Below, piece by piece: positions 1 to 64,000 of a stretch of DNA of 64,000 bases. How positions within the stretch are numbered: position 1 is the first letter of the stretch; every line of letters begins with the position of its first letter. This stretch comes from Sediminibacterium sp. (GTDB lineage: Bacteria > Bacteroidota > Bacteroidia > Chitinophagales > Chitinophagaceae): positions 62,001-126,000 of the forward strand of contig JAFWCB010000002.1 in the NCBI GenBank assembly GCA_017537025.1, given 5' to 3'. The notes below the pieces were generated by a model. The model worked only from the letters and a program-made list of their open reading frames with translations. It did not search any database and was not told the DNA's origin. The position numbers and the translations under genes are program-made.

Positions 1-124
1 AAACTGAAAAAAAAAAGTAACTAAAAAAAGAAAAAATGGAAAAAAAAGAATTACAAAAAACCGACCTCTTTTGAAAGTTGTAATCGAAAACTCATAATGC
101 ATTGATATTATTTTAAAGTTAAAG

Positions 125-766
125 TTATTGCGGATTAGCCGCTCTATAAATGCTCCATCCGAGACTTGTAACACCAATGGCAAGTCCTGCCCCAGCAGAA
201 ATTGTCACTCCTGGGAGGAGAAGAGGTATTGCTAATGTTATTGCTCCGATTGTTAAAAAGGATAGATCAACCCAGTCTGCAGCACTTAATTGAGAAAAAT
301 CCCAGCCAACAGAATTTAATTTGGTAACAATTGAAATACCGTTGGTAACTACGCCTAATATACCAACCGTTGTTCCTATTCTTGATATAATTTGTTGATT
401 TATCGGGTCACTAAAAAGTGCTTCAACTGATAAATTAACAATTTCAATTGCCCCAGCACCAAGACCAACTGCTGTAGCCAAATTAAGTAAATCATTCCTT
501 AATGCCGTCATTTCTGCACTCATGTATCCACTTCCCCCTTGGAATAATTCCCCTTCTAAAGTTTTACCTTGCCCCTCAGATCCAGAGCTGCTTCCGCTTC
601 CACCTAGTGTGTACGTAAGGAAGCCCATATTGAGCATGTACCAAGAGTTATAATTCATCCCATAAACTCGAGAATATGAACTAGAAACTTCAACAGGTGT
701 AAGATCAGTTCCAGCGATAACTGACTTCATTTCATCATTACTTAGCTTATGTCCTTTATCATACAT
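125..766 (-). CDS. Leader-bearing, glycine-rich hydrophobic protein (possible bacteriocin or pore former)
   Basis: I do not recognise this 213-residue family. Residues 7-19 read KLSNDEMKSVIAG, which resembles the LSxDEMKxVxGG leaders of Bacteroidota secreted peptides cut after a double-glycine-type site. If that is right, about 193 residues are released. After a Ser/Gly-rich linker (about 52-82) come long hydrophobic Gly/Ala/Ile-rich stretches at about 95-112, 128-150 and 168-205, the last able to form a membrane hairpin like that of channel-forming toxins. No immunity, transporter or maturation gene is visible because the gene sits at the window edge and is transcribed toward it. The surroundings are very AT-rich. 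The reading frame is clear; the toxin role is inference. Confidence 0.6.
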   Translation of the reverse strand: MYDKGHKLSNDEMKSVIAGTDLTPVEVSSSYSRVYGMNYNSWYMLNMGFLTYTLGGSGSSSGSEGQGKTLEGELFQGGSGYMSAEMTALRNDLLNLATAVGLGAGAIEIVNLSVEALFSDPINQQIISRIGTTVGILGVVTNGISIVTKLNSVGWDFSQLSAADWVDLSFLTIGAITLAIPLLLPGVTISAGAGLAIGVTSLGWSIYRAANPQ

Positions 767-935
767 AAATTAAACTTTTTCTAAAACTAGTAAAAAAATC
801 CGAAAAATCATTTTTTATTAAATAATTTTTAAGATCACCTATAAATGATGTTATCAAAATAAATATGACGCCAAACGATAAGTTTCTAAAAATTAAACTA
901 TTATATGGGAAATTCAATTGGGACTTTAAAAAATG

Positions 936-1832
936 TCACTTACTGAAGTTTTTGCTCACGATTAACTCTTTTGAACCCGGTGTATAGGTATAAAAACCTT
1001 CTCCGGATTTTACACCTAGTTTACCTGCTGTTACCATATTTACTAAAAGCGGACACGGCGCGTATTTCGGGTTTCCGTATCCACTATAGAGTACATTCAT
1101 AATACTTAAACATACATCTAATCCAATAAAATCTGCCAATTGTAATGGACCCATTGGGTGAGCCATCCCCAACTTCATGATCGTATCAATTTCTTCAACA
1201 CCTGCGATACCTTCATACAAACTATAAATAGCTTCATTGATCATGGGCATCAATACCTTATTGGCAATAAATCCGGGATAATCATTAACTACAGAGGGAA
1301 TTTTTTGTAACTGTTTACTAAGTGCTACAATGGTTTCTGTTATACGCTTATCTGTGGCATAACCATTAATGATTTCAACCAGCTTCATTACCGGTACCGG
1401 ATTCATGAAATGCATGCCAATCACTTTGTCGGGGCGATTGGTGGCCGAAGCAATTTTAGTAATGGAAATAGATGAAGTATTGCTTGCCAATATACAAGTT
1501 GGCGGTGCTGCTGCATCCAAAGCACTAAATATTTTCAATTTCAAATCCACATTCTCCGTAGCGGCTTCAACCACTAAATCTGCTGCCGATACACCAACTT
1601 CAATACTTGTTTGGGTAGTAATATTAGCTAAAGTTGATTGTTTTACTTCTTCTGTGATGCTCCCTTTGCTAAGCTGGCGTTCCAAATTTTTAGCAATAGT
1701 TGCCAGTGCTTTTTCTAATTGGTTCTCTTGAACATCTATAAGGGTAACTTTAAAACCTGCTTGTGCAAAAACGTGGGCAATACCGTTTCCCATAGTTCCT
1801 GCTCCAATTACTGCTACTTGCTGAATGGCCAT
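936..1832 (-). CDS. 3-hydroxybutyryl-CoA / 3-hydroxyacyl-CoA dehydrogenase
   Basis: This is an NAD-dependent oxidoreductase that interconverts 3-hydroxyacyl-CoA and 3-oxoacyl-CoA in fatty-acid or butyrate-type metabolism in the cytoplasm. The 298-residue protein starts with a Rossmann GxGxxG motif (GAGTMG, residues 10-15). It has the family segments GMHFMNPVPVMKLVE (catalytic His) and NKVLMPMINEA, and a C-terminal helical dimerisation domain. Its length matches the single-domain Hbd/PaaH family. I chose the ATG at 1832 because the longer frame adds 11 residues before the conserved MAIQQVAVIG start and overlaps a promoter-like TACCTTTG element. It stands alone, so the exact acyl chain is not determined by context. 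Confidence 0.92.
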   Translation of the reverse strand: MAIQQVAVIGAGTMGNGIAHVFAQAGFKVTLIDVQENQLEKALATIAKNLERQLSKGSITEEVKQSTLANITTQTSIEVGVSAADLVVEAATENVDLKLKIFSALDAAAPPTCILASNTSSISITKIASATNRPDKVIGMHFMNPVPVMKLVEIINGYATDKRITETIVALSKQLQKIPSVVNDYPGFIANKVLMPMINEAIYSLYEGIAGVEEIDTIMKLGMAHPMGPLQLADFIGLDVCLSIMNVLYSGYGNPKYAPCPLLVNMVTAGKLGVKSGEGFYTYTPGSKELIVSKNFSK

Positions 1833-1850
1833 ACAATCTTTTTTGTGGCG

Positions 1851-1858
1851 CAAAGGTA
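1851..1858 (-). promoter_or_regulatory. -7 promoter element of the hydroxyacyl-CoA dehydrogenase gene
   Basis: Read on the minus strand this is TACCTTTG, an exact match to the Bacteroidota -7 consensus TAnnTTTG, ending 18 bp before the chosen ATG. No clear -33 TTTG is visible. Confidence 0.45.
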
Positions 1859-1877
1859 AGGGCAAAGAAGCAACTGC

Positions 1878-2531
1878 CTATTTTTTACGCTTGAAGTCGC
1901 CTCGCTTCCAGGCCTGAATAAAATCCATCCAGGCGGCTGGGTTCAGGATATTCATAGGGGGTATTTGTCCTGCGTAATAATATTTATTGGCTGATTGTCT
2001 TATCTGGTAATTAACAGCCTCTCTACCATCGGCCGGTAAGCTATTTAATAGAATTCGTCTCTGTGCTTCTTCGGTATTTTTCCGAGCTATTTCGTAGGCA
2101 TCGTCGGGGGTTCTATTATTTAGGAAATCTCGTTCAAACTGCTCCCGGGTAGGTCGTGGCCTTAATACGGTGGCGGGTAAATAGGCGGTATCATTAACCA
2201 AAAGTTGGATAACACTGTATTGGTTTTCAGGTAAATTGACGGGAATTTTTATCGTGCTATTTTTGAATCCCACACTTGAAAAAGTAATTCTATCCCCTTT
2301 TAAAACGGCTATTGAAAAGACCCCATCATTGCTGGTAATGGTACCCCTTCCCCTGCCCTCTACAATCACACTAACAGCCGGTAACCCGCGTAAGCTATCT
2401 GCTGTCATTACCACGCCATATAATTGCACAATGGAATCGCGGTAGGGGTTTCCGGTCTGTTGTGCGGCCAATCTGTTACTTAAACAAAAGCTCCAGCCTA
2501 TTAAAAGGAATAAGGGTAATCTTTTTACCAT
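1878..2531 (-). CDS. Secreted CarboxypepD_reg-like domain protein
   Basis: This 217-residue exported protein has a signal peptide (residues 1-23, hydrophobic core ending LAAQ). It is followed by a carboxypeptidase-D regulatory-like beta-sandwich (about 35-105: YGVVMTADSLRGLPAVSVIVEGRGRGTITSNDG split across the fold, then FSSVGFKN). This domain also occurs at the N-terminus of TonB-dependent receptors and, as here, in stand-alone Bacteroidota envelope proteins. The C-terminal half (about 120-217) is charged, rich in Arg/Asn, and unrecognised. It probably acts in the periplasm or outer membrane; substrate and partner are unknown. A TAACTTTG promoter element lies 17 bp upstream. Confidence 0.75.
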   Translation of the reverse strand: MVKRLPLFLLIGWSFCLSNRLAAQQTGNPYRDSIVQLYGVVMTADSLRGLPAVSVIVEGRGRGTITSNDGVFSIAVLKGDRITFSSVGFKNSTIKIPVNLPENQYSVIQLLVNDTAYLPATVLRPRPTREQFERDFLNNRTPDDAYEIARKNTEEAQRRILLNSLPADGREAVNYQIRQSANKYYYAGQIPPMNILNPAAWMDFIQAWKRGDFKRKK

Positions 2532-2547
2532 ATTTTTTTCAACGCAT

Positions 2548-2555
2548 CAAAGTTA
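2548..2555 (-). promoter_or_regulatory. -7 promoter element of the CarboxypepD_reg-like gene
   Basis: The minus strand reads TAACTTTG, an exact TAnnTTTG match, ending 16 bp before the ATG at 2531. It is divergent to the element at 2616-2623. Confidence 0.45.
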
Positions 2556-2615
2556 CAAATTAATTCACCGGTTTACCAGAAACGGAATAATCAACAAAGT
2601 AAGTTCTACACTCGT

Positions 2616-2623
2616 TAACTTTG
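2616..2623 (+). promoter_or_regulatory. -7 promoter element of mrp
   Basis: The plus strand reads TAACTTTG, an exact TAnnTTTG match, 34 bp before the mrp ATG at 2658. It is paired with the divergent element at 2548-2555. Confidence 0.45.
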
Positions 2624-2657
2624 CGTTCAAATTGTTTTTTTAACAAAAACTTGCGTG

Positions 2658-3752
2658 ATGACTACCGAAGCGATATTGCAGGCTCTTAGTAATGTACAGG
2701 AACCCGATTTAGGAAAAGATTTGGTTACGCTGAATATGGTGAAAGACATAGCCATCGATGGCAATCAGGTAAGTTTTACCATAGTGTTAACAACCCCTGC
2801 TTGTCCCATGAAAGATATGATGCAACGGGCCAGCGAAAATGCCATTAAATTATTAGTGAATAAAGAAGCCGATGTTCGGGTAAACTTTACTGCTAATACC
2901 TCCAGTGTTCGAAAAGATGATCAGAAAATATTGAGTGGGGTTAAAAATATTATTGCAGTCGTGAGCGGAAAGGGGGGGGTAGGCAAAAGCACGGTATCTG
3001 CTAACCTTGCTTTAGCTTTAGCCGAAGGAGGGGCATCCGTTGGCTTAATGGATGCGGATATTTATGGACCCAGTGTTCCCATTATGTTTGGGGTAAGAGG
3101 TGAACGGCCTATGATGAAAGATGCCAATGGTAAAGGAATGATCATCCCGCTGGAAAAATATGGCATTAAGCTGATGAGTATTGGTTTATTAGTAGATGAA
3201 AAAAATGCAGTTGTATGGCGTGGCCCAATGGCCAGCAGTGCCATTAGGCAGTTTGTAACGGATGTAGACTGGGGAGAATTGGATTATTTAGTTATTGATA
3301 TGCCACCCGGAACGGGCGACATACATCTCACGCTTATGCAAACCGTACCTGTTACCGGTGTTGTAATTGTAACAACACCCCAGAAAGTAGCTTTAGCAGA
3401 TGCTAAAAAAGGTATTGCTATGTTTGGACAAGCCCAAGTCAATGTTCCTATTATTGGGTTGGTAGAAAATATGGCTTATTTCACTCCGGAAGAATTACCC
3501 GATAACAAGTATTATTTGTTTGGCAAAGATGGAGGGAAAAATTTGTCCGAAGAATATGATCTCCCCTTCTTAGGCCAAGTGCCTTTAGTGCAAAGTATCA
3601 GAGAAGGGGGAGATGACGGAATGCCCGCTATGATTGCGTCTGAAAGTTTGGCCAAAAACGCTTTTCGAGAGTTTACGGCTAAAGCAGTACGTAATATTGC
3701 ATTAAGAAATGCTAATATGCCCAATACTAAATTAATTGAAGTAACTGCTTAA
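2658..3752 (+). CDS. mrp: Mrp/ApbC-type P-loop ATPase (Fe-S cluster carrier family)
   Basis: Mrp/NBP35-family ATPases carry or transfer iron-sulfur clusters in the cytoplasm. The 364-residue protein has an N-terminal MIP18/DUF59 domain (about 5-80, with TTPACPMKD). A deviant Walker A motif GKGGVGKST follows at about 104-112, then the Mrp signatures DADIYGPSVP and DMPPGTGD. The position where many Mrp proteins carry CxxC reads YFTPEELPDNKYY and lacks the cysteines. I recall this form from other Bacteroidota, so cluster binding may differ here. A GTG lies one codon upstream, but I chose the ATG. The paiB-like gene follows after 3 bp. Confidence 0.93.
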   Translation: MTTEAILQALSNVQEPDLGKDLVTLNMVKDIAIDGNQVSFTIVLTTPACPMKDMMQRASENAIKLLVNKEADVRVNFTANTSSVRKDDQKILSGVKNIIAVVSGKGGVGKSTVSANLALALAEGGASVGLMDADIYGPSVPIMFGVRGERPMMKDANGKGMIIPLEKYGIKLMSIGLLVDEKNAVVWRGPMASSAIRQFVTDVDWGELDYLVIDMPPGTGDIHLTLMQTVPVTGVVIVTTPQKVALADAKKGIAMFGQAQVNVPIIGLVENMAYFTPEELPDNKYYLFGKDGGKNLSEEYDLPFLGQVPLVQSIREGGDDGMPAMIASESLAKNAFREFTAKAVRNIALRNANMPNTKLIEVTA

Positions 3753-3755
3753 TGC

Positions 3756-4373
3756 ATGTATAATATCCCTTACTTTAAGGCTAATAATGATGCTGAAGTA
3801 CTGGCATTTATGAAAGCTCATCCATTCATAACATTGTGTGGAGTTGCTGAAAATGGTTCTCCGGTTGCTACGCATATTCCGGTTTTATTTGCAGAAAAAG
3901 AAGGCAAATTATGGTTACGCGCCCATATTATGCGCAAGCAAGATCATACGGTTGCTTTCGAAAAAAATAATCAAGTACTTGCGATATTTCAAGGGCCACA
4001 TACCTATATAAGTGCCCAAAATTATTCACCACAAAATGTGGCTTCTACCTGGAATTATAAGGCTGTACACGTAAAAGGTATTTTACATTTTTTGAATGAG
4101 GAGGATTTGTTACAAGTATTACAGGATCTCACTACCCATTTTGAAAATAATCATGATTCTCCGGCATCAGTGAAATATATGGATAGTAACTATCTAACAT
4201 CGATGATGAAAGCTATTGTGGCTTTCGAAGTAGAAATTCTGGATATTCAACATGTATTTAAAATGAGCCAGAATAAAGATGAAGAAACACAAAAAAGAAT
4301 CATTGATAGTTTAGAAAAAGGTAATGATGACGATAAGGCAGTTGCTGCTGTTATGAAGGCCAATCATTTATAA
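3756..4373 (+). CDS. PaiB-type FMN-binding negative transcriptional regulator
   Basis: This 205-residue protein matches the PaiB family (FMN-binding split-barrel fold): N-terminal MYNIPYFKA, HIPVLF at about 45-50, GPHTYISAQNY in the middle, and ASTWNYKAVHVKG. PaiB proteins were described as negative regulators in Bacillus and bind flavin, but the biochemical role is poorly defined. It lies 3 bp after mrp, so the two are probably co-transcribed, and the GDPD gene follows 9 bp later. An ATG overlapping the mrp stop codon gives only three codons, so the ATG at 3756 is the start. Confidence 0.85.
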   Translation: MYNIPYFKANNDAEVLAFMKAHPFITLCGVAENGSPVATHIPVLFAEKEGKLWLRAHIMRKQDHTVAFEKNNQVLAIFQGPHTYISAQNYSPQNVASTWNYKAVHVKGILHFLNEEDLLQVLQDLTTHFENNHDSPASVKYMDSNYLTSMMKAIVAFEVEILDIQHVFKMSQNKDEETQKRIIDSLEKGNDDDKAVAAVMKANHL

Positions 4374-4382
4374 ATAAATTAT

Positions 4383-5294
4383 ATGACGCGAATCATATCG
4401 GTAGTTATCGTCTTTTTATTCGCTTGTAAAACAACATTTGTGCATACGAACAATAAGCAACCGGTATTCGATTATCAGGGACACCGGGGATGTAGGGGAT
4501 TGATGCCTGAAAATACAATACCAGCTATGCTTAAGGCAATAGATTTAGGCGTTACCACTTTGGAAACAGATATTGTGATAACAAAAGATAGAAAACCTAT
4601 TTTGAGTCATGAGCCTATCTTCAATCATGAAATCGCTACAAAACCTAATGGAGATCCGGTTACAGAGCAGGAAGAGCAATCCTTGAATATCTATCAAATG
4701 GATTATAATGTTGTAAGAACATACGATGTAGGATTAAAACCACATCCTCGTTTTGCACAGCAGCAAAAAATAGCAGTTTCTAAGCCCTTATTAGCTGATA
4801 TGATAGATGCCGCTGAAGCGTATGCCAGTAAGCAACAAAAAGCTTTGCCTCACTATAATATGGAAACAAAATCGGATCCTAAAACCGATAATACCCATCA
4901 TCCCTTACCGGCTGAATTTGTAGAATTGATTATGCAAGTAGTGCTTAATAAGAAAATTGAAAAAAGAACAACTATTCAATCTTTTGATCCCAGAACGCTT
5001 CAATACTTGCATAAGCACTATCCAAATATGCAAACCGCTTTGTTAATTGAAGACTTCGATAAGCGTTCTTTGGCGCAACAATTAAAAGAATTAGGATTTT
5101 CACCCACTATTTACAGTCCACATTATTCCTTAGTAACAACCGAACTTTTAGCGTTATGTAAGGCTCGGAAAATAAAGGTTATTCCCTGGACAGTAAACGA
5201 TTTACCTACCATGCAACGACTAAAAGATATGGGGGTAGATGGTTTGATTTCCGACTTTCCCAATTTGTATAAGGGGATAGGGAATAGGGAATAG
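4383..5294 (+). CDS. Glycerophosphodiester phosphodiesterase, lipoprotein
   Basis: This GDPD/GlpQ-family enzyme hydrolyses glycerophosphodiesters to glycerol-3-phosphate and an alcohol. The 303-residue precursor has a short signal ending FLFAC with a candidate lipid-anchored Cys15, so it is probably a periplasmic or outer-membrane lipoprotein. Catalytic and metal residues are visible: H34-R35-G, PEN at about 42-44, E61 and D63 in ETDIV, and H76. The C-terminal TIM-barrel end reads VIPWTVNDLPTMQRLKDMGVDGLISDFP. The final codons and the stop lie inside a heptamer array, so the tail KGIGNRE is repeat-encoded. Confidence 0.93.
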   Translation: MTRIISVVIVFLFACKTTFVHTNNKQPVFDYQGHRGCRGLMPENTIPAMLKAIDLGVTTLETDIVITKDRKPILSHEPIFNHEIATKPNGDPVTEQEEQSLNIYQMDYNVVRTYDVGLKPHPRFAQQQKIAVSKPLLADMIDAAEAYASKQQKALPHYNMETKSDPKTDNTHHPLPAEFVELIMQVVLNKKIEKRTTIQSFDPRTLQYLHKHYPNMQTALLIEDFDKRSLAQQLKELGFSPTIYSPHYSLVTTELLALCKARKIKVIPWTVNDLPTMQRLKDMGVDGLISDFPNLYKGIGNRE

Positions 5295-5301
5295 GGTATA
5301 G
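5274..5301 (+). repeat. Heptamer array, four units of GGNATAG type
   Basis: Four exact period-7 units run GGGATAG, GGAATAG, GGAATAG, GGTATAG. They cover the last codons and stop codon of the GDPD gene and continue 7 bp past it. This is one member of the dispersed period-7 family in this window. Confidence 0.85.
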
Positions 5302-5345
5302 TTTTTTTTCAAAATACTAAAACCGCGGATAATCGTTCTTCGTAA

Positions 5346-5389
5346 ATAACCTGTCACACAATCAAAAAACTTTAAAAAAAACAGGTTAT
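5346..5389 (+). promoter_or_regulatory. Inverted repeat overlapping the fasciclin start codon
   Basis: ATAACCTGT (5346-5354) and ACAGGTTAT (5381-5389) form a perfect 9-bp inverted repeat around a 26-nt A-rich loop. The downstream arm contains the first two bases of the ATG at 5388. In mRNA the hairpin would cover the start codon. Alternatively the arms could be protein half-sites. Confidence 0.45.
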
Positions 5390-5939
5390 GAAAATGATTA
5401 CTTTATTGTTCTTGTCGGCATTCGCATTGAACAGCACATTCGCACAAAAAATGGAGAAAACTGTTGAGGTAGGTGGTGCAGCTATGTATCCCTCTAAAAA
5501 CATTATTCAAAACGCAGTAAACTCTGCTGATCACACTACATTAGTAGCAGCAGTAAAAGCAGCCGGTTTAGTAGAAACTTTACAAGGTGCAGGTCCATTC
5601 ACTGTTTTTGCTCCTACCAATGAAGCTTTCAACAAATTACCAAAAGGTACCGTTGAAACACTAGTTAAGCCAGAGAATAAGGCTACTTTAACTAAAATCC
5701 TTACTTACCATGTAGTTGCCGGTAGCTTAGATGCTAAAGCCATTGCCAAGTTGATCAAAGAAGGTAATGGTACAGCTACTTTAAAAACAGTTTCCGGAGG
5801 TACGCTAAAAGCTAGCATGAAAGGAAATAAGTTAATCCTTACCGACGAAAAAGGTGGTACAAGCACAGTTACTATTAAAAATGTTTATCAAAGCAATGGT
5901 GTTATCCATGTTATTGATACGGTAGTTCTTCCTTCATAG
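5388..5939 (+). CDS. Secreted fasciclin (FAS1) domain protein
   Basis: This 183-residue protein has a signal peptide (residues 1-19, ending STFAQ) followed by one FAS1 domain. The signature segments are NAVNSADHTTLVAAVKAAGL, GPFTVFAPTNEAFNKLP, LTYHVVAGSLDAKA and NGVIHVIDTVVLP, the last being the H2 box at the C-terminus. FAS1 domains mediate adhesion or surface interaction. The protein is probably periplasmic or extracellular. It is monocistronic: a Rho-independent terminator follows 25 bp after its stop. Confidence 0.92.
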   Translation: MKMITLLFLSAFALNSTFAQKMEKTVEVGGAAMYPSKNIIQNAVNSADHTTLVAAVKAAGLVETLQGAGPFTVFAPTNEAFNKLPKGTVETLVKPENKATLTKILTYHVVAGSLDAKAIAKLIKEGNGTATLKTVSGGTLKASMKGNKLILTDEKGGTSTVTIKNVYQSNGVIHVIDTVVLPS

Positions 5940-5963
5940 TAATAGCAAATAGCAGTTTGAATG

Positions 5964-5995
5964 AAGCCTCTGACGTACTGTCGGGGGCTTTTTTT
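5964..5995 (+). terminator. Rho-independent terminator after the fasciclin gene
   Basis: Arms 5966-5974 (GCCTCTGAC) and 5980-5988 (GTCGGGGGC) form a 9-bp stem with two G-U pairs and a 5-nt loop, extended by AA/TT pairs. A run of seven T follows at 5989-5995. The hairpin covers the upstream part of the open frame that precedes cmk, which argues for the later cmk start. Confidence 0.8.
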
Positions 5996-6002
5996 ATATT
6001 TG
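5995..6002 (+). promoter_or_regulatory. -7 promoter element of cmk, nearly leaderless
   Basis: TATATTTG matches TAnnTTTG exactly and begins on the last T of the terminator T-run. It ends only 6 bp before the cmk ATG at 6009, so transcription would start at or next to the start codon. Confidence 0.45.
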
Positions 6003-6008
6003 CGTAGC

Positions 6009-6692
6009 ATGAAAAAAATCATCATCACATTAGATGGCTTTTCATCTTGTGGCAAGAGCACGCTGGCGAAGCAATTGGCTAGAGAGTTGAACTATGTATT
6101 TATAGACAGTGGTGCTATGTATAGAGCTATTACTTTATATTTTTTACGTAATAGGGTTGATTGGAATCAAGATGATGCTGTTCAACGTGCATTACAAGAT
6201 ATTTCACTTGATTTTGATTATAATGATGCAACAGGTACTAGTGATATGTTGCTTAATGATGAAAATGTGGAGTTATTGATTCGGGATATGTTGGTAAGTG
6301 AACATGTAAGCGAAGTGGCTGCTAATAAGTGGGTGAGGGAATTTGCGGTTGCACAGCAACAAAAAATGGGGGAGAAAAAAGGGATCGTAATGGATGGAAG
6401 AGATATCGGTACCACCGTTTTTCCGAATGCTGAATTAAAAATATTTGTTACTGCCGATCCTGCCGTACGGGTGGAAAGACGGTATAAAGAAATGTTTGAA
6501 AAGAACCCTAAAATTACCATTGAGGAAGTAAAAGATAATTTAGAAATGCGTGATTATATAGATAGTAATCGCGAGTTTAGTCCGCTTCGTAAAGCTGATG
6601 ACGCTGTAATACTTGACAATACAAATCTTACCCGCGAGGAGCAGTTAGCGGTAGCCTTAAGATGGGCAAGGGATCGGATAGCATCCTTATAA
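6009..6692 (+). CDS. cmk: Cytidylate kinase
   Basis: This enzyme phosphorylates CMP and dCMP with ATP in pyrimidine nucleotide synthesis. The 227-residue product begins MKKIIITLDG. It has the P-loop GFSSCGKST (about 10-18), the CMP-binding segment FIDSGAMYRAITLYFL, the DGRDIGTTVFPNAELK core, and RDYIDSNREFSPLRKADDA near the C-terminus. Length fits the 220-230-residue family. The start is set by the conserved N-terminus and by the terminator hairpin occupying the upstream codons. Confidence 0.96.
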   Translation: MKKIIITLDGFSSCGKSTLAKQLARELNYVFIDSGAMYRAITLYFLRNRVDWNQDDAVQRALQDISLDFDYNDATGTSDMLLNDENVELLIRDMLVSEHVSEVAANKWVREFAVAQQQKMGEKKGIVMDGRDIGTTVFPNAELKIFVTADPAVRVERRYKEMFEKNPKITIEEVKDNLEMRDYIDSNREFSPLRKADDAVILDNTNLTREEQLAVALRWARDRIASL

Positions 6693-6734
6693 AAGAATTA
6701 TCTATCCCCTTTGCTTAAAGTCGGTATTATGGTT

Positions 6735-8243
6735 TTATAATACTGCGTTTTGTTTAGCCATCGCTTTAAAATAATCGGCACTAAGTTTTGGTGTACGCTT
6801 TAATGATTTATAATCCATATATACCAAACCAAAGCGGGTACCATAGCCCATGGCCCATTCAAAATTATCGATGAGGCTCCAATAAAAATAACCTTTCACA
6901 GGCACACCTTCTTTAGTAGCTCTTTGCAATTCTGTCAGATAGCTACGCATATACATGATACGATCAGTATCATTGATGCGATTATCCGGCGCTAAATCAT
7001 CGGTACTGCTGTAGCCATTCTCTGTGATATAAATTTCTTTGGCTTTCCATAAATCGGTAACATGGCGTACTCCCCAATACAGTGTTTCGGGTGCCAGTTT
7101 TTCCCAGGTCGATGTACTTGTTGGGTGAGATTTGGCAAAAGGAAAAACTTCGTAACCCATATCGTTAGATGCCGCTTGTACGTAACATTCAGGTCCATAA
7201 ATATTGATACCACAAAAATCAAGTGGTGTACTAATAATTTTTAATTCTTCAGGTGTAAACTTTGGGGCATCAGCTCCTGCTTTTTTGAGGAAGGCATCGG
7301 TATATTTTCCTTCCATAATGGCTGTCATATAACCGGCATTTAATTCTCTCGTTGCATTTTCCGCCGCTTTAATATTTTCGGGAGTTTCAATGAGTGGAAC
7401 TGCTACTTTTATATTTTCTGCCACACCCACTTTTGTTCCGGTTTTTCCTTTGGCACGAATAGCTTGTACACTTAATCCATGTGCTTGTAACACATTATGG
7501 CGAAGTTGATTTAGTGCGGCAGGTGCTAATTTTAGACCGGGTGCATGAATACCCATCCCGTAACCGAGTTCAACGAATGTCCACATCTCATTAAGCGTAA
7601 AAAAATGGTTCACCCTATCACTTAGTTTCTCCGCCATAAATCCTGCATAATCTGCAAAAGCCTTGGATGTATCAAGCGATAACCAACCTTTGTTTTTATC
7701 TTCTAATGCTTGTGGTAAATCCCAGTGGAATAGGGTGGCAAAAGGTTTGATACCATTTGCTAAAAGTTCATCTACAAGGCGATTATAAAAATCAACACCT
7801 TTTTGATTGGGTGTTTTAGCTCCGTCGGGGAAAATGCGCGACCAAGCAATGGAAAAGCGATATGACTGTACATTGAGGGATTTCATCAGTTGAATATCTT
7901 CTTTATACTTATGATAAAAATCACAAGCAACATCACCGGTATCATTGTTTAGTACCTTACCCGGTGTGTGCGAGAAAGTATCCCATATTGTTTTACCGCG
8001 ACCATCTTCATTCGCCGCCCCTTCTACCTGATATGATGCCGTAGCAGTACCCCATAAAAAACCATCCGGGAAGGAAAGTTTATTTGTAGCATTACCTACA
8101 CCCGCACTTTGCTCACTTGCTTTTGTGTTGCTATTGCAAGAAGAAAATAGGAATGGCGCTGCCGATAAACCCATCGCGGTTAATCCGGCCGTTTTCATAA
8201 AATCACGACGGTTGTTTTGCTCAATGGTTTTTTTATTTTTCAT
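6735..8243 (-). CDS. GH1 family beta-glucosidase, Tat-exported putative lipoprotein
   Basis: GH1 enzymes hydrolyse beta-glucosides with retention. The 502-residue precursor carries a twin-arginine motif (RRDFMK at 12-17), a hydrophobic stretch and a lipobox-like FSSC with Cys36, so a folded enzyme is probably exported and lipid-anchored. The catalytic domain starts with FPDGFLWGTATASYQVEGA (about 58-76). The acid/base Glu lies in FTLNEM (E219) and the nucleophile in YITENGYSS (about E408). The substrate is not determined. It is the last gene of a minus-strand module with an oxidoreductase and an MFS permease, suggesting uptake and breakdown of a glucoside. Confidence 0.95.
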   Translation of the reverse strand: MKNKKTIEQNNRRDFMKTAGLTAMGLSAAPFLFSSCNSNTKASEQSAGVGNATNKLSFPDGFLWGTATASYQVEGAANEDGRGKTIWDTFSHTPGKVLNNDTGDVACDFYHKYKEDIQLMKSLNVQSYRFSIAWSRIFPDGAKTPNQKGVDFYNRLVDELLANGIKPFATLFHWDLPQALEDKNKGWLSLDTSKAFADYAGFMAEKLSDRVNHFFTLNEMWTFVELGYGMGIHAPGLKLAPAALNQLRHNVLQAHGLSVQAIRAKGKTGTKVGVAENIKVAVPLIETPENIKAAENATRELNAGYMTAIMEGKYTDAFLKKAGADAPKFTPEELKIISTPLDFCGINIYGPECYVQAASNDMGYEVFPFAKSHPTSTSTWEKLAPETLYWGVRHVTDLWKAKEIYITENGYSSTDDLAPDNRINDTDRIMYMRSYLTELQRATKEGVPVKGYFYWSLIDNFEWAMGYGTRFGLVYMDYKSLKRTPKLSADYFKAMAKQNAVL

Positions 8244-8281
8244 GGTAGTTATATTTAAAATATGAATGGTTTGAATTAGTG

Positions 8282-9475
8282 CTAATTGATTTCTCTTTCA
8301 GAGATCTTACCGGTCGCTTTATTCTTCAATATTAATTTCTTAGCCCCATAGTGTGTTACTTCTTCTTTTACTAAATAGTGCTCGGCATCGTATTCCACTA
8401 AATGGCTTTCTTTGGAAAGACCTGTTTGTCCGCGCCATATATCCAGTTGTACCGGCTCCCATAATTTGGATTTGGCGGATTTGTAGGCTGCATCCAAAAT
8501 GGCATTCACAACATAGCCATCATAAAATGTTTCTTTAGGTGCTACTCCTTTTTCTAAGGCATCAAACATATCCATGAACATATGGTTATAACCTAATTCA
8601 TTTAATTCATCACCCACAGGGAATAGCCAGCCACTATTGCTTTCCGCTTTCTCCGCAATATAATCCCCACCCTTACCGGTAGTAAACATATCAAACCCTG
8701 TTCTTAAAAAACTATTGATCCATATGGTTCCTTCGGTACCCATTACTTCATCCCTAAGATCGAGCCCACCGCGGAAGGTCCAGCTAACTTCAAATTGTCC
8801 GATAGCACCATTTTCATATTTCACCAAACCTATCGCATGATCTTCGGCATCTATGGGTTTTACCTGTGTATCGGCCCAGCACATTACTTCTATAGGTTTA
8901 ATATCTTTTCCGATATAGGATCTGGTTATTTCTACACAATGACAACCTAAATCTAAAATACATCCGCCGCCAGCTTGTTCTATATCCCAAAACCATTCGC
9001 TATGCGGACCGGGATGTGTTTCTCTTGATTTAGCCCAGAGTATTCTTCCGAGTGCTCCATTCTTTACTGAGTCTTGCGCTTTAATAAATTTAGGTGTGTA
9101 TACTAAGTCTTCTAAGTAACCGTTGAATATACCTGCCGCTTCAACCGCTTCTAACATGCGTTTGGCTTCTGCTGCATTACGCCCTAAGGGCTTGGTAGTC
9201 ATTACCGCTTTTTTATGTTTGCAACACAGCATTACAGCAGCTTCATGTAAATTATTGGGTAATGAAATGCATACAATATCTACATCCGGCCGCGCAATTG
9301 CTTCTTCCATATTCGTAGTATAGTGATGACATTGATAATCAGTCGCAAATTTTTTAGCACTTTCTTCTCTGCGAGAATAAATGCTTACAATTTTATCTTT
9401 GCTCCGATATCCTTGTAATGAATCGGCATAAAACCTACCGATAAAACCTGAGCCTAACATGGCGATGCGTTGCAT
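8282..9475 (-). CDS. Gfo/Idh/MocA family oxidoreductase
   Basis: This 397-residue NAD(P)-dependent sugar or inositol dehydrogenase family member has an N-terminal Rossmann domain (MLGSGFIGRFYADSL, about 5-19). It also has the family lysine-proline segment (TTKPLGRNAAEA, about 93-104), then GGGCILDLGCHCVEITR at the domain interface and a C-terminal beta-sheet domain. The substrate cannot be read from sequence. The location between the MFS permease and the GH1 enzyme suggests oxidation or epimerisation of the same sugar. The 66-bp gap upstream, toward the permease gene, is filled almost entirely by a heptamer array. Confidence 0.9.
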   Translation of the reverse strand: MQRIAMLGSGFIGRFYADSLQGYRSKDKIVSIYSRREESAKKFATDYQCHHYTTNMEEAIARPDVDIVCISLPNNLHEAAVMLCCKHKKAVMTTKPLGRNAAEAKRMLEAVEAAGIFNGYLEDLVYTPKFIKAQDSVKNGALGRILWAKSRETHPGPHSEWFWDIEQAGGGCILDLGCHCVEITRSYIGKDIKPIEVMCWADTQVKPIDAEDHAIGLVKYENGAIGQFEVSWTFRGGLDLRDEVMGTEGTIWINSFLRTGFDMFTTGKGGDYIAEKAESNSGWLFPVGDELNELGYNHMFMDMFDALEKGVAPKETFYDGYVVNAILDAAYKSAKSKLWEPVQLDIWRGQTGLSKESHLVEYDAEHYLVKEEVTHYGAKKLILKNKATGKISEREIN

Positions 9476-9479
9476 AAAC

Positions 9480-9542
9480 TTAGTGGGTAGTGGTTAGTGT
9501 ATAGTGGATGGTGTATAGTGAATAGTGTATAGTGGGTAGTGT
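9480..9542 (+). repeat. Heptamer array, nine AGTGNNT-type units, within an operon gap
   Basis: Nine consecutive period-7 units occupy exactly 63 bp, starting TTAGTGG and GTAGTGG; most fit ATAGTGN. The array begins 5 bp before the Gfo/Idh start and ends on the first base of the MFS stop codon. The same unit type occurs inside the helicase gene at 28538-28611. Confidence 0.85.
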
Positions 9543-10735
9543 TATGAAGTTGCTGTTCTTTTTTCTTTAAAGAATAATAAAAAATAAATGAGTACACCTG
9601 CGGCTATATAAGCTGGTACCATCCAAATGCTTTGCCAATTATGGGTAGTATCACTGATTTTTTTTGCATTTACGATATAGCCCGAAAAGCCGGTTCCTAT
9701 TACCATTCCCAAACCGTATGTAGCGAAGGTAAATAATCCTTGTGCAGCATTTTTGATTTTCTCACCTGCTTTTTTCTCAGTATACATATAACCTGTTACA
9801 AAGAAGAAATCATAACAAATACCGTGTAGAATAATTCCTGCGTAAAGCATCCAACTGCCACTTTCAACATTGCCATAGGCAAAACAGATATAGCGTAGTA
9901 TCCATGCACTCATACCAAATAACAACATATTTTTTACACCGATTCTATTGAATAAAAACGGAATAGCAAGAATGAAAACTGCTTCTGAAACCTGTCCGAG
10001 TGTCATTTTACTCGCTGCATTCGGGAAATTGATTTCATTCAAGAAGGGGTTGGCGAATCCATAGTAAAAAGAAAGAGGTATACATACTAGGATAGCCGCG
10101 ATAAAAAATATCAAATAAGGTTTGTCTTTGAACAATACAAATGCTTCGGTGCCCAGTGCCGAAGAGGCATCGGCCGATTTCCCTTTTGGAGGGGTGTTTG
10201 GTAAAACAAAACTGAATAAACCTAAGCCTACTGAAACAGCAGCAGCCAGATAAAATGTATTGGATGATTTTTCAATGCCTAATTGTCCAATAAGCACACC
10301 GGCTACTATCCATCCGATAGTGCCGAATACCCGTATCCAGGGGAATTGTTTACCGGGATCTGTCATTTGAGAAAATGCCACACTATTACTCAAAGCAATG
10401 GTAGGCATATATAGTAAAGAGTAAGCTAAAATTATCCAATAAAAGGTATTGCTATGTTCAATTTTTGTGGCGAGTAATAATAATCCTGCACCCAAAATAT
10501 GAAGCACACCCATAATTTTTTGTGCCGCAAAAAAACGATCGGCAATCAATCCCACAAAGAAGGGAGATATCATGGTGGCAATGGCTAATGCACCATAAGT
10601 CGCGCCAATTTGTACATCGGTTGCTTGCAAGGGGGCTTGGCCCATATAAGTGCCCATGGTAACATACCAGGCACTCCAAATAAAATACTGTAAAAACATC
10701 ATGACGCAGAGGGATACGCCAGTTGAACTTTTCAT
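9542..10735 (-). CDS. MFS transporter (nucleoside/sugar permease-like)
   Basis: This 397-residue inner-membrane carrier has 12 predicted hydrophobic segments. The N-terminus, MFLQYFIWSAWYVTMGTY, resembles the NupG/XapB-like nucleoside:H+ symporter group that Bacteroidota often pair with sugar or glycoside enzymes. A conserved cytoplasmic-loop region occurs near GLIADRFFAAQKIMG, after the second or third helix. I chose the ATG at 10735 (MKSSTG), because the longer frame adds 19 residues with no family support. It is probably the first gene of the GH1/Gfo-Idh module. A near-consensus TAAATTGG element lies 11 bp upstream. The substrate is unknown. Confidence 0.88.
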   Translation of the reverse strand: MKSSTGVSLCVMMFLQYFIWSAWYVTMGTYMGQAPLQATDVQIGATYGALAIATMISPFFVGLIADRFFAAQKIMGVLHILGAGLLLLATKIEHSNTFYWIILAYSLLYMPTIALSNSVAFSQMTDPGKQFPWIRVFGTIGWIVAGVLIGQLGIEKSSNTFYLAAAVSVGLGLFSFVLPNTPPKGKSADASSALGTEAFVLFKDKPYLIFFIAAILVCIPLSFYYGFANPFLNEINFPNAASKMTLGQVSEAVFILAIPFLFNRIGVKNMLLFGMSAWILRYICFAYGNVESGSWMLYAGIILHGICYDFFFVTGYMYTEKKAGEKIKNAAQGLFTFATYGLGMVIGTGFSGYIVNAKKISDTTHNWQSIWMVPAYIAAGVLIYFLLFFKEKRTATS

Positions 10736-10806
10736 ATGCAATTGTTTAGACCCCCAATTTAATAAAAGGAACTGAACTATACGCTTTAGCACATAAAAAA
10801 GATAAA

Positions 10807-11967
10807 TTAATCCAATGCTTGTAGAATATCTGCTAAAATATCATCCTTATCTTCCAGTCCCACACTAATCCGAATTAAACCCGGCGTAATGCCCACGGCC
10901 AGGCGTTCTTCCTCCGTTAGTTTAGCATGGGTAGTACTTGCGGGGTGTGAAGCAATGCTTCTGGTATCTCCTAAATTGGCAGTAAGTGAAAGCATTTGTA
11001 AGCTATTGAGAAAATTTCTTCCGGCTTCTAATCCCCCTTTTAATTCAAAGCAAAATATACCTCCGCCATTTTTCATTTGTTGCCTTGCAATACAATAGTG
11101 TGGATGTGAGGGAAGAAATGGATAACGCAAAGACTCAAAGGCGCTATGGTTTTGTAATTGTTCTGATAAATACAAAGCATTTCCTGCATGACGTTCCATG
11201 CGCACATCTAATGTTTCTAAACTTTTGCTCAAAACCCATGCATTGAAAGGAGATAATGCCGGTCCGGTACTTCTACAGAATAAATAAATTTCTTTTATAA
11301 GCGACTCCTTACCTACAATAACGCCGCCTAATACGCGACCTTGCCCATCGAGCCACTTAGTTGCCGAATGGACTACTAGATCGGCTCCAAACTCAATAGG
11401 GCGTTGACTTATAGGGGTTGCAAAACAATTATCAACATTAAAAATGATATTTTTCTCTTTACAAATTTTACCGATCATCGCCAAGTCGAGAACGGCAAGT
11501 CCGGGGTTTGTTGGTGTTTCTATATATACCATTTTGGTATTGGGCTTGATGGCTGCTAACCATGTTTCCTCATTTGCTTCAGCTGCTATATAACTATATT
11601 CAATACCATATTTGGGTAAGTATTTTGAAATTACGGTGTGTGTACTTCCGAAAATAGCATTACAAGATAAAAGATGATCGCCCTGTTTTAGTAGCGCCAT
11701 GAAAGAACCGAAAACAGCGCTCATGCCCGATGCTGTGGCATAGCCTGATTCGGCACCTTCAAGGGCTGCCATTTTATCTACAAATTCTTTAACACTGGGG
11801 TTACTGAATCTACTGTAGATATTATCATCTGTTTCATCGGCAAAAGCGGCGCGCATGTCTTCTGCATTTTCAAAACAAAAACTGCTGGTAAGAAATAAAG
11901 GTGTTGAATGCTCCATTTCGTTGGTGCGATCAGTTTGTATGCGAATGGCTTTAGTAGAAGGTTTCAT
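10807..11967 (-). CDS. metZ: Trans-sulfuration PLP enzyme, probable O-succinyl/O-acetylhomoserine sulfhydrylase
   Basis: This 386-residue Cys/Met-metabolism PLP enzyme has the Schiff-base lysine in VVHSATKWLDG (K204), the PLP contacts ASGMSAVFGS and YIETPTNPG, and NVDNCFATP. It is divergently paired with the homoserine O-acyltransferase metX, so it most likely condenses acyl-homoserine with sulfide or cysteine to make homocysteine or cystathionine. Sequence alone does not separate sulfhydrylase from cystathionine gamma-synthase. The ATG at 11967 is preferred over a frame 21 codons longer that would overlap the metX start. A TACATTTG element lies 14 bp upstream. Confidence 0.85.
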   Translation of the reverse strand: MKPSTKAIRIQTDRTNEMEHSTPLFLTSSFCFENAEDMRAAFADETDDNIYSRFSNPSVKEFVDKMAALEGAESGYATASGMSAVFGSFMALLKQGDHLLSCNAIFGSTHTVISKYLPKYGIEYSYIAAEANEETWLAAIKPNTKMVYIETPTNPGLAVLDLAMIGKICKEKNIIFNVDNCFATPISQRPIEFGADLVVHSATKWLDGQGRVLGGVIVGKESLIKEIYLFCRSTGPALSPFNAWVLSKSLETLDVRMERHAGNALYLSEQLQNHSAFESLRYPFLPSHPHYCIARQQMKNGGGIFCFELKGGLEAGRNFLNSLQMLSLTANLGDTRSIASHPASTTHAKLTEEERLAVGITPGLIRISVGLEDKDDILADILQALD

Positions 11968-11981
11968 CCAAAAAATTTCAA

Positions 11982-11989
11982 CAAATGTA
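11982..11989 (-). promoter_or_regulatory. -7 promoter element of metZ
   Basis: The minus strand reads TACATTTG, an exact TAnnTTTG match, 14 bp before the metZ ATG. A 7-of-8 match (TTATTTTG, 12003-12010, plus strand) serves metX. The 61-bp divergent gap is too short to hold a known SAM riboswitch. Confidence 0.45.
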
Positions 11990-12028
11990 AGCGTGTATAG
12001 CGTTATTTTGTGATGAAATAAAGGAAGC

Positions 12029-13036
12029 ATGCAAGTTTATAGACATAGCGGGGTATTTGCATTAGAGAATGGAGCAAGCTTAGACGGGATAGATATTGCT
12101 TACCATTGTTATGGTAGGTTAAACGCTGCAAAAGATAATGTGATATGGGTATGCCATGCTTTAACCGCCAATTCCGATCCTGCAGATTGGTGGAAAGGGT
12201 TGGTGGGTGATGGGTATTTAATAGACCCTGCTAACTATTTTATTGTTTGTGCAAATATGCTGGGCTCTTGTTACGGCTCTACCGGTCCGCTAAGTAATGA
12301 TGATAAAACCGATAAACCCTATTATGCCTCTTTTCCGCAAGTAACGATTCGCGATATGGTGGCTGCGCATATTTTATTGCGTAAGCATTTGGGTATTAAT
12401 AGTATTGCTTTATTGATGGGTGGAAGCATGGGCGGGTATCAGGTTTTAGAATGGGCGGTGATGGAACCTGCTGTGATAAAGAAAATGTTTTTGATAGCTA
12501 CTTCTCCCTCCGAAAGTGCATGGGGTGTAGCTGTACATACTGCTCAGCGCTTGGCTATCGAGGCAGACAGCAGTTGGAAAGAACCAAGAGCCGATGCAGG
12601 CGCAAAAGGGTTAAAGGCAGCTCGCGCTATTGGTATGTTGACGTACAGAAATTATACTACTTTCCAGGAAAAGCAAACAGATCCCGATCCGGAGAAGATT
12701 GATGATTTTAAAGCATCGTCTTATTTGAATTATCAAGGCGATAAACTGGTGAAGCGATTTAATACTTATAGCTATTGGTTATTAACCAAAGCAATGGATA
12801 GCCACCATTTAGGCAGAGGAAGGGGGGGTGATTTGATTACTGTATTGCAAACTATTGAGCAGCCTACACTCATCATAGGTATTAGTAGTGATATTCTTTG
12901 TCCGCTCGATGAACAACGTTTTATGACGGATCACATGCCTCATGCCGATTTATATGTAATTGATTCTACTTATGGACATGATGGGTTTATCATAGAAACG
13001 CAACAGATTACGGAGATATTACAAGGGTTTATCTAA
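12029..13036 (+). CDS. metX: Homoserine O-acetyltransferase
   Basis: MetX activates homoserine by O-acylation from acetyl-CoA (succinyl-CoA in some members), the first committed step of methionine synthesis. The 335-residue alpha/beta-hydrolase has HALTANSDPADWW early in the fold, NMLGSCYGSTGP, the nucleophile elbow GGSMGG with Ser133, and the catalytic His in STYGHDGF near the C-terminus. Length is slightly below the usual 340-380 residues. It faces metZ across 61 bp, forming a compact methionine module. Confidence 0.95.
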   Translation: MQVYRHSGVFALENGASLDGIDIAYHCYGRLNAAKDNVIWVCHALTANSDPADWWKGLVGDGYLIDPANYFIVCANMLGSCYGSTGPLSNDDKTDKPYYASFPQVTIRDMVAAHILLRKHLGINSIALLMGGSMGGYQVLEWAVMEPAVIKKMFLIATSPSESAWGVAVHTAQRLAIEADSSWKEPRADAGAKGLKAARAIGMLTYRNYTTFQEKQTDPDPEKIDDFKASSYLNYQGDKLVKRFNTYSYWLLTKAMDSHHLGRGRGGDLITVLQTIEQPTLIIGISSDILCPLDEQRFMTDHMPHADLYVIDSTYGHDGFIIETQQITEILQGFI

Positions 13037-13061
13037 TGACACTTCGAATGATAATCCCCAA

Positions 13062-15149
13062 CTACTCAGGATGATAAATCCTTTTGGCTGTTTTGTAGAC
13101 TTCTGCTTTATTGAGCGTCATATGCTTGGTTTGCTGCTTGGTATACATCTCCATCTGGTCTGTATAGTGAGGAGAATCTTTTCGTGCAGAAGCCCCATAT
13201 ACATTAAGGCTTTCAATAACAGGACCGCTTTTTGTGAAGCGAACTAATTCAATATAGGCATCGCCCTGGTTGCCTTTTACCATTCCATTTTTATAGGGGA
13301 TAGAATACATGGGTGCCAACACATCCGGTAATCCGGGCAAGGGTAGTTCTACATTTCCCCGAGCTAATTTTTGTATTTCGCCCAATTGTAAATTGGTTTT
13401 ACCAAAATTTTTAAGCATGGTTTCTTTTGTAGCTCGTAAAATTGTTACTGCATCTGCTGTTGATATCGGTGCAGGGAAATGGTATTTATTTCTGTTTTGA
13501 ACTACTTCATTATACATCAATAAAAAAGTGCCGGCACCTACACTTTCGGCTGCAGCATTCTTATCCCATTTTTTTAACTGGGTTATAAGTTCCGCAACAT
13601 CCGGATATGCAGATTCTTCTAGTAAGAATACAGTATCTATTTTAGAAGGGAAATAAAACTTTGATGGGAATGTCCGGTCGAATTTAATACGCTTAAAATC
13701 GGCATAACTGACCTTATTCAATGGCCTAACTAATTCTTCAAAACGCTTGCTACGATTGTTTTCCAGCGTTTCATACCCCATTGTTTCATCTTTAATAACC
13801 GGATTTTCCGGCCCTTCGGTGGAATGAAAAGGCGAGTGATTGGTATTATATACGAAGCCGGATTTTGGTTGTAAAACCTGTGGCAAATCGTTGAGGGGAT
13901 GCAAACTATTCCAAAGCGTGGCAGAAGTATTTCCGGGTAATGTTGTTTTCCAATTGTATGCCGGGTTACGGATGGGTATTCTTCCATTACTTAAGTAATA
14001 AATGGTATCGTACTTATCGGCATAAACAATATTATAACCCGGTATGGCCATCATATTTAATGCAGCTTTAAACTCAGTAAAATTTTTGGCTTTATTAAAT
14101 CGATACCATTGCTCTAATCCCCGGATATCCATTTGAGCGGGCATACGGATTGAAAAAGTTCCTCTCTCCGTTATGATAGTTGGACCATACTTACTCCAAT
14201 ACACTTTTTTATTCACCTTAATTTTAAAAGCACCAATTTTTACTTTGAGTGGAGCTGATTTTTCTTCAAGGGTTTCCCAATTACCATCAAATTTATATTG
14301 CAGTTTATTATTAGGGTTTATTTCTAATTGATATACATCTAATTTATCAGGATTATTTACCGTGTGTGCCCATCCTAAGTTTTCATTCACCCCATGCAGA
14401 ATAGAAGGTGCTCCGGGAAAATTCGCACCTAAAATATTCCATCCCTCTTCACTACATAAATGCGCTTCATAAAATGCAACAGGTCCTTCTAATGGTTGAT
14501 GGGCATTGATATCTAAGTACACATCGCCATCAGTTGTTTTAGCACTGTTAAAGGCAAAGGCATTACTCCCGGCTGTTTTAAAATTTTCTAATAAAGGTAC
14601 AGTACCTCCAAAAATTTCTTGTAAGGCTTTATCGGCGCCGGAAAGTACACAAAGTTGTAAAACGGAGTATTGTATCATGTCTTTGGGTACAACCGGAAAT
14701 ATTTTCTTTAATAAAATTTCTTTAGGATGTGCTTGGGCATATGCATTCAGTCCTGCACAGTAGCCCTCTAATAATTTTTTAAAATCGGGACTTAAATCGC
14801 TGTCATATTTTGCTGCTACTAATTCCGGTATACGTAATAAATGGATGATATAATCGATAGAAGCGCCTTTCTTTCCTTGGTATTGAGCCAACATGGCTTT
14901 ACCGGCCATTAGCGACTGTTGGATGGTTTCAAAATCATCTTCGGCATGTGCCCAGGCAAGTCCGTATGCTACCTCGGGATCGGTTTTACCGAATATATGT
15001 GGTACACCATAGGTATCGCGAATAATATCTATTTGCTTGGCGTTAAATTGCGCAAATGAGCTGTAAGGTGTAAGGTATAAGGTGGTAAGGAGGAGGGGGA
15101 TCAGGTAAAAGGTTGGGAGGTGCAGGGTAGGAATTTTTTTGCGCTGCAT
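13062..15149 (-). CDS. Penicillin acylase family (S45) amidohydrolase, secreted
   Basis: S45 enzymes are periplasmic Ntn-hydrolases that hydrolyse N-acyl bonds, such as beta-lactam side chains or acyl-homoserine lactones. The 695-residue precursor has a signal peptide (1-34, ending SSFAQ) and an alpha-chain region (DTYGVPHIFG, AYGLAWAHAEDD). The autocleavage site precedes Ser195 in KTAGSNAFAF, giving a beta chain with the N-terminal Ser nucleophile. A later conserved segment is YNTNHSPF. The substrate is unknown. The signal peptide is encoded by an imperfect heptamer array (15062-15131). Confidence 0.9.
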   Translation of the reverse strand: MQRKKIPTLHLPTFYLIPLLLTTLYLTPYSSFAQFNAKQIDIIRDTYGVPHIFGKTDPEVAYGLAWAHAEDDFETIQQSLMAGKAMLAQYQGKKGASIDYIIHLLRIPELVAAKYDSDLSPDFKKLLEGYCAGLNAYAQAHPKEILLKKIFPVVPKDMIQYSVLQLCVLSGADKALQEIFGGTVPLLENFKTAGSNAFAFNSAKTTDGDVYLDINAHQPLEGPVAFYEAHLCSEEGWNILGANFPGAPSILHGVNENLGWAHTVNNPDKLDVYQLEINPNNKLQYKFDGNWETLEEKSAPLKVKIGAFKIKVNKKVYWSKYGPTIITERGTFSIRMPAQMDIRGLEQWYRFNKAKNFTEFKAALNMMAIPGYNIVYADKYDTIYYLSNGRIPIRNPAYNWKTTLPGNTSATLWNSLHPLNDLPQVLQPKSGFVYNTNHSPFHSTEGPENPVIKDETMGYETLENNRSKRFEELVRPLNKVSYADFKRIKFDRTFPSKFYFPSKIDTVFLLEESAYPDVAELITQLKKWDKNAAAESVGAGTFLLMYNEVVQNRNKYHFPAPISTADAVTILRATKETMLKNFGKTNLQLGEIQKLARGNVELPLPGLPDVLAPMYSIPYKNGMVKGNQGDAYIELVRFTKSGPVIESLNVYGASARKDSPHYTDQMEMYTKQQTKHMTLNKAEVYKTAKRIYHPE
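15062..15131 (+). repeat. Imperfect heptamer array encoding a signal-peptide core
   Basis: Plus-strand units TGTAAGG, TGTAAGG and TATAAGG are followed by degenerate 7- and 8-mers ending in GG. On the minus strand they encode the hydrophobic core of the penicillin-acylase signal peptide. The unit resembles AGGTNNA arrays elsewhere in the window. Confidence 0.65.
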
Positions 15150-15220
15150 GTATTCAATGTTTTATGGGGAAAGATACAACCATTTACTATAGTTACTGTT
15201 ATCTTTACATAAATGGAATT

Positions 15221-15400
15221 ATGGGTATCTGGAAACAAATAGCTGAATATTTATACATTAAGAAGCGAGATCCAAATGAGGAACGCACGCAATGGATGAA
15301 ATACATGCATGGCATGAATCGTATCTCATTAATTATGTTTTTGATAGCAGTTATAATAATTTTAATCCGACTTGTTATTATACCGCTAATTCGTAGATAA
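15221..15400 (+). CDS. DUF6728-like small membrane protein
   Basis: This 59-residue protein begins MGIWKQIAEYLYIKKRDPNE, then MKYMHGMNRISLIMF and a single transmembrane helix (about 36-56). It resembles the short Bacteroidota family I know as DUF6728, defined by the K-DP motif, HGxNRIS and one helix; function is unknown. The ATG at 15221 is preferred over a frame 19 codons longer because it matches that N-terminus. It overlaps the lpxB 3' end tail-to-tail by 15 bp. Confidence 0.75.
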   Translation: MGIWKQIAEYLYIKKRDPNEERTQWMKYMHGMNRISLIMFLIAVIIILIRLVIIPLIRR

Positions 15401-16507
15401 GGCTAAGAAATCATTGATTTTTGTGGCTGCTTGTTTAGATGCATTGCCACCTGTTGTTAGCTTATTTTTCAATGCAGTATAATCCGCCTTTAACGTTTCT
15501 TGCTTGGCAGTATCGTATAATAAAATTGATAATGCTTTTTGCAGATTGCCCTCATTGAGTTCATCTTGAATAAGTTCTTCAACCACTAACTTATCCATAA
15601 TCAAGTTTACCAATGAAATATATTTAATCTTGATCAACCGTTTGGCAATTTGATAACTGATATTGCTCCCTTTATAGCATACTACTTCCGGTACACCAAA
15701 TAAGGCAGTTTCGAGCGTGGCTGTACCACTTGTTACTAAAGCTGCTTTAGCTGTTGATAAGAGTGCGTAAGTACTGTTTTTTACTGATCTTACATTGGTA
15801 TAGCCACTCAAAAAAGGGCTATAAAAAGAAGATTCTTGTCCGGGTGCCTCTGCCACTACAAATTGTTCATTCGGAAAATGCTTGGCAACAGAAAGCATGA
15901 TGGGTAGCTTCTTGCTGATCTCTTGTTTCCGTGATCCGGGGAGTAAGGCAATACATTTATTTTTACTATCTCCGGTCTCCGGTCTCCGGCCTATCGTCCA
16001 TTGACCAATAACTTCTATCAACGGGTGCCCAACATATTCCACTTCCCAATTCCAGTTGTTTTTAAAATATTCTTTTTCAAAAGGGAGAATACAAAGCATG
16101 AGATCGATGTACTGTTTCATTTTTTTTACCCGATTGGCTTTCCAGGCCCAAACTTGTGGAGCGATGTAGTATATCACTTTAAACCCTTGTTTTTTAGCCC
16201 ACTCTGCGATTCGTAAATTAAATCCCGGATAATCGATCAGGATGATAGCATCCGGTTGGTAAGCCAAAATATCTGCCTTGCACCATTTGATGTTTTGTAG
16301 GATGGTGGGCAGATTTTTTATCACTTCGGCGAAACCCATAAAAGCCAGGTCGCGATAGTGTTTTACCAAATCGCCACCGGCAGCTTGCATAAGATCGCCA
16401 CCCCAGCAGCGGAAACTGGCATTGGTATTCGTTTCTTTTAGGGCTTTGATCAAATTGCTGCCATGTAAATCGCCACTGGCTTCACCGGCTATGATATAAT
16501 ATTTCAT
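15386..16507 (-). CDS. lpxB: Lipid-A-disaccharide synthase
   Basis: LpxB is a peripheral inner-membrane GT19 glycosyltransferase that joins UDP-2,3-diacylglucosamine to lipid X in lipid A synthesis. The 373-residue protein starts MKYYIIAGEASGDLHGSNL. It has LIDYPGFNLRIAEWAKKQG, YYIAPQVWAWKANRVKKMK, IALLPGSRKQEI, and TSGTATLETALFGVPEVVCYK. Length fits the family. Between HPLIEVIGQW and the IALLPGSR strand there is a short, repeat-encoded insertion (IGRRPETGDS), described as a heptamer array. Confidence 0.96.
   Translation of the reverse strand: MKYYIIAGEASGDLHGSNLIKALKETNTNASFRCWGGDLMQAAGGDLVKHYRDLAFMGFAEVIKNLPTILQNIKWCKADILAYQPDAIILIDYPGFNLRIAEWAKKQGFKVIYYIAPQVWAWKANRVKKMKQYIDLMLCILPFEKEYFKNNWNWEVEYVGHPLIEVIGQWTIGRRPETGDSKNKCIALLPGSRKQEISKKLPIMLSVAKHFPNEQFVVAEAPGQESSFYSPFLSGYTNVRSVKNSTYALLSTAKAALVTSGTATLETALFGVPEVVCYKGSNISYQIAKRLIKIKYISLVNLIMDKLVVEELIQDELNEGNLQKALSILLYDTAKQETLKADYTALKNKLTTGGNASKQAATKINDFLALSTN
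15969..15989 (+). repeat. Heptamer array inside lpxB, three TCTCCGG units
   Basis: Three perfect 7-bp units occur in the lpxB coding region. They are GGAGACC on the gene strand, the same unit as the seven-copy array at 54759-54807. Looser period-7 sequence continues to about 16010. Confidence 0.8.
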
Positions 16508-16566
16508 GCCCTGTAAAATTAGTATAAGCCATTGAAAATCAGGTTTTATTCCTGAAAAGAAGAAAT

Positions 16567-16603
16567 AACTAAAAAAATAGTTTATAAACTAAAAAATTAG
16601 TTT
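16567..16603 (+). promoter_or_regulatory. BlaI-type operator: overlapping AACTA/TAGTT dyads
   Basis: Four half-sites alternate: AACTA (16567), TAGTTT (16578), AAACTA (16586) and TAGTTT (16598). The centre is a perfect 14-bp palindrome TAGTTTATAAACTA (16578-16591), and outer half-sites are separated by 6-bp A/T spacers. The site lies 30-66 bp upstream of the BlaI-like gene, where an autoregulated repressor would bind. Confidence 0.65.
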
Positions 16604-16632
16604 ATATCTTTAGTAAATAAAATACCCCCAAT

Positions 16633-16995
16633 ATGAAACCACTTACAAAAGCCGAAGAGCAGATCATGCAAAGTATCTGGAAGCTGGGAGCCGCTTTCCT
16701 GAAAGATATTGTTGAAGCACAGCCCGAACCCAAACCACATAGTAACACAGTTGCCACCATCATTAAAATTTTAGTGGATAAAGGATTTGTAGGTGTTAAG
16801 CAAATCGGTAGAGTGCATGAATATTACCCGTTGATCAGTAAAGAAAAATATTCTTCTACTACCATGAAAACTTTGGTGGAAGGATATTTTGAAGGATCTT
16901 TTGCGGATGCGGTTTCTTTTATGGTAAAGCAGAAAAGTTTAAGTGTAAAAGATTTGGAACTGCTTCTGCAAGAAATTAAAAAAGCTAAAAAATAA
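16633..16995 (+). CDS. BlaI/MecI/CopY family transcriptional repressor
   Basis: This 120-residue winged-helix repressor begins MKPLTKAEEQIMQSIWKLG. It has the recognition region SNTVATIIKILVDKGFVGVKQIGRVHEYYPLIS (about 37-70) and a C-terminal dimerisation helix rich in Lys/Glu. Family members are released from DNA when proteolysed, as triggered by a BlaR1-type M56 protease. That gene follows directly, 5 bp downstream. The upstream AACTA/TAGTT dyads are its likely operator. The inducing signal is unknown. Confidence 0.92.
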   Translation: MKPLTKAEEQIMQSIWKLGAAFLKDIVEAQPEPKPHSNTVATIIKILVDKGFVGVKQIGRVHEYYPLISKEKYSSTTMKTLVEGYFEGSFADAVSFMVKQKSLSVKDLELLLQEIKKAKK

Positions 16996-17000
16996 ATCCT

Positions 17001-20000
17001 ATGCTTACCACACTCTATTATTTTGCACAAGTTATTTTATGCAGTGGCATTATGATGGGCTATTATTGGTTGGTATTACGTGATAAAAAATTCCATCAGT
17101 ATAATCGCTTCTATTTATTGTTTGCGGCTGCCGTTGCTTGGATAATTCCATTGATCAAGATTCAGTGGGAACCACACCCAACAAGTAGGCTTCCAGTTTA
17201 TGAGCTATTCTATATGGTGGCTGAAAATAATAGTAGAATGGACAGCAATTTGCATCGAAATTGGTTTCAGTGGAATTGGCAAACCATGCTTACGGGGGTA
17301 TATGCGGTTGTATCTATCATTTTGTGTTTCATGCTCATTATTGGTATGATTCGTATTGCTCGAATACTCCGTAAACATCCTATCAATATTATCGATAATT
17401 TCTTTTTGATCATTACCAATGTACAAGGAACCCCTTTTTCTTTTTTCAAATATATTTTTTGGAATGAGCAAATAGATTTACAAAGTGAATCAGGCAAACA
17501 AATATTACAACACGAAATCACGCATGTACAACAAAAGCATTCAATAGATAAACTTTTTGTACAGCTTGTTTTAGTTGCCGGATGGTTTAATCCTTTTTTC
17601 TGGCTTATCAAAGGAGAGTTGAGTATGATCCATGAATATATCGCTGATAAAAAATCGGTTGAGCATGGAGATACTGCTTCATTAGCTGCTATGTTACTCA
17701 CTGCGGCTTATCCTCGGCACCCGTTCTTATTATCCAATCCGTTTTTCTTTTCACCTATTAAAAGAAGAATCGCTATGTTAACCAATCAAACAAAACCCAA
17801 GTACAGTTATTTGCGCAGGCTCATCATCTTACCAGTAATGGCCATCGTATTAGTACTATTTGCCTTTAGAAGTAAAGAAAGTCGTGTTAAGCAGCCCATT
17901 TCTTTGCAAGGAGTAATTGAAAACGTATACAATGAATTAAAGCCCGCTTCGAGCAATGCTAAATCGGCAACAGGTTTTCGAGTGATGCTTTTGAAAAAGA
18001 AATATCTGGTGGTGCTTGCACCCGCACATGGAGGCGCCGACGCGGGTGCAAAAGCACCCGATGGTACTAAAGAATCTGAGTTGGCATTGCGATATGCCAA
18101 ATTAATCAAAGAGTTGAATAATAATGATCATATTGAATTTGTTTTAAGCCGAACTGATGATAAATATATGCACGTGGTTGAGGTGACTGACTTTATCAAT
18201 AATCAAAATCCAGATTTAGCAATATCTATTCATGCTAATACCTCATTGAGTTCTTTAAAAGACATGAATGGATCAGGAGTATATTTAAGTAAAACCGGAA
18301 TCTCGTTCAATGAGAGTTATACGCTGGCTAATAATATTGCAACAAATCTTAAAGATGCTACTTTTAATTTTAATGGAATAAAAACACGCAATGATGGTGT
18401 TTATATTTTAAAAAACACAAAATGCCCAATAGTTGAAACAGAAATAGGCTATTTGTCGAGCACATCCGATCTTAAAAAATTAAAAGATCCGACCTATCAA
18501 AAAGCTTTGGCATCTGCTATTTTACAAGGGGTGCAGGATTATTTATATCGGAAGGAAAATACGTTAAGTGCTGTAAGGGATACCATCAAAAAGGGGGATT
18601 CCATCATCATAAATTCTGATGTAGGAAAAAGGGTTATAGTTGATGGGGAAAAGGGGGTAACAGATATTCTCTACTATAAAAATACGATGGGAGAAGAAAA
18701 GATAATGACTCGATATTCTCCTAAAAACCCTAAGTTGAATAATATGATTTACTTAGTGGATGGAGTTGAAAAGCCTTACTATCAGGTATTAAATTTAGAT
18801 ATTAATGACATAGCTGAGATACGAGTTTCAAAAGAGCCAAGCTTAATTTATAAATATGGCGACAGAGCAAAAAATGGAGTTATGCTTTTTACTAAAAAGA
18901 GATACCCCCAAGAAAAAGGTGTTCTTGATTTTCAATCTTCCTCTGAGTCATCTTTTTCATCCATTAAAAATAAGCCAGGAGCTGCGGGATCATTATTCAT
19001 TATAGATGGTGTTGTTTTAGGTAAAGACCAATTGCCTAATCTCAATCCAAACGAAATTGATAATATCCGTGTATTTAAAGGTATAGATGCAATTGATAGG
19101 TATGGGGCGCAAGCTGAGGGGGGTGCTGTTAGTATTATAACGAAAAAATTTTTAGCTGAGAAAGGGTTAACAAAAGGTGATTGGAAAGAATCACAACCAG
19201 GAGCTTTTAGAGCTATTCAAGGGTATAGCTTAGATGAAGTTAGAAGAATTGAAGCCTCCAAATCGAATAGTGACGATGAATATCTTCAAACAGTTAATAG
19301 AGCAACTGCGATAGTTTTAGATGGTCATATTATTAGTAAGGAAGTCGCTTCGAAACTTGATGTTAGAGATATCATGTCTATTGGTTTTGGGGATTTTCCT
19401 ATCGAGAAAGTAATGAAGCCTAATGTTTTGACGCTTCAAACTAAAAAAGGCATTCGCAATTCTTCATCCATGTATTCTGCAGATGAACTCCGAAAATTAG
19501 AAGAATTGGATGCGGAGTTGAAACTAAAAAATGATTCAACAACGTATGCGAAAAATTTTAATAAAAATTTTATTACTATAAATACAAATAATCCTCAAAC
19601 TAATTATCCGGTTACTAGAAAGGAGTTTCCATTAAGTGTTCGAACAGTACCAAAAGATAAATCAAAGCAAGAAGTTGAAGATGAGCAAAAAGCAGGTCGT
19701 AAGGAAGCTTATGATAAAGTATTTACAGAAACACAAGTACCTGCTAGTTTCCCTGGTGGTAAAGCTGCATGGTTAAAATATTTGGAAAGAAATCTTAACA
19801 TAGATTTGCCGGTTAAGAAAGGTGGACCTCCCGGTACATATACCGTTATAGTTCAGTTTACGGTACATGAGGATGGTTTTTTATCAAATATAAAGGCATT
19901 AAATAATCCCGGTTATGGAACGGCTGAGGAAGCAGTTAGAGTAATAACAAAAGGGCCTAAATGGGAGCCCGCACAGCAAAATGGAAAGAAAGTTGCATCA

Positions 20001-20042
20001 ATAGTTAAGCAGTCTATTACATTTGTAATTTCGGAAGAATAA
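17001..20042 (+). CDS. M56 (BlaR1-like) metallopeptidase fused to Amidase_3, plug-like repeats and TonB C-terminal domain
   Basis: This 1013-residue integral membrane protein is the partner of the BlaI-like repressor. Hydrophobic segments lie at about 3-24, 33-52, 94-116 and 270-288. The cytoplasmic zinc-protease motif HEITH is at 171-175, with the second-site HEYIADKKSVEHG downstream. Beyond the last helix comes an Amidase_3 domain (about 335-515) with H343 in PAHGG, E360 in the KESELAL segment, H411 in SIHAN and E481 in EIGYLS, so its zinc site looks complete. Three TonB-plug-like repeats follow (about 582-632, 663-717, 770-816), then a TonB C-terminal domain (about 930-1013). It probably senses envelope or peptidoglycan state; substrate and signal are inference. 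Confidence 0.85.
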   Translation: MLTTLYYFAQVILCSGIMMGYYWLVLRDKKFHQYNRFYLLFAAAVAWIIPLIKIQWEPHPTSRLPVYELFYMVAENNSRMDSNLHRNWFQWNWQTMLTGVYAVVSIILCFMLIIGMIRIARILRKHPINIIDNFFLIITNVQGTPFSFFKYIFWNEQIDLQSESGKQILQHEITHVQQKHSIDKLFVQLVLVAGWFNPFFWLIKGELSMIHEYIADKKSVEHGDTASLAAMLLTAAYPRHPFLLSNPFFFSPIKRRIAMLTNQTKPKYSYLRRLIILPVMAIVLVLFAFRSKESRVKQPISLQGVIENVYNELKPASSNAKSATGFRVMLLKKKYLVVLAPAHGGADAGAKAPDGTKESELALRYAKLIKELNNNDHIEFVLSRTDDKYMHVVEVTDFINNQNPDLAISIHANTSLSSLKDMNGSGVYLSKTGISFNESYTLANNIATNLKDATFNFNGIKTRNDGVYILKNTKCPIVETEIGYLSSTSDLKKLKDPTYQKALASAILQGVQDYLYRKENTLSAVRDTIKKGDSIIINSDVGKRVIVDGEKGVTDILYYKNTMGEEKIMTRYSPKNPKLNNMIYLVDGVEKPYYQVLNLDINDIAEIRVSKEPSLIYKYGDRAKNGVMLFTKKRYPQEKGVLDFQSSSESSFSSIKNKPGAAGSLFIIDGVVLGKDQLPNLNPNEIDNIRVFKGIDAIDRYGAQAEGGAVSIITKKFLAEKGLTKGDWKESQPGAFRAIQGYSLDEVRRIEASKSNSDDEYLQTVNRATAIVLDGHIISKEVASKLDVRDIMSIGFGDFPIEKVMKPNVLTLQTKKGIRNSSSMYSADELRKLEELDAELKLKNDSTTYAKNFNKNFITINTNNPQTNYPVTRKEFPLSVRTVPKDKSKQEVEDEQKAGRKEAYDKVFTETQVPASFPGGKAAWLKYLERNLNIDLPVKKGGPPGTYTVIVQFTVHEDGFLSNIKALNNPGYGTAEEAVRVITKGPKWEPAQQNGKKVASIVKQSITFVISEE

Positions 20043-20046
20043 GTAT

Positions 20047-20352
20047 TTAAAAAAAACATTTAAAGCATAAGGCAATAATGGCATAACCGCAGGTGGCGAA
20101 AAAAATACCTCTTGCGGTTTTGTCTTTTTGGGTATTGATAAATATCGTAAATAAAATGGCATTCATTACTAATGAAATACTAATGATCCCACTAAGTAAT
20201 GATTTTTGTAATCCTAATACCTGAAAAAATTCTTTCAAAGTAAATAAGTTGAATTTCCAAAAATAATACCCGAATAAACCAATTATGGGAGCCAGTAAAC
20301 CCAATATCAGTCCGGTTTTCAGATCATCTTTTCTCCAGAATCTTATTTCCAT
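20047..20352 (-). CDS. Small hypothetical membrane protein
   Basis: This 101-residue protein has three hydrophobic segments (about 12-32, 52-72, 82-98) and an N-terminus MEIRFWRKDDLKTG that is probably cytoplasmic. I do not recognise the family. Its start overlaps the end of surE by 10 bp, so the two are translationally coupled. It ends 4 bp from the convergent M56 gene, with no clear terminator hairpin. Confidence 0.65.
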   Translation of the reverse strand: MEIRFWRKDDLKTGLILGLLAPIIGLFGYYFWKFNLFTLKEFFQVLGLQKSLLSGIISISLVMNAILFTIFINTQKDKTARGIFFATCGYAIIALCFKCFF

Positions 20353-21122
20353 TGCTTCTCTAATTTTTTCTTCAGTTCATAATGCGTAAGATCGAACTGA
20401 ACCGGTACCACACTTACATAATTATTCTTCAGCGCCCAAACATCGCTGTCTTTGCCTTTATCAAAATTTACAAACTCGCCCGTAAGCCAATAGTATTTTT
20501 TACCGTGTGGGTCTCTGCGCTCATCAAATTTTTCCTCATACTTAGCGTATGCTTGTCTACATACTTTGATACCCTTGATTAATTTTTCTTCTGCGGCAGG
20601 TATGTTTACATTTAAACATAAATGCTTATCAACAGATTTGCCTTTCAAAATTTTTTCTACAATAATGCGGGCATATTTTTTTGCGGCAGTAAAATCAGCT
20701 TCAATTCGATAATCCAATAAACTGAAACCAATACTGGGAATACTTTCAATAGCGGCTTCCAAAGCGGCCGACATAGTACCGGAATAAATTACATTGATAG
20801 AATGATTGGCACCATGGTTTACGCCACTGATGCAGATGTCCGGTTTTCGGTGTAACACTTTATCAACAGAAAGCTTTACGCAATCTACAGGAGTGCCACT
20901 GCACGCATAAGCTTCTACACCATCAAACACAGATACTTTTTGAAGCCTTAAAGGTTGCCCAATAGTAATCGCGTGCCCCATTCCACTTTGTGGTTTATCA
21001 GGTGCTACTACCACTATTTTACCTAATCCTTTAACGGCTTCTACTAATGCGCGAATACCTGGTGCATTGTAGCCATCATCATTCGTAACTAATATAACCG
21101 GTTCTGATTTCTTTTTTGTCAT
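20343..21122 (-). CDS. surE: 5'/3'-nucleotidase SurE
   Basis: SurE dephosphorylates nucleoside 5'- and 3'-monophosphates and is linked to stationary-phase survival. The 259-residue protein has the metal site VTNDDGYNAPGI (D15-D16), PDKPQSGMGHAIT, the dimer-loop segment YACSGTPVDCVKLS, and GVNHGANHSINVIYSGTMSAALEA with the third metal ligand Asn. Length and motifs fit the family. It leads a two-gene unit with the small membrane protein. Confidence 0.96.
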   Translation of the reverse strand: MTKKKSEPVILVTNDDGYNAPGIRALVEAVKGLGKIVVVAPDKPQSGMGHAITIGQPLRLQKVSVFDGVEAYACSGTPVDCVKLSVDKVLHRKPDICISGVNHGANHSINVIYSGTMSAALEAAIESIPSIGFSLLDYRIEADFTAAKKYARIIVEKILKGKSVDKHLCLNVNIPAAEEKLIKGIKVCRQAYAKYEEKFDERRDPHGKKYYWLTGEFVNFDKGKDSDVWALKNNYVSVVPVQFDLTHYELKKKLEKQWK

Positions 21123-21160
21123 ACTGCAAGATACGATGCGGTGAACAGTTTTACAGGTAG

Positions 21161-22810
21161 TTATTTTCTTTTTTTTCCTATCGATTTTTCGCCAAAATAT
21201 TTGAAAATGGGATATACAACTTGTTGCGTAGCTATACCGTTCGTTTCAAAATAGGTATCAAAGAAATTCCATAGTAATAAACCATCATCAGATTGGGGTT
21301 CTAGTATGTAAAAAATAAGATTGGCTAAAGGTTGCGCTAAATCTATGATATAGTCTCCTTTCTCTGCTACTTGTTGGGTACGTTCAAATCTTCCTTCAGC
21401 AGAAGCCATGAAATGACCCTCAAATTTGCGGGTTGCCCTGGTGAATTTTTCAACGATAAATTGTTCTCCCTCAAAAACGGTTTTCTTTTCTAGTTGGGTA
21501 ACTGTGGCTCCGTGTTTTTTTACATGTTCAGCAATATTTGCAAAAGCAGCGGGAATGATATATCCTCGAGGTAAAGTAGCTTGTACGGTGTCTTTAAAGG
21601 CTGCATAGTACGTAACACTATCGTACTGTATTACGCGACCTGTTTTTAATAATGCAGTACTGCTATCTGCTTTTTTATAACGTATATAGTCGTAGGTTTT
21701 AAAGGGAGTTAATGGTTTGTTTGTAGGTACCATTTTAAAACGAACACCTTTTTGAATTTTGCCCGCATTGTCTACAACATTTTTAATGGCAGCAGCTTCT
21801 GCTTCTTTATTGATGCGAATGATATCTTGTGCGTGTGTGTTGGTATAGGATAGAATTTCATATACAAAGCTATAGGTGGTATTGATACGCTGATAAAAAC
21901 GTTCATGGGCAAAAGCTTCACTTAATATACTCATTCTATTGCGTAAACCAAATTGGTTAATCAAGTATCTGGGGTGATGGTTATAGGTATAGAAATTTTT
22001 TGGAGGCCAAGCTTCGCGGGTATTATAATCGCCAAAGGGGCCGAAGTATAAACCATTTTTTTCTTTTACTTCATTGGTAATAAAAGGAAGCATTTGATCA
22101 TTTACAAAATGATAGGGACCCGGTTGTCCGCCAGATAAATAACCGGGAGCCCAGGTGAGGGAATAGCCATGCCAGGTGCCATTGGTAGTATGAAGGTCAA
22201 CCGATAGCTGTGGATCCCAAGCAGTGATAAGGTTTTGAATAAGACCGGCAGTTTCAGGTGCTTCCATTTTGATACCATCGCGGTTAAGATCGAGTCCTTG
22301 TCCGTTTTCACGCTCACCGGTTTCGAGTGGACTATTCTCTTGTGTAGGTCTTAATCCCTTGGCCATTTTATCGTTACCATCGGTATTATAAATGGGAACG
22401 AATACAATGATTTGATTGTTGAGTAGGGACGATTTATCGCCAAGCAGTATATCACGCATTAGCATCATCGTTACTTCTTTGCCTTCTACTTCCCCTGCAT
22501 GAATATTACCTTGAATATAAATGACTGGTTTGCCCGAAGCTTTTGCTTCGGCGGGGGAACTAATTTTAGGGTTTGCCAATACTACCAATGGAATATCCTT
22601 ACCCATAGTGCTTTTACCAATGCTGCTTACATACATATTATTGCTAAGGGGTTGAATGGCAGCGATGAATTGAAGTACATCGGTATGGGTAGATGTTTTC
22701 TCGAAATTAGATTTTTCGGGTGTGAGTAGGAGAGATTCAGGGAAGATGGTTTGTTGTGACTTTGCCTTAGAACAGATAATAATAAGAAGCAGTATTGGTA
22801 GTTTTCTCAT
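21161..22810 (-). CDS. Secreted M14 family zinc carboxypeptidase
   Basis: This 549-residue protein has a signal peptide (1-19, ending SKAKSQ) and a metallocarboxypeptidase domain. The zinc ligands are in GNIHAGEVEGKE (H104, E107), and DLHTTNG supplies the third. FVPIYNTDGNDKMAKGLRP and LDLNRDGIKMEAPET are further M14 signatures. The C-terminal 200 residues form an accessory region I do not recognise. It probably works in the periplasm or outside the cell on peptides or peptidoglycan-derived substrates; specificity is unknown. Confidence 0.88.
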   Translation of the reverse strand: MRKLPILLLIIICSKAKSQQTIFPESLLLTPEKSNFEKTSTHTDVLQFIAAIQPLSNNMYVSSIGKSTMGKDIPLVVLANPKISSPAEAKASGKPVIYIQGNIHAGEVEGKEVTMMLMRDILLGDKSSLLNNQIIVFVPIYNTDGNDKMAKGLRPTQENSPLETGERENGQGLDLNRDGIKMEAPETAGLIQNLITAWDPQLSVDLHTTNGTWHGYSLTWAPGYLSGGQPGPYHFVNDQMLPFITNEVKEKNGLYFGPFGDYNTREAWPPKNFYTYNHHPRYLINQFGLRNRMSILSEAFAHERFYQRINTTYSFVYEILSYTNTHAQDIIRINKEAEAAAIKNVVDNAGKIQKGVRFKMVPTNKPLTPFKTYDYIRYKKADSSTALLKTGRVIQYDSVTYYAAFKDTVQATLPRGYIIPAAFANIAEHVKKHGATVTQLEKKTVFEGEQFIVEKFTRATRKFEGHFMASAEGRFERTQQVAEKGDYIIDLAQPLANLIFYILEPQSDDGLLLWNFFDTYFETNGIATQQVVYPIFKYFGEKSIGKKRK

Positions 22811-22869
22811 GGGGTGAAATTAGGGGGAAAAATTCCCTTCTAGGATAGGGAAGAAATATTTTTTTGGTA

Positions 22870-22907
22870 TTACTAAATAAATTAGTAAATTGCGCTAAAT
22901 ACATTAG
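22870..22907 (+). promoter_or_regulatory. Two matched operator dyads upstream of the XRE-S24 regulator
   Basis: Dyad 1 is TTACTAA-ATAAA-TTAGTAA (22870-22888) and dyad 2 is CTAA-ATACA-TTAG (22895-22907). Both contain CTAA-n5-TTAG, and their centres are 22 bp apart, about two helical turns. The second ends 2 bp before the ATG. This layout suits autoregulation by the downstream protein. Confidence 0.65.
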
Positions 22908-22909
22908 TT

Positions 22910-23662
22910 ATGTCGAACGCCGGAAAAAATTTACGCTATTTAAGAAAGCTGCGAGGATGGACGCAGGAAGAGTTTGCCAATAAGTTGAAAGTGAAAAGAT
23001 CCCTTATCGGGGCTTACGAAGAAGAAAGAGCGGAACCCAAGCTGGAGGTGATGGAATTGGTATGTTCCATTTTTAAAATCACACTGGAGGATTTTTTATT
23101 TAAAGACCTTAGTGAAGCGAAAGGGGGTTCTTATTTAGAGCGCCGCAGGCAGTTAAAAATGGTAGCGGAATCAGCGGAAGTAAGTTTCGTTCCTGTCAAA
23201 GCAGCAGCGGGTTATTTAACCGGTTATGCTGATCCTGAATTTATTGATGAGCTCAATACATTTACATTGCCTATGTTGGCGCCCGGTCAATACAGAGCTT
23301 TTGAAATAATAGGGGATTCTATGTTGCCAACACCTAGTGGTAGTGTAATTGTAGGCGAAAAAGTGGAGGGGTTAGAAGAATTGAAAAATAGTAATACTTA
23401 TGTGGTATTATCTCGAAATGAGGGCGTAGTATATAAGCGGGTGATGAAAAATAACAGATTGAAGAATAAGATCACAATGATCAGTGATAATCCGCAATAT
23501 GAGCCATATAACGTGAGTGCTGAAGATGTACTTGAAATTTGGAAAGCTGTTTATATTTTACAAAAAGCTAATGCCGGTCCACGTTGGGATGTGAATCAAT
23601 TAGCAGGTATGGTTAATAATTTGCAAGAACAGGTTTCTACTTTGAAAAAGAAATTAAATTGA
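22910..23662 (+). CDS. XRE-family regulator with LexA-like S24 domain
   Basis: This 250-residue regulator has an N-terminal helix-turn-helix (about 5-62: LRYLRKLRGWTQEEFANKL, VKRSLIGAYEEERAEPKL) and a C-terminal S24 domain. The serine/lysine dyad appears intact: S137 in GDSMLP and K176 in VVYKRVMK. AAAG at 98-101 is a candidate self-cleavage site. Residues about 232-250 form a coiled coil. LexA/CI-type cleavage on damage is possible but not shown. Two operators lie in its promoter, and the OsmC gene overlaps its stop, so it may control OsmC and itself. Confidence 0.88.
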   Translation: MSNAGKNLRYLRKLRGWTQEEFANKLKVKRSLIGAYEEERAEPKLEVMELVCSIFKITLEDFLFKDLSEAKGGSYLERRRQLKMVAESAEVSFVPVKAAAGYLTGYADPEFIDELNTFTLPMLAPGQYRAFEIIGDSMLPTPSGSVIVGEKVEGLEELKNSNTYVVLSRNEGVVYKRVMKNNRLKNKITMISDNPQYEPYNVSAEDVLEIWKAVYILQKANAGPRWDVNQLAGMVNNLQEQVSTLKKKLN

Positions 23663-24132
23663 TGAAATCACATCATTATAATATTGCTTTAGAGTGGACA
23701 GGCAACACAGGTAAAGGAACTGCTGCCTATAAGGAATATGAGCGTAGCCATCGTTTTCAGGTAAATGGTAAACCCGCAATTGAAGGCTCATCTGATCCTG
23801 CTTTTAGGGGTGATGCTACAAAATATAATCCTGAAGAAATGTTAGTTGCTTCTATTTCTTCCTGCCATATGCTTTGGTATTTACATTTTTGTTCGGAGAA
23901 TGGAATTACAGTAACAGCTTATACCGATAACGCTGTAGGTACAATGACAGAACATGCCGATGGCAGTGGAAAATTTACAGAGGTCATATTACGTCCTGTT
24001 GTTTCCATTACCAATTTAGACCAGATGGATGTTGCTAATCATTTACATGCAAAAGCCCATGAGTACTGCTTTATCGCTAACTCTTGTAATTTCCTGATTC
24101 GGCATGAGCCAAGAATTAGGGTAGGGGACTAA
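23662..24132 (+). CDS. OsmC family peroxide-reducing protein
   Basis: OsmC/Ohr proteins reduce organic hydroperoxides with two cysteines. The 156-residue protein has GDATKYNPEEMLVASISSCHMLWYL split over the central helix (first Cys) and FIANSCNFLIRHEP (second Cys), with the conserved order and spacing. The start ATG overlaps the TGA of the XRE-S24 gene, a coupling that puts both in one transcript. This suggests a redox or damage-linked response, which is inference. Confidence 0.9.
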   Translation: MKSHHYNIALEWTGNTGKGTAAYKEYERSHRFQVNGKPAIEGSSDPAFRGDATKYNPEEMLVASISSCHMLWYLHFCSENGITVTAYTDNAVGTMTEHADGSGKFTEVILRPVVSITNLDQMDVANHLHAKAHEYCFIANSCNFLIRHEPRIRVGD

Positions 24133-24203
24133 ATGGTAGTTGGCAGGTTTATTTAGTTTTTCTAAATATCATTATGATTGTTTAGTAACTTCATGATACT
24201 TAA

Positions 24204-24608
24204 ATGAAGATTATCAATTATTCTAGCTTCATAAAATATGTAAAAAGTAGTTTGCCGGTTAAATTCTTACTGCTGGCTATTTCTTTATATGCAATTTATC
24301 ATTTTTACTATGTTTCTTTTCCTAATGAGCAAGCAATAAAAATTCAGTACAACAAACTTAGCAGCCTAAGAGGAGACTCTAATTTATCTGAAGCGGAAAA
24401 TTTTGAAAGATATACAAGAAGAAAGGCTGAGATAAATAATGAAATTAAAAGATTAGAAGCAAAGAGATTGCCTTGGTTGAATATCTTCGTTTATTTCTTT
24501 ATTTGGTTTGCTTCTTACCAAATTCGAATTATTTATAAAGCACTTCACAAAGAAAGGAGATTGCTTTGGAATTGGTTAAAACAAGCAGTAGGGTTTAAAA
24601 ATGCATGA
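24204..24608 (+). CDS. Hypothetical two-helix membrane protein
   Basis: This 134-residue protein has hydrophobic segments at about 17-36 and 91-110, separated by a charged, probably coiled-coil region (about 45-86, rich in Glu/Arg/Asn). The C-terminal tail is basic and aromatic. I do not recognise it. It overlaps the following GNAT gene by 8 bp. Confidence 0.55.
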   Translation: MKIINYSSFIKYVKSSLPVKFLLLAISLYAIYHFYYVSFPNEQAIKIQYNKLSSLRGDSNLSEAENFERYTRRKAEINNEIKRLEAKRLPWLNIFVYFFIWFASYQIRIIYKALHKERRLLWNWLKQAVGFKNA

Positions 24609-25074
24609 AGTCTTCATTCGTAAACTTAGTCCCATCGATTTTTCGGCTGTCAGTATATTAATCACTGAAAACGCTAAGCATACCTTATCTGGTGTTTATT
24701 CTTATGATCAGATGCAGGCTTTCCTTTCTTACTATACTCTTGAAGCAGTTCAACAAAAAATGATAAGCGCAGATTTTTTTTGTGCTATGATAGGTGATGA
24801 AATTGTTGGTGTGATTGGATTGGAAGATGATATGGTGATAGGATTTTATACCAAGCTAGATTTTCTAGGAAAGGGGGTTGGAAAAGCCTTACTCAGCTAT
24901 ATTGAAAACTTCGCGCAGCATGAAGGATTAGGAAATATTCATCTGGCATCATCGCCTATAAGCGTCTCTTTTTATGAAAAGCAGGGTTGGCTTCCGGTAA
25001 AAAAAATTTATCCAACATACTGTGGAGTTATTTTTGAAGAGCTGTTAATGAAGAAAGAACTAACTGCCATATAG
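24601..25074 (+). CDS. GNAT family N-acetyltransferase
   Basis: This 157-residue acetyltransferase starts MHEVFIRKLSPIDFSAVSILI. It shows the GNAT core: strand DEIVGVIGLEDDMVIGFYTKLDFLGKGVGKALLSYIE split over strands 4-5, with the acetyl-CoA loop GKGVGKAL (about 96-103) and SFYEKQGWLPV near the end. The substrate is unknown. It overlaps the preceding membrane-protein gene by 8 bp and the convergent deacetylase gene by 15 bp. Confidence 0.85.
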   Translation: MHEVFIRKLSPIDFSAVSILITENAKHTLSGVYSYDQMQAFLSYYTLEAVQQKMISADFFCAMIGDEIVGVIGLEDDMVIGFYTKLDFLGKGVGKALLSYIENFAQHEGLGNIHLASSPISVSFYEKQGWLPVKKIYPTYCGVIFEELLMKKELTAI

Positions 25075-25965
25075 CTCCTGAGCTATCCGAAATGTATTGC
25101 AATGCGCTTCTACAATATCTTTAATATCGGGTGAATAACCACCCCCCATCGCTACTGTAACAGGTATCGATTTTGCTAGTAATGTTTCAAATACATATCG
25201 ATCCCTCGTAGCGCATTCGTTTATGGTAAGTTTTAGTTTCCCAAACTTATCGGTAGCTAACACATCTACCCCAGACAAATAAAATGCAAAATCCGGTTCA
25301 TGTTTATTGATGATTTCAGGTAAATGACTTTGCAATAGTGCTAAGTAAGTACTTCCATCCGTTCCATCTTTCAAACCAATATCCAGATCTGAACGCTCTT
25401 TATGAAAAGGATAATTGTGCGCTCCATGCATACTGAATGTGAATACACGCGGTTCGTTTTCGAAAAGCTTAGCAGTACCGTTGCCTTGATGAACATCTAG
25501 ATCTATAATTAAGATTTTATTTGCCAGTTGATGGTGTAATAAATAATTCGCGGCAACTGCCATATCATTGAGTAAACAAAATCCTTCCCCTCTGTCGGTA
25601 AATGCATGATGTGTGCCTCCTGCAATATTCAAGGCAACACCATATTTCATAGCATAATTACAACAATCAATTGTTCCCTGGGTAATGATAAGTTCTCTTT
25701 CCGTGAGGGCGGGCGATTGTGGAAACCCAATACGGCGCTGCTCCGCAGCGCCTAACTGCTGATCTATCAATTTACGATAATAATGATAATCGTGCGTTAG
25801 TAAAACAATTTCCTCTTTGCAGGGTAATGGCGAAAAAAATTGATCAGCTATTACAGATCCTTCATGTAATAATTGCTCGGGAATCAATTCGTATTTTAAC
25901 ATCGGAAAACGATGACCCTCAGGTAAAGGATGCGCATATATAGGATCAAAAGCAATCTTTACCAT
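25060..25965 (-). CDS. Histone deacetylase family protein (class I HDAC-like amidohydrolase)
   Basis: Bacterial members deacetylate small molecules such as polyamines or acetoin-pathway proteins. The 301-residue protein has the fold markers GGTHHAFTDRGEGFCLLND (catalytic His pair), IIDLDVHQGNGTAKLF (zinc Asp and His), SMHGAHNYPF and AMGGGYSP. Length fits the short bacterial class. It is the last gene of the minus-strand run, 2 bp after pdeM. A strong 8-bp-stem hairpin at 25731-25749 lies inside the gene and appears to be ordinary coding sequence. Confidence 0.9.
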   Translation of the reverse strand: MVKIAFDPIYAHPLPEGHRFPMLKYELIPEQLLHEGSVIADQFFSPLPCKEEIVLLTHDYHYYRKLIDQQLGAAEQRRIGFPQSPALTERELIITQGTIDCCNYAMKYGVALNIAGGTHHAFTDRGEGFCLLNDMAVAANYLLHHQLANKILIIDLDVHQGNGTAKLFENEPRVFTFSMHGAHNYPFHKERSDLDIGLKDGTDGSTYLALLQSHLPEIINKHEPDFAFYLSGVDVLATDKFGKLKLTINECATRDRYVFETLLAKSIPVTVAMGGGYSPDIKDIVEAHCNTFRIAQELYGS

Positions 25966-25967
25966 AT

Positions 25968-26627
25968 TCAGGCTTTTATTACATGCTGATCGGTAATCAT
26001 AAATACGGTATCTGTTTTCTTGGGCCTCATCATTTTTAATCCACTAAACTTGCTAAAAGCAGGTAAAATACATTTCTGTTGATCAAAGAAAAAACAGGGG
26101 AAAGTTAACGACTGTCGAACACCATTTCGCATAACGATTCCGGGATGCACATGCCCACAAAAATAATACTGCTCATCATCTTCTATGCAGGATGGATCAT
26201 GTACAAAACTGAATGTATCTATGGTATGTATGCCTTCTACTATACGAATCCCAGCCTCTTCATACCAACTATCTTTTAATATATCATGATTACCACGAAC
26301 TAATGTGATAGGAAGATGATTGATATCTTTCCGCCATCTGATAAATAAATCCAACTCTTTATTGGAACTGCTATGAAAAAAATCTCCAATTACTAAAATC
26401 TCTGCTGGCTTAAATTGATTGTACTGATCAAAGAATCTTTGCAAATCTTCCTTATATACATTTTGAGGTACTACAATTCCATTTTTTCTGAAATGACCTG
26501 TTTTGCCAAAATGTGTATCTGATACTATCAACGTTTTTTTATTCTCCCAATACAATACCCTGGCTGCAGATAGCCAAATTTGTTGACCCCTAATGGTATG
26601 TAGAATAGGTGCTTGCATGGGAGGCAA
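25968..26627 (-). CDS. pdeM: Ligase-associated metallophosphoesterase (PdeM/Pe)
   Basis: This is the phosphoesterase of the four-gene Lhr-Exo-Lig-Pe DNA-repair cassette. The 219-residue protein has calcineurin-like motifs: D37 and H39 in SDTHFGK, D82 in GDFFHS, N113-H114 in RGNHD, and GHVHPG (H159, H161). It begins 14 bp after the helicase stop and is followed by the deacetylase gene after 2 bp. The cassette is described in Pseudomonas and others; the function in this organism is inferred from that. Confidence 0.92.
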   Translation of the reverse strand: MPPMQAPILHTIRGQQIWLSAARVLYWENKKTLIVSDTHFGKTGHFRKNGIVVPQNVYKEDLQRFFDQYNQFKPAEILVIGDFFHSSSNKELDLFIRWRKDINHLPITLVRGNHDILKDSWYEEAGIRIVEGIHTIDTFSFVHDPSCIEDDEQYYFCGHVHPGIVMRNGVRQSLTFPCFFFDQQKCILPAFSKFSGLKMMRPKKTDTVFMITDQHVIKA

Positions 26628-26641
26628 AGATAATTGCCTGC

Positions 26642-28414
26642 TTATACATTTGCTAATTGCTGTTGCATTTTTTGAATACGATCTTCTAATTTTTCTGTCG
26701 ATAAATTATTTCTATTTAACCCATCTACAATAATAGGGAAAGAGAGGGGTGTAAGTTTTTCGGGAAACTGAATAACAATCTTACTCTTAGCAATACGCAG
26801 CAAAGCCTGCCGAAGCCTTGCTTCTTCCATTTGTTGAAGCAACACTTCATTATATGCTTGTCGTAATAAAATATTATTGGGATCATATTCTTCGAAAACT
26901 TTGAAGAGTAAAGAAGCAGAAGATTGCAAATGACGTGCTTTTTTTTGCTCCCCGGGAAAACCCTGAAATATCAATCCGCCAATAACGGCAATATCCCTGA
27001 ATTTACGCTTGGCCATCTCACTTTTATTAATACTACGTTGAATGTCTATTAATAAATTGTCTTCACTGAACAAATTATATACATTCGTATCATCTACCGG
27101 AATAGGCTGGTCGCTTAATAATTCGAAACCATAATCGTTCATGGAAATCGAGAAACTGATAGGTGTTATTTGTCCAATTCTATAAGCAAGAATAGCACTA
27201 AGTGCTTCATGTACTTGCCGGCCTTCAAAAGGGTATACCAATAAATGATATCCATCTTTTTCAACAATCTGTTCTATTAATAATTCCTGTGGTTGTGGAA
27301 TATGAGATAATTGTTGTTGTAATAAAAATAAGGGCTCTAAACTCGCTAATTCATAACCCACATTTGGGCTAAGGGCTTTGCTGAATGTTTCTCTTAATAC
27401 TTCACCCAAATTTGCGGTTAAACTCATTCTACCACCCATCCACGAGGGTACGATCGATTTTTTGGCAGTCGACTTTTTAACCAACACCGTCATTTCCTTG
27501 ATCATCACTAATTCTAAATTCCTGCCGGCTAATGTAAATACATCTCCCGGCTCTAGCCGGCTGATAAAATATTCTTCAATTACACCTACATAGCCACCGC
27601 TCATAAATTTTACTTTCAACATAGCATCACTCACAATGGTACCAATATGCATACGGTGACGCATAGCTATTTTTCGGCTTTTTATTTTGTAAACTCCCTC
27701 TTCGATTTCTATTTTTTTATACTCATCATATTGCGCTAAAGCATTACCTCCATTTACTACATGTTGCAATAATTCCTGCCATTCGGTTTCATGCATATCT
27801 GCAAAGCAGTATGTACTTTTTACTTGCTTCCATAATTCTTGAGGAATAAAACCATCACCTATGGCAAGGGTACACATAAATTGTAATAGTACGTCATAGC
27901 ATAACAATAAAGGGTCCTTACTTTCAATATTTTTTTGAGCTATGGCATCTTTTAAAGCAGCAGCTTCTACAATTTCTAAACTATGTGTTGGTAGAAAATA
28001 AATTTTACTTGTTTCTCCGGGTCTATGTCCACTACGACCTGCTCGCTGTAAAAAACGGGCAACACCTTTTGGGGAACCTACTTGAATTACCGTATCAACC
28101 GGACGAAAATCTACGCCTAGGTCTAGACTGGCAGTACAAACAACAGCTTTTAATTTTTCGGTATGCAAGGCATCTTCTACCCAAAGGCGTAGTTCCTGTT
28201 CAATACTGCCATGATGCAAAGCGATGGCACCGGCTAGTTGTGGGGCAATAGTTAATAGGGTTTGATACCATGTTTCACTCATGCCTCTTGTATTGATAAA
28301 AATCAAAGTCGTTTTACTTTGTTCAATAATCGGCACGAGCATATGGGCAAGCTTTATACCTAAGTGGCCTGCCCAAGGGTATTTCTCAATCTCTTCCGGT
28401 ATAATCGTATACAC
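26642..28414 (-). CDS. Lhr-type ligase-associated DEXH helicase, C-terminal fragment (frameshifted)
   Basis: This 590-residue frame carries the second RecA domain and C-terminal domains: TRGMSETWY, CTASLDLGVDF (motif V region), and QRAGRSGHRPGE (motif VI, about 123-134), then the winged-helix and beta-barrel regions of Lhr-Core. The homologous sequence in this frame continues upstream of the first ATG (QIWGISATIGN, motif III) to about 28532. There the frame changes relative to the N-terminal part. Whole gene span: 26642-29157, about 835 residues if joined. As sequenced, the product is split. Confidence 0.85.
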   Translation of the reverse strand: MYTIIPEEIEKYPWAGHLGIKLAHMLVPIIEQSKTTLIFINTRGMSETWYQTLLTIAPQLAGAIALHHGSIEQELRLWVEDALHTEKLKAVVCTASLDLGVDFRPVDTVIQVGSPKGVARFLQRAGRSGHRPGETSKIYFLPTHSLEIVEAAALKDAIAQKNIESKDPLLLCYDVLLQFMCTLAIGDGFIPQELWKQVKSTYCFADMHETEWQELLQHVVNGGNALAQYDEYKKIEIEEGVYKIKSRKIAMRHRMHIGTIVSDAMLKVKFMSGGYVGVIEEYFISRLEPGDVFTLAGRNLELVMIKEMTVLVKKSTAKKSIVPSWMGGRMSLTANLGEVLRETFSKALSPNVGYELASLEPLFLLQQQLSHIPQPQELLIEQIVEKDGYHLLVYPFEGRQVHEALSAILAYRIGQITPISFSISMNDYGFELLSDQPIPVDDTNVYNLFSEDNLLIDIQRSINKSEMAKRKFRDIAVIGGLIFQGFPGEQKKARHLQSSASLLFKVFEEYDPNNILLRQAYNEVLLQQMEEARLRQALLRIAKSKIVIQFPEKLTPLSFPIIVDGLNRNNLSTEKLEDRIQKMQQQLANV

Positions 28415-28503
28415 TTCTATTGGCTTATCTATTTGCGCAGTAATGATCTTACCTTTTTGTTGTAGGGGAGATAATAATACTTCTTTAGCTTCTTCTAAAT
28501 TTC

Positions 28504-29157
28504 CTATGGTGGCACTGATGCCCCAAATCTGCGGAGGGGATAGTGGATAGTGGATAGTGGATAGTAGAGTTCTTTTCCTGACTGCTCACTATGCACTAAA
28601 CACTTTGCACTAACTATATGTGCTATAGCAAGCTCCACCTGCACACCCCGTTTGCCTCCTATGAGTTCATGCCACTCATCAACAGCAATGATTTTTAGTG
28701 TTTCAAAAATGGTAGCATGATTTTTTTGTGTTAACAGTAGATGCAAGCTTTCAGGAGTGATGATTAATACTTCTGGCATTTGCTTTTTTTGCTTTTGCCT
28801 GTCTGCATTACTTGTATCTCCATTTCTTATGCCTACTTTCCACTGCATTCCTAATGCATCGATTACTTCTTCCATGGCTCTGCCAATATCTTTAGCTAAT
28901 GCGCGCAAAGGCGTTATCCATAAGAGTTGTAAGCCATTATTTTTAGCTGTTTTATAATTGGTGGGGTTTGCTTCAATGAATTGCATTAAAGACCCTAAAA
29001 AAACTGAATAGGTTTTTCCACAACCGGTGGGGGCATTTACTAAGCCGCTACCTCCTTCTATTATAGCTTTCCATGCTTGCTCTTGAAAAGCAAATGGGTG
29101 CATGTTATGATCCCTGAGCCATTGGGTGATGATGGTATGTCCTACATGTTTTGTCAT
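28504..29157 (-). CDS. Lhr-type ligase-associated DEXH helicase, N-terminal fragment (frameshifted)
   Basis: This 217-residue frame has the Q-motif region (FAFQEQAWKAI), Walker A NAPTGCGKT (about 41-49), WITPLRALAKD, ITPESLHLLLT and the DEXH box DEWH (160-163). Residues about 182-209 are encoded by a heptamer dyad. Downstream of it the frame goes to RRFGASVPP and stops, while the true motif III (ISATIGN) is in another frame. Two or five repeat copies would rejoin the frames. It overlaps the ligase stop codon by 4 bp. Confidence 0.85.
   Translation of the reverse strand: MTKHVGHTIITQWLRDHNMHPFAFQEQAWKAIIEGGSGLVNAPTGCGKTYSVFLGSLMQFIEANPTNYKTAKNNGLQLLWITPLRALAKDIGRAMEEVIDALGMQWKVGIRNGDTSNADRQKQKKQMPEVLIITPESLHLLLTQKNHATIFETLKIIAVDEWHELIGGKRGVQVELAIAHIVSAKCLVHSEQSGKELYYPLSTIHYPLRRFGASVPP
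28538..28611 (+). repeat. Inverted heptamer dyad interrupting the Lhr-type helicase
   Basis: Four perfect GGATAGT units (28538-28565) are followed by an 11-bp spacer. Then come five units in the opposite orientation (28577-28611), starting CCTGACT and then four units ending CACT (revcomp AGTGNNN). Total length is 74 bp, which is 2 mod 3, consistent with the frameshift. All three frames of the GGATAGT array are stop-free on the gene strand. Confidence 0.85.
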
Positions 29158-30767
29158 TTACCGTAAAGAGCAAGTAATTTTTTTAGATCGGCAATCGTAT
29201 TTATATCATCAACAGTTTTATCTTTTCGCCATCTCAAAATTCTGGGAAATCGAAGTGCCACGCCACTTTTATGTCTGTTAGAAGCGGCAATACCTTCAAA
29301 GGCAATCTCAAAGACCAATTCAGGCTTTACCGTTCTTACAGGACCAAATTTTTCAACAGCATTCTTTTTTACAAAATCATCTACCTGTAAAAACTCCTTA
29401 TCTGTTAAACCGGAATATGCTTTGGTAAAGGAAACTAATTTGTCGCCATCTTTAACTGCAAAGGTATAGTCGGTGTATAAATTACTTCTTCTGCCATGCC
29501 CCTTCTGTGCGTAAATCATAACTGCATCTATAGTAAGCGGGTCAATTTTCCATTTCCACCAGTCGCCCGTTTTTCTACCCACCTGATATATTGAATTTCT
29601 TCTTTTCAGCATGAGCCCCTCTGCGAACATACTTCGCGAATCATTTCTTATGCTAGTGAGTTCTTCCCATGAATTTGCGCTTATTGGTTTTGATAGCAAA
29701 AGTTGATGGGGAAGGTTGGCATTATCAACGATAGTTGAAAGTATATCAACTCTTTTTTCTAAGGGCCAATCCCGAATATCTTGATCTTGCCATTCTAAGA
29801 GATCGTATGCAAAAAAAGCTATGGGAACTTCTTCTAGTTGTTTTTTTGAAATATTTTTTCTTCCTATTCTTGTTTGTAAAAGTGCGAAGGGGAGGGGTTG
29901 ACCATTTTTTGCAGGTATAATTTCGCCATCTAAAACAATGCCATCGGGTAATTTATTTTTGAGAGAAGCGTATTCCGGAAATTTATCGGTCATTAATTCT
30001 TCGCCTCTACTCCATACATAAATCTCTCCATTTCTTTTGATAAGTTGTCCGCGTATGCCATCCCATTTCCATTCGGCTTGCCATTCTTCTATGGCACCTA
30101 AATTTTGTGGTGCTTCTTCCAAAGCATGCGCCAAGTAAAAAGGATATGGTTTTGAAAAATCTTTTTCCTGAGGATCATTACTTAAAAGTGCTTCAAAAGA
30201 AGTAGTGGCAGGATCCCATTTACCACTGATGCGCAAGGCAATGATAGAGGGATCTAGTTGCACGGATGTTGCTAATGCATTTACCATCATTTTTTGTGAG
30301 ATACCAATTCTGAATCCGCCGGTTATTAATTTATTGAATGTGAATAGAGCATCTTTATGGAGCTGCTGCCATTGGGTAATTACAAAAAGGCGTTTTGTTT
30401 CTTCTGATTCTTTCTCCAGTTTTTGAAGTGCTTCAATATAATAGCTGAGGTTATGGGTATCGGTACTGTGGGTATTGCCCGGTAACAGGAGTGCAATGGT
30501 TTCTGCTAAGTCGCCTACCGTATGATAACATTCTGCTAATAGCCAATCTGGTAAAGCGGTTTGGGCAGCGCACCATATTTGTAATGTTGTTGAGCTAACA
30601 ATACGCCGCGGCCTTCGGCCGCTAAATAGTGCAATCACCCATACCCTGTCGGGCATGGGCGCTTGAGAAAAATAATTACTTAATGTAAACAGTTTATCAT
30701 TCGTTTTAGTACTACTGTCAAGCTCATTAATGAGATGCGCAAATAATTCTAATCCCGATTTGCTCAT
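29154..30767 (-). CDS. ATP-dependent DNA ligase of the Lhr-Exo-Lig-Pe cassette
   Basis: This 537-residue ATP-dependent ligase has an N-terminal DNA-binding domain (about 1-200). The adenylation motif I is EWKWDGIRG with nucleophile K234, followed by DGEII, FFAYDLLEW, EGLMLKRR (motif IV region) and WWKWKIDPLTIDAVMIYAQKGHGRR (motif V and oligonucleotide-binding domain start). Such ligases are linked to resistance to crosslinking damage. It overlaps the exonuclease stop by 4 bp and the helicase start by 4 bp. Confidence 0.93.
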   Translation of the reverse strand: MSKSGLELFAHLINELDSSTKTNDKLFTLSNYFSQAPMPDRVWVIALFSGRRPRRIVSSTTLQIWCAAQTALPDWLLAECYHTVGDLAETIALLLPGNTHSTDTHNLSYYIEALQKLEKESEETKRLFVITQWQQLHKDALFTFNKLITGGFRIGISQKMMVNALATSVQLDPSIIALRISGKWDPATTSFEALLSNDPQEKDFSKPYPFYLAHALEEAPQNLGAIEEWQAEWKWDGIRGQLIKRNGEIYVWSRGEELMTDKFPEYASLKNKLPDGIVLDGEIIPAKNGQPLPFALLQTRIGRKNISKKQLEEVPIAFFAYDLLEWQDQDIRDWPLEKRVDILSTIVDNANLPHQLLLSKPISANSWEELTSIRNDSRSMFAEGLMLKRRNSIYQVGRKTGDWWKWKIDPLTIDAVMIYAQKGHGRRSNLYTDYTFAVKDGDKLVSFTKAYSGLTDKEFLQVDDFVKKNAVEKFGPVRTVKPELVFEIAFEGIAASNRHKSGVALRFPRILRWRKDKTVDDINTIADLKKLLALYGK

Positions 30768-31768
30768 GGTATATCCTCCTTCTCAACTTCCTCTTCTCCA
30801 TAAGCTGTTTTTACTTCTGCTGCTTCTATCCCTTTATCACTTAAATACCTACTTAGCACCGATTGAAAACCATGCGTTACAAAAACCTTCTGTGCCCCTG
30901 TTGCTTCAATAGCCGATAATAAACCGTTCCAATCGGCATGATCACTCAATACAAAACCGGCATCGGCATTGTTTCTTCTTTTATTCCCACGAACCTGCAT
31001 CCACCCGCTGCAAACACCCACTGCATAAGGATTAAAACGCTTGAGCCAAGGCGACCCATCTGCTCCGGGAGGTGCTATCACTACCGCATTTTTTAACTCG
31101 GCTTTAGTGGTTTCGGGAGTAACTCTTTTCACTTCCGGTAAATCAATACCTGCGGCTTTAAGTGCTTGATGGGTATTCCAAATAGCGCCATGTACCCAAA
31201 TAGTATCAGTAACTGATTGAACGGCTTGAAGTATCCGCTGTGCTTTCCCTAAACTGTAGGCAATCAAAACACTCGCTATATGCTGTTGTTTATTGCGCAG
31301 AATCCAATTGGTAATCTGCTCAAAAATGATGGATTGCGACTCCCACTGATAAATAGGTAACCCAAATGTAGATTCGGTGATAAAAGTATTACAACGAACA
31401 GGTTCAAAAATATGACTGATGCCATCATCCACTGTTTTATAATCACCACTTACTACCCACACATCACCTTTATGTTCTATGCGTATTTGAGAAGAACCGA
31501 TAATATGACCTGCAGGATGCAAACTTATTTTTACTCCATTCCTATAAACAGCTTCATTCCAAGCAACAGCTTCATAGCTATTATTCCCTAAACGAAGTTG
31601 CAATAATGGCTTTGTTAAATCGTGACATAAATAAGCCCCAGAGCCGTAGCGGGCATGATCACTGTGTGCATGCGTGATTACAGCATACGGTACCGGTCTC
31701 CAGGGATCAATATAAAAATCACCCGCACTGCAGTATAAACCTTTATCTGTGAATTCAATCAGTGGCAT
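30764..31768 (-). CDS. Ligase-associated metallo-beta-lactamase-fold exonuclease
   Basis: This is the Exo component of the cassette, a 3' exonuclease of the MBL/beta-CASP type. The 334-residue protein has HAHSDH (33-38) as motif II, HPAGHIIGSSQI, VVSGDYKT, and the C-terminal beta-CASP segments DFVLSDHADWNGLL-like (VLSDHADW) and KVFVTHG. It is the first cassette gene and lies 14 bp after the DUF2256 gene. Confidence 0.92.
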   Translation of the reverse strand: MPLIEFTDKGLYCSAGDFYIDPWRPVPYAVITHAHSDHARYGSGAYLCHDLTKPLLQLRLGNNSYEAVAWNEAVYRNGVKISLHPAGHIIGSSQIRIEHKGDVWVVSGDYKTVDDGISHIFEPVRCNTFITESTFGLPIYQWESQSIIFEQITNWILRNKQQHIASVLIAYSLGKAQRILQAVQSVTDTIWVHGAIWNTHQALKAAGIDLPEVKRVTPETTKAELKNAVVIAPPGADGSPWLKRFNPYAVGVCSGWMQVRGNKRRNNADAGFVLSDHADWNGLLSAIEATGAQKVFVTHGFQSVLSRYLSDKGIEAAEVKTAYGEEEVEKEDIP

Positions 31769-31782
31769 CGCCTACATTACAA

Positions 31783-31944
31783 TTATGAAGGATTTTTTGT
31801 TTTACCGGCTCTGCAACGATCGCTACAATATTTTACTTCGGCCCAATTTTTCTCCCATTTTTTTCGCCAGCTAAATGGCTTTCCACAAGTAGCACAAATT
31901 TTTTGTGGTAGCGATGATTTATTACCCTTAAAGCCGGCTTTCAT
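31783..31944 (-). CDS. DUF2256 family zinc-ribbon-like protein
   Basis: This 53-residue protein matches DUF2256: basic N-terminus [24 protein letters not shown] (first CxxC) and VKYCSDRC (second Cys pair), which would form a zinc site. Function is unknown. The start codon shares one base with the stop codon of the preceding binding-protein gene (TAATG), which implies coupling. It sits directly upstream of the Lhr-Exo-Lig-Pe cassette, which may be incidental or may indicate a link to nucleic acids. Confidence 0.85.
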
Positions 31945-33101
31945 TATTGTACCGATTTAATTTGTCCGTCTACTTTTCTTACAAAATATAATTTTTTATT
32001 TTCCCAATAATCAGTTTGTGTAGATTCTTTTTTAGTATGAACCGGGTGAAAGTCGAATTCATTGAAAATTTTGATGTCTTTATCAGATAAATGATTGACA
32101 GTATTATTTCCGTAGCGAACTAATAGTTTTCCGAAACGATATAAAGCTTCAAAAGCTTTGAAAACCATATCACTGGGGCGCCCCGCATAAATATTTCTAT
32201 AATTATTAGCAATAGCGATAGCAGTTTTATCGGTACGCTGGTAATTATAAGGAGTTGTATAAATGATATCTGCGTCTCTACCGATATCCTTCAAAGCGTC
32301 CCAAGTTGGAGAACCAATGATGGTGGCTTTATATCTTTTATTACTGCTGATAGCTTTTATAAGATTTGCACCAAATATTTCATTAAGTGTGCCGCAAACA
32401 ATAATATTTTGTTTGTTACTATCAAGATAGTTAAGTACTTGTGCTGTTGAAAATGAATCCGGTAATACGATCGTTTTTATTTTTAAGGGTAGCTTTTGCG
32501 TATTCTTGTTAAGATCGTTCATGATACCTGCGATCATATCTTCTGTGCTACCGGCTCTTCGGAAAAAAACTATTTGTTCAGTAGGGTGCATCCGGCCTAA
32601 GTAATTGTAGATAGCTTCTATATGTGTTTTTAAGGTAGGATTCACCAATGCAAAAAAAGGATTTGAGATAACGCCACCATCATTCGGATAGGTCATAGAT
32701 ATAAGTGGAATTTTCTTCTGTAATGCAAAGTCGGCGATATCTTTTATTTCATTTCGATTATTAAAAGCGGCAATAATTAATGATGCATCTTTCACTTCCG
32801 CTTTATCCAGAATAATATCTATCGGCTCATTGGCGCTCTTTGTGTCATAGAAATAAATATCCAAAGGCTGATTTTCTTTATTGAGAGAATCGACCGCCAA
32901 CATAATGCCATTATAAAAATCTAAACCCGGTAAAATATTGCGGGGTAAATTGGTATTGCCCAGCTTATAAGTGTTTCCGTCAAAGGCGGAATCAATATAC
33001 ACAGGTGCAAAAACAAGTACTTTCGATTTTTTAGTTTGCGCGTATAATCCACTCCCTATAAAGAGCGCACATAAAAAGAAGTATGTTATTTTTTTGAACA
33101 T
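31944..33101 (-). CDS. Periplasmic binding protein-like protein (type 1 fold)
   Basis: This 385-residue secreted protein has a signal peptide (1-21, ending GLYAQ) and two lobes of the type 1 periplasmic-binding fold. These include [38 protein letters not shown] and an [23 protein letters not shown] stretch. It resembles amino-acid ABC receptors, but no permease or ATPase gene is adjacent. It may act as a stand-alone receptor or envelope protein. It lies 9 bp after guaA. Confidence 0.75.
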
Positions 33102-33110
33102 ATAGTGTTG

Positions 33111-34646
33111 TTATTCCCATTCAATAGTAGCCGGGGGCTTACTACTAATATCGTACACCACCCTGTTAATACCACGAACATTATTGATAATTTCGTTTGA
33201 TACATCGGCTAGGAATTCGTAAGGTAAATGCGCCCAATCGGCCGTCATACCGTCTACTGAAGTTACGGCTCTTAAGGCAACTGTAAATTCATAGGTACGC
33301 TCATCGCCCATTACACCCACACTTTTTACAGGTAATAAAATCGTGCCGGCCTGCCACACTTTTTCGTATAACCCTGTTTTTTTCAAAGCGTTGATATAGA
33401 TGGCATCTGCTTTCTGTAGTAAATCGACTTTCTCGGCATTCACTTCTCCGAGTATACGGATGGCTAAACCCGGTCCCGGAAATGGATGTCGATTGATTAG
33501 GTCGGCAGGTATACCTAATGCTAAACCCACTTTGCGAACTTCATCTTTGAATAAAAAACGTAAAGGCTCTACAAGCGATAAATGCATGGTGTCGGGTAAG
33601 CCACCAACATTATGATGCGATTTGATTGTTTGAGAAGGACCGTGTACACTAACACTTTCTATGACATCAGGATAAATGGTACCCTGACCTAAAAAAGAGA
33701 TATTAGTAAGCGCAGTAGCTTCCTCTTGAAATACATCAATAAATAATTTACCGATCGTTTTTCGCTTGGCTTCGGGTTCGGTTTTATCTTTCAAAGCAGA
33801 ATAAAAACGTTCTTTGGCATCTACTCCTTTAACATTGAGATGGAGTGATTTGTAAATCTCCAAAACTTGTTGAAATTCATCTTTTCTCAATACTCCATTG
33901 TCTACAAAAATACCATGCAGTCTGTTTCCAATAGCTTTAGCAATAAGGGTTGCTGCAACAGTACTATCCACACCACCGCTCAAAGCCATGATCACTTGCT
34001 TATCGCCAATTGTTTCTTTGAGTTGAGCTACCGTTTCCTCTATGAATGAGTTGGGAGTCCAGTCGGCGGCGCAACCACAAATGTTAGTAAGAAAATTAGA
34101 AATAATTTTTTTGCCTTCTGTAGAATGATATACTTCCGGATGGAATTGCAAACCATATAAAGGGAAAAGTGAATCGTCATTACTTTTAAAAGCTGCAATA
34201 GGAATACTTTCGGTGGTGGCTAAAATGGAAAAATGAGCCGGTAAGGCGGTAATGGAATCACTATGGCTCATCCATACCTGTGAAGTGTTAGGAATACCGT
34301 TAAATAGGGCGTCTGTTTGTTGAACTGTAAGGATAGCTCTGCCATACTCCCTTTTATTAGATTTATCTACTTTTCCACCAAAAAGTTTAGCTGTAAGTTG
34401 TGCGCCATAGCAAACCCCCAAAACAGGAACTTTTGAGATATACGCTAAAATGGGTACTTCGGGGGCTTTTTCTTCATTCACACTAAAGGGAGATCCACTG
34501 AGAATAACCCCTTTCAGGCTATCATCAATAACAAAGCTTTTATGATAAGGAATGATTTCACAATAAACATTGGCCTCTCTCACCGCTCGTGCAATAAGTT
34601 GAGTATATTGACTCCCGAAATCGAGTATAAGTATCTTCTGATTCAT
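33111..34646 (-). CDS. guaA: GMP synthase (glutamine-hydrolysing)
   Basis: GuaA converts XMP to GMP with glutamine and ATP. The 511-residue protein has a class I glutamine amidotransferase domain with Cys79 in GVCYGAQ and H169/E171 in QFHPEV, then the PP-loop ATP pyrophosphatase SGGVDST. The C-terminal dimerisation domain has [16 protein letters not shown] and ends PATIEWE. The frame can begin at a GTG two codons upstream, but the ATG giving [14 protein letters not shown] is preferred. It probably heads the long minus-strand run down to 25060. Confidence 0.97.
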
Positions 34647-34773
34647 GGCCACGAAGGTAAATCTTTTTAAAAGGATTTAAAGATTACTAATTCAATGAAA
34701 AGTAACAGTAAACATATATCAGAATTTATTATCTTTCCGAACAAAAGCCAACATTTCGAATAGGAATTATATC

Positions 34774-35454
34774 ATGGAAAAGCTATTTAAGATTTTATTA
34801 ATTGAGGATGAAATTAAGCTTGCAAAAATCATTCAGGAAGAATTAATCAGGGTAGGGTATGAAGTTGATCTTGCCATGGACGGTAACCAGGCAACTGTTC
34901 TTTTTGATGCTAATGATTATGCTTTAATTATACTGGACATCAACCTTCCTTATAAAAGCGGGTTAACGCTTTGTAAAGAATTTAGAGCATCCAATAAAAA
35001 AGTACCCATATTAATGCTAACTGCTATGGGTGAAATTCGGGATAAAATACACGCTTTTGATATTGGAGCAGATGATTATTTAGTAAAACCTTTTCATTTT
35101 GATGAGCTATTCGCTCGAATTAAGGTATTGCTCAAAAGAACAGATCAAATGCAGGTCGACGATAATATTGAAATTGAGGGATTAACTATTGATTTCAAAA
35201 CTAAAACGGTAACGCGTGAGGGGGTTAATATCAACCTAACGGCTAAAGAATTTACATTATTGGTTTTACTGGCAAAAAATAGAGACCGGGTAATTTCCAA
35301 GCAAGAAATTTTGGAAAAAGTTTGGGATCTGAGTTTTGATACGGGCACGAATACGATCGAAGTTTATATTAGTTTTCTAAGAAATAAAGTAGACAAACCA
35401 TTCAGTAAAAAACTGATACATACCAAGCCGGGTTTCGGTTACTATATTAAATGA
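34774..35454 (+). CDS. OmpR-family response regulator
   Basis: This 226-residue regulator has a receiver domain with acidic pocket E11-D12, phospho-acceptor D55 in ILDINLP and K105 in LVKPFHF. A winged-helix DNA-binding domain follows (about 130-226, with LTAKEFTLLVLLAKNRDRVISKQEI and GFGYYIK). It overlaps the sensor-kinase start by 4 bp. A near-consensus promoter element TATCTTTC lies about 37 bp upstream. The signal is unknown. Confidence 0.94.
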   Translation: MEKLFKILLIEDEIKLAKIIQEELIRVGYEVDLAMDGNQATVLFDANDYALIILDINLPYKSGLTLCKEFRASNKKVPILMLTAMGEIRDKIHAFDIGADDYLVKPFHFDELFARIKVLLKRTDQMQVDDNIEIEGLTIDFKTKTVTREGVNINLTAKEFTLLVLLAKNRDRVISKQEILEKVWDLSFDTGTNTIEVYISFLRNKVDKPFSKKLIHTKPGFGYYIK

Positions 35455-36836
35455 GGTCGATAAACATAAAACTGCGTTTTGCACTTTTGTTCACCAGTTT
35501 TGTGGCGATCATTCTGGCCATATCCTTTGCATTCATTTATGTGCTGTATAGTAGTTATAGAGAGGAGGATTACTTCAATAGGATTTTTATAGAGGGGTCT
35601 GAAGTTTATACCATTTTTTCTGAGATTAAGGGCGATATGGAAACGCTTCCTGCCAAATTCATACAGGAAGTACATGATAAGACACTCGTAAACGAAAAAT
35701 TATTTATTGTAGATACTTCAGGCAAAGTGGTTTTTAAAATGCCCGACTCTTTGAAAATTAATGTACAGCCCATTGATAGATCCAAATTCACAAAAAATAA
35801 TTCGGTCTATCGATATACAGATGCTGAAGATGCACAGCATGTTATTATTTATTTTCCGCAATATGCCAATTATGTTCACACTTCCGGGTTCGATAAGGTA
35901 GGTTTTCGAAAATTAAAAACATTGAGGGTAATTTTGGGAGGGGTTTTTATAGGAAGCCTCTTTCTAACGGCTATAATTTCTTTTCTTTTTGTAAATGAAG
36001 CTTTAAAACCATTGGTGAGATTGAGTTTGCAAATGAAAAGAACAACAGAGCAAAATTTATCAGACCGGATCGATGTGCCTTCCTCCAAAGATGAAATCAG
36101 TCAAATTGCCAAGAATTTCAATGCCATGCTCGAGCGCTTGCGCAAAGCCTTTTTTTTCCAAAAAAACTTTGTGCAGCATGCTTCACATGAGCTGAGAACA
36201 CCACTTGCCGTAATGCTATCGCAAACGGAATCGGCATTACATAACCCACATACCATTGAAGAGTATAAAAAAATACTTGAATCTTTAAGAGAAGATCAGC
36301 AACAAATGATTGAACTAACAAATTCTTTATTACTGATTTCTCAATACGAAAAAATTGATTTTCAAGATGATTGGCCGCAAATTCGGGTAGATGAGTTATT
36401 GTATGAAGTAGCTGAAATTGCTCAAAAAAATATGCCGGATATGCAGATCAGTATTGAGTTTGAGTCTATTCCTGAGCAGGATAGTTGGCTCACTATTAAA
36501 GGCAGCGACTCATTAATGCGTTCCGTATTTATGAACTTGATAAAGAATGCTTATAAATATTCTACCGATCAGATAGCCAGGATCTCAATAGCCCCTAGTA
36601 AACAGCAATTAATAATGCATTTTGATAATACGGGAACTCGACTCACACCATTAGAGGTAGAAAAATTAATGATCCCATTTTTCCGAGGAGCCAATGCACA
36701 CGGAAAAAAAGGATTTGGATTAGGCTTATCTATCATACAACGGATAGTTACCATGCATGGGGGTAAAGTAGATTATCGTACACCGGCTAACAAAATGAAC
36801 CGTTTTACTATCACTTTACCAACAATCGCTAACTAG
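35451..36836 (+). CDS. Sensor histidine kinase, partner of the OmpR regulator
   Basis: This 461-residue membrane kinase has transmembrane helices at about 8-33 and 158-181 around a periplasmic sensor region. A HAMP linker lies at about 183-235. The H-box SHELRTP has phospho-His H246. ATP-binding boxes are N (MNLIKNAYKYS) and G (GKKGFGLGLSII). The frame runs on from the regulator in an ATGA overlap. The architecture matches QseC/CusS-type kinases; the signal is unknown. Confidence 0.94.
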   Translation: MRSINIKLRFALLFTSFVAIILAISFAFIYVLYSSYREEDYFNRIFIEGSEVYTIFSEIKGDMETLPAKFIQEVHDKTLVNEKLFIVDTSGKVVFKMPDSLKINVQPIDRSKFTKNNSVYRYTDAEDAQHVIIYFPQYANYVHTSGFDKVGFRKLKTLRVILGGVFIGSLFLTAIISFLFVNEALKPLVRLSLQMKRTTEQNLSDRIDVPSSKDEISQIAKNFNAMLERLRKAFFFQKNFVQHASHELRTPLAVMLSQTESALHNPHTIEEYKKILESLREDQQQMIELTNSLLLISQYEKIDFQDDWPQIRVDELLYEVAEIAQKNMPDMQISIEFESIPEQDSWLTIKGSDSLMRSVFMNLIKNAYKYSTDQIARISIAPSKQQLIMHFDNTGTRLTPLEVEKLMIPFFRGANAHGKKGFGLGLSIIQRIVTMHGGKVDYRTPANKMNRFTITLPTIAN

Positions 36837-36856
36837 ATCATATCAGACTAATAAAA

Positions 36857-36875
36857 AAGCCGGCGAAGCCGGCTT
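36857..36875 (-). terminator. Rho-independent terminator of rpsT
   Basis: AAGCCGGC (36857-36864) and GCCGGCTT (36868-36875) form a perfect 8-bp stem with a 3-nt GAA loop. Read on the minus strand a T-rich run follows (36858-36851), so it terminates rpsT. No T-run follows on the plus strand for the sensor kinase. Confidence 0.75.
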
Positions 36876-36901
36876 GATCAATATAAATTAGTTTACTATA
36901 A

Positions 36902-37153
36902 CTAAGCAGCTACAGTTTTCTTAGACAGTTTACTTTTAAGATTAGCAGCTTTATTCTTATGAATAATACCACGCTTTGCTAACTTATCGATCATAGAAAT
37001 AACGTTAGGAAGTGCCTCACCATAAGCTTTTACATCTGTACCGGTTTTTAAATCGCGGATTGCATTACGGGTTGTTTTGCCGTAATAACGATTACGATCG
37101 CGGCGTTTCGCTGCTTGTCTTACGTCTTTCTTGGTAGCCGAATGATTTGCCAT
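36902..37153 (-). CDS. rpsT: 30S ribosomal protein S20
   Basis: This 83-residue, strongly basic protein starts MANHSATKKDVRQAAKRRDRN and has the S20 features SMIDKLAKRGIIHKNKAANLKSKLSKK. It binds 16S rRNA early in small-subunit assembly. It is monocistronic, with a TACCTTTG promoter element upstream (37174-37181) and a terminator downstream. Confidence 0.97.
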   Translation of the reverse strand: MANHSATKKDVRQAAKRRDRNRYYGKTTRNAIRDLKTGTDVKAYGEALPNVISMIDKLAKRGIIHKNKAANLKSKLSKKTVAA

Positions 37154-37173
37154 TTTCTATTTTTTCAGGATTG

Positions 37174-37181
37174 CAAAGGTA
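37174..37181 (-). promoter_or_regulatory. -7 promoter element of rpsT
   Basis: The minus strand reads TACCTTTG, an exact TAnnTTTG match, 20 bp before the rpsT ATG. The remainder of the gap to 37353 is AT-rich with no other recognised feature except a near-match (GATATTTG, about 37311) ahead of sucA. Confidence 0.5.
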
Positions 37182-37353
37182 ATGAACTCCTCCGAATTAC
37201 TCAAATTTATCAAAAAAAAATTAATGTATGACTCCTTAGCTGGCTTGGAAGCTATAAAAACAACCGAAAACTGTTCATTTTTAAGCTTTATTTTTTGCCT
37301 TCAAAGCACGATATTTGCCAACATTCTGGCTAAAACAGCTTAATCTCGCTATA

Positions 37354-40092
37354 ATGAAGGATTTTTCGTATATCACTAATTCACATCCGGCCTTTATTGA
37401 GAACTTATATCAGGAATTTTTAATAAGTCCTGAATCAGTTGATCCGGATCTCAAGAAATTTTTTGAAGGATTTGACTTCGCCGTTAGCAATGGAGTTTCA
37501 AATGGCGCAGTTGTTACTACAGCGAGTTCTGCTGAAGTAGACTGGATGAAGGAGATCAAAGTCTACCGCCTTATTCTCGGATATCGAAATAAAGGACATT
37601 TATTAGCCAAAACAAACCCTATCCGGGAGCGAAAAGATAGAGGAGCCAATTTGGATCTTTCTTTTTTTGGATTGGGTGAGTCCGATATGAACACGGTTTA
37701 TCAAGCCGGTAACCTCATTGGCTTAGGGCCAGCTACTTTAAAACAAATTCTTACCCATCTTGAGAATACCTATGCTAATCATGTAGGCATAGAATTTAAA
37801 TATATCAGTGATCAGAAAAAAATAGATTGGCTAACAAGCGAGATGGAAAAGAAATTTGCAACTCCATTGCCAATTGAAAAAAAGAAGAGGGTCTTGGAAA
37901 AACTGAACCAAGGGGTGATGTTTGAAAAATTTCTCCATACAAAATATATTGGTCAGAAAAGATTCTCATTAGAAGGTGGTGAAACTACCATTGCTGCATT
38001 AGATGCGATCATCAATGTAGCAGCTAATAATGCTGTACAGGAAGTAGTGATCGGTATGGCACATAGAGGCAGATTAAATGTGTTAGCCAATATCATGGGT
38101 AAAACATATGAGCAGATTTTTAGTGAGTTCGAAGGTACTGCCACCATGGATCAAACCATGGGAAGTGGTGACGTAAAATACCATATGGGCTACGGTAGCG
38201 AGGTCCAAACCATAGATCAAAAATCTATTCACTTAAAACTGATGCCAAACCCTTCCCACCTAGAAGCTGTAGATCCGGTAGTGGTTGGTTTTGCCAGAGC
38301 AAAAGCGGATGTTTTATATGATAGCGACTTCGATAAAATATTACCCATACTGATACATGGAGATGCATCTGTAGCCGGACAAGGCATTGTGTACGAAGTA
38401 TTGCAAATGAGTAATTTACGTGGCTATTATACTGGTGGTACCATTCACTTCGTAATCAATAATCAGATCGGGTTCACAACTGATTTTGATGATGCCCGTA
38501 GTGCAGATTACTGTACCTCTATAGCTGCGATGGTTCAGGCACCTGTTATGCATGTAAATGGAGATGATCCCGAAGCTGTAGTAAAATGTGCCGAAATAGC
38601 AACCCGTTATCGCCAGGAATTTAACAGTGATATTTTCATCGATATGGTTTGTTATCGCCGTCACGGCCACAATGAGGGCGATGATCCTAAATATACACAG
38701 CCACAACTTTATGCTTTAATAGATAAACACCAAAACCCACGTGAGATCTATACCCAATTTTTAATTCAAAATGGGGCACCCGAATTACAAGAGTTGGCCA
38801 AAGAAATGGAGAAAAAATTCTGGGCCGACTTGCAGGAACGTTTAGATGAAATAAAACAACACCCGCTACCCTATAAATATCAACAACCAGAACTGGTTTG
38901 GAAAAGCTTGGGTAAAGCTTCTGCAGCAGATTTTGATTATTCACCTAACACAAGTATCACCGAAGACCAGTTTAAGCAATTATTCGAAGGATTGATGAAA
39001 TGGCCGGAAGGTTTTCAGCCACTTAAAAAAATCGAAAAATTATTACAGGATAAGGTTAAACTTTTAGAAGTTGAAGGTAAAGTAGATTGGGCGACAGCTG
39101 AATTGATGGCCTATGGCTCCATTCTAGTATCGGGTAATATTGTACGCATGAGCGGACAAGATGTGCAGCGCGGTACTTTTAGTCACCGTCATGCGATTTT
39201 ACGCGATGAGAATACCAATAAGGGGTATAATCGATTAAATCATTTTACAGATACACAAGAGAAGTTTAGAATATATAATTCTCTATTAAGTGAATACGGA
39301 GTATTAGGATTTGAATATGGCTATGCTATGGCTAATCCCAATGCCTTAGTTATTTGGGAAGCACAGTTTGGTGATTTTTGCAATGGTGCCCAAACCATGA
39401 TCGATCAGTTCATCGCAGCAGGTGAACAGAAATGGCAGCGTCAAAATGGGGTAGTTATGTTACTTCCACATGGCTATGAAGGTCAAGGTCCAGAGCATAG
39501 TAGTGCCAGATTAGAGCGATTCTTACAAATGTGTGCTGAACTAAATATGGTGATAACCAATATTACTTCGGCAGCTAACTTATTTCATGCTTTACGCAGA
39601 CAATTAGCATGGAATTTCCGTAAGCCCCTTATCAATTTCTCACCTAAAGCAAATTTGCGGAATCCGGGCACTTATAGTGATGTATCAGCTTTTACACAAA
39701 GTGGTTTTAGGGAAGTTATTGATGATGAGTATGTAACGGATGCAGCAGAAGTAAAAAAAGTATTGTTCTGTAGTGGTAAGTTGTATTTTGAAATGGCCGA
39801 GAAACAGGTAAAAGAAAATAGAAAAGATATCGCTATTGTTCGATTAGAGCAGCTATATCCTTTGCCTACAAAACAACTTGAAACATTATACAAAAAATAC
39901 AGCAAAGCAACTTGGTTTTGGACGCAAGAAGAGCCACTTAATATGGGCGCTGCAAGCTTCTTACAAATGAACTTAAAAACAATCAATTTTGGTGTTATTA
40001 GTAGAAATGCAAGTGCTGCAACGGCTACCGGATACGCAAAAGTGCATGCACAGGAACAGGCAGAAATTATCAATACCGCATTCAATATCTAA
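37354..40092 (+). CDS. sucA: 2-oxoglutarate dehydrogenase E1 component
   Basis: This thiamine-diphosphate enzyme decarboxylates 2-oxoglutarate in the TCA cycle. The 912-residue protein has the N-terminal peripheral segment (SYITNSHPAFIENLY), EKFLHTKYIGQKRFSLEGGE, the ThDP region GMAHRGRLNVL, HGDASVAGQGIVYE and YRRHGHNEGDDP. The C-terminal half includes PHGYEGQGPEHSSARLERFL. I chose the ATG at 37354, since the upstream 13 codons start with TTG and lack family similarity. odhB follows after 24 bp, forming the E1-E2 operon. Confidence 0.97.
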   Translation: MKDFSYITNSHPAFIENLYQEFLISPESVDPDLKKFFEGFDFAVSNGVSNGAVVTTASSAEVDWMKEIKVYRLILGYRNKGHLLAKTNPIRERKDRGANLDLSFFGLGESDMNTVYQAGNLIGLGPATLKQILTHLENTYANHVGIEFKYISDQKKIDWLTSEMEKKFATPLPIEKKKRVLEKLNQGVMFEKFLHTKYIGQKRFSLEGGETTIAALDAIINVAANNAVQEVVIGMAHRGRLNVLANIMGKTYEQIFSEFEGTATMDQTMGSGDVKYHMGYGSEVQTIDQKSIHLKLMPNPSHLEAVDPVVVGFARAKADVLYDSDFDKILPILIHGDASVAGQGIVYEVLQMSNLRGYYTGGTIHFVINNQIGFTTDFDDARSADYCTSIAAMVQAPVMHVNGDDPEAVVKCAEIATRYRQEFNSDIFIDMVCYRRHGHNEGDDPKYTQPQLYALIDKHQNPREIYTQFLIQNGAPELQELAKEMEKKFWADLQERLDEIKQHPLPYKYQQPELVWKSLGKASAADFDYSPNTSITEDQFKQLFEGLMKWPEGFQPLKKIEKLLQDKVKLLEVEGKVDWATAELMAYGSILVSGNIVRMSGQDVQRGTFSHRHAILRDENTNKGYNRLNHFTDTQEKFRIYNSLLSEYGVLGFEYGYAMANPNALVIWEAQFGDFCNGAQTMIDQFIAAGEQKWQRQNGVVMLLPHGYEGQGPEHSSARLERFLQMCAELNMVITNITSAANLFHALRRQLAWNFRKPLINFSPKANLRNPGTYSDVSAFTQSGFREVIDDEYVTDAAEVKKVLFCSGKLYFEMAEKQVKENRKDIAIVRLEQLYPLPTKQLETLYKKYSKATWFWTQEEPLNMGAASFLQMNLKTINFGVISRNASAATATGYAKVHAQEQAEIINTAFNI

Positions 40093-40116
40093 ACTAACAA
40101 ACGCAAACATATTTAT

Positions 40117-41349
40117 ATGATCGAGATAAAAGTACCCACCGTTGGTGAATCTATAAATGAAGTAACGCTTTTAAAGTGGACAAAAAAAGATGGAGACTGG
40201 GTAGAGCGCGATGAAGTGATTGCGGAACTGGAAAGTGAAAAAGCTACATTTGAAGTGAACGCTGAAAAAGCAGGTATACTTACAACTGTTGGGAAAGAAG
40301 GAGATACCTTAAATATTGGAGATGTGTTAGCTAAAATTGATGAAACTGCCGCTAAACCCGAATCCAGCAACGCAGAACCTGTAACCCAAAACCCCGCCTC
40401 TAACGAGTCGGGCAAGCCGGAACCCGCAATCCAAAGCCCGCAACCCCCAACTTCAGATATCAAAGCCACACCGGTAGCTTCTGCAATTATTGCTGATAAA
40501 AAAATTGATACGAAAGCGATTACACCATCAGGTACAGGTGGAAAGATCATGAAGCAAGATGTGCTCGAAGCTTTGGCTAATCCCGGTAAAAAACCATTGG
40601 TTTCAGGAGGAGAGCTGTTTAGTAGGAATGTGCGTCAGGAAAAAATGAGTTCCTTACGTAAAACCATTAGCAGAAGACTTGTAGAAGCAAAAAATACAAC
40701 GGCCATGTTAACTACTTTTAATGAAGTAGACATGACACGTATTATGGATATACGCAAACAGTATAAAGATAAATTCAAGGAAAGTCATGGTGTTAACCTA
40801 GGCTTTATGAGTTTCTTTGCTAAAGCATGCGCTATTGCGTTGGGTGAGTGGCCTTCTGTCAATGCTTATATCGATGGCGATCATTTAGTGTATCACGACT
40901 ATGCAGACATAAGTATTGCTGTGAGTACACCAAGAGGACTCACAGTTCCTGTAATGCGTAATGTAGAGAGCTTGAGTATAGCAGATATAGAAAAGAAAGT
41001 GATTGAATTAGCCGGTAAAGCACGTGATAGTAAATTAACTGCGGAAGAGTTACAAGGAGGTACTTTTACCATTACCAATGGAGGTGTATTCGGAAGTCTT
41101 ATGAGCACGCCTATTATCAATATTCCCCAGAGCGCCATTTTAGGTATGCATAAAATTCAGGAGCGACCCATGGCCATTAATGGTCAGGTGGTTATTCGCC
41201 CGATGATGTATATTGCTTTAAGCTATGATCACCGTATTATCGACGGAAGAGAAAGTGTAAGTTTCCTTGTTCGGGTAAAAGAGTTACTCGAAAATCCGGA
41301 ACTGCTGTTGATGGGTAAAGATCCAGTAAAAACATTGCTAGAAGTATAG
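40117..41349 (+). CDS. odhB: Dihydrolipoyl succinyltransferase (2-oxoglutarate dehydrogenase E2)
   Basis: E2 transfers the succinyl group from lipoate to CoA. The 410-residue protein has a lipoyl domain with K42 in [10 protein letters not shown], a Pro/Ala-rich linker (about 80-115), a peripheral-subunit-binding domain ([18 protein letters not shown]), and a catalytic domain ending [12 protein letters not shown] with H372 and D376. The linker is encoded by period-7 repeat sequence. It is co-transcribed with sucA, and the RsmB-like frame begins immediately after its stop. Confidence 0.95.
40354..40451 (+). repeat. Heptamer-periodic sequence encoding the OdhB linker
   Basis: Fourteen period-7 units span the inter-domain linker. 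Early units fit NAACCCN (AAACCCG, AATCCAG, TAACCCA) and later ones AACCCGC, AATCCAA, AGCCCGC, AACCCCC. The middle three are divergent. A Pro/Ala-rich linker could produce some of this by composition, so the link to the array family is weaker here. Confidence 0.55.
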
Positions 41350-42516
41350 TTGAAATACGCTTCACAATATCTTCAATCAGCCGTAACAATCATTGAAAGT
41401 TATAATGGTGATATACCATTGGCTACTTTCTTAAAGAACTTTTTTTCTGCCAATAAAAAATTTGGCTCAAAAGATCGTAAGTATATAGCTCAATTGTGCT
41501 TTGCTTATTTTCGTTTAGGTCATGCAGCAAAAGAGATGCCTGTAGCGGATGCTATAAAAAAGCAACTTTTGCTCTCGAATCAAGGAAGCGACTGGCAAGC
41601 ATTATTTGATGATAGTTCAATACCAGAAGTTAGCCTTGATACTGTTTTCCCCTTTAGTAACGAACTGAGTAATGGAATAGATAAAGAAGCTTTTATTACG
41701 AATCACTTTATCCAGCCGGATGTTTTTTTACGCATAAGACCGGGTAGGGAAGAAAAAATGATGAATGCACTACAACAAGCAGGTATTGGCTTTCATGCCA
41801 TGAGTACAAATACCCTCGCTGTTTCTGCCGGCACTAAGCTAGATGGTGTAGCTCAAGTAAATAAAGATTATGTTATACAGGATTATAGCTCACAGCAAGT
41901 TGGTGAGTTACTAAAAAAGGTTAAAGGTGAAAGGTTAAAGAATGAAGCCGAAATTGTACCTTCTAGCTTACACCCTTCCCCTTCCACCTCCATCTGGGAT
42001 TGCTGCGCCGCGAGTGGAGGCAAATCGATTCTGGCTAAAGATATATTGGGCAACGTAGATATAACAGTTTCAGATATTCGGGAAAGTATTTTGCAGAACT
42101 TACAGAAACGTTTTAAAGAGGCCGGAATTTTTAATTATAAGTCTATAATCTGTGATCTTAGTAAAAAAACAGATCCCAGATTTCAGATTGAAAATTACGA
42201 TTTGGTCATCTGCGATGCCCCTTGTAGCGGCAGTGGCACTTGGGCAAGAACACCAGAGCAATTATATTTTTTTAAAAAAGAGAGGATAGCAGCGTTTCAA
42301 AAACTGCAACAACAGATCATCTTAAATACTATAAATACTGTAAAACCGGGTGGTTTTTATTTGTATATCACTTGCTCTGCTTTCAAAAAAGAAAATGAAG
42401 AGCAAACTAATTTTATTCAGGCTAATAGCGCGTTACGGTTAGTTGAGCAACAAATAATAAATGGGTACACAGTACATGCAGACACTATGTTTGCTGCGCT
42501 ATTTAAAAATAGTTAA
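41350..42516 (+). CDS. RsmB/NOP-type RNA (cytosine-5) methyltransferase
   Basis: These SAM-dependent enzymes make m5C in rRNA or tRNA. The 388-residue protein has the SAM-binding segment DCCAASGGKS, then DIRESIL, and ICDAPCSGSGTW with the releasing Cys. ITCSAFKKENEEQT carries the catalytic Cys. The start is a TTG directly abutting the odhB stop; no upstream ATG exists and the next is far inside. A heptamer dyad inserts about 25 residues (KKVKGERLKN to PSPSTS) just before the SAM-binding motif. Confidence 0.82.
   Translation: MKYASQYLQSAVTIIESYNGDIPLATFLKNFFSANKKFGSKDRKYIAQLCFAYFRLGHAAKEMPVADAIKKQLLLSNQGSDWQALFDDSSIPEVSLDTVFPFSNELSNGIDKEAFITNHFIQPDVFLRIRPGREEKMMNALQQAGIGFHAMSTNTLAVSAGTKLDGVAQVNKDYVIQDYSSQQVGELLKKVKGERLKNEAEIVPSSLHPSPSTSIWDCCAASGGKSILAKDILGNVDITVSDIRESILQNLQKRFKEAGIFNYKSIICDLSKKTDPRFQIENYDLVICDAPCSGSGTWARTPEQLYFFKKERIAAFQKLQQQIILNTINTVKPGGFYLYITCSAFKKENEEQTNFIQANSALRLVEQQIINGYTVHADTMFAALFKNS
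41918..41988 (+). repeat. Inverted heptamer dyad inside the RsmB-like gene
   Basis: Three units AGGTTAA, AGGTGAA, AGGTTAA (41918-41938) and a 15-bp spacer precede five oppositely oriented units (41954-41988: TTGTACC, TTCTAGC, TTACACC, CTTCCCC, TTCCACC). This has the same two-array layout as the helicase insert. Confidence 0.75.
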
Positions 42517-43334
42517 TGCTTTTCCGCAATAATAAGCAATCCGTTTCCGGTTTTCTTTTCCTGAAAATAGTCAACTAACATAAAAACCCAGATAAAAGGC
42601 AATAATATAGGCAGGAATAATAATGAGATTATTTTCAGTAATATATTCGAATGAATAATAAGTAAAAACAGACTATTCATAAGTTCATGGCTTAGAATAC
42701 CCCAGAAACCATAAGTAAACTTCTTCTGAGTAATATGGAAACCGGATAGCTCCACTTTTTCAATAATCTCTTTTTCGGAGTAAACTCTCTTTCTGTTGTT
42801 TATGGTTTCATAGTTAGGAAGTGTATTGAAGAGATGTTTATAAAATTTGGTTACAAATCTTTCATTGATAGGCACGTACAGAAGCAATGTAGCTTTATCA
42901 TCGGCTAGTTGGTATAATTTTTTTAGCACTGCTATATCATCGTCGATATATTGAAGCATGCCAATACATAGGAGCAGTTGTACTTTTCCCGGCAAATCAC
43001 AATCCAAAATATTTGAATGTAGAGCAGTAATATTGGTTAGCTTTTCACTTTTACAAAGCGCTCGAATAACGGCGATATTACTTTCGGAGATATCAACGCC
43101 AGTAAAATGTATATCTCTATATTTTTTTGCATAAGGAATAATAAATTGCCCATCACCCACACCGGCATCGAGTACATAGGAGGTTTTTTTTGTGGATCGA
43201 ATAAGTGGTAATAATGCTGCGTGGATATACCATTTCCTAAGCCTGATTAACCAGTTTAGTCCATAACTAAAATAGATTAGCTTAGGGAACCTAAATAATA
43301 GGGTAGGATGCTGATGTTGGAAGATAGAGCCCAT
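42513..43334 (-). CDS. Class I SAM-dependent methyltransferase, membrane-associated
   Basis: This 273-residue protein has a Rossmann methyltransferase core: SAM motif I VLDAGVGDGQF, FTGVDISESNI (acidic loop) and LLCIGMLQYIDDD. Its C-terminal third holds two strongly hydrophobic segments (about 205-250) that suggest membrane attachment. The substrate is unknown. The longer TTG frame overlaps mnmA by 41 bp, so the ATG at 43334, 13 bp after the mnmA stop, is preferred. It overlaps the RsmB-like gene by 4 bp tail-to-tail. Confidence 0.78.
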   Translation of the reverse strand: MGSIFQHQHPTLLFRFPKLIYFSYGLNWLIRLRKWYIHAALLPLIRSTKKTSYVLDAGVGDGQFIIPYAKKYRDIHFTGVDISESNIAVIRALCKSEKLTNITALHSNILDCDLPGKVQLLLCIGMLQYIDDDIAVLKKLYQLADDKATLLLYVPINERFVTKFYKHLFNTLPNYETINNRKRVYSEKEIIEKVELSGFHITQKKFTYGFWGILSHELMNSLFLLIIHSNILLKIISLLFLPILLPFIWVFMLVDYFQEKKTGNGLLIIAEKH

Positions 43335-43347
43335 ACTACTGAAAGCT

Positions 43348-44454
43348 TTATAAAACCAATTCTCCTCGCTGAATGATTCCACCACCAATTACATCATTTC
43401 CTTCATAAAAAACAGCACTTTGTCCGGGTGCGATACCTTTTACATTTTCATAGAAATGAGCTCTGATACTGTTTTCATGAGTATATAAATTGCTGAGTGC
43501 GCCTTTATCTTTATACCTGATTTTTGTGATGGCTTCCATACCATCAGTTATGCCATCGTATTTTATCCAATTCAATTTTCCAACCAGCATGTCGTTTTGC
43601 TCAAGATCGCTTTCATCACCTAATACAACGGTGTTATTGTCAGGATCTATAGCAGTTACATAAGCTGGTTTACCCAGAGCAATATCAAGCCCTTTTCTTT
43701 GTCCAACTGTATAAAAAGGATATCCTTTGTGTTGCCCTAATCTTTTGCCTGTTTTATCTACAAACCAGCCTCCGGTAACTTTTTCCTCCAACCCTTCTAC
43801 ATTTCTTTTTAAAAAGCCACGATAATCATTATCGGGAACAAAACAAATTTCATAGCTCTCACTTTTTTTAGCTAGTTCAGGATATCCCAAATCCACCGCC
43901 ATTTGTCTGATAGCGGATTTACGATATCCGCCTAAAGGCAACATGGTTCTGCTTAATAATTCTTGATCGAGCCCCCACAAAACATAACTCTGATCTTTTG
44001 TTTCATCCAATCCTTTGCTTACTACATATCTACCATTGGTGTGCTGTCTTATTTCAGCATAATGACCTGTTGCAATAAAATCGCAGTTCAAAGCATTTGC
44101 TCTTTTAAGCAATGCTCTCCATTTGATATGGGTGTTACACATAACACAAGGGTTAGGTGTTCTTCCGGCGATATATTCTTCAATAAAGTTTTCGATTACA
44201 AAATCGCCAAACTCTTCGCGTATATCTAAAATAAAATGTGGGAAGCCATGATGTACAGCTGCTTGCCGGGCATCATTGAAAGAGTCTATATTACAACAAC
44301 CTGTTTCCTTTGAACTTGTTCCACTGGTGGCATAGTCCCATGTTTTCATGGTAATCCCTACTACTTCATATCCTTCGTGGTGAAGCATAAGTGCCGCAAC
44401 GGTACTATCAATACCGCCACTCATAGCTACCATCACTTTTCCTTTACGGCTCAT
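43348..44454 (-). CDS. mnmA: tRNA-specific 2-thiouridylase MnmA
   Basis: MnmA installs the 2-thio group of U34 in tRNA-Lys/Glu/Gln using ATP and a persulfide sulfur relay. The 368-residue protein has the PP-loop MSGGIDST (11-18), C103 and C106 in NPCVMCN, and catalytic C204 in SYEICFVPDNDYRGFL. Length and order match the family. A TACTTTTG promoter element lies 17 bp upstream. Confidence 0.97.
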   Translation of the reverse strand: MSRKGKVMVAMSGGIDSTVAALMLHHEGYEVVGITMKTWDYATSGTSSKETGCCNIDSFNDARQAAVHHGFPHFILDIREEFGDFVIENFIEEYIAGRTPNPCVMCNTHIKWRALLKRANALNCDFIATGHYAEIRQHTNGRYVVSKGLDETKDQSYVLWGLDQELLSRTMLPLGGYRKSAIRQMAVDLGYPELAKKSESYEICFVPDNDYRGFLKRNVEGLEEKVTGGWFVDKTGKRLGQHKGYPFYTVGQRKGLDIALGKPAYVTAIDPDNNTVVLGDESDLEQNDMLVGKLNWIKYDGITDGMEAITKIRYKDKGALSNLYTHENSIRAHFYENVKGIAPGQSAVFYEGNDVIGGGIIQRGELVL

Positions 44455-44471
44455 GTTAAATGAAATTTATG

Positions 44472-44479
44472 CAAAAGTA
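44472..44479 (-). promoter_or_regulatory. -7 promoter element of mnmA
   Basis: The minus strand reads TACTTTTG, an exact TAnnTTTG match, 17 bp before the mnmA ATG. No -33 box is obvious. Confidence 0.4.
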
Positions 44480-44550
44480 GAACAGTTGTAGGTAAAAAAG
44501 GGGTATTTAAGCCATGTGTACCTACCCAAAAACTATCGAAATACGAAAAA

Positions 44551-44991
44551 TTACAAGTCTACCGCCACTAATTTGAAAGTATCGCTCCATCCATCGTATG
44601 CAAAACTGCAATATTTGAGTACATCTCTGCCAATTACTCCATCGTAGGGGGAATTGGCATAATCTCCTTCTATAACATCAATCGGAAGTGCTTTTTCCCG
44701 AAAAATTGAAAGATAAAGGATACAACGGTAAAGTTTGAACTCATGTCTACCGCCAACCCCGTCTACCATGGCGTCGTCCTTATACCGATTGAGTTGTAGC
44801 CTCTTTATAATAGTTTTATCGATACCCGAAATATTCGAACCTGTATCTATCAGTAATTTCACGGTACTGAACTTATTATAACCATTATGATTCTTTACAG
44901 ATAAAAAAGTTTCTTCATCCGTATGAATTTCAGCTTCTATAATAGGTCCATGATCCTGTAAAGATGGAATGGTAAGTTGTAATCCCTGCAT
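44551..44991 (-). CDS. Retropepsin-like single-domain aspartic protease
   Basis: This 146-residue protein has the pepsin/retropepsin active-site loop LLIDTGSN (D49-T50-G51) and a distal YDGVIGRDVLKYC, which matches the psi-loop G(x)xGRD region of clan AA proteases. A single catalytic Asp triad per chain implies a homodimer. No signal peptide is seen, so it is probably cytoplasmic. The start ATG at 44991 is preferred over a TTG 12 codons upstream. The substrate is unknown, and no viral genes are nearby. Confidence 0.75.
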   Translation of the reverse strand: MQGLQLTIPSLQDHGPIIEAEIHTDEETFLSVKNHNGYNKFSTVKLLIDTGSNISGIDKTIIKRLQLNRYKDDAMVDGVGGRHEFKLYRCILYLSIFREKALPIDVIEGDYANSPYDGVIGRDVLKYCSFAYDGWSDTFKLVAVDL

Positions 44992-45145
44992 AATTAAATT
45001 TACAATTTTACCTTTGTTAAGATACAATTGTGAAAAGATGTTCAGGTAATTTCCGTAGTAAATTAAACAGTTAAAAAACTTAAAAAGCTGCGGATAATAC
45101 GGTTTTTCTTAATTTCAACCTTTCGCATTTTTACAAAAAAATAAT

Positions 45146-45583
45146 ATGATCAAATTAACAGCCATTGGCAATTTAGGAAGAGACGCAGTAATGAATACCG
45201 TAAACGGGAAAAATGTAATCAACTTCACCGTTGCGCATACAGAAAAATATAAAGATGCGCAAGGCAATCAAAAGGATAAAACAATTTGGGTTGATTGTGC
45301 ATATTGGACAGATCGAACCGGTATTGCGCCTTATTTAAAAAAAGGAACACAGGTTTATGTAGAAGGGCAGCCTGATGTACGCACTTATACTACAAAAGAT
45401 GGAACTAATGGAGCCACACTATCGCTTCGGGTAGTTAGTGTTCAATTATTGGGAAGTAGAAATAATGATCAATCAGGAAGTAACACAACTAGCAATTATC
45501 AGCCGGCACCTCCTATGAGTAATAGTGCATCTACTCCTGCTGCATCCGATATCACTGAACCTTTTGATGATTTACCATTTTAG
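45146..45583 (+). CDS. ssb: Single-stranded DNA-binding protein
   Basis: This 145-residue SSB has an N-terminal OB fold (MIKLTAIGNLGRDAVMNTVNGKNVINFTVAHTEKY, split over strands 1-3; VDCAYWTDRTG). A Ser/Pro-rich linker and an acidic tail ending DDLPF follow, the tail recruiting repair and replication partners. Length fits the bacterial family. The Ldh-type gene begins 2 bp after the stop. Confidence 0.96.
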   Translation: MIKLTAIGNLGRDAVMNTVNGKNVINFTVAHTEKYKDAQGNQKDKTIWVDCAYWTDRTGIAPYLKKGTQVYVEGQPDVRTYTTKDGTNGATLSLRVVSVQLLGSRNNDQSGSNTTSNYQPAPPMSNSASTPAASDITEPFDDLPF

Positions 45584-45585
45584 CA

Positions 45586-46665
45586 ATGGCCAATCGGGTA
45601 ATAGCTTACGAGCATCTCTTTCAATTTGTAGTTAAAGCATTCAGTGCTATCGGTTGCTCATTGGAAGATGCAACACTTGGTGCAACAGTTTTGTTATCTG
45701 CTGATCTAAGAGGAATTGATAGTCACGGTGTAGCTAGGTTAAGTGGTTATATCAGGCTTTGGCAAGCAAAACGAATAAACGCTATTCCCAACATCAAAAA
45801 AATCCATGAAACACCTTCAACAGCTGTAGTAGATGGTGATGCCGGACTAGGTTTGGTTGTGGCGCCTTATGCCATGCGTATAGCTATAGCAAAAGCTGAA
45901 CAAGTTGGTACCGGTTGGGTTAGTGTGCAAAATTCCAACCATTTTGGTATTGCCGGTTATCATGCAATGATGGCATTGGAAAAAGATATGATCGGTATTG
46001 CGATGACGAATGCCAGTGCATTAGTGGCACCAACTTTTGGGAAAGAAAAAATGCTAGGCACAAACCCGATCGCTGTAGCTATTCCTGCCGGTAAAGAACC
46101 CGCTTTTGTGGCCGATTTTGCTACTACTACAGCAGCAAACGGTAAACTCGAAATATTGCAAAGAAAAAGTGAAGATACGCCCTTCGGTTGGGTGCAAGAC
46201 GCAGAAGGGAAAGAAAGCCGAGATGCCAATATCTTGAAAAAAGGGGGCGCTTTATTGCCATTAGGTAGTGATAGAGAACATGGAAGCCATAAAGGATATG
46301 CATTAGGAAGTATTGTTGATATTTTTTCTGCGGTGCTTAGCGGTGCATCCTATGGTCCTTGGGCTCCTCCCTTCCCTGCTTATATTCCTATACCTACCGA
46401 TATGCCAGGTAAAGGTTTAGGGCATTTTTTTGGTGCCATGCGTATCGACGCTTTCAGAACAGCAGAAGATTTCAAAATGCATATGGATCAATGGATTCAG
46501 CGATTTAGAAATACAACGCCCATTCATGCCGAACAGCCTGTTATAGTACCGGGTGATCCGGAAAGAATTTCAGAAACGATAAGGAGAAAAGAAGGAATAC
46601 CATTATACGAATCAGTATATAAAGATTTGGTAGAAACGGCATCATTATTGCACATCAATTTATAA
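45586..46665 (+). CDS. Ldh/AllD-family NAD(P)-dependent malate/lactate-type dehydrogenase
   Basis: This 359-residue protein belongs to the malate/L-lactate dehydrogenase (non-Rossmann, YbiC/AllD-type) family. Markers are SADLRGIDSHGVARLSGY, VDGDAGLGLVVAP, NSNHFGIAGYHAM with the catalytic His, GTNPIAVAIPAG and GSHKGYALGSIVDI. It reduces or oxidises a 2-oxo/2-hydroxy acid; the substrate is unknown. It lies 2 bp after ssb and 5 bp before the chitinase gene. Confidence 0.93.
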   Translation: MANRVIAYEHLFQFVVKAFSAIGCSLEDATLGATVLLSADLRGIDSHGVARLSGYIRLWQAKRINAIPNIKKIHETPSTAVVDGDAGLGLVVAPYAMRIAIAKAEQVGTGWVSVQNSNHFGIAGYHAMMALEKDMIGIAMTNASALVAPTFGKEKMLGTNPIAVAIPAGKEPAFVADFATTTAANGKLEILQRKSEDTPFGWVQDAEGKESRDANILKKGGALLPLGSDREHGSHKGYALGSIVDIFSAVLSGASYGPWAPPFPAYIPIPTDMPGKGLGHFFGAMRIDAFRTAEDFKMHMDQWIQRFRNTTPIHAEQPVIVPGDPERISETIRRKEGIPLYESVYKDLVETASLLHINL

Positions 46666-46670
46666 GCAGT

Positions 46671-47516
46671 ATGCGAATTTTTGTAATCGTAATATTTGTT
46701 CTCTGGCGTACTATGCTGCTGGCATCTCCGCATCCTATTGAGCGATACTTGAATAAAACAGTTTGGAATAAACTTTTTCCAAACAGATATGCCCTATCAA
46801 AAGATAGGAGAGCCTATGCTAAAAACTTACCGGTAAAAGAATTTTATAGCTATGAAGCTTTTCTTAAAGCTGCACAACGATTCCCTGATTTTTTAAAAAA
46901 TGGTTCAACGGTAAGCCAAAAAAGAGAATTAGCTGCTTTTCTGGCAACCATGGCTCATGAAACAAGTGGGGGGTGGGACGATGCTCCCGGCGGCAATTTC
47001 GCATGGGGTTTATATTTTGTAGAAGAGAATGGGTGTGAAAATGGATGCCCACATTATAGCGACACAACAAAAAAACTATTCCCACCGGTTGCTAATAAAT
47101 CATACCATGGAAGAGGCCCTATCCAACTAAGTTGGAATTATAACTATGCTCAGTTTAGTAAATTCTATTTTGGAAATCAAAATAAATTATTGAATGAGCC
47201 CGAATTAGTATCGAAAGATCCCGTTCTTTGCTTTGCATCCTTATTTTGGTTTTGGACCACTCCACAATACCCTAAGCCTTCTTGTAACGCTATCATGAGT
47301 GGACAATGGATACCCGAAAAAAAAGATAGTCTGGCAAATAGACTTCCGGGATTCGGGGCAGTTATGAATATTATCAATGGCGGATTAGAGTGCGGATCAA
47401 ACCCTTCTCCTAAAAATAAATACAGATTGGACTGGTATTATTATTTCTGTAAGTTTTTTGGCGTAAGTGCCGGTCCTAATAGTAGTTGTAGCGAGCAGAA
47501 ACCATTTGGCACATAA
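46671..47516 (+). CDS. GH19 family chitinase or endolysin-like enzyme, secreted
   Basis: GH19 enzymes cleave beta-1,4-GlcNAc polymers, mainly chitin and in some cases peptidoglycan. The 281-residue protein has a signal peptide (1-18) and the family motifs MAHETSGGW with catalytic E97, GLYFVEENG (second acid about E118), YHGRGPIQLSWNYNY and FWFWTTPQ. Three Cys pairs suggest periplasmic or secreted folding. Its substrate in this organism is not shown; a role in chitin use fits Chitinophagaceae. Confidence 0.93.
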   Translation: MRIFVIVIFVLWRTMLLASPHPIERYLNKTVWNKLFPNRYALSKDRRAYAKNLPVKEFYSYEAFLKAAQRFPDFLKNGSTVSQKRELAAFLATMAHETSGGWDDAPGGNFAWGLYFVEENGCENGCPHYSDTTKKLFPPVANKSYHGRGPIQLSWNYNYAQFSKFYFGNQNKLLNEPELVSKDPVLCFASLFWFWTTPQYPKPSCNAIMSGQWIPEKKDSLANRLPGFGAVMNIINGGLECGSNPSPKNKYRLDWYYYFCKFFGVSAGPNSSCSEQKPFGT

Positions 47517-47540
47517 ACCAATTCTTTCCCTCATCTATAG

Positions 47541-47548
47541 TACATTTG
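47541..47548 (+). promoter_or_regulatory. -7 promoter element of the aspartate kinase gene
   Basis: TACATTTG matches TAnnTTTG exactly, 42 bp before the ATG at 47591. A G-rich Shine-Dalgarno-like run (47579-47588) lies just before the start, which is unusual in this window. Confidence 0.45.
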
Positions 47549-47590
47549 CTGGTATTATATAACTTTTAAAAAATAACGGGGGAGGGGATC

Positions 47591-48910
47591 ATGAAAGTAA
47601 TGAAGTTTGGCGGTACCAGCGTTGGTAAACCGGCACGCATGCAAGAAGTAGCTCAATTAGTTACGAAAGATGATGAACAAAAAATTGTTGTTTTAAGCGC
47701 ATTAAGCGGAACCACTAATGCATTAGTTGAAATCAGTAATAGCCTTGCAGCAGGCGACAGAAATAGTGCTAAACAGAAAATTGAACAATTATCATCACAC
47801 TACCATCAATTTATTAGTGATTTGGTTTCAACTGCAGAAGCACAAGAGAAAGCAAAACGAATTATTGCAGAACACTTCGATTTCTTACAAATTATTTTAC
47901 GTATTTCCTTTAGTGAAGCTTTGAATAAAGATATCTTAGCCCAAGGGGAATTGATGAGTACCAAACTCTTCAGCGTTTATTTAGACGAAAAAGGTATTGA
48001 TCATGTGTTACTTCCTGCATTAGAGTTTATGACTATCGACGCCAATGAAGAACCACAACTGGGAAGTATCAAAGTGAAATTAGCCCAGCTACTAAAAAAA
48101 CACGCCAATAGAAAAATATTAGTGACCCAGGGTTATATCTGCAGAAATGCCAGGGGAGAAGTTGATAATTTGAAAAGAGGGGGTAGCGACTATACTGCCT
48201 CTTTGATAGCCGCCGCTTGCCGCGCATCAGTTTGCGAAATTTGGACAGACATCGATGGTATGCATAATAATGATCCACGAATTGTACATAAAACCGTTGC
48301 TATAGAGCAATTAAGTTTTGATGAAGCAGCAGAACTTGCTTATTTTGGAGCAAAGATTTTACATCCCACTTGTATTTGGCCGGCTCAACAAGAAAACGTT
48401 CCCGTAAAACTGTTAAATACCATGCAACCCGATGCAAAGGGAACCGTAATTACTAAGGAAGCCGGTAGTGTGGGTGTAAAAGCAGTTGCAGCTAAAGACG
48501 GAATCATTGCCATTAAGATAAAGAGTAGCCGTATGTTATTGGCTTATGGTTTCTTAAGAAAAGTATTTGAGGTATTTGAGAAGTATAAAACTTCAATTGA
48601 TATGATCACTACATCGGAAGTGGCTGTTTCCGTTACAATCGATAATGCTTTATTCTTAGACCAAATTATTAAAGAACTCGAACCATTTGGTTCAGTAGAT
48701 ATCCAAAAAAACCAAACTATTGTATCTATTGTGGGTAATGAAATTGCACAAACTGAAAATGTGCTGCAAAAGCTTTTCGATGCGTTAAAAGAAGTTTCTG
48801 TAACTATGGTAAGTTATGGGGGAAGCACTCATAATATATCTTTACTTGTTCCAGGTAGTGATAAGCATAAAACACTACAATTATTAAATAAAGGATTATT
48901 TGGTATGTAA
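47591..48910 (+). CDS. lysC: Aspartate kinase
   Basis: Aspartate kinase catalyses the first step of Lys/Met/Thr synthesis. The 439-residue monofunctional protein has KFGGTSVGKP at the N-terminus, the ATP/Asp site (LKRGGSDYTASLIAAA, IWTDIDGMHNNDPRI) and two ACT domains (about 300-439) for allosteric feedback. The inhibitor cannot be read from sequence. The next gene overlaps its frame only in a longer version that I reject. Confidence 0.95.
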   Translation: MKVMKFGGTSVGKPARMQEVAQLVTKDDEQKIVVLSALSGTTNALVEISNSLAAGDRNSAKQKIEQLSSHYHQFISDLVSTAEAQEKAKRIIAEHFDFLQIILRISFSEALNKDILAQGELMSTKLFSVYLDEKGIDHVLLPALEFMTIDANEEPQLGSIKVKLAQLLKKHANRKILVTQGYICRNARGEVDNLKRGGSDYTASLIAAACRASVCEIWTDIDGMHNNDPRIVHKTVAIEQLSFDEAAELAYFGAKILHPTCIWPAQQENVPVKLLNTMQPDAKGTVITKEAGSVGVKAVAAKDGIIAIKIKSSRMLLAYGFLRKVFEVFEKYKTSIDMITTSEVAVSVTIDNALFLDQIIKELEPFGSVDIQKNQTIVSIVGNEIAQTENVLQKLFDALKEVSVTMVSYGGSTHNISLLVPGSDKHKTLQLLNKGLFGM

Positions 48911-48920
48911 AAATGATAAT

Positions 48921-50045
48921 ATGCGTAAAATTAGTTTATCTGTTTTCTTGTTGCTATGTAGTTTTTTAGCACAATCGCAGCAAATATTAAAAGGCAGACT
49001 TATTGCCGAAGACACCCGTTTACCTGTTAATGCAGCTAGTATTTATCTAAGCAATACTAGTGCGGGAACTATTTCTAAAAATGATGGTAGTTTTCAAATT
49101 CACCCATTCCCTAATGGCCGCTATGATTTGGTTGTATCGGTCTTGGGATTTGAAACTTATGTTATTGCTGTTCAATCTAATAAATTACCCGACTTTTTAG
49201 AAATTGTATTAAAACCTAAGGTGAATGATTTACAGGAAATAGTAGTAGAGCCCTATGATAAAAACGGATGGGAAAAATGGGGAAATTTCTTCAAGAATAA
49301 TTTAATAGGAAAAACGCCTAATTCATTTGATTGTGAATTGAAGAATCCCGAAGTTGTAAAATTCAGATTTAAAAAGAAGGAGAATATTCTTAAAGCAATT
49401 GCGGATGAGCCTTTGGTGATCGAAAACAAAGCCCTCGGATATATACTCAAGTATAGCCTCACCGCATTTGAATTCAATTTTACAACAAATATTTTTTACT
49501 ATCAGGGGTACCCATTTTTTACTGAGATGGAAACTGATAGTCCTTCTAAAATAAAGAAATGGCAAAGAAACCGGGTTGATGCCTATCAGGGCTCTCTCAT
49601 GCATTTTATGAGAGCTGTATTCAGAAATAGGATAGCAGAAGAAGGATTTGAAGTAAGAAAAGCTTTTCACGAAGAAAAAATACCGGGTACTGCTTTTTCT
49701 AGTACGAGAACATATGATTATGTGAGTGATCATTTATTAACTGGAGATAGTATCGCTTTTGGAGTGGATAGTACCACAGTCGGAATGTGGTTTAGCGATA
49801 ATCTTCAAGTCACTTATCCTGCAAAACGGATGTCTAATTATTATACAAAGGAATATCGTAGGTCAGAACCGATTGGACCCCAAACTGCAGAAATTGTGAT
49901 GCCCAATAAAAATGCACGTATTTATATTACTGCAAATGGAGGGTATTACTATGGAAAGGATCTAATAGTACTTGCTTATTGGGCATGGTCGGAAAAACTA
50001 TCGAATTTGTTGCCACTAGAATTCAAAGCGCCATTTAAAGAATAA
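48921..50045 (+). CDS. Secreted CarboxypepD_reg-like domain protein, large
   Basis: This 374-residue exported protein has a signal peptide (1-20, ending LAQSQ) and an N-terminal carboxypeptidase-regulatory-like domain (about 23-98, with LPVNAASIYLSN, GTISKNDGSFQI, VSVLGFETY). A longer unrecognised C-terminal region follows, rich in aromatic and charged residues. Such proteins are common Bacteroidota envelope proteins of unknown role. I chose the ATG at 48921, 10 bp after the aspartate kinase stop, over a frame that overlaps it. Confidence 0.75.
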   Translation: MRKISLSVFLLLCSFLAQSQQILKGRLIAEDTRLPVNAASIYLSNTSAGTISKNDGSFQIHPFPNGRYDLVVSVLGFETYVIAVQSNKLPDFLEIVLKPKVNDLQEIVVEPYDKNGWEKWGNFFKNNLIGKTPNSFDCELKNPEVVKFRFKKKENILKAIADEPLVIENKALGYILKYSLTAFEFNFTTNIFYYQGYPFFTEMETDSPSKIKKWQRNRVDAYQGSLMHFMRAVFRNRIAEEGFEVRKAFHEEKIPGTAFSSTRTYDYVSDHLLTGDSIAFGVDSTTVGMWFSDNLQVTYPAKRMSNYYTKEYRRSEPIGPQTAEIVMPNKNARIYITANGGYYYGKDLIVLAYWAWSEKLSNLLPLEFKAPFKE

Positions 50046-50110
50046 AAGGCTGAATAATGAAGAAGTTGCACTTGGATGATTAAATAGTATATTTATTAAA
50101 ATTTTTTAGT

Positions 50111-50569
50111 ATGATCAGCAAGGCATCAACGGTTGAGGAATATTTATCTCAAGTAGCCCCTGATAAGCAAGCGGCAACCGAAAAATTACGGCAAATAGTA
50201 AAGAAAAATATTCCGAAAGGTTTTCAGGAAACTATGGGGTATGGTATGATCGGTTATGTAGTACCACATAAATTATATCCTAAAGGGTATCATTGTACCC
50301 CCAAAGACCCTTTACCCTTTATCAATATAGCAGCACAAAAAAATTTTATTGCATTATATCATATGGGCTTGTATGGCGATAAAAAATTATACACTTGGTT
50401 CACTACCGAGTATGCCAATAATTACAAGGTACGAATAGATATGGGTAAAAGCTGCATCCGCTTTAAGAAACCGGAACACATACCTTATGATTTAATAGCC
50501 GAGCTGGTACGAAAAATAACACCTGAACAGTGGATAGAAAGATATGAAAATGCTTTTGTGAAGAAATAA
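50111..50569 (+). CDS. DUF1801 domain protein
   Basis: This 152-residue cytoplasmic protein matches DUF1801 (YdhG/YdeI-like fold): STVEEYLSQVAPDKQAATEKLRQIV, MGYGMIGYVVPHKLYPKGYHC, INIAAQKNFIALYHMGLYG and CIRFKKPEHIP. Function is unknown. A strong bidirectional terminator follows at once. Confidence 0.88.
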   Translation: MISKASTVEEYLSQVAPDKQAATEKLRQIVKKNIPKGFQETMGYGMIGYVVPHKLYPKGYHCTPKDPLPFINIAAQKNFIALYHMGLYGDKKLYTWFTTEYANNYKVRIDMGKSCIRFKKPEHIPYDLIAELVRKITPEQWIERYENAFVKK

Positions 50570-50595
50570 AAAAGGGGATCGATTGATCCCCTTTT
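50570..50595. terminator. Bidirectional Rho-independent terminator
   Basis: AAAAGGGGATC (50570-50580) and GATCCCCTTTT (50585-50595) form a perfect 11-bp stem with a 4-nt GATT loop. The terminal T-tracts act on both strands between the convergent DUF1801 and queA genes. Confidence 0.85.
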
Positions 50596-50597
50596 AG

Positions 50598-51647
50598 TTA
50601 GATAATTAATAACGCATCTCCATAACTAAAGAATCGATATTTATCTTTAATTGCTTTTTTATAGGCTTCCATAGCTAAATCATATCCCGCAAATGCGCAA
50701 GTCATGATTAGCAAACTGGTTTTTGGTAAATGAAAATTTGTAACTAAACTATCTGCCACATTAAAATTATAAGGTGGGTGAATAAAGTGGTTTGTCCAAC
50801 CCTCACTTGGTTTTAATAATTTTTGTGCGGTGAAACTGCTTTCCATAGCACGCATGGTAGTGGTACCAATGGAGCAGATGCGTTTACCATTTTCTTTCGC
50901 TTTATTTACTATCGCACAGGCTTCTTCATCGATGGCATAGTATTCAGCATCCATTTTATGTTTGCTGAGATCTTCCACTTCAATAGGTCGGAATGTTCCT
51001 AAACCTGTGTGCAGTGTTACTTCTGCAAAGCGGATACCTTGTATTTCGCAACGTTTAATCAATTCTTTACTAAAGTGTAAACCTGCTGTTGGCGCTGCTA
51101 CGGCACCTTCATGTTTAGCATAAACGGTTTGGTAGCGCTCCTTATCTTCTTCATCAGGTTTACGCTTGATATATTTTGGTAAGGGAGTTTCACCTAAGAA
51201 CTCCAGCATTTTTTTAAAACTGTTATCATCATCATCCCATAAGAAGCGGATGGTTCTTCCGCGGCTGGTTGTGTTATCAATTACTTCGGCTACCAATTCC
51301 TCATTATCGCCAAAATAGAGTTTATTGCCAACACGAATTTTTCTTGCGGGATCAACGATCACATCCCATAGGCGATTTGGCTTATTCAATTCACGTAATA
51401 AAAACACTTCAATTTTAGCACCAGTTTTTTCTTTACGGCCATACATACGAGCCGGAAATACTTTGGTATTATTCACAACAAAAACATCTTTATCGTCGAA
51501 ATACTCGAGAATGTCTTTGAAGTGGCGGTTTTCCATATGCCCACTTTTACGGTCTACCACCATCATGCGGCTGTCTTCGCGCTTTTTGGTAGGGTTTTGG
51601 GCAATCAGGTTGAGAGGGAGGTCGAACTTAAACTGAGATAATTTCAT
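50598..51647 (-). CDS. queA: S-adenosylmethionine:tRNA ribosyltransferase-isomerase
   Basis: QueA transfers and isomerises ribose from SAM to make epoxyqueuosine in tRNA. The 349-residue protein starts [19 protein letters not shown]. It contains [29 protein letters not shown] (split over strands), [31 protein letters not shown] and [10 protein letters not shown]. The ATG at 51647 is preferred; the longer frame adds 17 unsupported residues. The 270-bp region upstream is discussed separately. Confidence 0.96.
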
Positions 51648-51773
51648 GTGTCTGATCTGATTTTTACTTTTTAGATAGCCACATTCAGGTTGACGCATAT
51701 ACGCCTTCGGCGGATAGGGGCGACTCGCTTCATGTTACGGCATGAAAATTTTTGAGAGCGGCAAAATTACAAC

Positions 51774-51915
51774 AATTTACCCAATCCCCCAACACCCGTC
51801 AGACGCTATTATTGGGTAAATTTTACACGTTCATTGGGTATTTTGGTTTGCTTTCACCTAATTTTGCCCCCGATTCAACAACTTAATGTTGAACCAGGTG
51901 TTATTAATACCCAAT
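51774..51915. promoter_or_regulatory. Intergenic region with four TACCCAAT octamers and a second dyad
   Basis: AATTTACCCAAT (51774-51785) and ATTGGGTAAATT (51811-51822) are a perfect 12-bp inverted repeat, 25 bp apart. More copies occur at 51833-51840 (inverted) and 51908-51915, the last ending 1 bp before the ccmC ATG. TTCAACA/TGTTGAA arms lie at 51874-51893. The remainder of the queA-ccmC gap holds nothing else I recognise. Confidence 0.55.
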
Positions 51916-51916
51916 T

Positions 51917-52597
51917 ATGATTCGACAACGCTGGTGGAAGATATTGTCATTTTTACTCCTACTTTATACCTGTATATATGGTTTCTATGTAAAAGTGCCC
52001 CGGCTCGACGATCGCATGCAGGAATCAATTCGAAACTTCTTTTTTCATGTACCTATGTGGTTTGGAATGATGATCCTTCTTTTTGTATCGGTATGGTATT
52101 CTGTAAAATATTTGCGTAATCCAACGATACAAAATGATGCTAATGCCGCCGCTTTTGCCGCTACCGGAACTGTTTTCGGAATGCTTGGTTTATTTACTGG
52201 TGCAATATGGGCTAATTACCAATGGGGTAGCCCCTGGAGCGGCGATCCTAAACAGAATGGTGCTGCTATAGCCATGCTTATTTACTTGGCTTATTTTGTG
52301 TTGAGAGGAAGTATTACTGACGATGTTAAAAAAGCACGTATCGGAGCTGTTTACAATGTATTCGCTTTCTTTATGCTATTCCCTACCCTTTGGATATTAC
52401 CTAGATTAACTGAATCTCTTCACCCCGGTGGTCAAGGTAGCGAAGGCAATCCCGGTATCAACGGGAAAGATATGGATACTCATATGCGTACAGTATTTTA
52501 TCCCGCAGTTTTAGGATGGACCTTATTGGGTGTTTGGATCAGTACGATAAAAACAAGGTATACCTTATTAGCTTATAAAAAATTAATGCATGAATAA
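51917..52597 (+). CDS. ccmC: Heme exporter / cytochrome c maturation protein CcmC
   Basis: CcmC handles heme for c-type cytochrome maturation at the inner membrane. The 226-residue protein has six hydrophobic segments, the periplasmic Trp-rich WGSPWSGDPKQ (103-113; compare WGxxWxWD) and flanking conserved histidines (FFFHVPMW at H44 and the DTHMRTV segment). It overlaps the CcmD-like gene by 8 bp. The partner ccmB gene is about 3.5 kb away on the other strand. Confidence 0.92.
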   Translation: MIRQRWWKILSFLLLLYTCIYGFYVKVPRLDDRMQESIRNFFFHVPMWFGMMILLFVSVWYSVKYLRNPTIQNDANAAAFAATGTVFGMLGLFTGAIWANYQWGSPWSGDPKQNGAAIAMLIYLAYFVLRGSITDDVKKARIGAVYNVFAFFMLFPTLWILPRLTESLHPGGQGSEGNPGINGKDMDTHMRTVFYPAVLGWTLLGVWISTIKTRYTLLAYKKLMHE

Positions 52598-52799
52598 GTT
52601 GAAAATCATTGCTTTACTGTTATTGAACAGCTTTCTTTGCATAATAGTAAAAGCACAAGAAAAAGGAGGAGAAGGACTAATGCGTAGTAATGGAAAAATA
52701 TTTGTAGTGATGGCAGTAGTGGTAACCATTTTAATCGGACTATTTATTTATCTCGCAACCGTAGATCGTAAGATCACAAAACTAGAACAAGAGAAATAG
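52590..52799 (+). CDS. CcmD-like small membrane protein
   Basis: This 69-residue protein has a signal-like N-terminal segment (1-22, ending VKAQ) and a second helix (about 37-59), with a basic/acidic tail IDRKITKLEQEK-like (VDRKITKLEQEK). Its position and 8-bp overlap with ccmC match the small CcmD proteins that stabilise the heme-handling complex. Sequence similarity is not decisive at this length. Confidence 0.7.
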   Translation: MNKLKIIALLLLNSFLCIIVKAQEKGGEGLMRSNGKIFVVMAVVVTILIGLFIYLATVDRKITKLEQEK

Positions 52800-52833
52800 C
52801 AAAATACCTATATAACCAATAAATCGATTGCAC

Positions 52834-54255
52834 ATGTCAAATCAAACACCGTATAGCTTTTTTCAAAGTGTTGAGAAAAGTTTTGATAAAGCGGCCCAAT
52901 TTACGCATTGGGAAAAAGGCTTACTCGAACAAATTAAAGCTTGTAATAGTATCTACAGCATGCGTTTCCCGGTTAAAATGGATGATGGAAGAATTGAAGT
53001 AATTGAAGCATATCGAGTACAACATTCTCAGCATAAATCACCTTGTAAGGGCGGTATTCGTTTTAGTGATGAAGTGAATCAGGATGAAGTAATGGCATTG
53101 GCATCTTTAATGACCTATAAATGCGCTATTGTTAATGTTCCTTTCGGTGGCGGTAAAGGCGGTATCAAGATTAATCCACGTGCTTATAGTGTGTACGAGT
53201 TAGAGAAAATTACGCGCCGATATACCAGTGAATTGGTGAAGAAAAACTTTATTGGTCCGGGTATAGATGTACCCGCCCCCGATTACGGAACCGGTGAAAG
53301 AGAAATGGCATGGATTGTAGATACCTATGCTTCATTGAAGCCGGGTGAAATTGATGCTGCTGGTTGTGTAACCGGTAAGCCTATTACACAAGGGGGTGTT
53401 CGTGGAAGAAAAGAAGCAACCGGTTTGGGTGTTTTCTTTGGTATTCGCGAAGTATGTAATATGCCGGATGTGATGAAGCGCCTAGGATTAACTACCGGAG
53501 TTGAAAACAAAACAGTAGTGGTACAAGGTTTAGGAAATGTGGGTTATCATAGTGCTAAGTTTTTCCGCGAGCATGGCTCTAAAGTGATAGGCATTGCTGA
53601 ATATGAAGGCGCTATTTATAATGAGAATGGATTGAATGAAGAAGAAGTTTTTCAGCATAGAAAAGCAACTGGATCTATTTTAAATTTCCCCGGTGCTACT
53701 AATTTGGCAAAAAGTAATGATGCATTGGAATTAGCTTGTGATATTTTAATTCCCGCCGCTTTAGAGAATGTAATCAACGGTACCAATGCCCCCAATGTAA
53801 AAGCAAAAATTATTGGAGAAGCTGCCAATGGTCCGCTTACACCCGAAGCCGATGAGATTTTAGCTGCAAAAGGAACATTAGTTGTGCCTGATATGTACTT
53901 AAATGCAGGTGGTGTTACTGTATCCTATTTTGAGTGGTTGAAGAATCTGAGTCATGTGCGTTATGGTAGAATGGAAAAACGTTTTACGGAGAATATGAAT
54001 ACGCATATTTTAAGTCAGATAGAATCATTAACTGATAAGAAAGTAACCGACGTAGAACGTAAATTCATTTTGCACGGACCCGAAGAAGTAGACTTGGTTC
54101 ATAGTGGTTTGGAAGAAACGATGATTACTGCAACCCGCGAAATTATGGATATTTGGCATAGCAATCCGGAGATACCTGATATGCGTACAGCTGCATATGT
54201 ATGTGCTATCAATAAGGTAGGAACATCGTATACCGAGTTAGGTATATTCCCATAG
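52834..54255 (+). CDS. gdhA: Glutamate dehydrogenase (Glu/Leu/Phe/Val dehydrogenase family)
   Basis: The enzyme interconverts glutamate and 2-oxoglutarate plus ammonia. The 473-residue protein has the substrate region [32 protein letters not shown] with the catalytic Lys, [20 protein letters not shown], and the NAD-binding [15 protein letters not shown]. Length is somewhat above the usual 420-450. An upstream TTG would add two residues; the ATG is preferred. Leader and neighbours give no hint of cofactor choice. Confidence 0.93.
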
Positions 54256-54257
54256 GG

Positions 54258-54300
54258 AAGTCGAAAAGACCAAAAGTCCGAAGATAGAAGAGAGTCCGGG
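54258..54300 (+). repeat. Weak period-7 sequence after gdhA
   Basis: Units of AGTCCGA and AAGACCA type recur with near-period-7 spacing but many mismatches. It faces the (GGAGACC)7 array across the HsdR_N gene. I list it as uncertain. Confidence 0.3.
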
Positions 54301-54305
54301 AGCAG

Positions 54306-54752
54306 TTATATGCTTCCGGATTTTTTATATGGCGGAATAGTGGTTACTGATTGGATTGTGCCATTTACTACTTTACCACAAAAAGTTTCATCTCCATTGG
54401 TCACAACAATATACTCGGCTCCAATTACAGATTGATATTGAAATACCTGTGTAATGACCGTATCATTCAATTTTGTTTGCTGCTCCTTACATTCTATGAT
54501 CATCCAAGGGGTATCATTTTTATAAACGAGTATATCAAATCGCTTTTGTAACTCACCTATACGTATTTGCTTTTCTATGGCAATAAGTTTAGCAGGATAG
54601 TATAATACTTCAACCAAATAATTTACAAAATGCTGGCGAACCCATTCTTCCGGTGTTAACCGAACCCATTGCTTTCTCAATGGATCAAAAATATATTCCT
54701 TTCCATTTTCTTCTTTTACACGAGGGTTATATGGAGGGAAGGAGAGGAGCAT
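54306..54752 (-). CDS. HsdR N-terminal domain protein (PD-(D/E)XK nuclease-like)
   Basis: This 148-residue protein matches the stand-alone type I restriction HsdR_N domain family. The PD-(D/E)XK-type core is visible in RFDILVYKN and IIECKEQ (Asp, then E-x-K). It lacks helicase and specificity domains, and no hsdM or hsdS gene is present, so a restriction role is doubtful. The start ATG lies 6 bp from a (GGAGACC)7 array, placing that array in its leader or promoter. Confidence 0.8.
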   Translation of the reverse strand: MLLSFPPYNPRVKEENGKEYIFDPLRKQWVRLTPEEWVRQHFVNYLVEVLYYPAKLIAIEKQIRIGELQKRFDILVYKNDTPWMIIECKEQQTKLNDTVITQVFQYQSVIGAEYIVVTNGDETFCGKVVNGTIQSVTTIPPYKKSGSI

Positions 54753-54758
54753 GTGGGG

Positions 54759-54808
<50 letters not shown>

Positions 54809-54863
54809 TGAAAAGATTTTTTTAAAGAGTAAAAATACGTAATCAAAAAATCTGGTGTACAAA

Positions 54864-54871
54864 TATTTTTG
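54864..54871 (+). promoter_or_regulatory. -7 promoter element of the four-helix-bundle gene, leaderless
   Basis: TATTTTTG matches TAnnTTTG exactly and ends 3 bp before the ATG at 54875, so transcription would begin at the start codon. Confidence 0.45.
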
Positions 54872-54874
54872 AAT

Positions 54875-55237
54875 ATGAGTTTTAAGTTTGAAAAATTACT
54901 GATATGGCAAAAATCATTTAAACTAGGAGAGGAGGTAAATACTGTGGCAAATACATTCCCGGCATTCGAAATTTATAATTTGACTAGTCAGATGCGAAGA
55001 GCTGCAGATAGCGTAGGGCTTAATATCGCTGAAGGATCAACTGGTAATTCTGATAAAGAACAAGTAAGGTTTCTTAGCTATGCAAACCGATCAGTTATTG
55101 AAGTTGTTGCATGCTTGCTAAAAGCAAAAAGTAGAGGATATATTAATTTGAACGAGTATGAAAGGTTCTATTTTCTTTCTGTTGAGGTTTATAAAATGAT
55201 TTCTAGCTTCAAGAGAGCTGTTGCAGCAAGAAAATAA
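54875..55237 (+). CDS. Four-helix-bundle protein (23S rRNA intervening-sequence / Avd-like family)
   Basis: This 120-residue protein matches the small four-helix-bundle family first seen in 23S rRNA intervening sequences and related to Avd of diversity-generating retroelements. Markers are FEKLLIWQKSFKLGEEV, LTSQMRRAADSVGLNIAEGS, FLSYANRSVIEVVACLLKA and the Lys/Arg-rich tail. The family binds nucleic acid. No 23S rRNA or reverse transcriptase is present. It is flanked by two heptamer arrays, one on each side, in opposite orientation. Confidence 0.9.
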   Translation: MSFKFEKLLIWQKSFKLGEEVNTVANTFPAFEIYNLTSQMRRAADSVGLNIAEGSTGNSDKEQVRFLSYANRSVIEVVACLLKAKSRGYINLNEYERFYFLSVEVYKMISSFKRAVAARK

Positions 55238-55242
55238 TTTTG
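55235..55242 (+). promoter_or_regulatory. -7 promoter element of amn
   Basis: TAATTTTG matches TAnnTTTG exactly and overlaps the stop codon of the four-helix-bundle gene. Transcription from here would place the heptamer array in the amn leader. Confidence 0.4.
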
Positions 55243-55251
55243 TAACTTTAT

Positions 55252-55286
55252 CTATTGTCTATAACCTATAACCTATAACCTAAATC
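55252..55286 (+). repeat. Heptamer array ending at the amn start codon
   Basis: Five period-7 units run CTATTGT, CTATAAC, CTATAAC, CTATAAC, CTAAATC, and end directly before the GTG start. In the reverse direction the unit is AGGTTAT. It lies where a ribosome would bind. Confidence 0.85.
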
Positions 55287-56057
55287 GTGAAAACTAAAAC
55301 AGAAATAGTAAACAATTGGTTGCCTCGCTATACCGGTGAGAAACTAGAGAATTTTGGTAAATTTATCTTGTTAACCAACTTCGGTAACTATGTAACCATG
55401 TTTGCCAAATGGCATAAAGTTAAAGTTGTTGGTACGGATAGGCCAATGCAATGCGCTACTGCCAACGGCATTACGATTATCAATTTTGGAATGGGTAGTC
55501 CGGGTGCCGCTACTATTATGGATTTATTAACTGCTATAGAACCCGAAGCTGTATTGTTTCTGGGTAAGTGTGGAGGGCTGAAGAGAAGAAATAAATTAGG
55601 TGATTTAATACTGCCGATCGCTGCCATACGAGGAGAAGGTACATCCAATGATTATTTCCCACCCGAAGTGCCTGCTATGCCAGCATTCGCACTTCAAAAA
55701 GCCATTTCAACTACAATCAGGGATTATAAAGTAGATTACTGGACAGGTACCGTATACACTACTAACCGAAGGGTTTGGGAACACGATGATGCTTTTAAAG
55801 AGTATCTTACCAAAGTAAGGGCCTATGCCATTGATATGGAAACAGCAACTATTTTCACTGTTGGTTTCTATAATAAAATTCCAACCGGGGCTTTATTATT
55901 GGTTAGTGATCAACCCATGATTCCCGATGGGGTTAAAACTGAAGCCAGTGATAAGAAGATTACGGAACAATATGTTGAGAAGCACTTGAAAATTGGTATC
56001 GACTCTCTAAAACAATTGATAAATAAAGGACAAACCGTTCGCCACCTACGCTTCTAA
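55287..56057 (+). CDS. amn: AMP nucleosidase
   Basis: The enzyme hydrolyses AMP to adenine and ribose-5-phosphate. The 256-residue, short form has the nucleosidase core: INFGMGSPGAATIMDLL, LFLGKCGGLKRR, RGEGTSNDYFP and the active-site Glu/Asp region AIDMETATIFTVG, with LLLVSDQP near the C-terminus. The start is a GTG, with no better ATG upstream; the heptamer array abuts it. It converges on ccmB with a 4-bp overlap. Confidence 0.9.
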   Translation: MKTKTEIVNNWLPRYTGEKLENFGKFILLTNFGNYVTMFAKWHKVKVVGTDRPMQCATANGITIINFGMGSPGAATIMDLLTAIEPEAVLFLGKCGGLKRRNKLGDLILPIAAIRGEGTSNDYFPPEVPAMPAFALQKAISTTIRDYKVDYWTGTVYTTNRRVWEHDDAFKEYLTKVRAYAIDMETATIFTVGFYNKIPTGALLLVSDQPMIPDGVKTEASDKKITEQYVEKHLKIGIDSLKQLINKGQTVRHLRF

Positions 56058-56713
56058 TCTTTCCATAAAAAGGGGAATAAGATATAGGCTAAAGCTATTA
56101 CCAAGATATCGAGCCCGATAAGCATAGCTATCAAATCGGTCATGCCATTTTGCACCACCGAAGAAAAAGCCACAACGGCTATTTTCATTAATAATAATAA
56201 TTGAGGAATAATTAATGGAAATCCCATAATTGCCATTAAAGCAGTTTGCTGCTGCGCTTTGGCTGCTATGGCCGCTAAAAAAGTAAATACCAGGCTTAAG
56301 CTGATTCCTCCTAATAAGCTGATACTGATAAATCTGGCAAAATAGGCAAGTGGGTTGCCCAATAAAAGTGTAAATATGCCTAAGCTTACCAGATTCATGA
56401 ACAGCATTAGTACTGCATTGAATAAGAGTTTGGATATCACAAAGGCAGTTGGGGAGCTAATCGTGTAATAGTATAACATTCTACCCCTATGCTCTTGTAA
56501 AAAACTTTTGGCAACTGCATTAATGCAAATAAATAGTTGCAATACCCAAAACAGCGAGTTCCAAATTCGATCTTCGGGTTGTCCGGCAGAAAGATAAACC
56601 ACAAAACTGGTAGCACTGATATAAAGTAGAATGCCATAAAAAGTATACTGTTGCCTCATTTCAAGCAATATATCTTTCTTCAATAAGGCCCATATGTTTT
56701 TGCTAAGATTCAT
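56054..56713 (-). CDS. ccmB: Heme exporter protein CcmB
   Basis: CcmB is the membrane subunit of the CcmAB ABC transporter used in cytochrome c maturation. The 219-residue protein has about six transmembrane segments. Characteristic stretches are [18 protein letters not shown] at the start and [29 protein letters not shown] in the middle. It is separate from ccmC. It overlaps the thymidine kinase gene by 11 bp, so the two are probably co-transcribed. Confidence 0.9.
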
Positions 56714-57269
56714 GAAAACAGGTTCTACAACGGGGTTCGTAAGTATCTTTTTCTCCTAATAAAACCTGACCGGCATCGGCGGTTTTGCGATATGAAATAT
56801 TGGCGATACTACCACATTTCATACAAATAGCATGTAACTTAGTGATATAATCGGCAATAGCCAGTAAGTTAGGCATAGGTCCAAAAGGTTTGCCCATATA
56901 ATCCATATCCAAACCGGCCACTATCACACGCACCCCTCTAAGTGCGAGGGTCTCACAAACATGTATAATTTCGGCATCAAAGAACTGGGCTTCATCAATA
57001 CCTACCACATCTACATCCTGTGCCATTAATAAAATGGTTTGAGAATTATCGATCGGGGTAGAAGGAATACTGGAAGCGTCGTGACTCACCACTTTTGCTT
57101 GATCGTATCGCGTGTCGATAGCAGGCTTAAATATTTCCACTTTCAAATTGGCAATTCGCGCTCTTTTCAGTCTACGAATAAGTTCTTCTGTTTTTCCGCT
57201 GAACATACTTCCACATACAACTTCAATCCATCCTTTGCGTGCACCCGATAAATTTGGCTCTATAAACAT
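56703..57269 (-). CDS. tdk: Thymidine kinase
   Basis: Type II thymidine kinase phosphorylates deoxythymidine. The 188-residue protein has Walker A GSMFSGKT (about 20-27), DEAQFFD (catalytic Glu and Walker B), [13 protein letters not shown] (lid loop) and two CxxC pairs (CMKCG, CRTC) for zinc. The ATG at 57269 is preferred; the longer frame adds 22 hydrophobic residues that would be atypical. Confidence 0.95.
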
Positions 57270-57349
57270 GAAATAAAATAATATTAATAAAGAAAACGTT
57301 AGTAGCTTTATATCTGGCTCATTAACAACCCCCAAAAGTATTGTTTCCC

Positions 57350-57988
57350 ATGGAAAGATTGGGCACTTTAATTAATAAATTAAAAGAACAGTTCGATCAA
57401 CAAGCTGAACCATCTCAAATGGCTATTACGGCACAGTTGGTATTGGCTGAATTACAGCCCAAAGCTATAGAGCCTATAAATAACGGTAAAGTAGCTGTAG
57501 TGATGCCCGCAATAGCACTACCGGCACAGCAAACGGAGAGCCCGGCTTTTCCGGTAGAACATAAGCCTGTAAAAAAAGAAGAACAATCAGGTTGGCTATT
57601 TGAAGAGCCTATGGCGATTCCTACTTTGATTCATCAAGATTATCATCAAGCTGCAACAGATATCAATGCTTTTTTAGGAGGTACTACTAATAGTGTAAAC
57701 GACAGGCTTAAACAAGAAGAAACGGAAGTTGCTACTATGTTGGAAGAAGCTCCTATCCGGGATCTCAAAAAAGCAATCAGCATCAATGATCGGTATTTGT
57801 TTATCAATAATTTATTTAGGGGAGATGAGAATATGTATGAAAGAAGTATTCGAACCATCAACGGATTCAATATTTACCCCGAAGCGCAATACTGGATACA
57901 AAGAGAATTAAAAGTAAAATTGAGTTGGGAAGAGAATAGTGAGCCTGTAAAACTTTTCGATCAATTAGTTAAGAGACGGTTTGCCTGA
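57350..57988 (+). CDS. Conserved hypothetical protein
   Basis: This 212-residue protein has a glutamate/glutamine-rich N-terminal region (about 1-100, with a low-complexity linker) and a more structured C-terminal part (about 110-212: [31 protein letters not shown] split over helices, then [13 protein letters not shown]). I recall a similar C-terminal sequence from other Bacteroidota proteins of unknown role. It converges with waaA with a 28-bp overlap. Confidence 0.65.
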
Positions 57989-59217
57989 ATATACGCAACT
58001 ATTTTTTCTACCGACCCTGCGTTGCTTGCTACGTAATTTTTAGCAATAAAGCCAACTTCTTTGGCTCGGTCATTTTTAAATAAATCAATAAAACAATCAT
58101 ATAATTCCTCAGGGTTAGCTACTGCAATAGCGCCACCTTTTGCTACTAATTCTACAGCTTCTAAGTATTTATGATATACAGGCCCGAAAACTACAGGGAC
58201 CCCGTAAACAGCCGCTTCCAGCGTATTATGAACACCGGTTGTATCGAAGCCTCCTCCTACGAATGCAACAGTTGCATATTGGTAAATACGGCTTAGCATA
58301 CCCATATTATTGATAATAAGTGTTTGCGCTTTTTCTTTTTCTATTTTACCCGCAATTTGCCAATCGGTAAATAAAATAGGGTTAGGATATAGGGCTACAC
58401 ATTCTTTAATTCTTTGGGCACTAATATCATGTGGGGCAATGATATATTTATAACCCTGATGTTGATGGGCGAATGTGGCTATGGCCTTATCATCTTTACT
58501 CCAGGTGCTACCACAAACAAGGGCAGGTGAGGAGTTTAAAAAATCACTAATTGCAGGTATTTCGGTCGATTGATCAGCAATGGAAATGACCCTATCAAAA
58601 CGCGGATCTCCTGCAATAGCAGATTTATGTGCCAAACCAATAGACGATAAGAGATTCAAAGAATCTTGATCTTGCACCATCATGAAGCTAAAGCAATCCA
58701 AGATTTTTCTGTAAAAATGACCATACCATTGAAAGAAAACCTGCTCTTTTCTAAATATACCGGCTACCAATAAGCAGGTAATTTTTTGTTTCAGCAAAGC
58801 TTCTAGATAATAAAACCAAAACTCATATTTCACAAAAAATACCAAAGTCGGCTTTAAAACTTTTAACCATGCAGTAGCATTCGCTTTGCTATCCATCGGT
58901 AAATAGCAAACCAAATCGGCAATGGGATGTTTTTTTCGCACTTCGTATCCGGATGGAGAGAAAAAACTTACAACAATAGCATAGTTCGGATAACTCAATT
59001 TAATTCGCTCCAATATCGGCAAACCTTGCTCGAATTCTCCTAATGAAGCCGTATGCATCCAAATAACTGGCTTTGTGTTCTTAGCGGTAAAATCGGATAG
59101 TAAGGAGAAGCTTTCTTTTCTGCCTATAATCCATTTTTGGGCTTTCTTATTAAACGGCGAAATAAGCCGAATAATAAGCGGGTATACTTTGATGAAAAGT
59201 TGATAGAAAAGGCGCAT
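57961..59217 (-). CDS. waaA: 3-deoxy-D-manno-octulosonic acid (Kdo) transferase
   Basis: WaaA attaches Kdo to lipid A at the inner membrane. The 418-residue protein has an N-terminal membrane anchor (about 1-22), MHTASLGEFEQGLPILE, FFSPSGYEVRKKH, VFFVKYEFWFYYLEAL, and the GT-B C-terminal part with AFVGGGFDTTGVHNTLEAAVYGVPVVFGP. The ATG at 59217 is preferred over an upstream TTG. Together with lpxB it shows the cell makes Kdo-lipid A. Confidence 0.94.
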   Translation of the reverse strand: MRLFYQLFIKVYPLIIRLISPFNKKAQKWIIGRKESFSLLSDFTAKNTKPVIWMHTASLGEFEQGLPILERIKLSYPNYAIVVSFFSPSGYEVRKKHPIADLVCYLPMDSKANATAWLKVLKPTLVFFVKYEFWFYYLEALLKQKITCLLVAGIFRKEQVFFQWYGHFYRKILDCFSFMMVQDQDSLNLLSSIGLAHKSAIAGDPRFDRVISIADQSTEIPAISDFLNSSPALVCGSTWSKDDKAIATFAHQHQGYKYIIAPHDISAQRIKECVALYPNPILFTDWQIAGKIEKEKAQTLIINNMGMLSRIYQYATVAFVGGGFDTTGVHNTLEAAVYGVPVVFGPVYHKYLEAVELVAKGGAIAVANPEELYDCFIDLFKNDRAKEVGFIAKNYVASNAGSVEKIVAYIQANRLLTN

Positions 59218-59223
59218 GTTTTG

Positions 59224-59231
59224 CAAATGTA
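59224..59231 (-). promoter_or_regulatory. -7 promoter element of waaA, nearly leaderless
   Basis: The minus strand reads TACATTTG, an exact TAnnTTTG match, ending 6 bp before the waaA ATG, so the transcript would have almost no leader. Confidence 0.45.
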
Positions 59232-59258
59232 CAGTCTTCTTAATTCTTTATTTTACCC

Positions 59259-59266
59259 TAGCTTTG
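59259..59266 (+). promoter_or_regulatory. -7 promoter element of the polysaccharide cluster
   Basis: TAGCTTTG matches TAnnTTTG exactly, 18 bp before the DegT-family ATG at 59285. It is divergent to the waaA element. Confidence 0.45.
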
Positions 59267-59284
59267 TTGCCCTAAAGAAAGTAT

Positions 59285-60415
59285 ATGCGGCCGATACAGA
59301 TGGTAGACACAAAAACTCAGTATTCAAAAATAAAGGAAGAGGTTGATAAAGCCATTCATGACGTGCTCGATTCCGCCGCCTATATCAATGGAAAGCCGGT
59401 TCAAGATTTTACAGCTGCATTAAGTGCTTATTTAGGGGTGAAGCACACCATTCCTTGTGCCAATGGCACCGATGCCTTACAAATAGCCATGATGGCGCTG
59501 AATTTACAACCAGGTGATGAAGTTATTACCCCTTCATTCACCTATATAGCTACCACAGAAGTAGTGGCATTATTGAGATTAACACCTGTTTTTGTGGAGG
59601 TTGATCCTAAAACATTTTGTATAGATCCTGTATCTGTTCGCAAAGCTATTACCCCCAAAACAAAAGCTATTGTTCCGGTTCATTTATACGGACAAGCAGC
59701 ACCTATGGAGGAAATTTTAGCTATTGCTAAAGAGTATAACCTGTATGTAATAGAAGATAATGCACAGGCAATAGGTTGCGATTATACATTTACAGATGGT
59801 TCTAAAAAGAAAACAGGTACTATGGGTACTATTGGGGCTACTTCTTTTTATCCTTCTAAAAATTTAGGGGCTTATGGCGATGGTGGTGCCCTTTTTACCA
59901 ATGATGATGATTTAGCTCATCAAATGAAAATGATCGCCAACCATGGTCAGCAAAAAAGGTATTATCACGAAGTGGTGGGTTGCAACTCTCGTTTGGATTC
60001 TATACAAGCGGCTGTTTTAAATATCAAACTAAAAAAACTTGATGAATATAACGCTGCAAGGGCTGCTGTAGCGGCTTTCTATAATAAAGCTTTTGCAGGA
60101 AATGCAAAAATTGTTACCCCTTATGTTGCAGATTATAGTACACATGTATATCACCAATATACCTTGCAATTGAAAGGTGTAGATAGAGATGCATTTGTTT
60201 CTTATTTAGCGGATCATAAAATCCCATCTATGATCTATTACCCGGTTCCGGGTCATAAACAAGATATGTTTGCCTCATTTGGGTTAAGTAAAAACAATAT
60301 GCCTGTAACAGATAGTTTAACAGATGCCGTAATTTCTTTACCCATTCACACGGAAATGGATGAAGAACAATTATCTTATATTAGCACTCATGTTCTACAA
60401 TTTATAAATCAATAA
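59285..60415 (+). CDS. DegT/DnrJ/EryC1/StrS aminotransferase
   Basis: PLP-dependent sugar aminotransferases of this family act on nucleotide-linked keto-sugars. The 376-residue protein has the PLP pocket ANGTDALQIAMMAL, TPSFTYIATTE, EDNAQAIGC and the Schiff-base Lys192 in SFYPSKNLGAYGDGG. It leads the surface-polysaccharide cluster: ugd follows after 3 bp, then the UXS and rfbD genes. It probably makes an amino sugar from a UDP-linked precursor. Confidence 0.93.
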   Translation: MRPIQMVDTKTQYSKIKEEVDKAIHDVLDSAAYINGKPVQDFTAALSAYLGVKHTIPCANGTDALQIAMMALNLQPGDEVITPSFTYIATTEVVALLRLTPVFVEVDPKTFCIDPVSVRKAITPKTKAIVPVHLYGQAAPMEEILAIAKEYNLYVIEDNAQAIGCDYTFTDGSKKKTGTMGTIGATSFYPSKNLGAYGDGGALFTNDDDLAHQMKMIANHGQQKRYYHEVVGCNSRLDSIQAAVLNIKLKKLDEYNAARAAVAAFYNKAFAGNAKIVTPYVADYSTHVYHQYTLQLKGVDRDAFVSYLADHKIPSMIYYPVPGHKQDMFASFGLSKNNMPVTDSLTDAVISLPIHTEMDEEQLSYISTHVLQFINQ

Positions 60416-60418
60416 AAT

Positions 60419-61720
60419 ATGAAAATTGCTGTAGTAGGTACCGGTTATGTTGGCTTAGTAACGGGTACTTGTTTTTCTGAAACAGGTAATAAAGTAACTT
60501 GTATAGATATTGATCAATCAAAAGTTACTAAACTCTCTAATGGAGAAATAACCATTTATGAACCCGGTTTAGAAAAGATTTTTTTAAGAAATTTGAAAGA
60601 AGGGCGCTTACAATTCACTACCAATTTGGCAGAAGGGGTAAAAGATGCTGAAATTATTTTCCTGGCTTTGCCCACACCTCCGGGAGAGGGTGGTGCTGCG
60701 GATTTAAAATATGTATTGGGTGTTGCCAAAGATTTGGGTCAGATTCTTACAGATTATAAAGTAATTGTAGATAAAAGTACCGTACCGGTTGGCACTGCTG
60801 AAAAAGTACATGCCGCTATAGCTGCCAATTTTAAAGGGGAGTTCGACGTTGTGAGTAATCCGGAGTTTTTAAGAGAGGGTGTGGCTGTAGATGATTTTAT
60901 GAAACCTGATAGGGTGGTAGTAGGTACTCGTTCCGAAAGAGCCAAAAAAGTGATGTCAGATTTATATGCGCCTTTTGTTCGTCAGGGTAACCCGGTGATA
61001 TTCATGGATGAAAAATCGGCCGAATTAACGAAATATGCGGCTAACTCTTTTCTTGCAACAAAGATTTCATTCATGAACGAAATTGCTCAACTATGTGAGA
61101 GATTGGGTGCCGATGTTGATATGGTTCGTAGAGGTATTGGTAGTGATGACCGAATTGGTAAGCGCTTCTTATTTCCCGGTATCGGTTATGGCGGAAGCTG
61201 TTTCCCTAAAGATGTTCAGGCCTTGATTATGTCGGCAGAAGAAGTGAATTATGAATTTAAAATTTTGAAAGCAGTAGAAGATGTAAATGAAAAACAAAAA
61301 TTACATCTGATACCAAAGATTGAAAAATATTTTGCCGGTAACTTAAAGGGAAAGCATTTTGCTTTATGGGGATTAGCTTTTAAACCGAATACAGATGATA
61401 TAAGAGAAGCTCCGGCTTTGTATGTGATAGATGCCTTAGTAGCTGCCGGTGCTACGGTTACCGCTTTCGACCCCGAAGCCATGCCTAATGTAGAACGTGC
61501 TATTGGCAGTAAAATAAAATATGCTAAGAATCAATATGAAGCCTTGGAAGGTGCTGATGCATTAATCATTGCAACAGAATGGAGCGAGTTCCGTACGCCC
61601 GATTTCGATCGTATCAATGAAGTGTTGAAGCAAAAAGTGATTTTCGATGGCAGAAATTTATTTGATGTAAAATTCATTACCGATATGGGCTATCATTACG
61701 AAAGTATTGGTCGCAATTAA
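60419..61720 (+). CDS. ugd: UDP-glucose 6-dehydrogenase
   Basis: Ugd oxidises UDP-glucose to UDP-glucuronate in two steps. The 433-residue protein begins [21 protein letters not shown] with the NAD Rossmann motif. It has [14 protein letters not shown] and [17 protein letters not shown] (substrate and catalytic Lys), [16 protein letters not shown] with catalytic Cys261, and [18 protein letters not shown]. The product feeds the next gene. Confidence 0.96.
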
Positions 61721-61730
61721 ACTCAATCTT

Positions 61731-62714
61731 ATGGCAAAAAAACGTGTTTTAATTACCGGTGCTGCCGGATTTCTAGGGTCTCATCTTTGTGATCGTTTTT
61801 TGAAAGAAGGATTCGATGTAGTTGGCATGGATAACCTTATCACAGGAGATCTTCGCAATATCGAGCACCTTTTTAAAAGAGATGATTTTGAATTTTATCA
61901 TCACGATGTATCTAAGTTTATTCATGTACCCGGACATTTAGATTATATCATGCATTTTGCTTCCCCGGCAAGTCCTATCGATTATTTAAAGATCCCTATT
62001 CAAACGTTAAAAGTTGGGGCTTTAGGAACGCATAATTGTTTAGGGCTAGCAAAAGAAAAGAAGGCACGTATGCTAGTTGCTTCTACCAGTGAGGTATATG
62101 GGGATCCGATGGTGCACCCGCAAACAGAAGAATATTGGGGTAATGTAAATCCTGTTGGTCCGCGTGGTGTATATGATGAGGCGAAGCGTTTTATGGAATC
62201 TATTACACGTGCTTACTATACTTTTCATGGAGTTGAAACAAGAATTGTACGAATATTCAATACCTATGGTCCTCGTATGCGCCTTAATGATGGTAGAGCA
62301 TTACCTGCTTTTATCGGACAGGCACTACGCGGTGAAGATCTTACCGTATTTGGTGATGGTAGCCAAACCCGGTCTTTCTGTTATGTAGATGACTTGATCG
62401 AAGGCATATATCGCTTATTGTTAAGCGATTATACAATGCCGGTAAACATCGGTAACCCGAATGAAATAACGCTAAAAGATTTTGCTGAAGAAGTATTGAA
62501 ATTAACCGGCTCTTCTGTAAAAATCATTTACAAACCACTACCGGTAGATGATCCGAAACAACGCAGACCGGATATTACCAAGGCCAAAGAAATATTGGGT
62601 TGGGAACCCAAGATAGATAGGGCAGAAGGATTGAAAAAGACATATGAATATTTCAAATCTTTGCCCAAAGAAGAATGGAGTAAACAGCCTAAAGAATTTA
62701 ATTCGAATCAATAA
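61731..62714 (+). CDS. UDP-glucuronic acid decarboxylase (SDR family)
   Basis: This 327-residue SDR protein matches UDP-glucuronate decarboxylases (UXS), which make UDP-xylose. Markers are the NAD motif [44 protein letters not shown] with the YxxxK catalytic pair, and [10 protein letters not shown]. The ATG at 61731, 10 bp after the ugd stop, is preferred over a TTG frame that overlaps ugd. Direct coupling to Ugd supports UDP-xylose synthesis for surface polysaccharide. Confidence 0.9.
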
Positions 62715-62717
62715 TTT

Positions 62718-63605
62718 ATGAAGCCACTTGTTGTAGTCACCGGCGTAAACGGACAGTTGGGGTGGGAATTGCAGCAGTTGGCTCCTGCAATTAATTCTTT
62801 TGATTTTCTTTTTACGAACAGAGACCTGCTCGATTTGGAAGATTTAGATTCGATTCCATTTTTTTTCGAAAAGTATAAGCCTAGTTATTTTATTAATTGT
62901 GCTGCTTATACCGCTGTTGATAAAGCAGAAACCGAAAAAGCTAGGGCATTCCATATTAATGCACTGAGTGTGAGTGAGATAGCAAAACAATGCGCTTTAT
63001 TGGATATCCCATTTATTACTATTTCTACAGATTATGTATTTAATGGTAATGGAGCTGATGGTAACTCCCAATCCCCTTATGTACCAGATTCTACCATAGA
63101 TCCAATTAATTATTATGGTTACTCAAAAGCAGAGGGCGAATCTTTTGCGAGAAAAAATCATACAAAAACAATCATAGTTCGTACATCTTGGGTGTATAGT
63201 AGTCATGGTAATAATTTCGTAAAAACCATGTTACGGTTAATGAAACAAAGGTCGGAAATTAGTGTGGTTGCCGATCAGTTTGGCTCACCTACTTATGCAG
63301 GGGATCTAGCCAGCGCCTTGCTAGAAATGGTTGCGGCATTAGAAGCGGGTAATACTCATTATGGCACCTATCATTATAGTAATACTGGTATTATAAGCTG
63401 GTATGAGTTTGCGGAAGCCATTAGAGCAGAGGCAAAGCTGCCATGTATTATAAAACCAATTTCCACAAATGAATACCCTACCCCGGCTAAACGCCCTGCC
63501 TATTCTGCCATGGACTCTTCCGCAATCAGTACTGATTTTAATATTCAATTGCACGATTGGAAAGAAAGCCTGAAAAAATGTCTGCTGAATAATACGATAT
63601 TATAA
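62718..63605 (+). CDS. rfbD: dTDP-4-dehydrorhamnose reductase
   Basis: RfbD catalyses the last step of dTDP-L-rhamnose synthesis. The 295-residue protein has the nucleotide-binding VTGVNGQLGWEL, INCAAYTAVDKAE, STDYVFNG and YYGYSKAEGE with the Tyr/Lys pair, and an EYPTPAKRPAYSAM C-terminal segment. The other rhamnose genes (rfbA, B, C) are not in view. It lies 3 bp after the decarboxylase gene. Confidence 0.93.
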   Translation: MKPLVVVTGVNGQLGWELQQLAPAINSFDFLFTNRDLLDLEDLDSIPFFFEKYKPSYFINCAAYTAVDKAETEKARAFHINALSVSEIAKQCALLDIPFITISTDYVFNGNGADGNSQSPYVPDSTIDPINYYGYSKAEGESFARKNHTKTIIVRTSWVYSSHGNNFVKTMLRLMKQRSEISVVADQFGSPTYAGDLASALLEMVAALEAGNTHYGTYHYSNTGIISWYEFAEAIRAEAKLPCIIKPISTNEYPTPAKRPAYSAMDSSAISTDFNIQLHDWKESLKKCLLNNTIL

Positions 63606-63647
63606 CTAATCTTTTTATTCTTAATTTTCGTATTTAAGTTTAGCGCA

Positions 63648-64000
63648 ATGATTACAGGTATACAACAGATAGGCATTGGAGTTCAGGATGCTTATAAAGC
63701 AAGTTTGCTTTATAGGGATGATTTTGGCATGGAAGTGAAAATTTTTGATGATAAAGCCTCTGCTCGTTTAATGACGAGATATACCGGTAATGAAATACAT
63801 GATCGTCATGCTATTCTTTCACTAAACATGGCCGGTGGTGGAGGCTTTGAAATATGGCAGTATATCAGTCGGCAACCTATTTTACAGCCTCAAGACATTC
63901 ACCCGGGGGATACAGGAATTTTTGCCGTTAAAATCAAAAGTCGAAATATCAAGGAAGCTTATCAATATTTTGAGAAGAGAGATTGCTTATTCTTATCAAC
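63648..64000 (+). CDS. VOC family (glyoxalase-like) protein, truncated by the window end
   Basis: The frame starts at ATG 63648 and runs to the window edge (about 117 codons, no stop). It reads MITGIQQIGIGVQDAYKAS, then LLYRDDFGMEVKI, MAGGGGFEIWQY and GDTGIFAVKIKS. This is the beta-alpha-beta-beta-beta pattern of vicinal oxygen chelate proteins, with the YRDDFGM segment typical of glyoxalase/dioxygenase-like members. Metal ligands and function cannot be judged because the C-terminal half is missing. Confidence 0.75.
   Translation, partial: MITGIQQIGIGVQDAYKASLLYRDDFGMEVKIFDDKASARLMTRYTGNEIHDRHAILSLNMAGGGGFEIWQYISRQPILQPQDIHPGDTGIFAVKIKSRNIKEAYQYFEKRDCLFLS

Follow-up and report, generated by a model that had tools for sequence, protein, structure and literature searches.

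In neuO, the copy number of a heptanucleotide repeat within the gene sets the reading frame, and 42 of 64 genomes were reported as OFF (PMC13001214), while in hmw1A a phase-variable heptanucleotide repeat is located in the promoter (PMC8262952). Xanthomonas (GGGAATC) and Nostoc (GGGGA(T/C)T) have been reported to carry dispersed heptameric repeats (PMC4692102), as have Beggiatoaceae and some Bacteroidetes (TAACTGA; PMC4679880). In addition, the Rickettsia palindromic elements (RPEs) are dispersed repeats that lie in frame within unrelated genes and are readable as extra residues (PMC10969869).

The helicase locus described here shares features with each of these systems. With neuO and hmw1A it has the 7-nucleotide (nt) tandem repeat in common (PMC13001214, PMC8262952). 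As reported for the heptamers of Xanthomonas, Nostoc, and Beggiatoaceae, those of the genome under study are 7-nt tandem units, mostly intergenic, whose number varies between close relatives (PMC4692102, PMC4679880), and an arrangement in inverted pairs, sometimes seen in Xanthomonas, is a further shared trait (PMC4692102). However, these reports deal with one unit type and stress an intergenic location (PMC4692102, PMC4679880), whereas here we observe many unit types, with arrays that recur in frame within a particular loop of a single gene family. Like RPEs, the helicase heptamers are dispersed short repeats located in frame inside genes. RPEs form families whose members are about 150 bp long and encode a conserved peptide (PMC10969869). 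No such family is present in the helicase loops: the unit is 7 nt long, units and peptides differ between genomes (for units, even two relatives that are 95% identical differ at one site), and the same loop has been filled repeatedly. Judged by title and the start of the abstract, none of the open-access matches listed described heptamer arrays in the loop of this helicase family (TIGR04121), subscription papers lying outside this coverage.

The window, i.e., the entire 64,000-nt stretch of Sediminibacterium sp. DNA analyzed (contig JAFWCB010000002.1, positions 62,001 to 126,000; genome G000), holds all four members of the repair cassette represented by TIGR04120 to TIGR04123 (ligase, DEXH helicase, exonuclease, and PdeM). 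On the minus strand, the ATP-dependent DNA ligase (29154..30767; TIGR04120 and NF006701 over cut-off), the ligase-associated exonuclease (30764..31768; TIGR04122 over cut-off), and the ligase-associated phosphoesterase PdeM (25968..26627; TIGR04123 over cut-off) are intact. The fourth member is a TIGR04121 helicase (Lhr-Core, ligase-associated) that is split at 28526-28617. In profile, domain order, and gene neighbors it is the same as the described Lhr-Core/ligase-associated DEXH helicase (PMC8301817), and it differs from other TIGR04121 helicases in being broken by an array.

The N-part of the helicase, an open reading frame (ORF) with motifs I and II (28504..29157, minus strand; TIGR04121 profile and Pfam DEAD), passes in its frame through the heptamer array and reaches a stop codon just beyond. 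The C-part lies in another frame and, counted from its first possible start codon, spans 26642..28414 (minus strand; TIGR04121, WH_Lhr, DEAD_assoc, and Helicase_C). Its open frame extends back over motif III (ISATIGN, at about 28500-28525) without a start codon, and upstream of motif III this frame contains no ATG, GTG, or TTG, from which we infer that the gene as assembled would yield no working helicase. The ORFs of the N- and C-part cover positions 2-171 and 218-803 of the TIGR04121 profile, and the corresponding open frames cover 2-170 and 176-803. Because the gene is split, both halves fall short of the 850 cut-off (228.1 bits and 795.5 bits), and the copy in G000 has no single open frame that scores at least 850; the intact protein of the closest relative, locus L031, scores 1057.9 bits. 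The description of this helicase as split and otherwise intact, originally made from the sequence alone, is borne out; a second break, searched with the profile over both ORFs and open frames, was not found.

The two frames part in the loop between the helix that follows motif II and motif III (28526..28617, minus strand), a position at which alignment to the Lhr structure 5v9x shows no long insert. As assembled, the loop is 92 nt long, i.e., 2 mod 3, and the arithmetic put forward earlier, by which adding one unit or removing two would restore the frame, holds. The GGATAGT unit, which reads ACTATCC on the gene strand, occurs in four perfect copies at 28538..28565 of the plus strand (4.0 copies, 100% matches; Tandem Repeats Finder), placing the array where the frames part, as had been noted before. 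The copies are faced by a degenerate arm of the dyad (CACTATGCACTAAACACTTTGCACTAA, 28587..28613, plus strand), which is 76% complementary over 28587-28611. The array is thus a tandem repeat in which a change of unit number alters the frame, as expected of a contingency locus. That no frame of the array contains a stop is correct for the GGATAGT block and incorrect for the other arm, which has stops in two of its three frames. With regard to hairpin potential, evaluated as folding against codon shuffles, the loop reaches a z of -2.95 in the window and -3.5 in the related locus L032, and 6 of 26 heptamer loops fall below -2. Heptamer loops as a group fold no differently from other long loops (p 0.90), so that the dyad is not a general feature and the reading as a general hairpin element was rejected.

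Comparison to the two nearest helicases gives an indication of how the break arose. L031 shares 95% nucleotide identity with the window helicase in the C-part, and L032 shares 96% protein and 84% nucleotide identity; in the helicase tree, the window copy and L031 are sisters (support 89, not starred), with L032 next (100). The loop of L032 holds the orthologous TAGTG element in frame, which is 7 nt longer than that of the window and aligns with a single 7-nt gap, so that the whole-unit change suggested earlier is plausible. L031, at the same place and also in frame, carries a different element composed of AAGNNNN and CTTNNNN heptamers. Between two genes that are 95% identical outside the loop, an unrelated heptamer family has taken the place of the element's arms and the site is still occupied; given the order of the tree, this is most simply explained by an exchange in L031. 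Two further AAG-type arrays are present on the contig of the L031 gene. The genome that holds L032 (G041) contains no TAGTGNA array by pattern search, though the L032 loop itself has a degenerate one, and the short L032 contig may be misplaced in this bin.

Both halves of the window gene look selected, with a dN/dS against L031 of 0.044 in the C-part and 0.107 in the N-part. With L032 as reference, the C-part has accumulated 41.0 nonsynonymous differences in the window and 41.0 in L031, i.e., no relaxed selection is seen downstream of the break in this comparison, which implies that the frame loss is recent or intermittent, or else an error in the unit count. In the last case the assembly would be wrong and the gene would be in frame in living cells, a reading that agrees with the unrelaxed downstream half, with the in-frame state of all other readable loops, and with the draft status of the genome (29 contigs). 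However, the perfect part of the array is 28 bp and would, with short-read sequencing, fit inside a single read. Moreover, of the 27 ORFs that reach 120 amino acids (aa) or more in the stretch syntenic with a relative, G040, 23 are intact in one frame, the helicase being among the other four, and thus the assembly does not look indel-rich. We regard an assembly error, which the sequence-only reading had named as the main alternative, as possible but quite unlikely, the leading alternative to a switch being a plain recent frameshift. The low dN/dS of both halves would also be expected if the split gene were still in use, either as two polypeptides or through a frameshift of the ribosome at the array. 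Motif III would nevertheless be missing from a C-part with a start of its own, and the readable relatives require no shift; inspection of the array, by eye only, made no slippery site evident, and we consider such use very improbable.

The same loop, which varies in length among homologues, was compared across Chitinophagaceae at 147 helicase loci, a sample that gives no estimate of prevalence because 30 of the 60 loci in its second set were picked for split or short profile matches. The loop is in frame at 143 loci, cut by contig ends at 3, and broken at 1, the window's own. Within the first set of 87 loci, it lies in one open frame in 85, while contig ends truncate L065 (in frame in its visible part) and L084; within the second set, which shares some genomes with the first, 57 loci are in frame, L202 carries a variant motif and keeps the frame, L265 is the window's copy, and L270 is cut. 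The search required an in-frame loop, and a broken one would therefore appear as not found; the search returned no loop at five loci, namely, L065, L084, L202, L265, and L270. From the initial relatives, the helicase loci L002-L006, L008, and L009 were used; L001 is the window, and L007 (which starts past the loop) and L010-L030 (weak matches, other helicases) were left out of the loop counts.

Chitinophagaceae helicase loops often hold unrelated heptamer arrays that leave the frame open. Among 134 distinct loops (window included), 44 are at least 60 nt long, and 26 of these reach 14/21 identity at lag 7, compared to an expectation of 0.44 from codon shuffling (maximum of 2 in 300 shuffles); at each lag from 2 to 15 other than 7 and 14, this holds for 0 to 1 long loops. 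Units recognized by eye include GTCAATG (L074), AAGCTGC (L067, Parafilimonas terrae), GCAACAG (L072), GGAATTA (L082), and CTGTCAA (L060). Consequently, the expectation that homologues would lack the insert was not confirmed, as the site is often filled there by other sequences. On a FastTree phylogeny of 131 helicase C-parts, the heptamer label must be gained or lost 19 times, with a minimum of 12 changes over starred branches, versus an average of 24.0 for shuffled labels on the same tree, so that the label is somewhat clustered. These sequence comparisons suggest that the loop between the motif II helix and motif III tolerates extra residues and is a recurrent host of unrelated heptamer arrays. 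Some loop units match a family of the host genome itself: AAGCTGN has 7 hits in G046 and none in any of the other 11 genomes; for GTCAATN there are 135 hits in G049 and 1 to 35 in the other 11 (overlapping hits instead of sites, with the helicase loop itself included for G046 and G049). GCAACAN is not commonest in the genome that bears it in the loop (1 hit in G048, 4 in G049, and 1 in G047).

Split TIGR04121 matches could be taken as a sign of many broken helicases, and this was rejected upon re-examination of 38 genomes plus G000 (17 others with split or short matches were left out). In 32 of the 39, the parts are joined in one frame, and in 23 of these the gap coincides with the loop; the remaining seven are G000, G076 (frame break), G194 (stops), and G172, G196, G280, and G313, which were read as contig ends. 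In two family members the helicase is thus broken away from the loop, by stops in G194 and by a frame break past motif III in G076 (L268), showing that loss of this gene by ordinary mutation occurs.

Heptamer arrays are not confined to the helicase. Self-similarity segments in the window number 7 at lag 7, 4 at lag 14, and 2 at lag 21, against 0-1 at each of lags 2-6 and 8-13; the period of 7, with its multiples, is the only one enriched. A 78.6-kb contig of G040 likewise shows 6 segments at lag 7 versus 0-1 at 8 other lags tested. Outside long ORFs, the plus strand of the window carries arrays of the GGGAATA type (5265..5311), the TAGTGNA type (9478..9546; 14 nt shorter in G040), and the CCTATAA type (55244..55299), as well as seven perfect GGAGACC units (54748..54818; Tandem Repeats Finder). 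The latter form the longest perfect array of the window among the Tandem Repeats Finder matches listed. GGAGACC units also occur, on the gene strand, in the open frame of a 373-aa lpxB gene (15955..16007, minus strand; TIGR00215 over cut-off). An array of the AAAGGTK type lies in the open frame of a 388-aa RsmB-like methyltransferase gene (41913..41950, plus strand), which RsmB-type models match under their cut-offs, and directly precedes its WDCCAASGGK stretch.

For the TAGTGNA type, a pattern search of G000 returned 48 matches that merge into 24 distinct sites, with 1 match for the reversed-pattern control; this is a 7-nt tandem unit present at many sites, above chance. Flanks were available for 18 sites (17 of the 24 plus one more), of which two are in genes, namely, the helicase and MnmH, and the other 16 have no open frame spanning at least 150 nt on both sides. 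Unit number varies between close relatives: when eight orthologous arrays of G000 and G040 were compared (the flank-only pairs L133 and L146 being dropped), four differed by 14, 14, 7, and 7 nt, three were equal, and one differed by 13 nt. The in-gene arrays of G000 that leave the frame open are two in MnmH, one in lpxB, and one in the RsmB-like gene. Out of 46 distinct TAGTG-type arrays with at least four units, 3 have an open forward frame, and precisely these 3 lie in genes, an apparent stop avoidance that is partly circular since an array must be open to count as in-gene. MnmH (tRNA 2-selenouridine synthase; L153, G000:C25:78257-79369) contains two TAGTG heptamer arrays within its open frame. 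None of the other 20 homologues in the alignment has the insert that contains the second array; a longer loop is seen in one of them, with no period of 7.

The sequence-only reading had proposed a contingency locus, in which heptamer slippage would reversibly switch the repair helicase on and off, as in neuO. This would fit four perfect units and a length that is no multiple of 3 in an otherwise intact, selected gene, as well as the arrays found 7 or 14 nt apart between close relatives at 4 of 8 sites, and a heptanucleotide switch in coding sequence has its precedent in neuO (PMC13001214). However, a switch of that kind should leave many relatives OFF, and in these different species, with one genome each, not one of the other 25 heptamer loops has lost the frame, so that ON and OFF are not both common. 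The neuO genomes, on the other hand, were reported as mostly OFF (42 of 64) and with mostly long arrays, ranging from 3 to 53 units with 20 the commonest (PMC13001214), and hmw1A constructs with 13 to 24 units have been described (PMC8262952). The window copy has only four perfect units and is the sole loop-OFF copy among the examined loci. With 143 of 147 loci in frame, the proposal does not find support; a contingency locus appears unlikely here, and so, to judge from the loops compared, does reversible switching.

The frame of the window helicase is broken at the array while both gene halves look selected. We favor, with a probability of roughly 70%, a dispersed coding heptamer repeat in a tolerant loop, with the window representing a recent accidental loss of frame and no maintained switch. 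The array is one copy of a class of heptamer repeats dispersed over many sites in these genomes, seated in a loop that tolerates extra residues and is probably translated in the relatives. A change in unit number, by slippage or by unequal recombination between identical units, would then have recently shifted the frame and turned the helicase off in the window genome. Such a loss may be an accident of a 7-nt repeat in a 3-nt frame that selection normally purges. A more far-reaching, rather doubtful possibility is that the heptamer arrays are self-spreading without a transposase of their own and that the loop is a recurrent docking site where arrays of one family are replaced wholesale by those of another. 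Turnover might run via break repair where the Lhr-ligase cassette acts, making a gene of the cassette itself a hot target.

Under the favored reading of a dispersed repeat with accidental frame loss, a tempting phase-variation call on the window helicase is corrected. A 7-nt repeat lives in the 3-nt frame of a DNA repair enzyme, repeatedly and with unrelated units, and one site offers a natural series of empty, in-frame, swapped, and broken states. This series makes it possible to test both the spread and turnover of heptamer repeats without a known transposase and the frequency of frame loss in repeat-bearing genes.

Within 135 helicase ORFs, 29 lag-7 segments are located in the loop and 13 elsewhere, seven other lags giving 0 to 2 in all. 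Of the 13 non-loop segments, 11 are concentrated 408-463 residues past the loop, where the region bounded by LGxxLRxTF and ELxxLxPLF forms a second variable stretch. Period-7 arrays in this second stretch were observed in L264, L267, L271, L273, L277, L213, L072, L055, and L257, and similar heptamer types, as seen by eye, are present in both loops of L264 and L072. Palindrome-like inserts (GTCATCCTGAGC, GTCATCCCGA, and CCCCTCTCC types) were also found in frame, in the helicase loop of L248, L255, and L273 and just after motif III in L065. The loop inserts of L255 and L273 are without period 7, and that of L248 lies beside its heptamers; the palindrome-like inserts of the loop that lack period 7 are presumably dispersed families as well. 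Finally, elsewhere in the window, positions 17001-20039 match the 840-aa ORF of a relative (L187) in two pieces, with extra window DNA between them.
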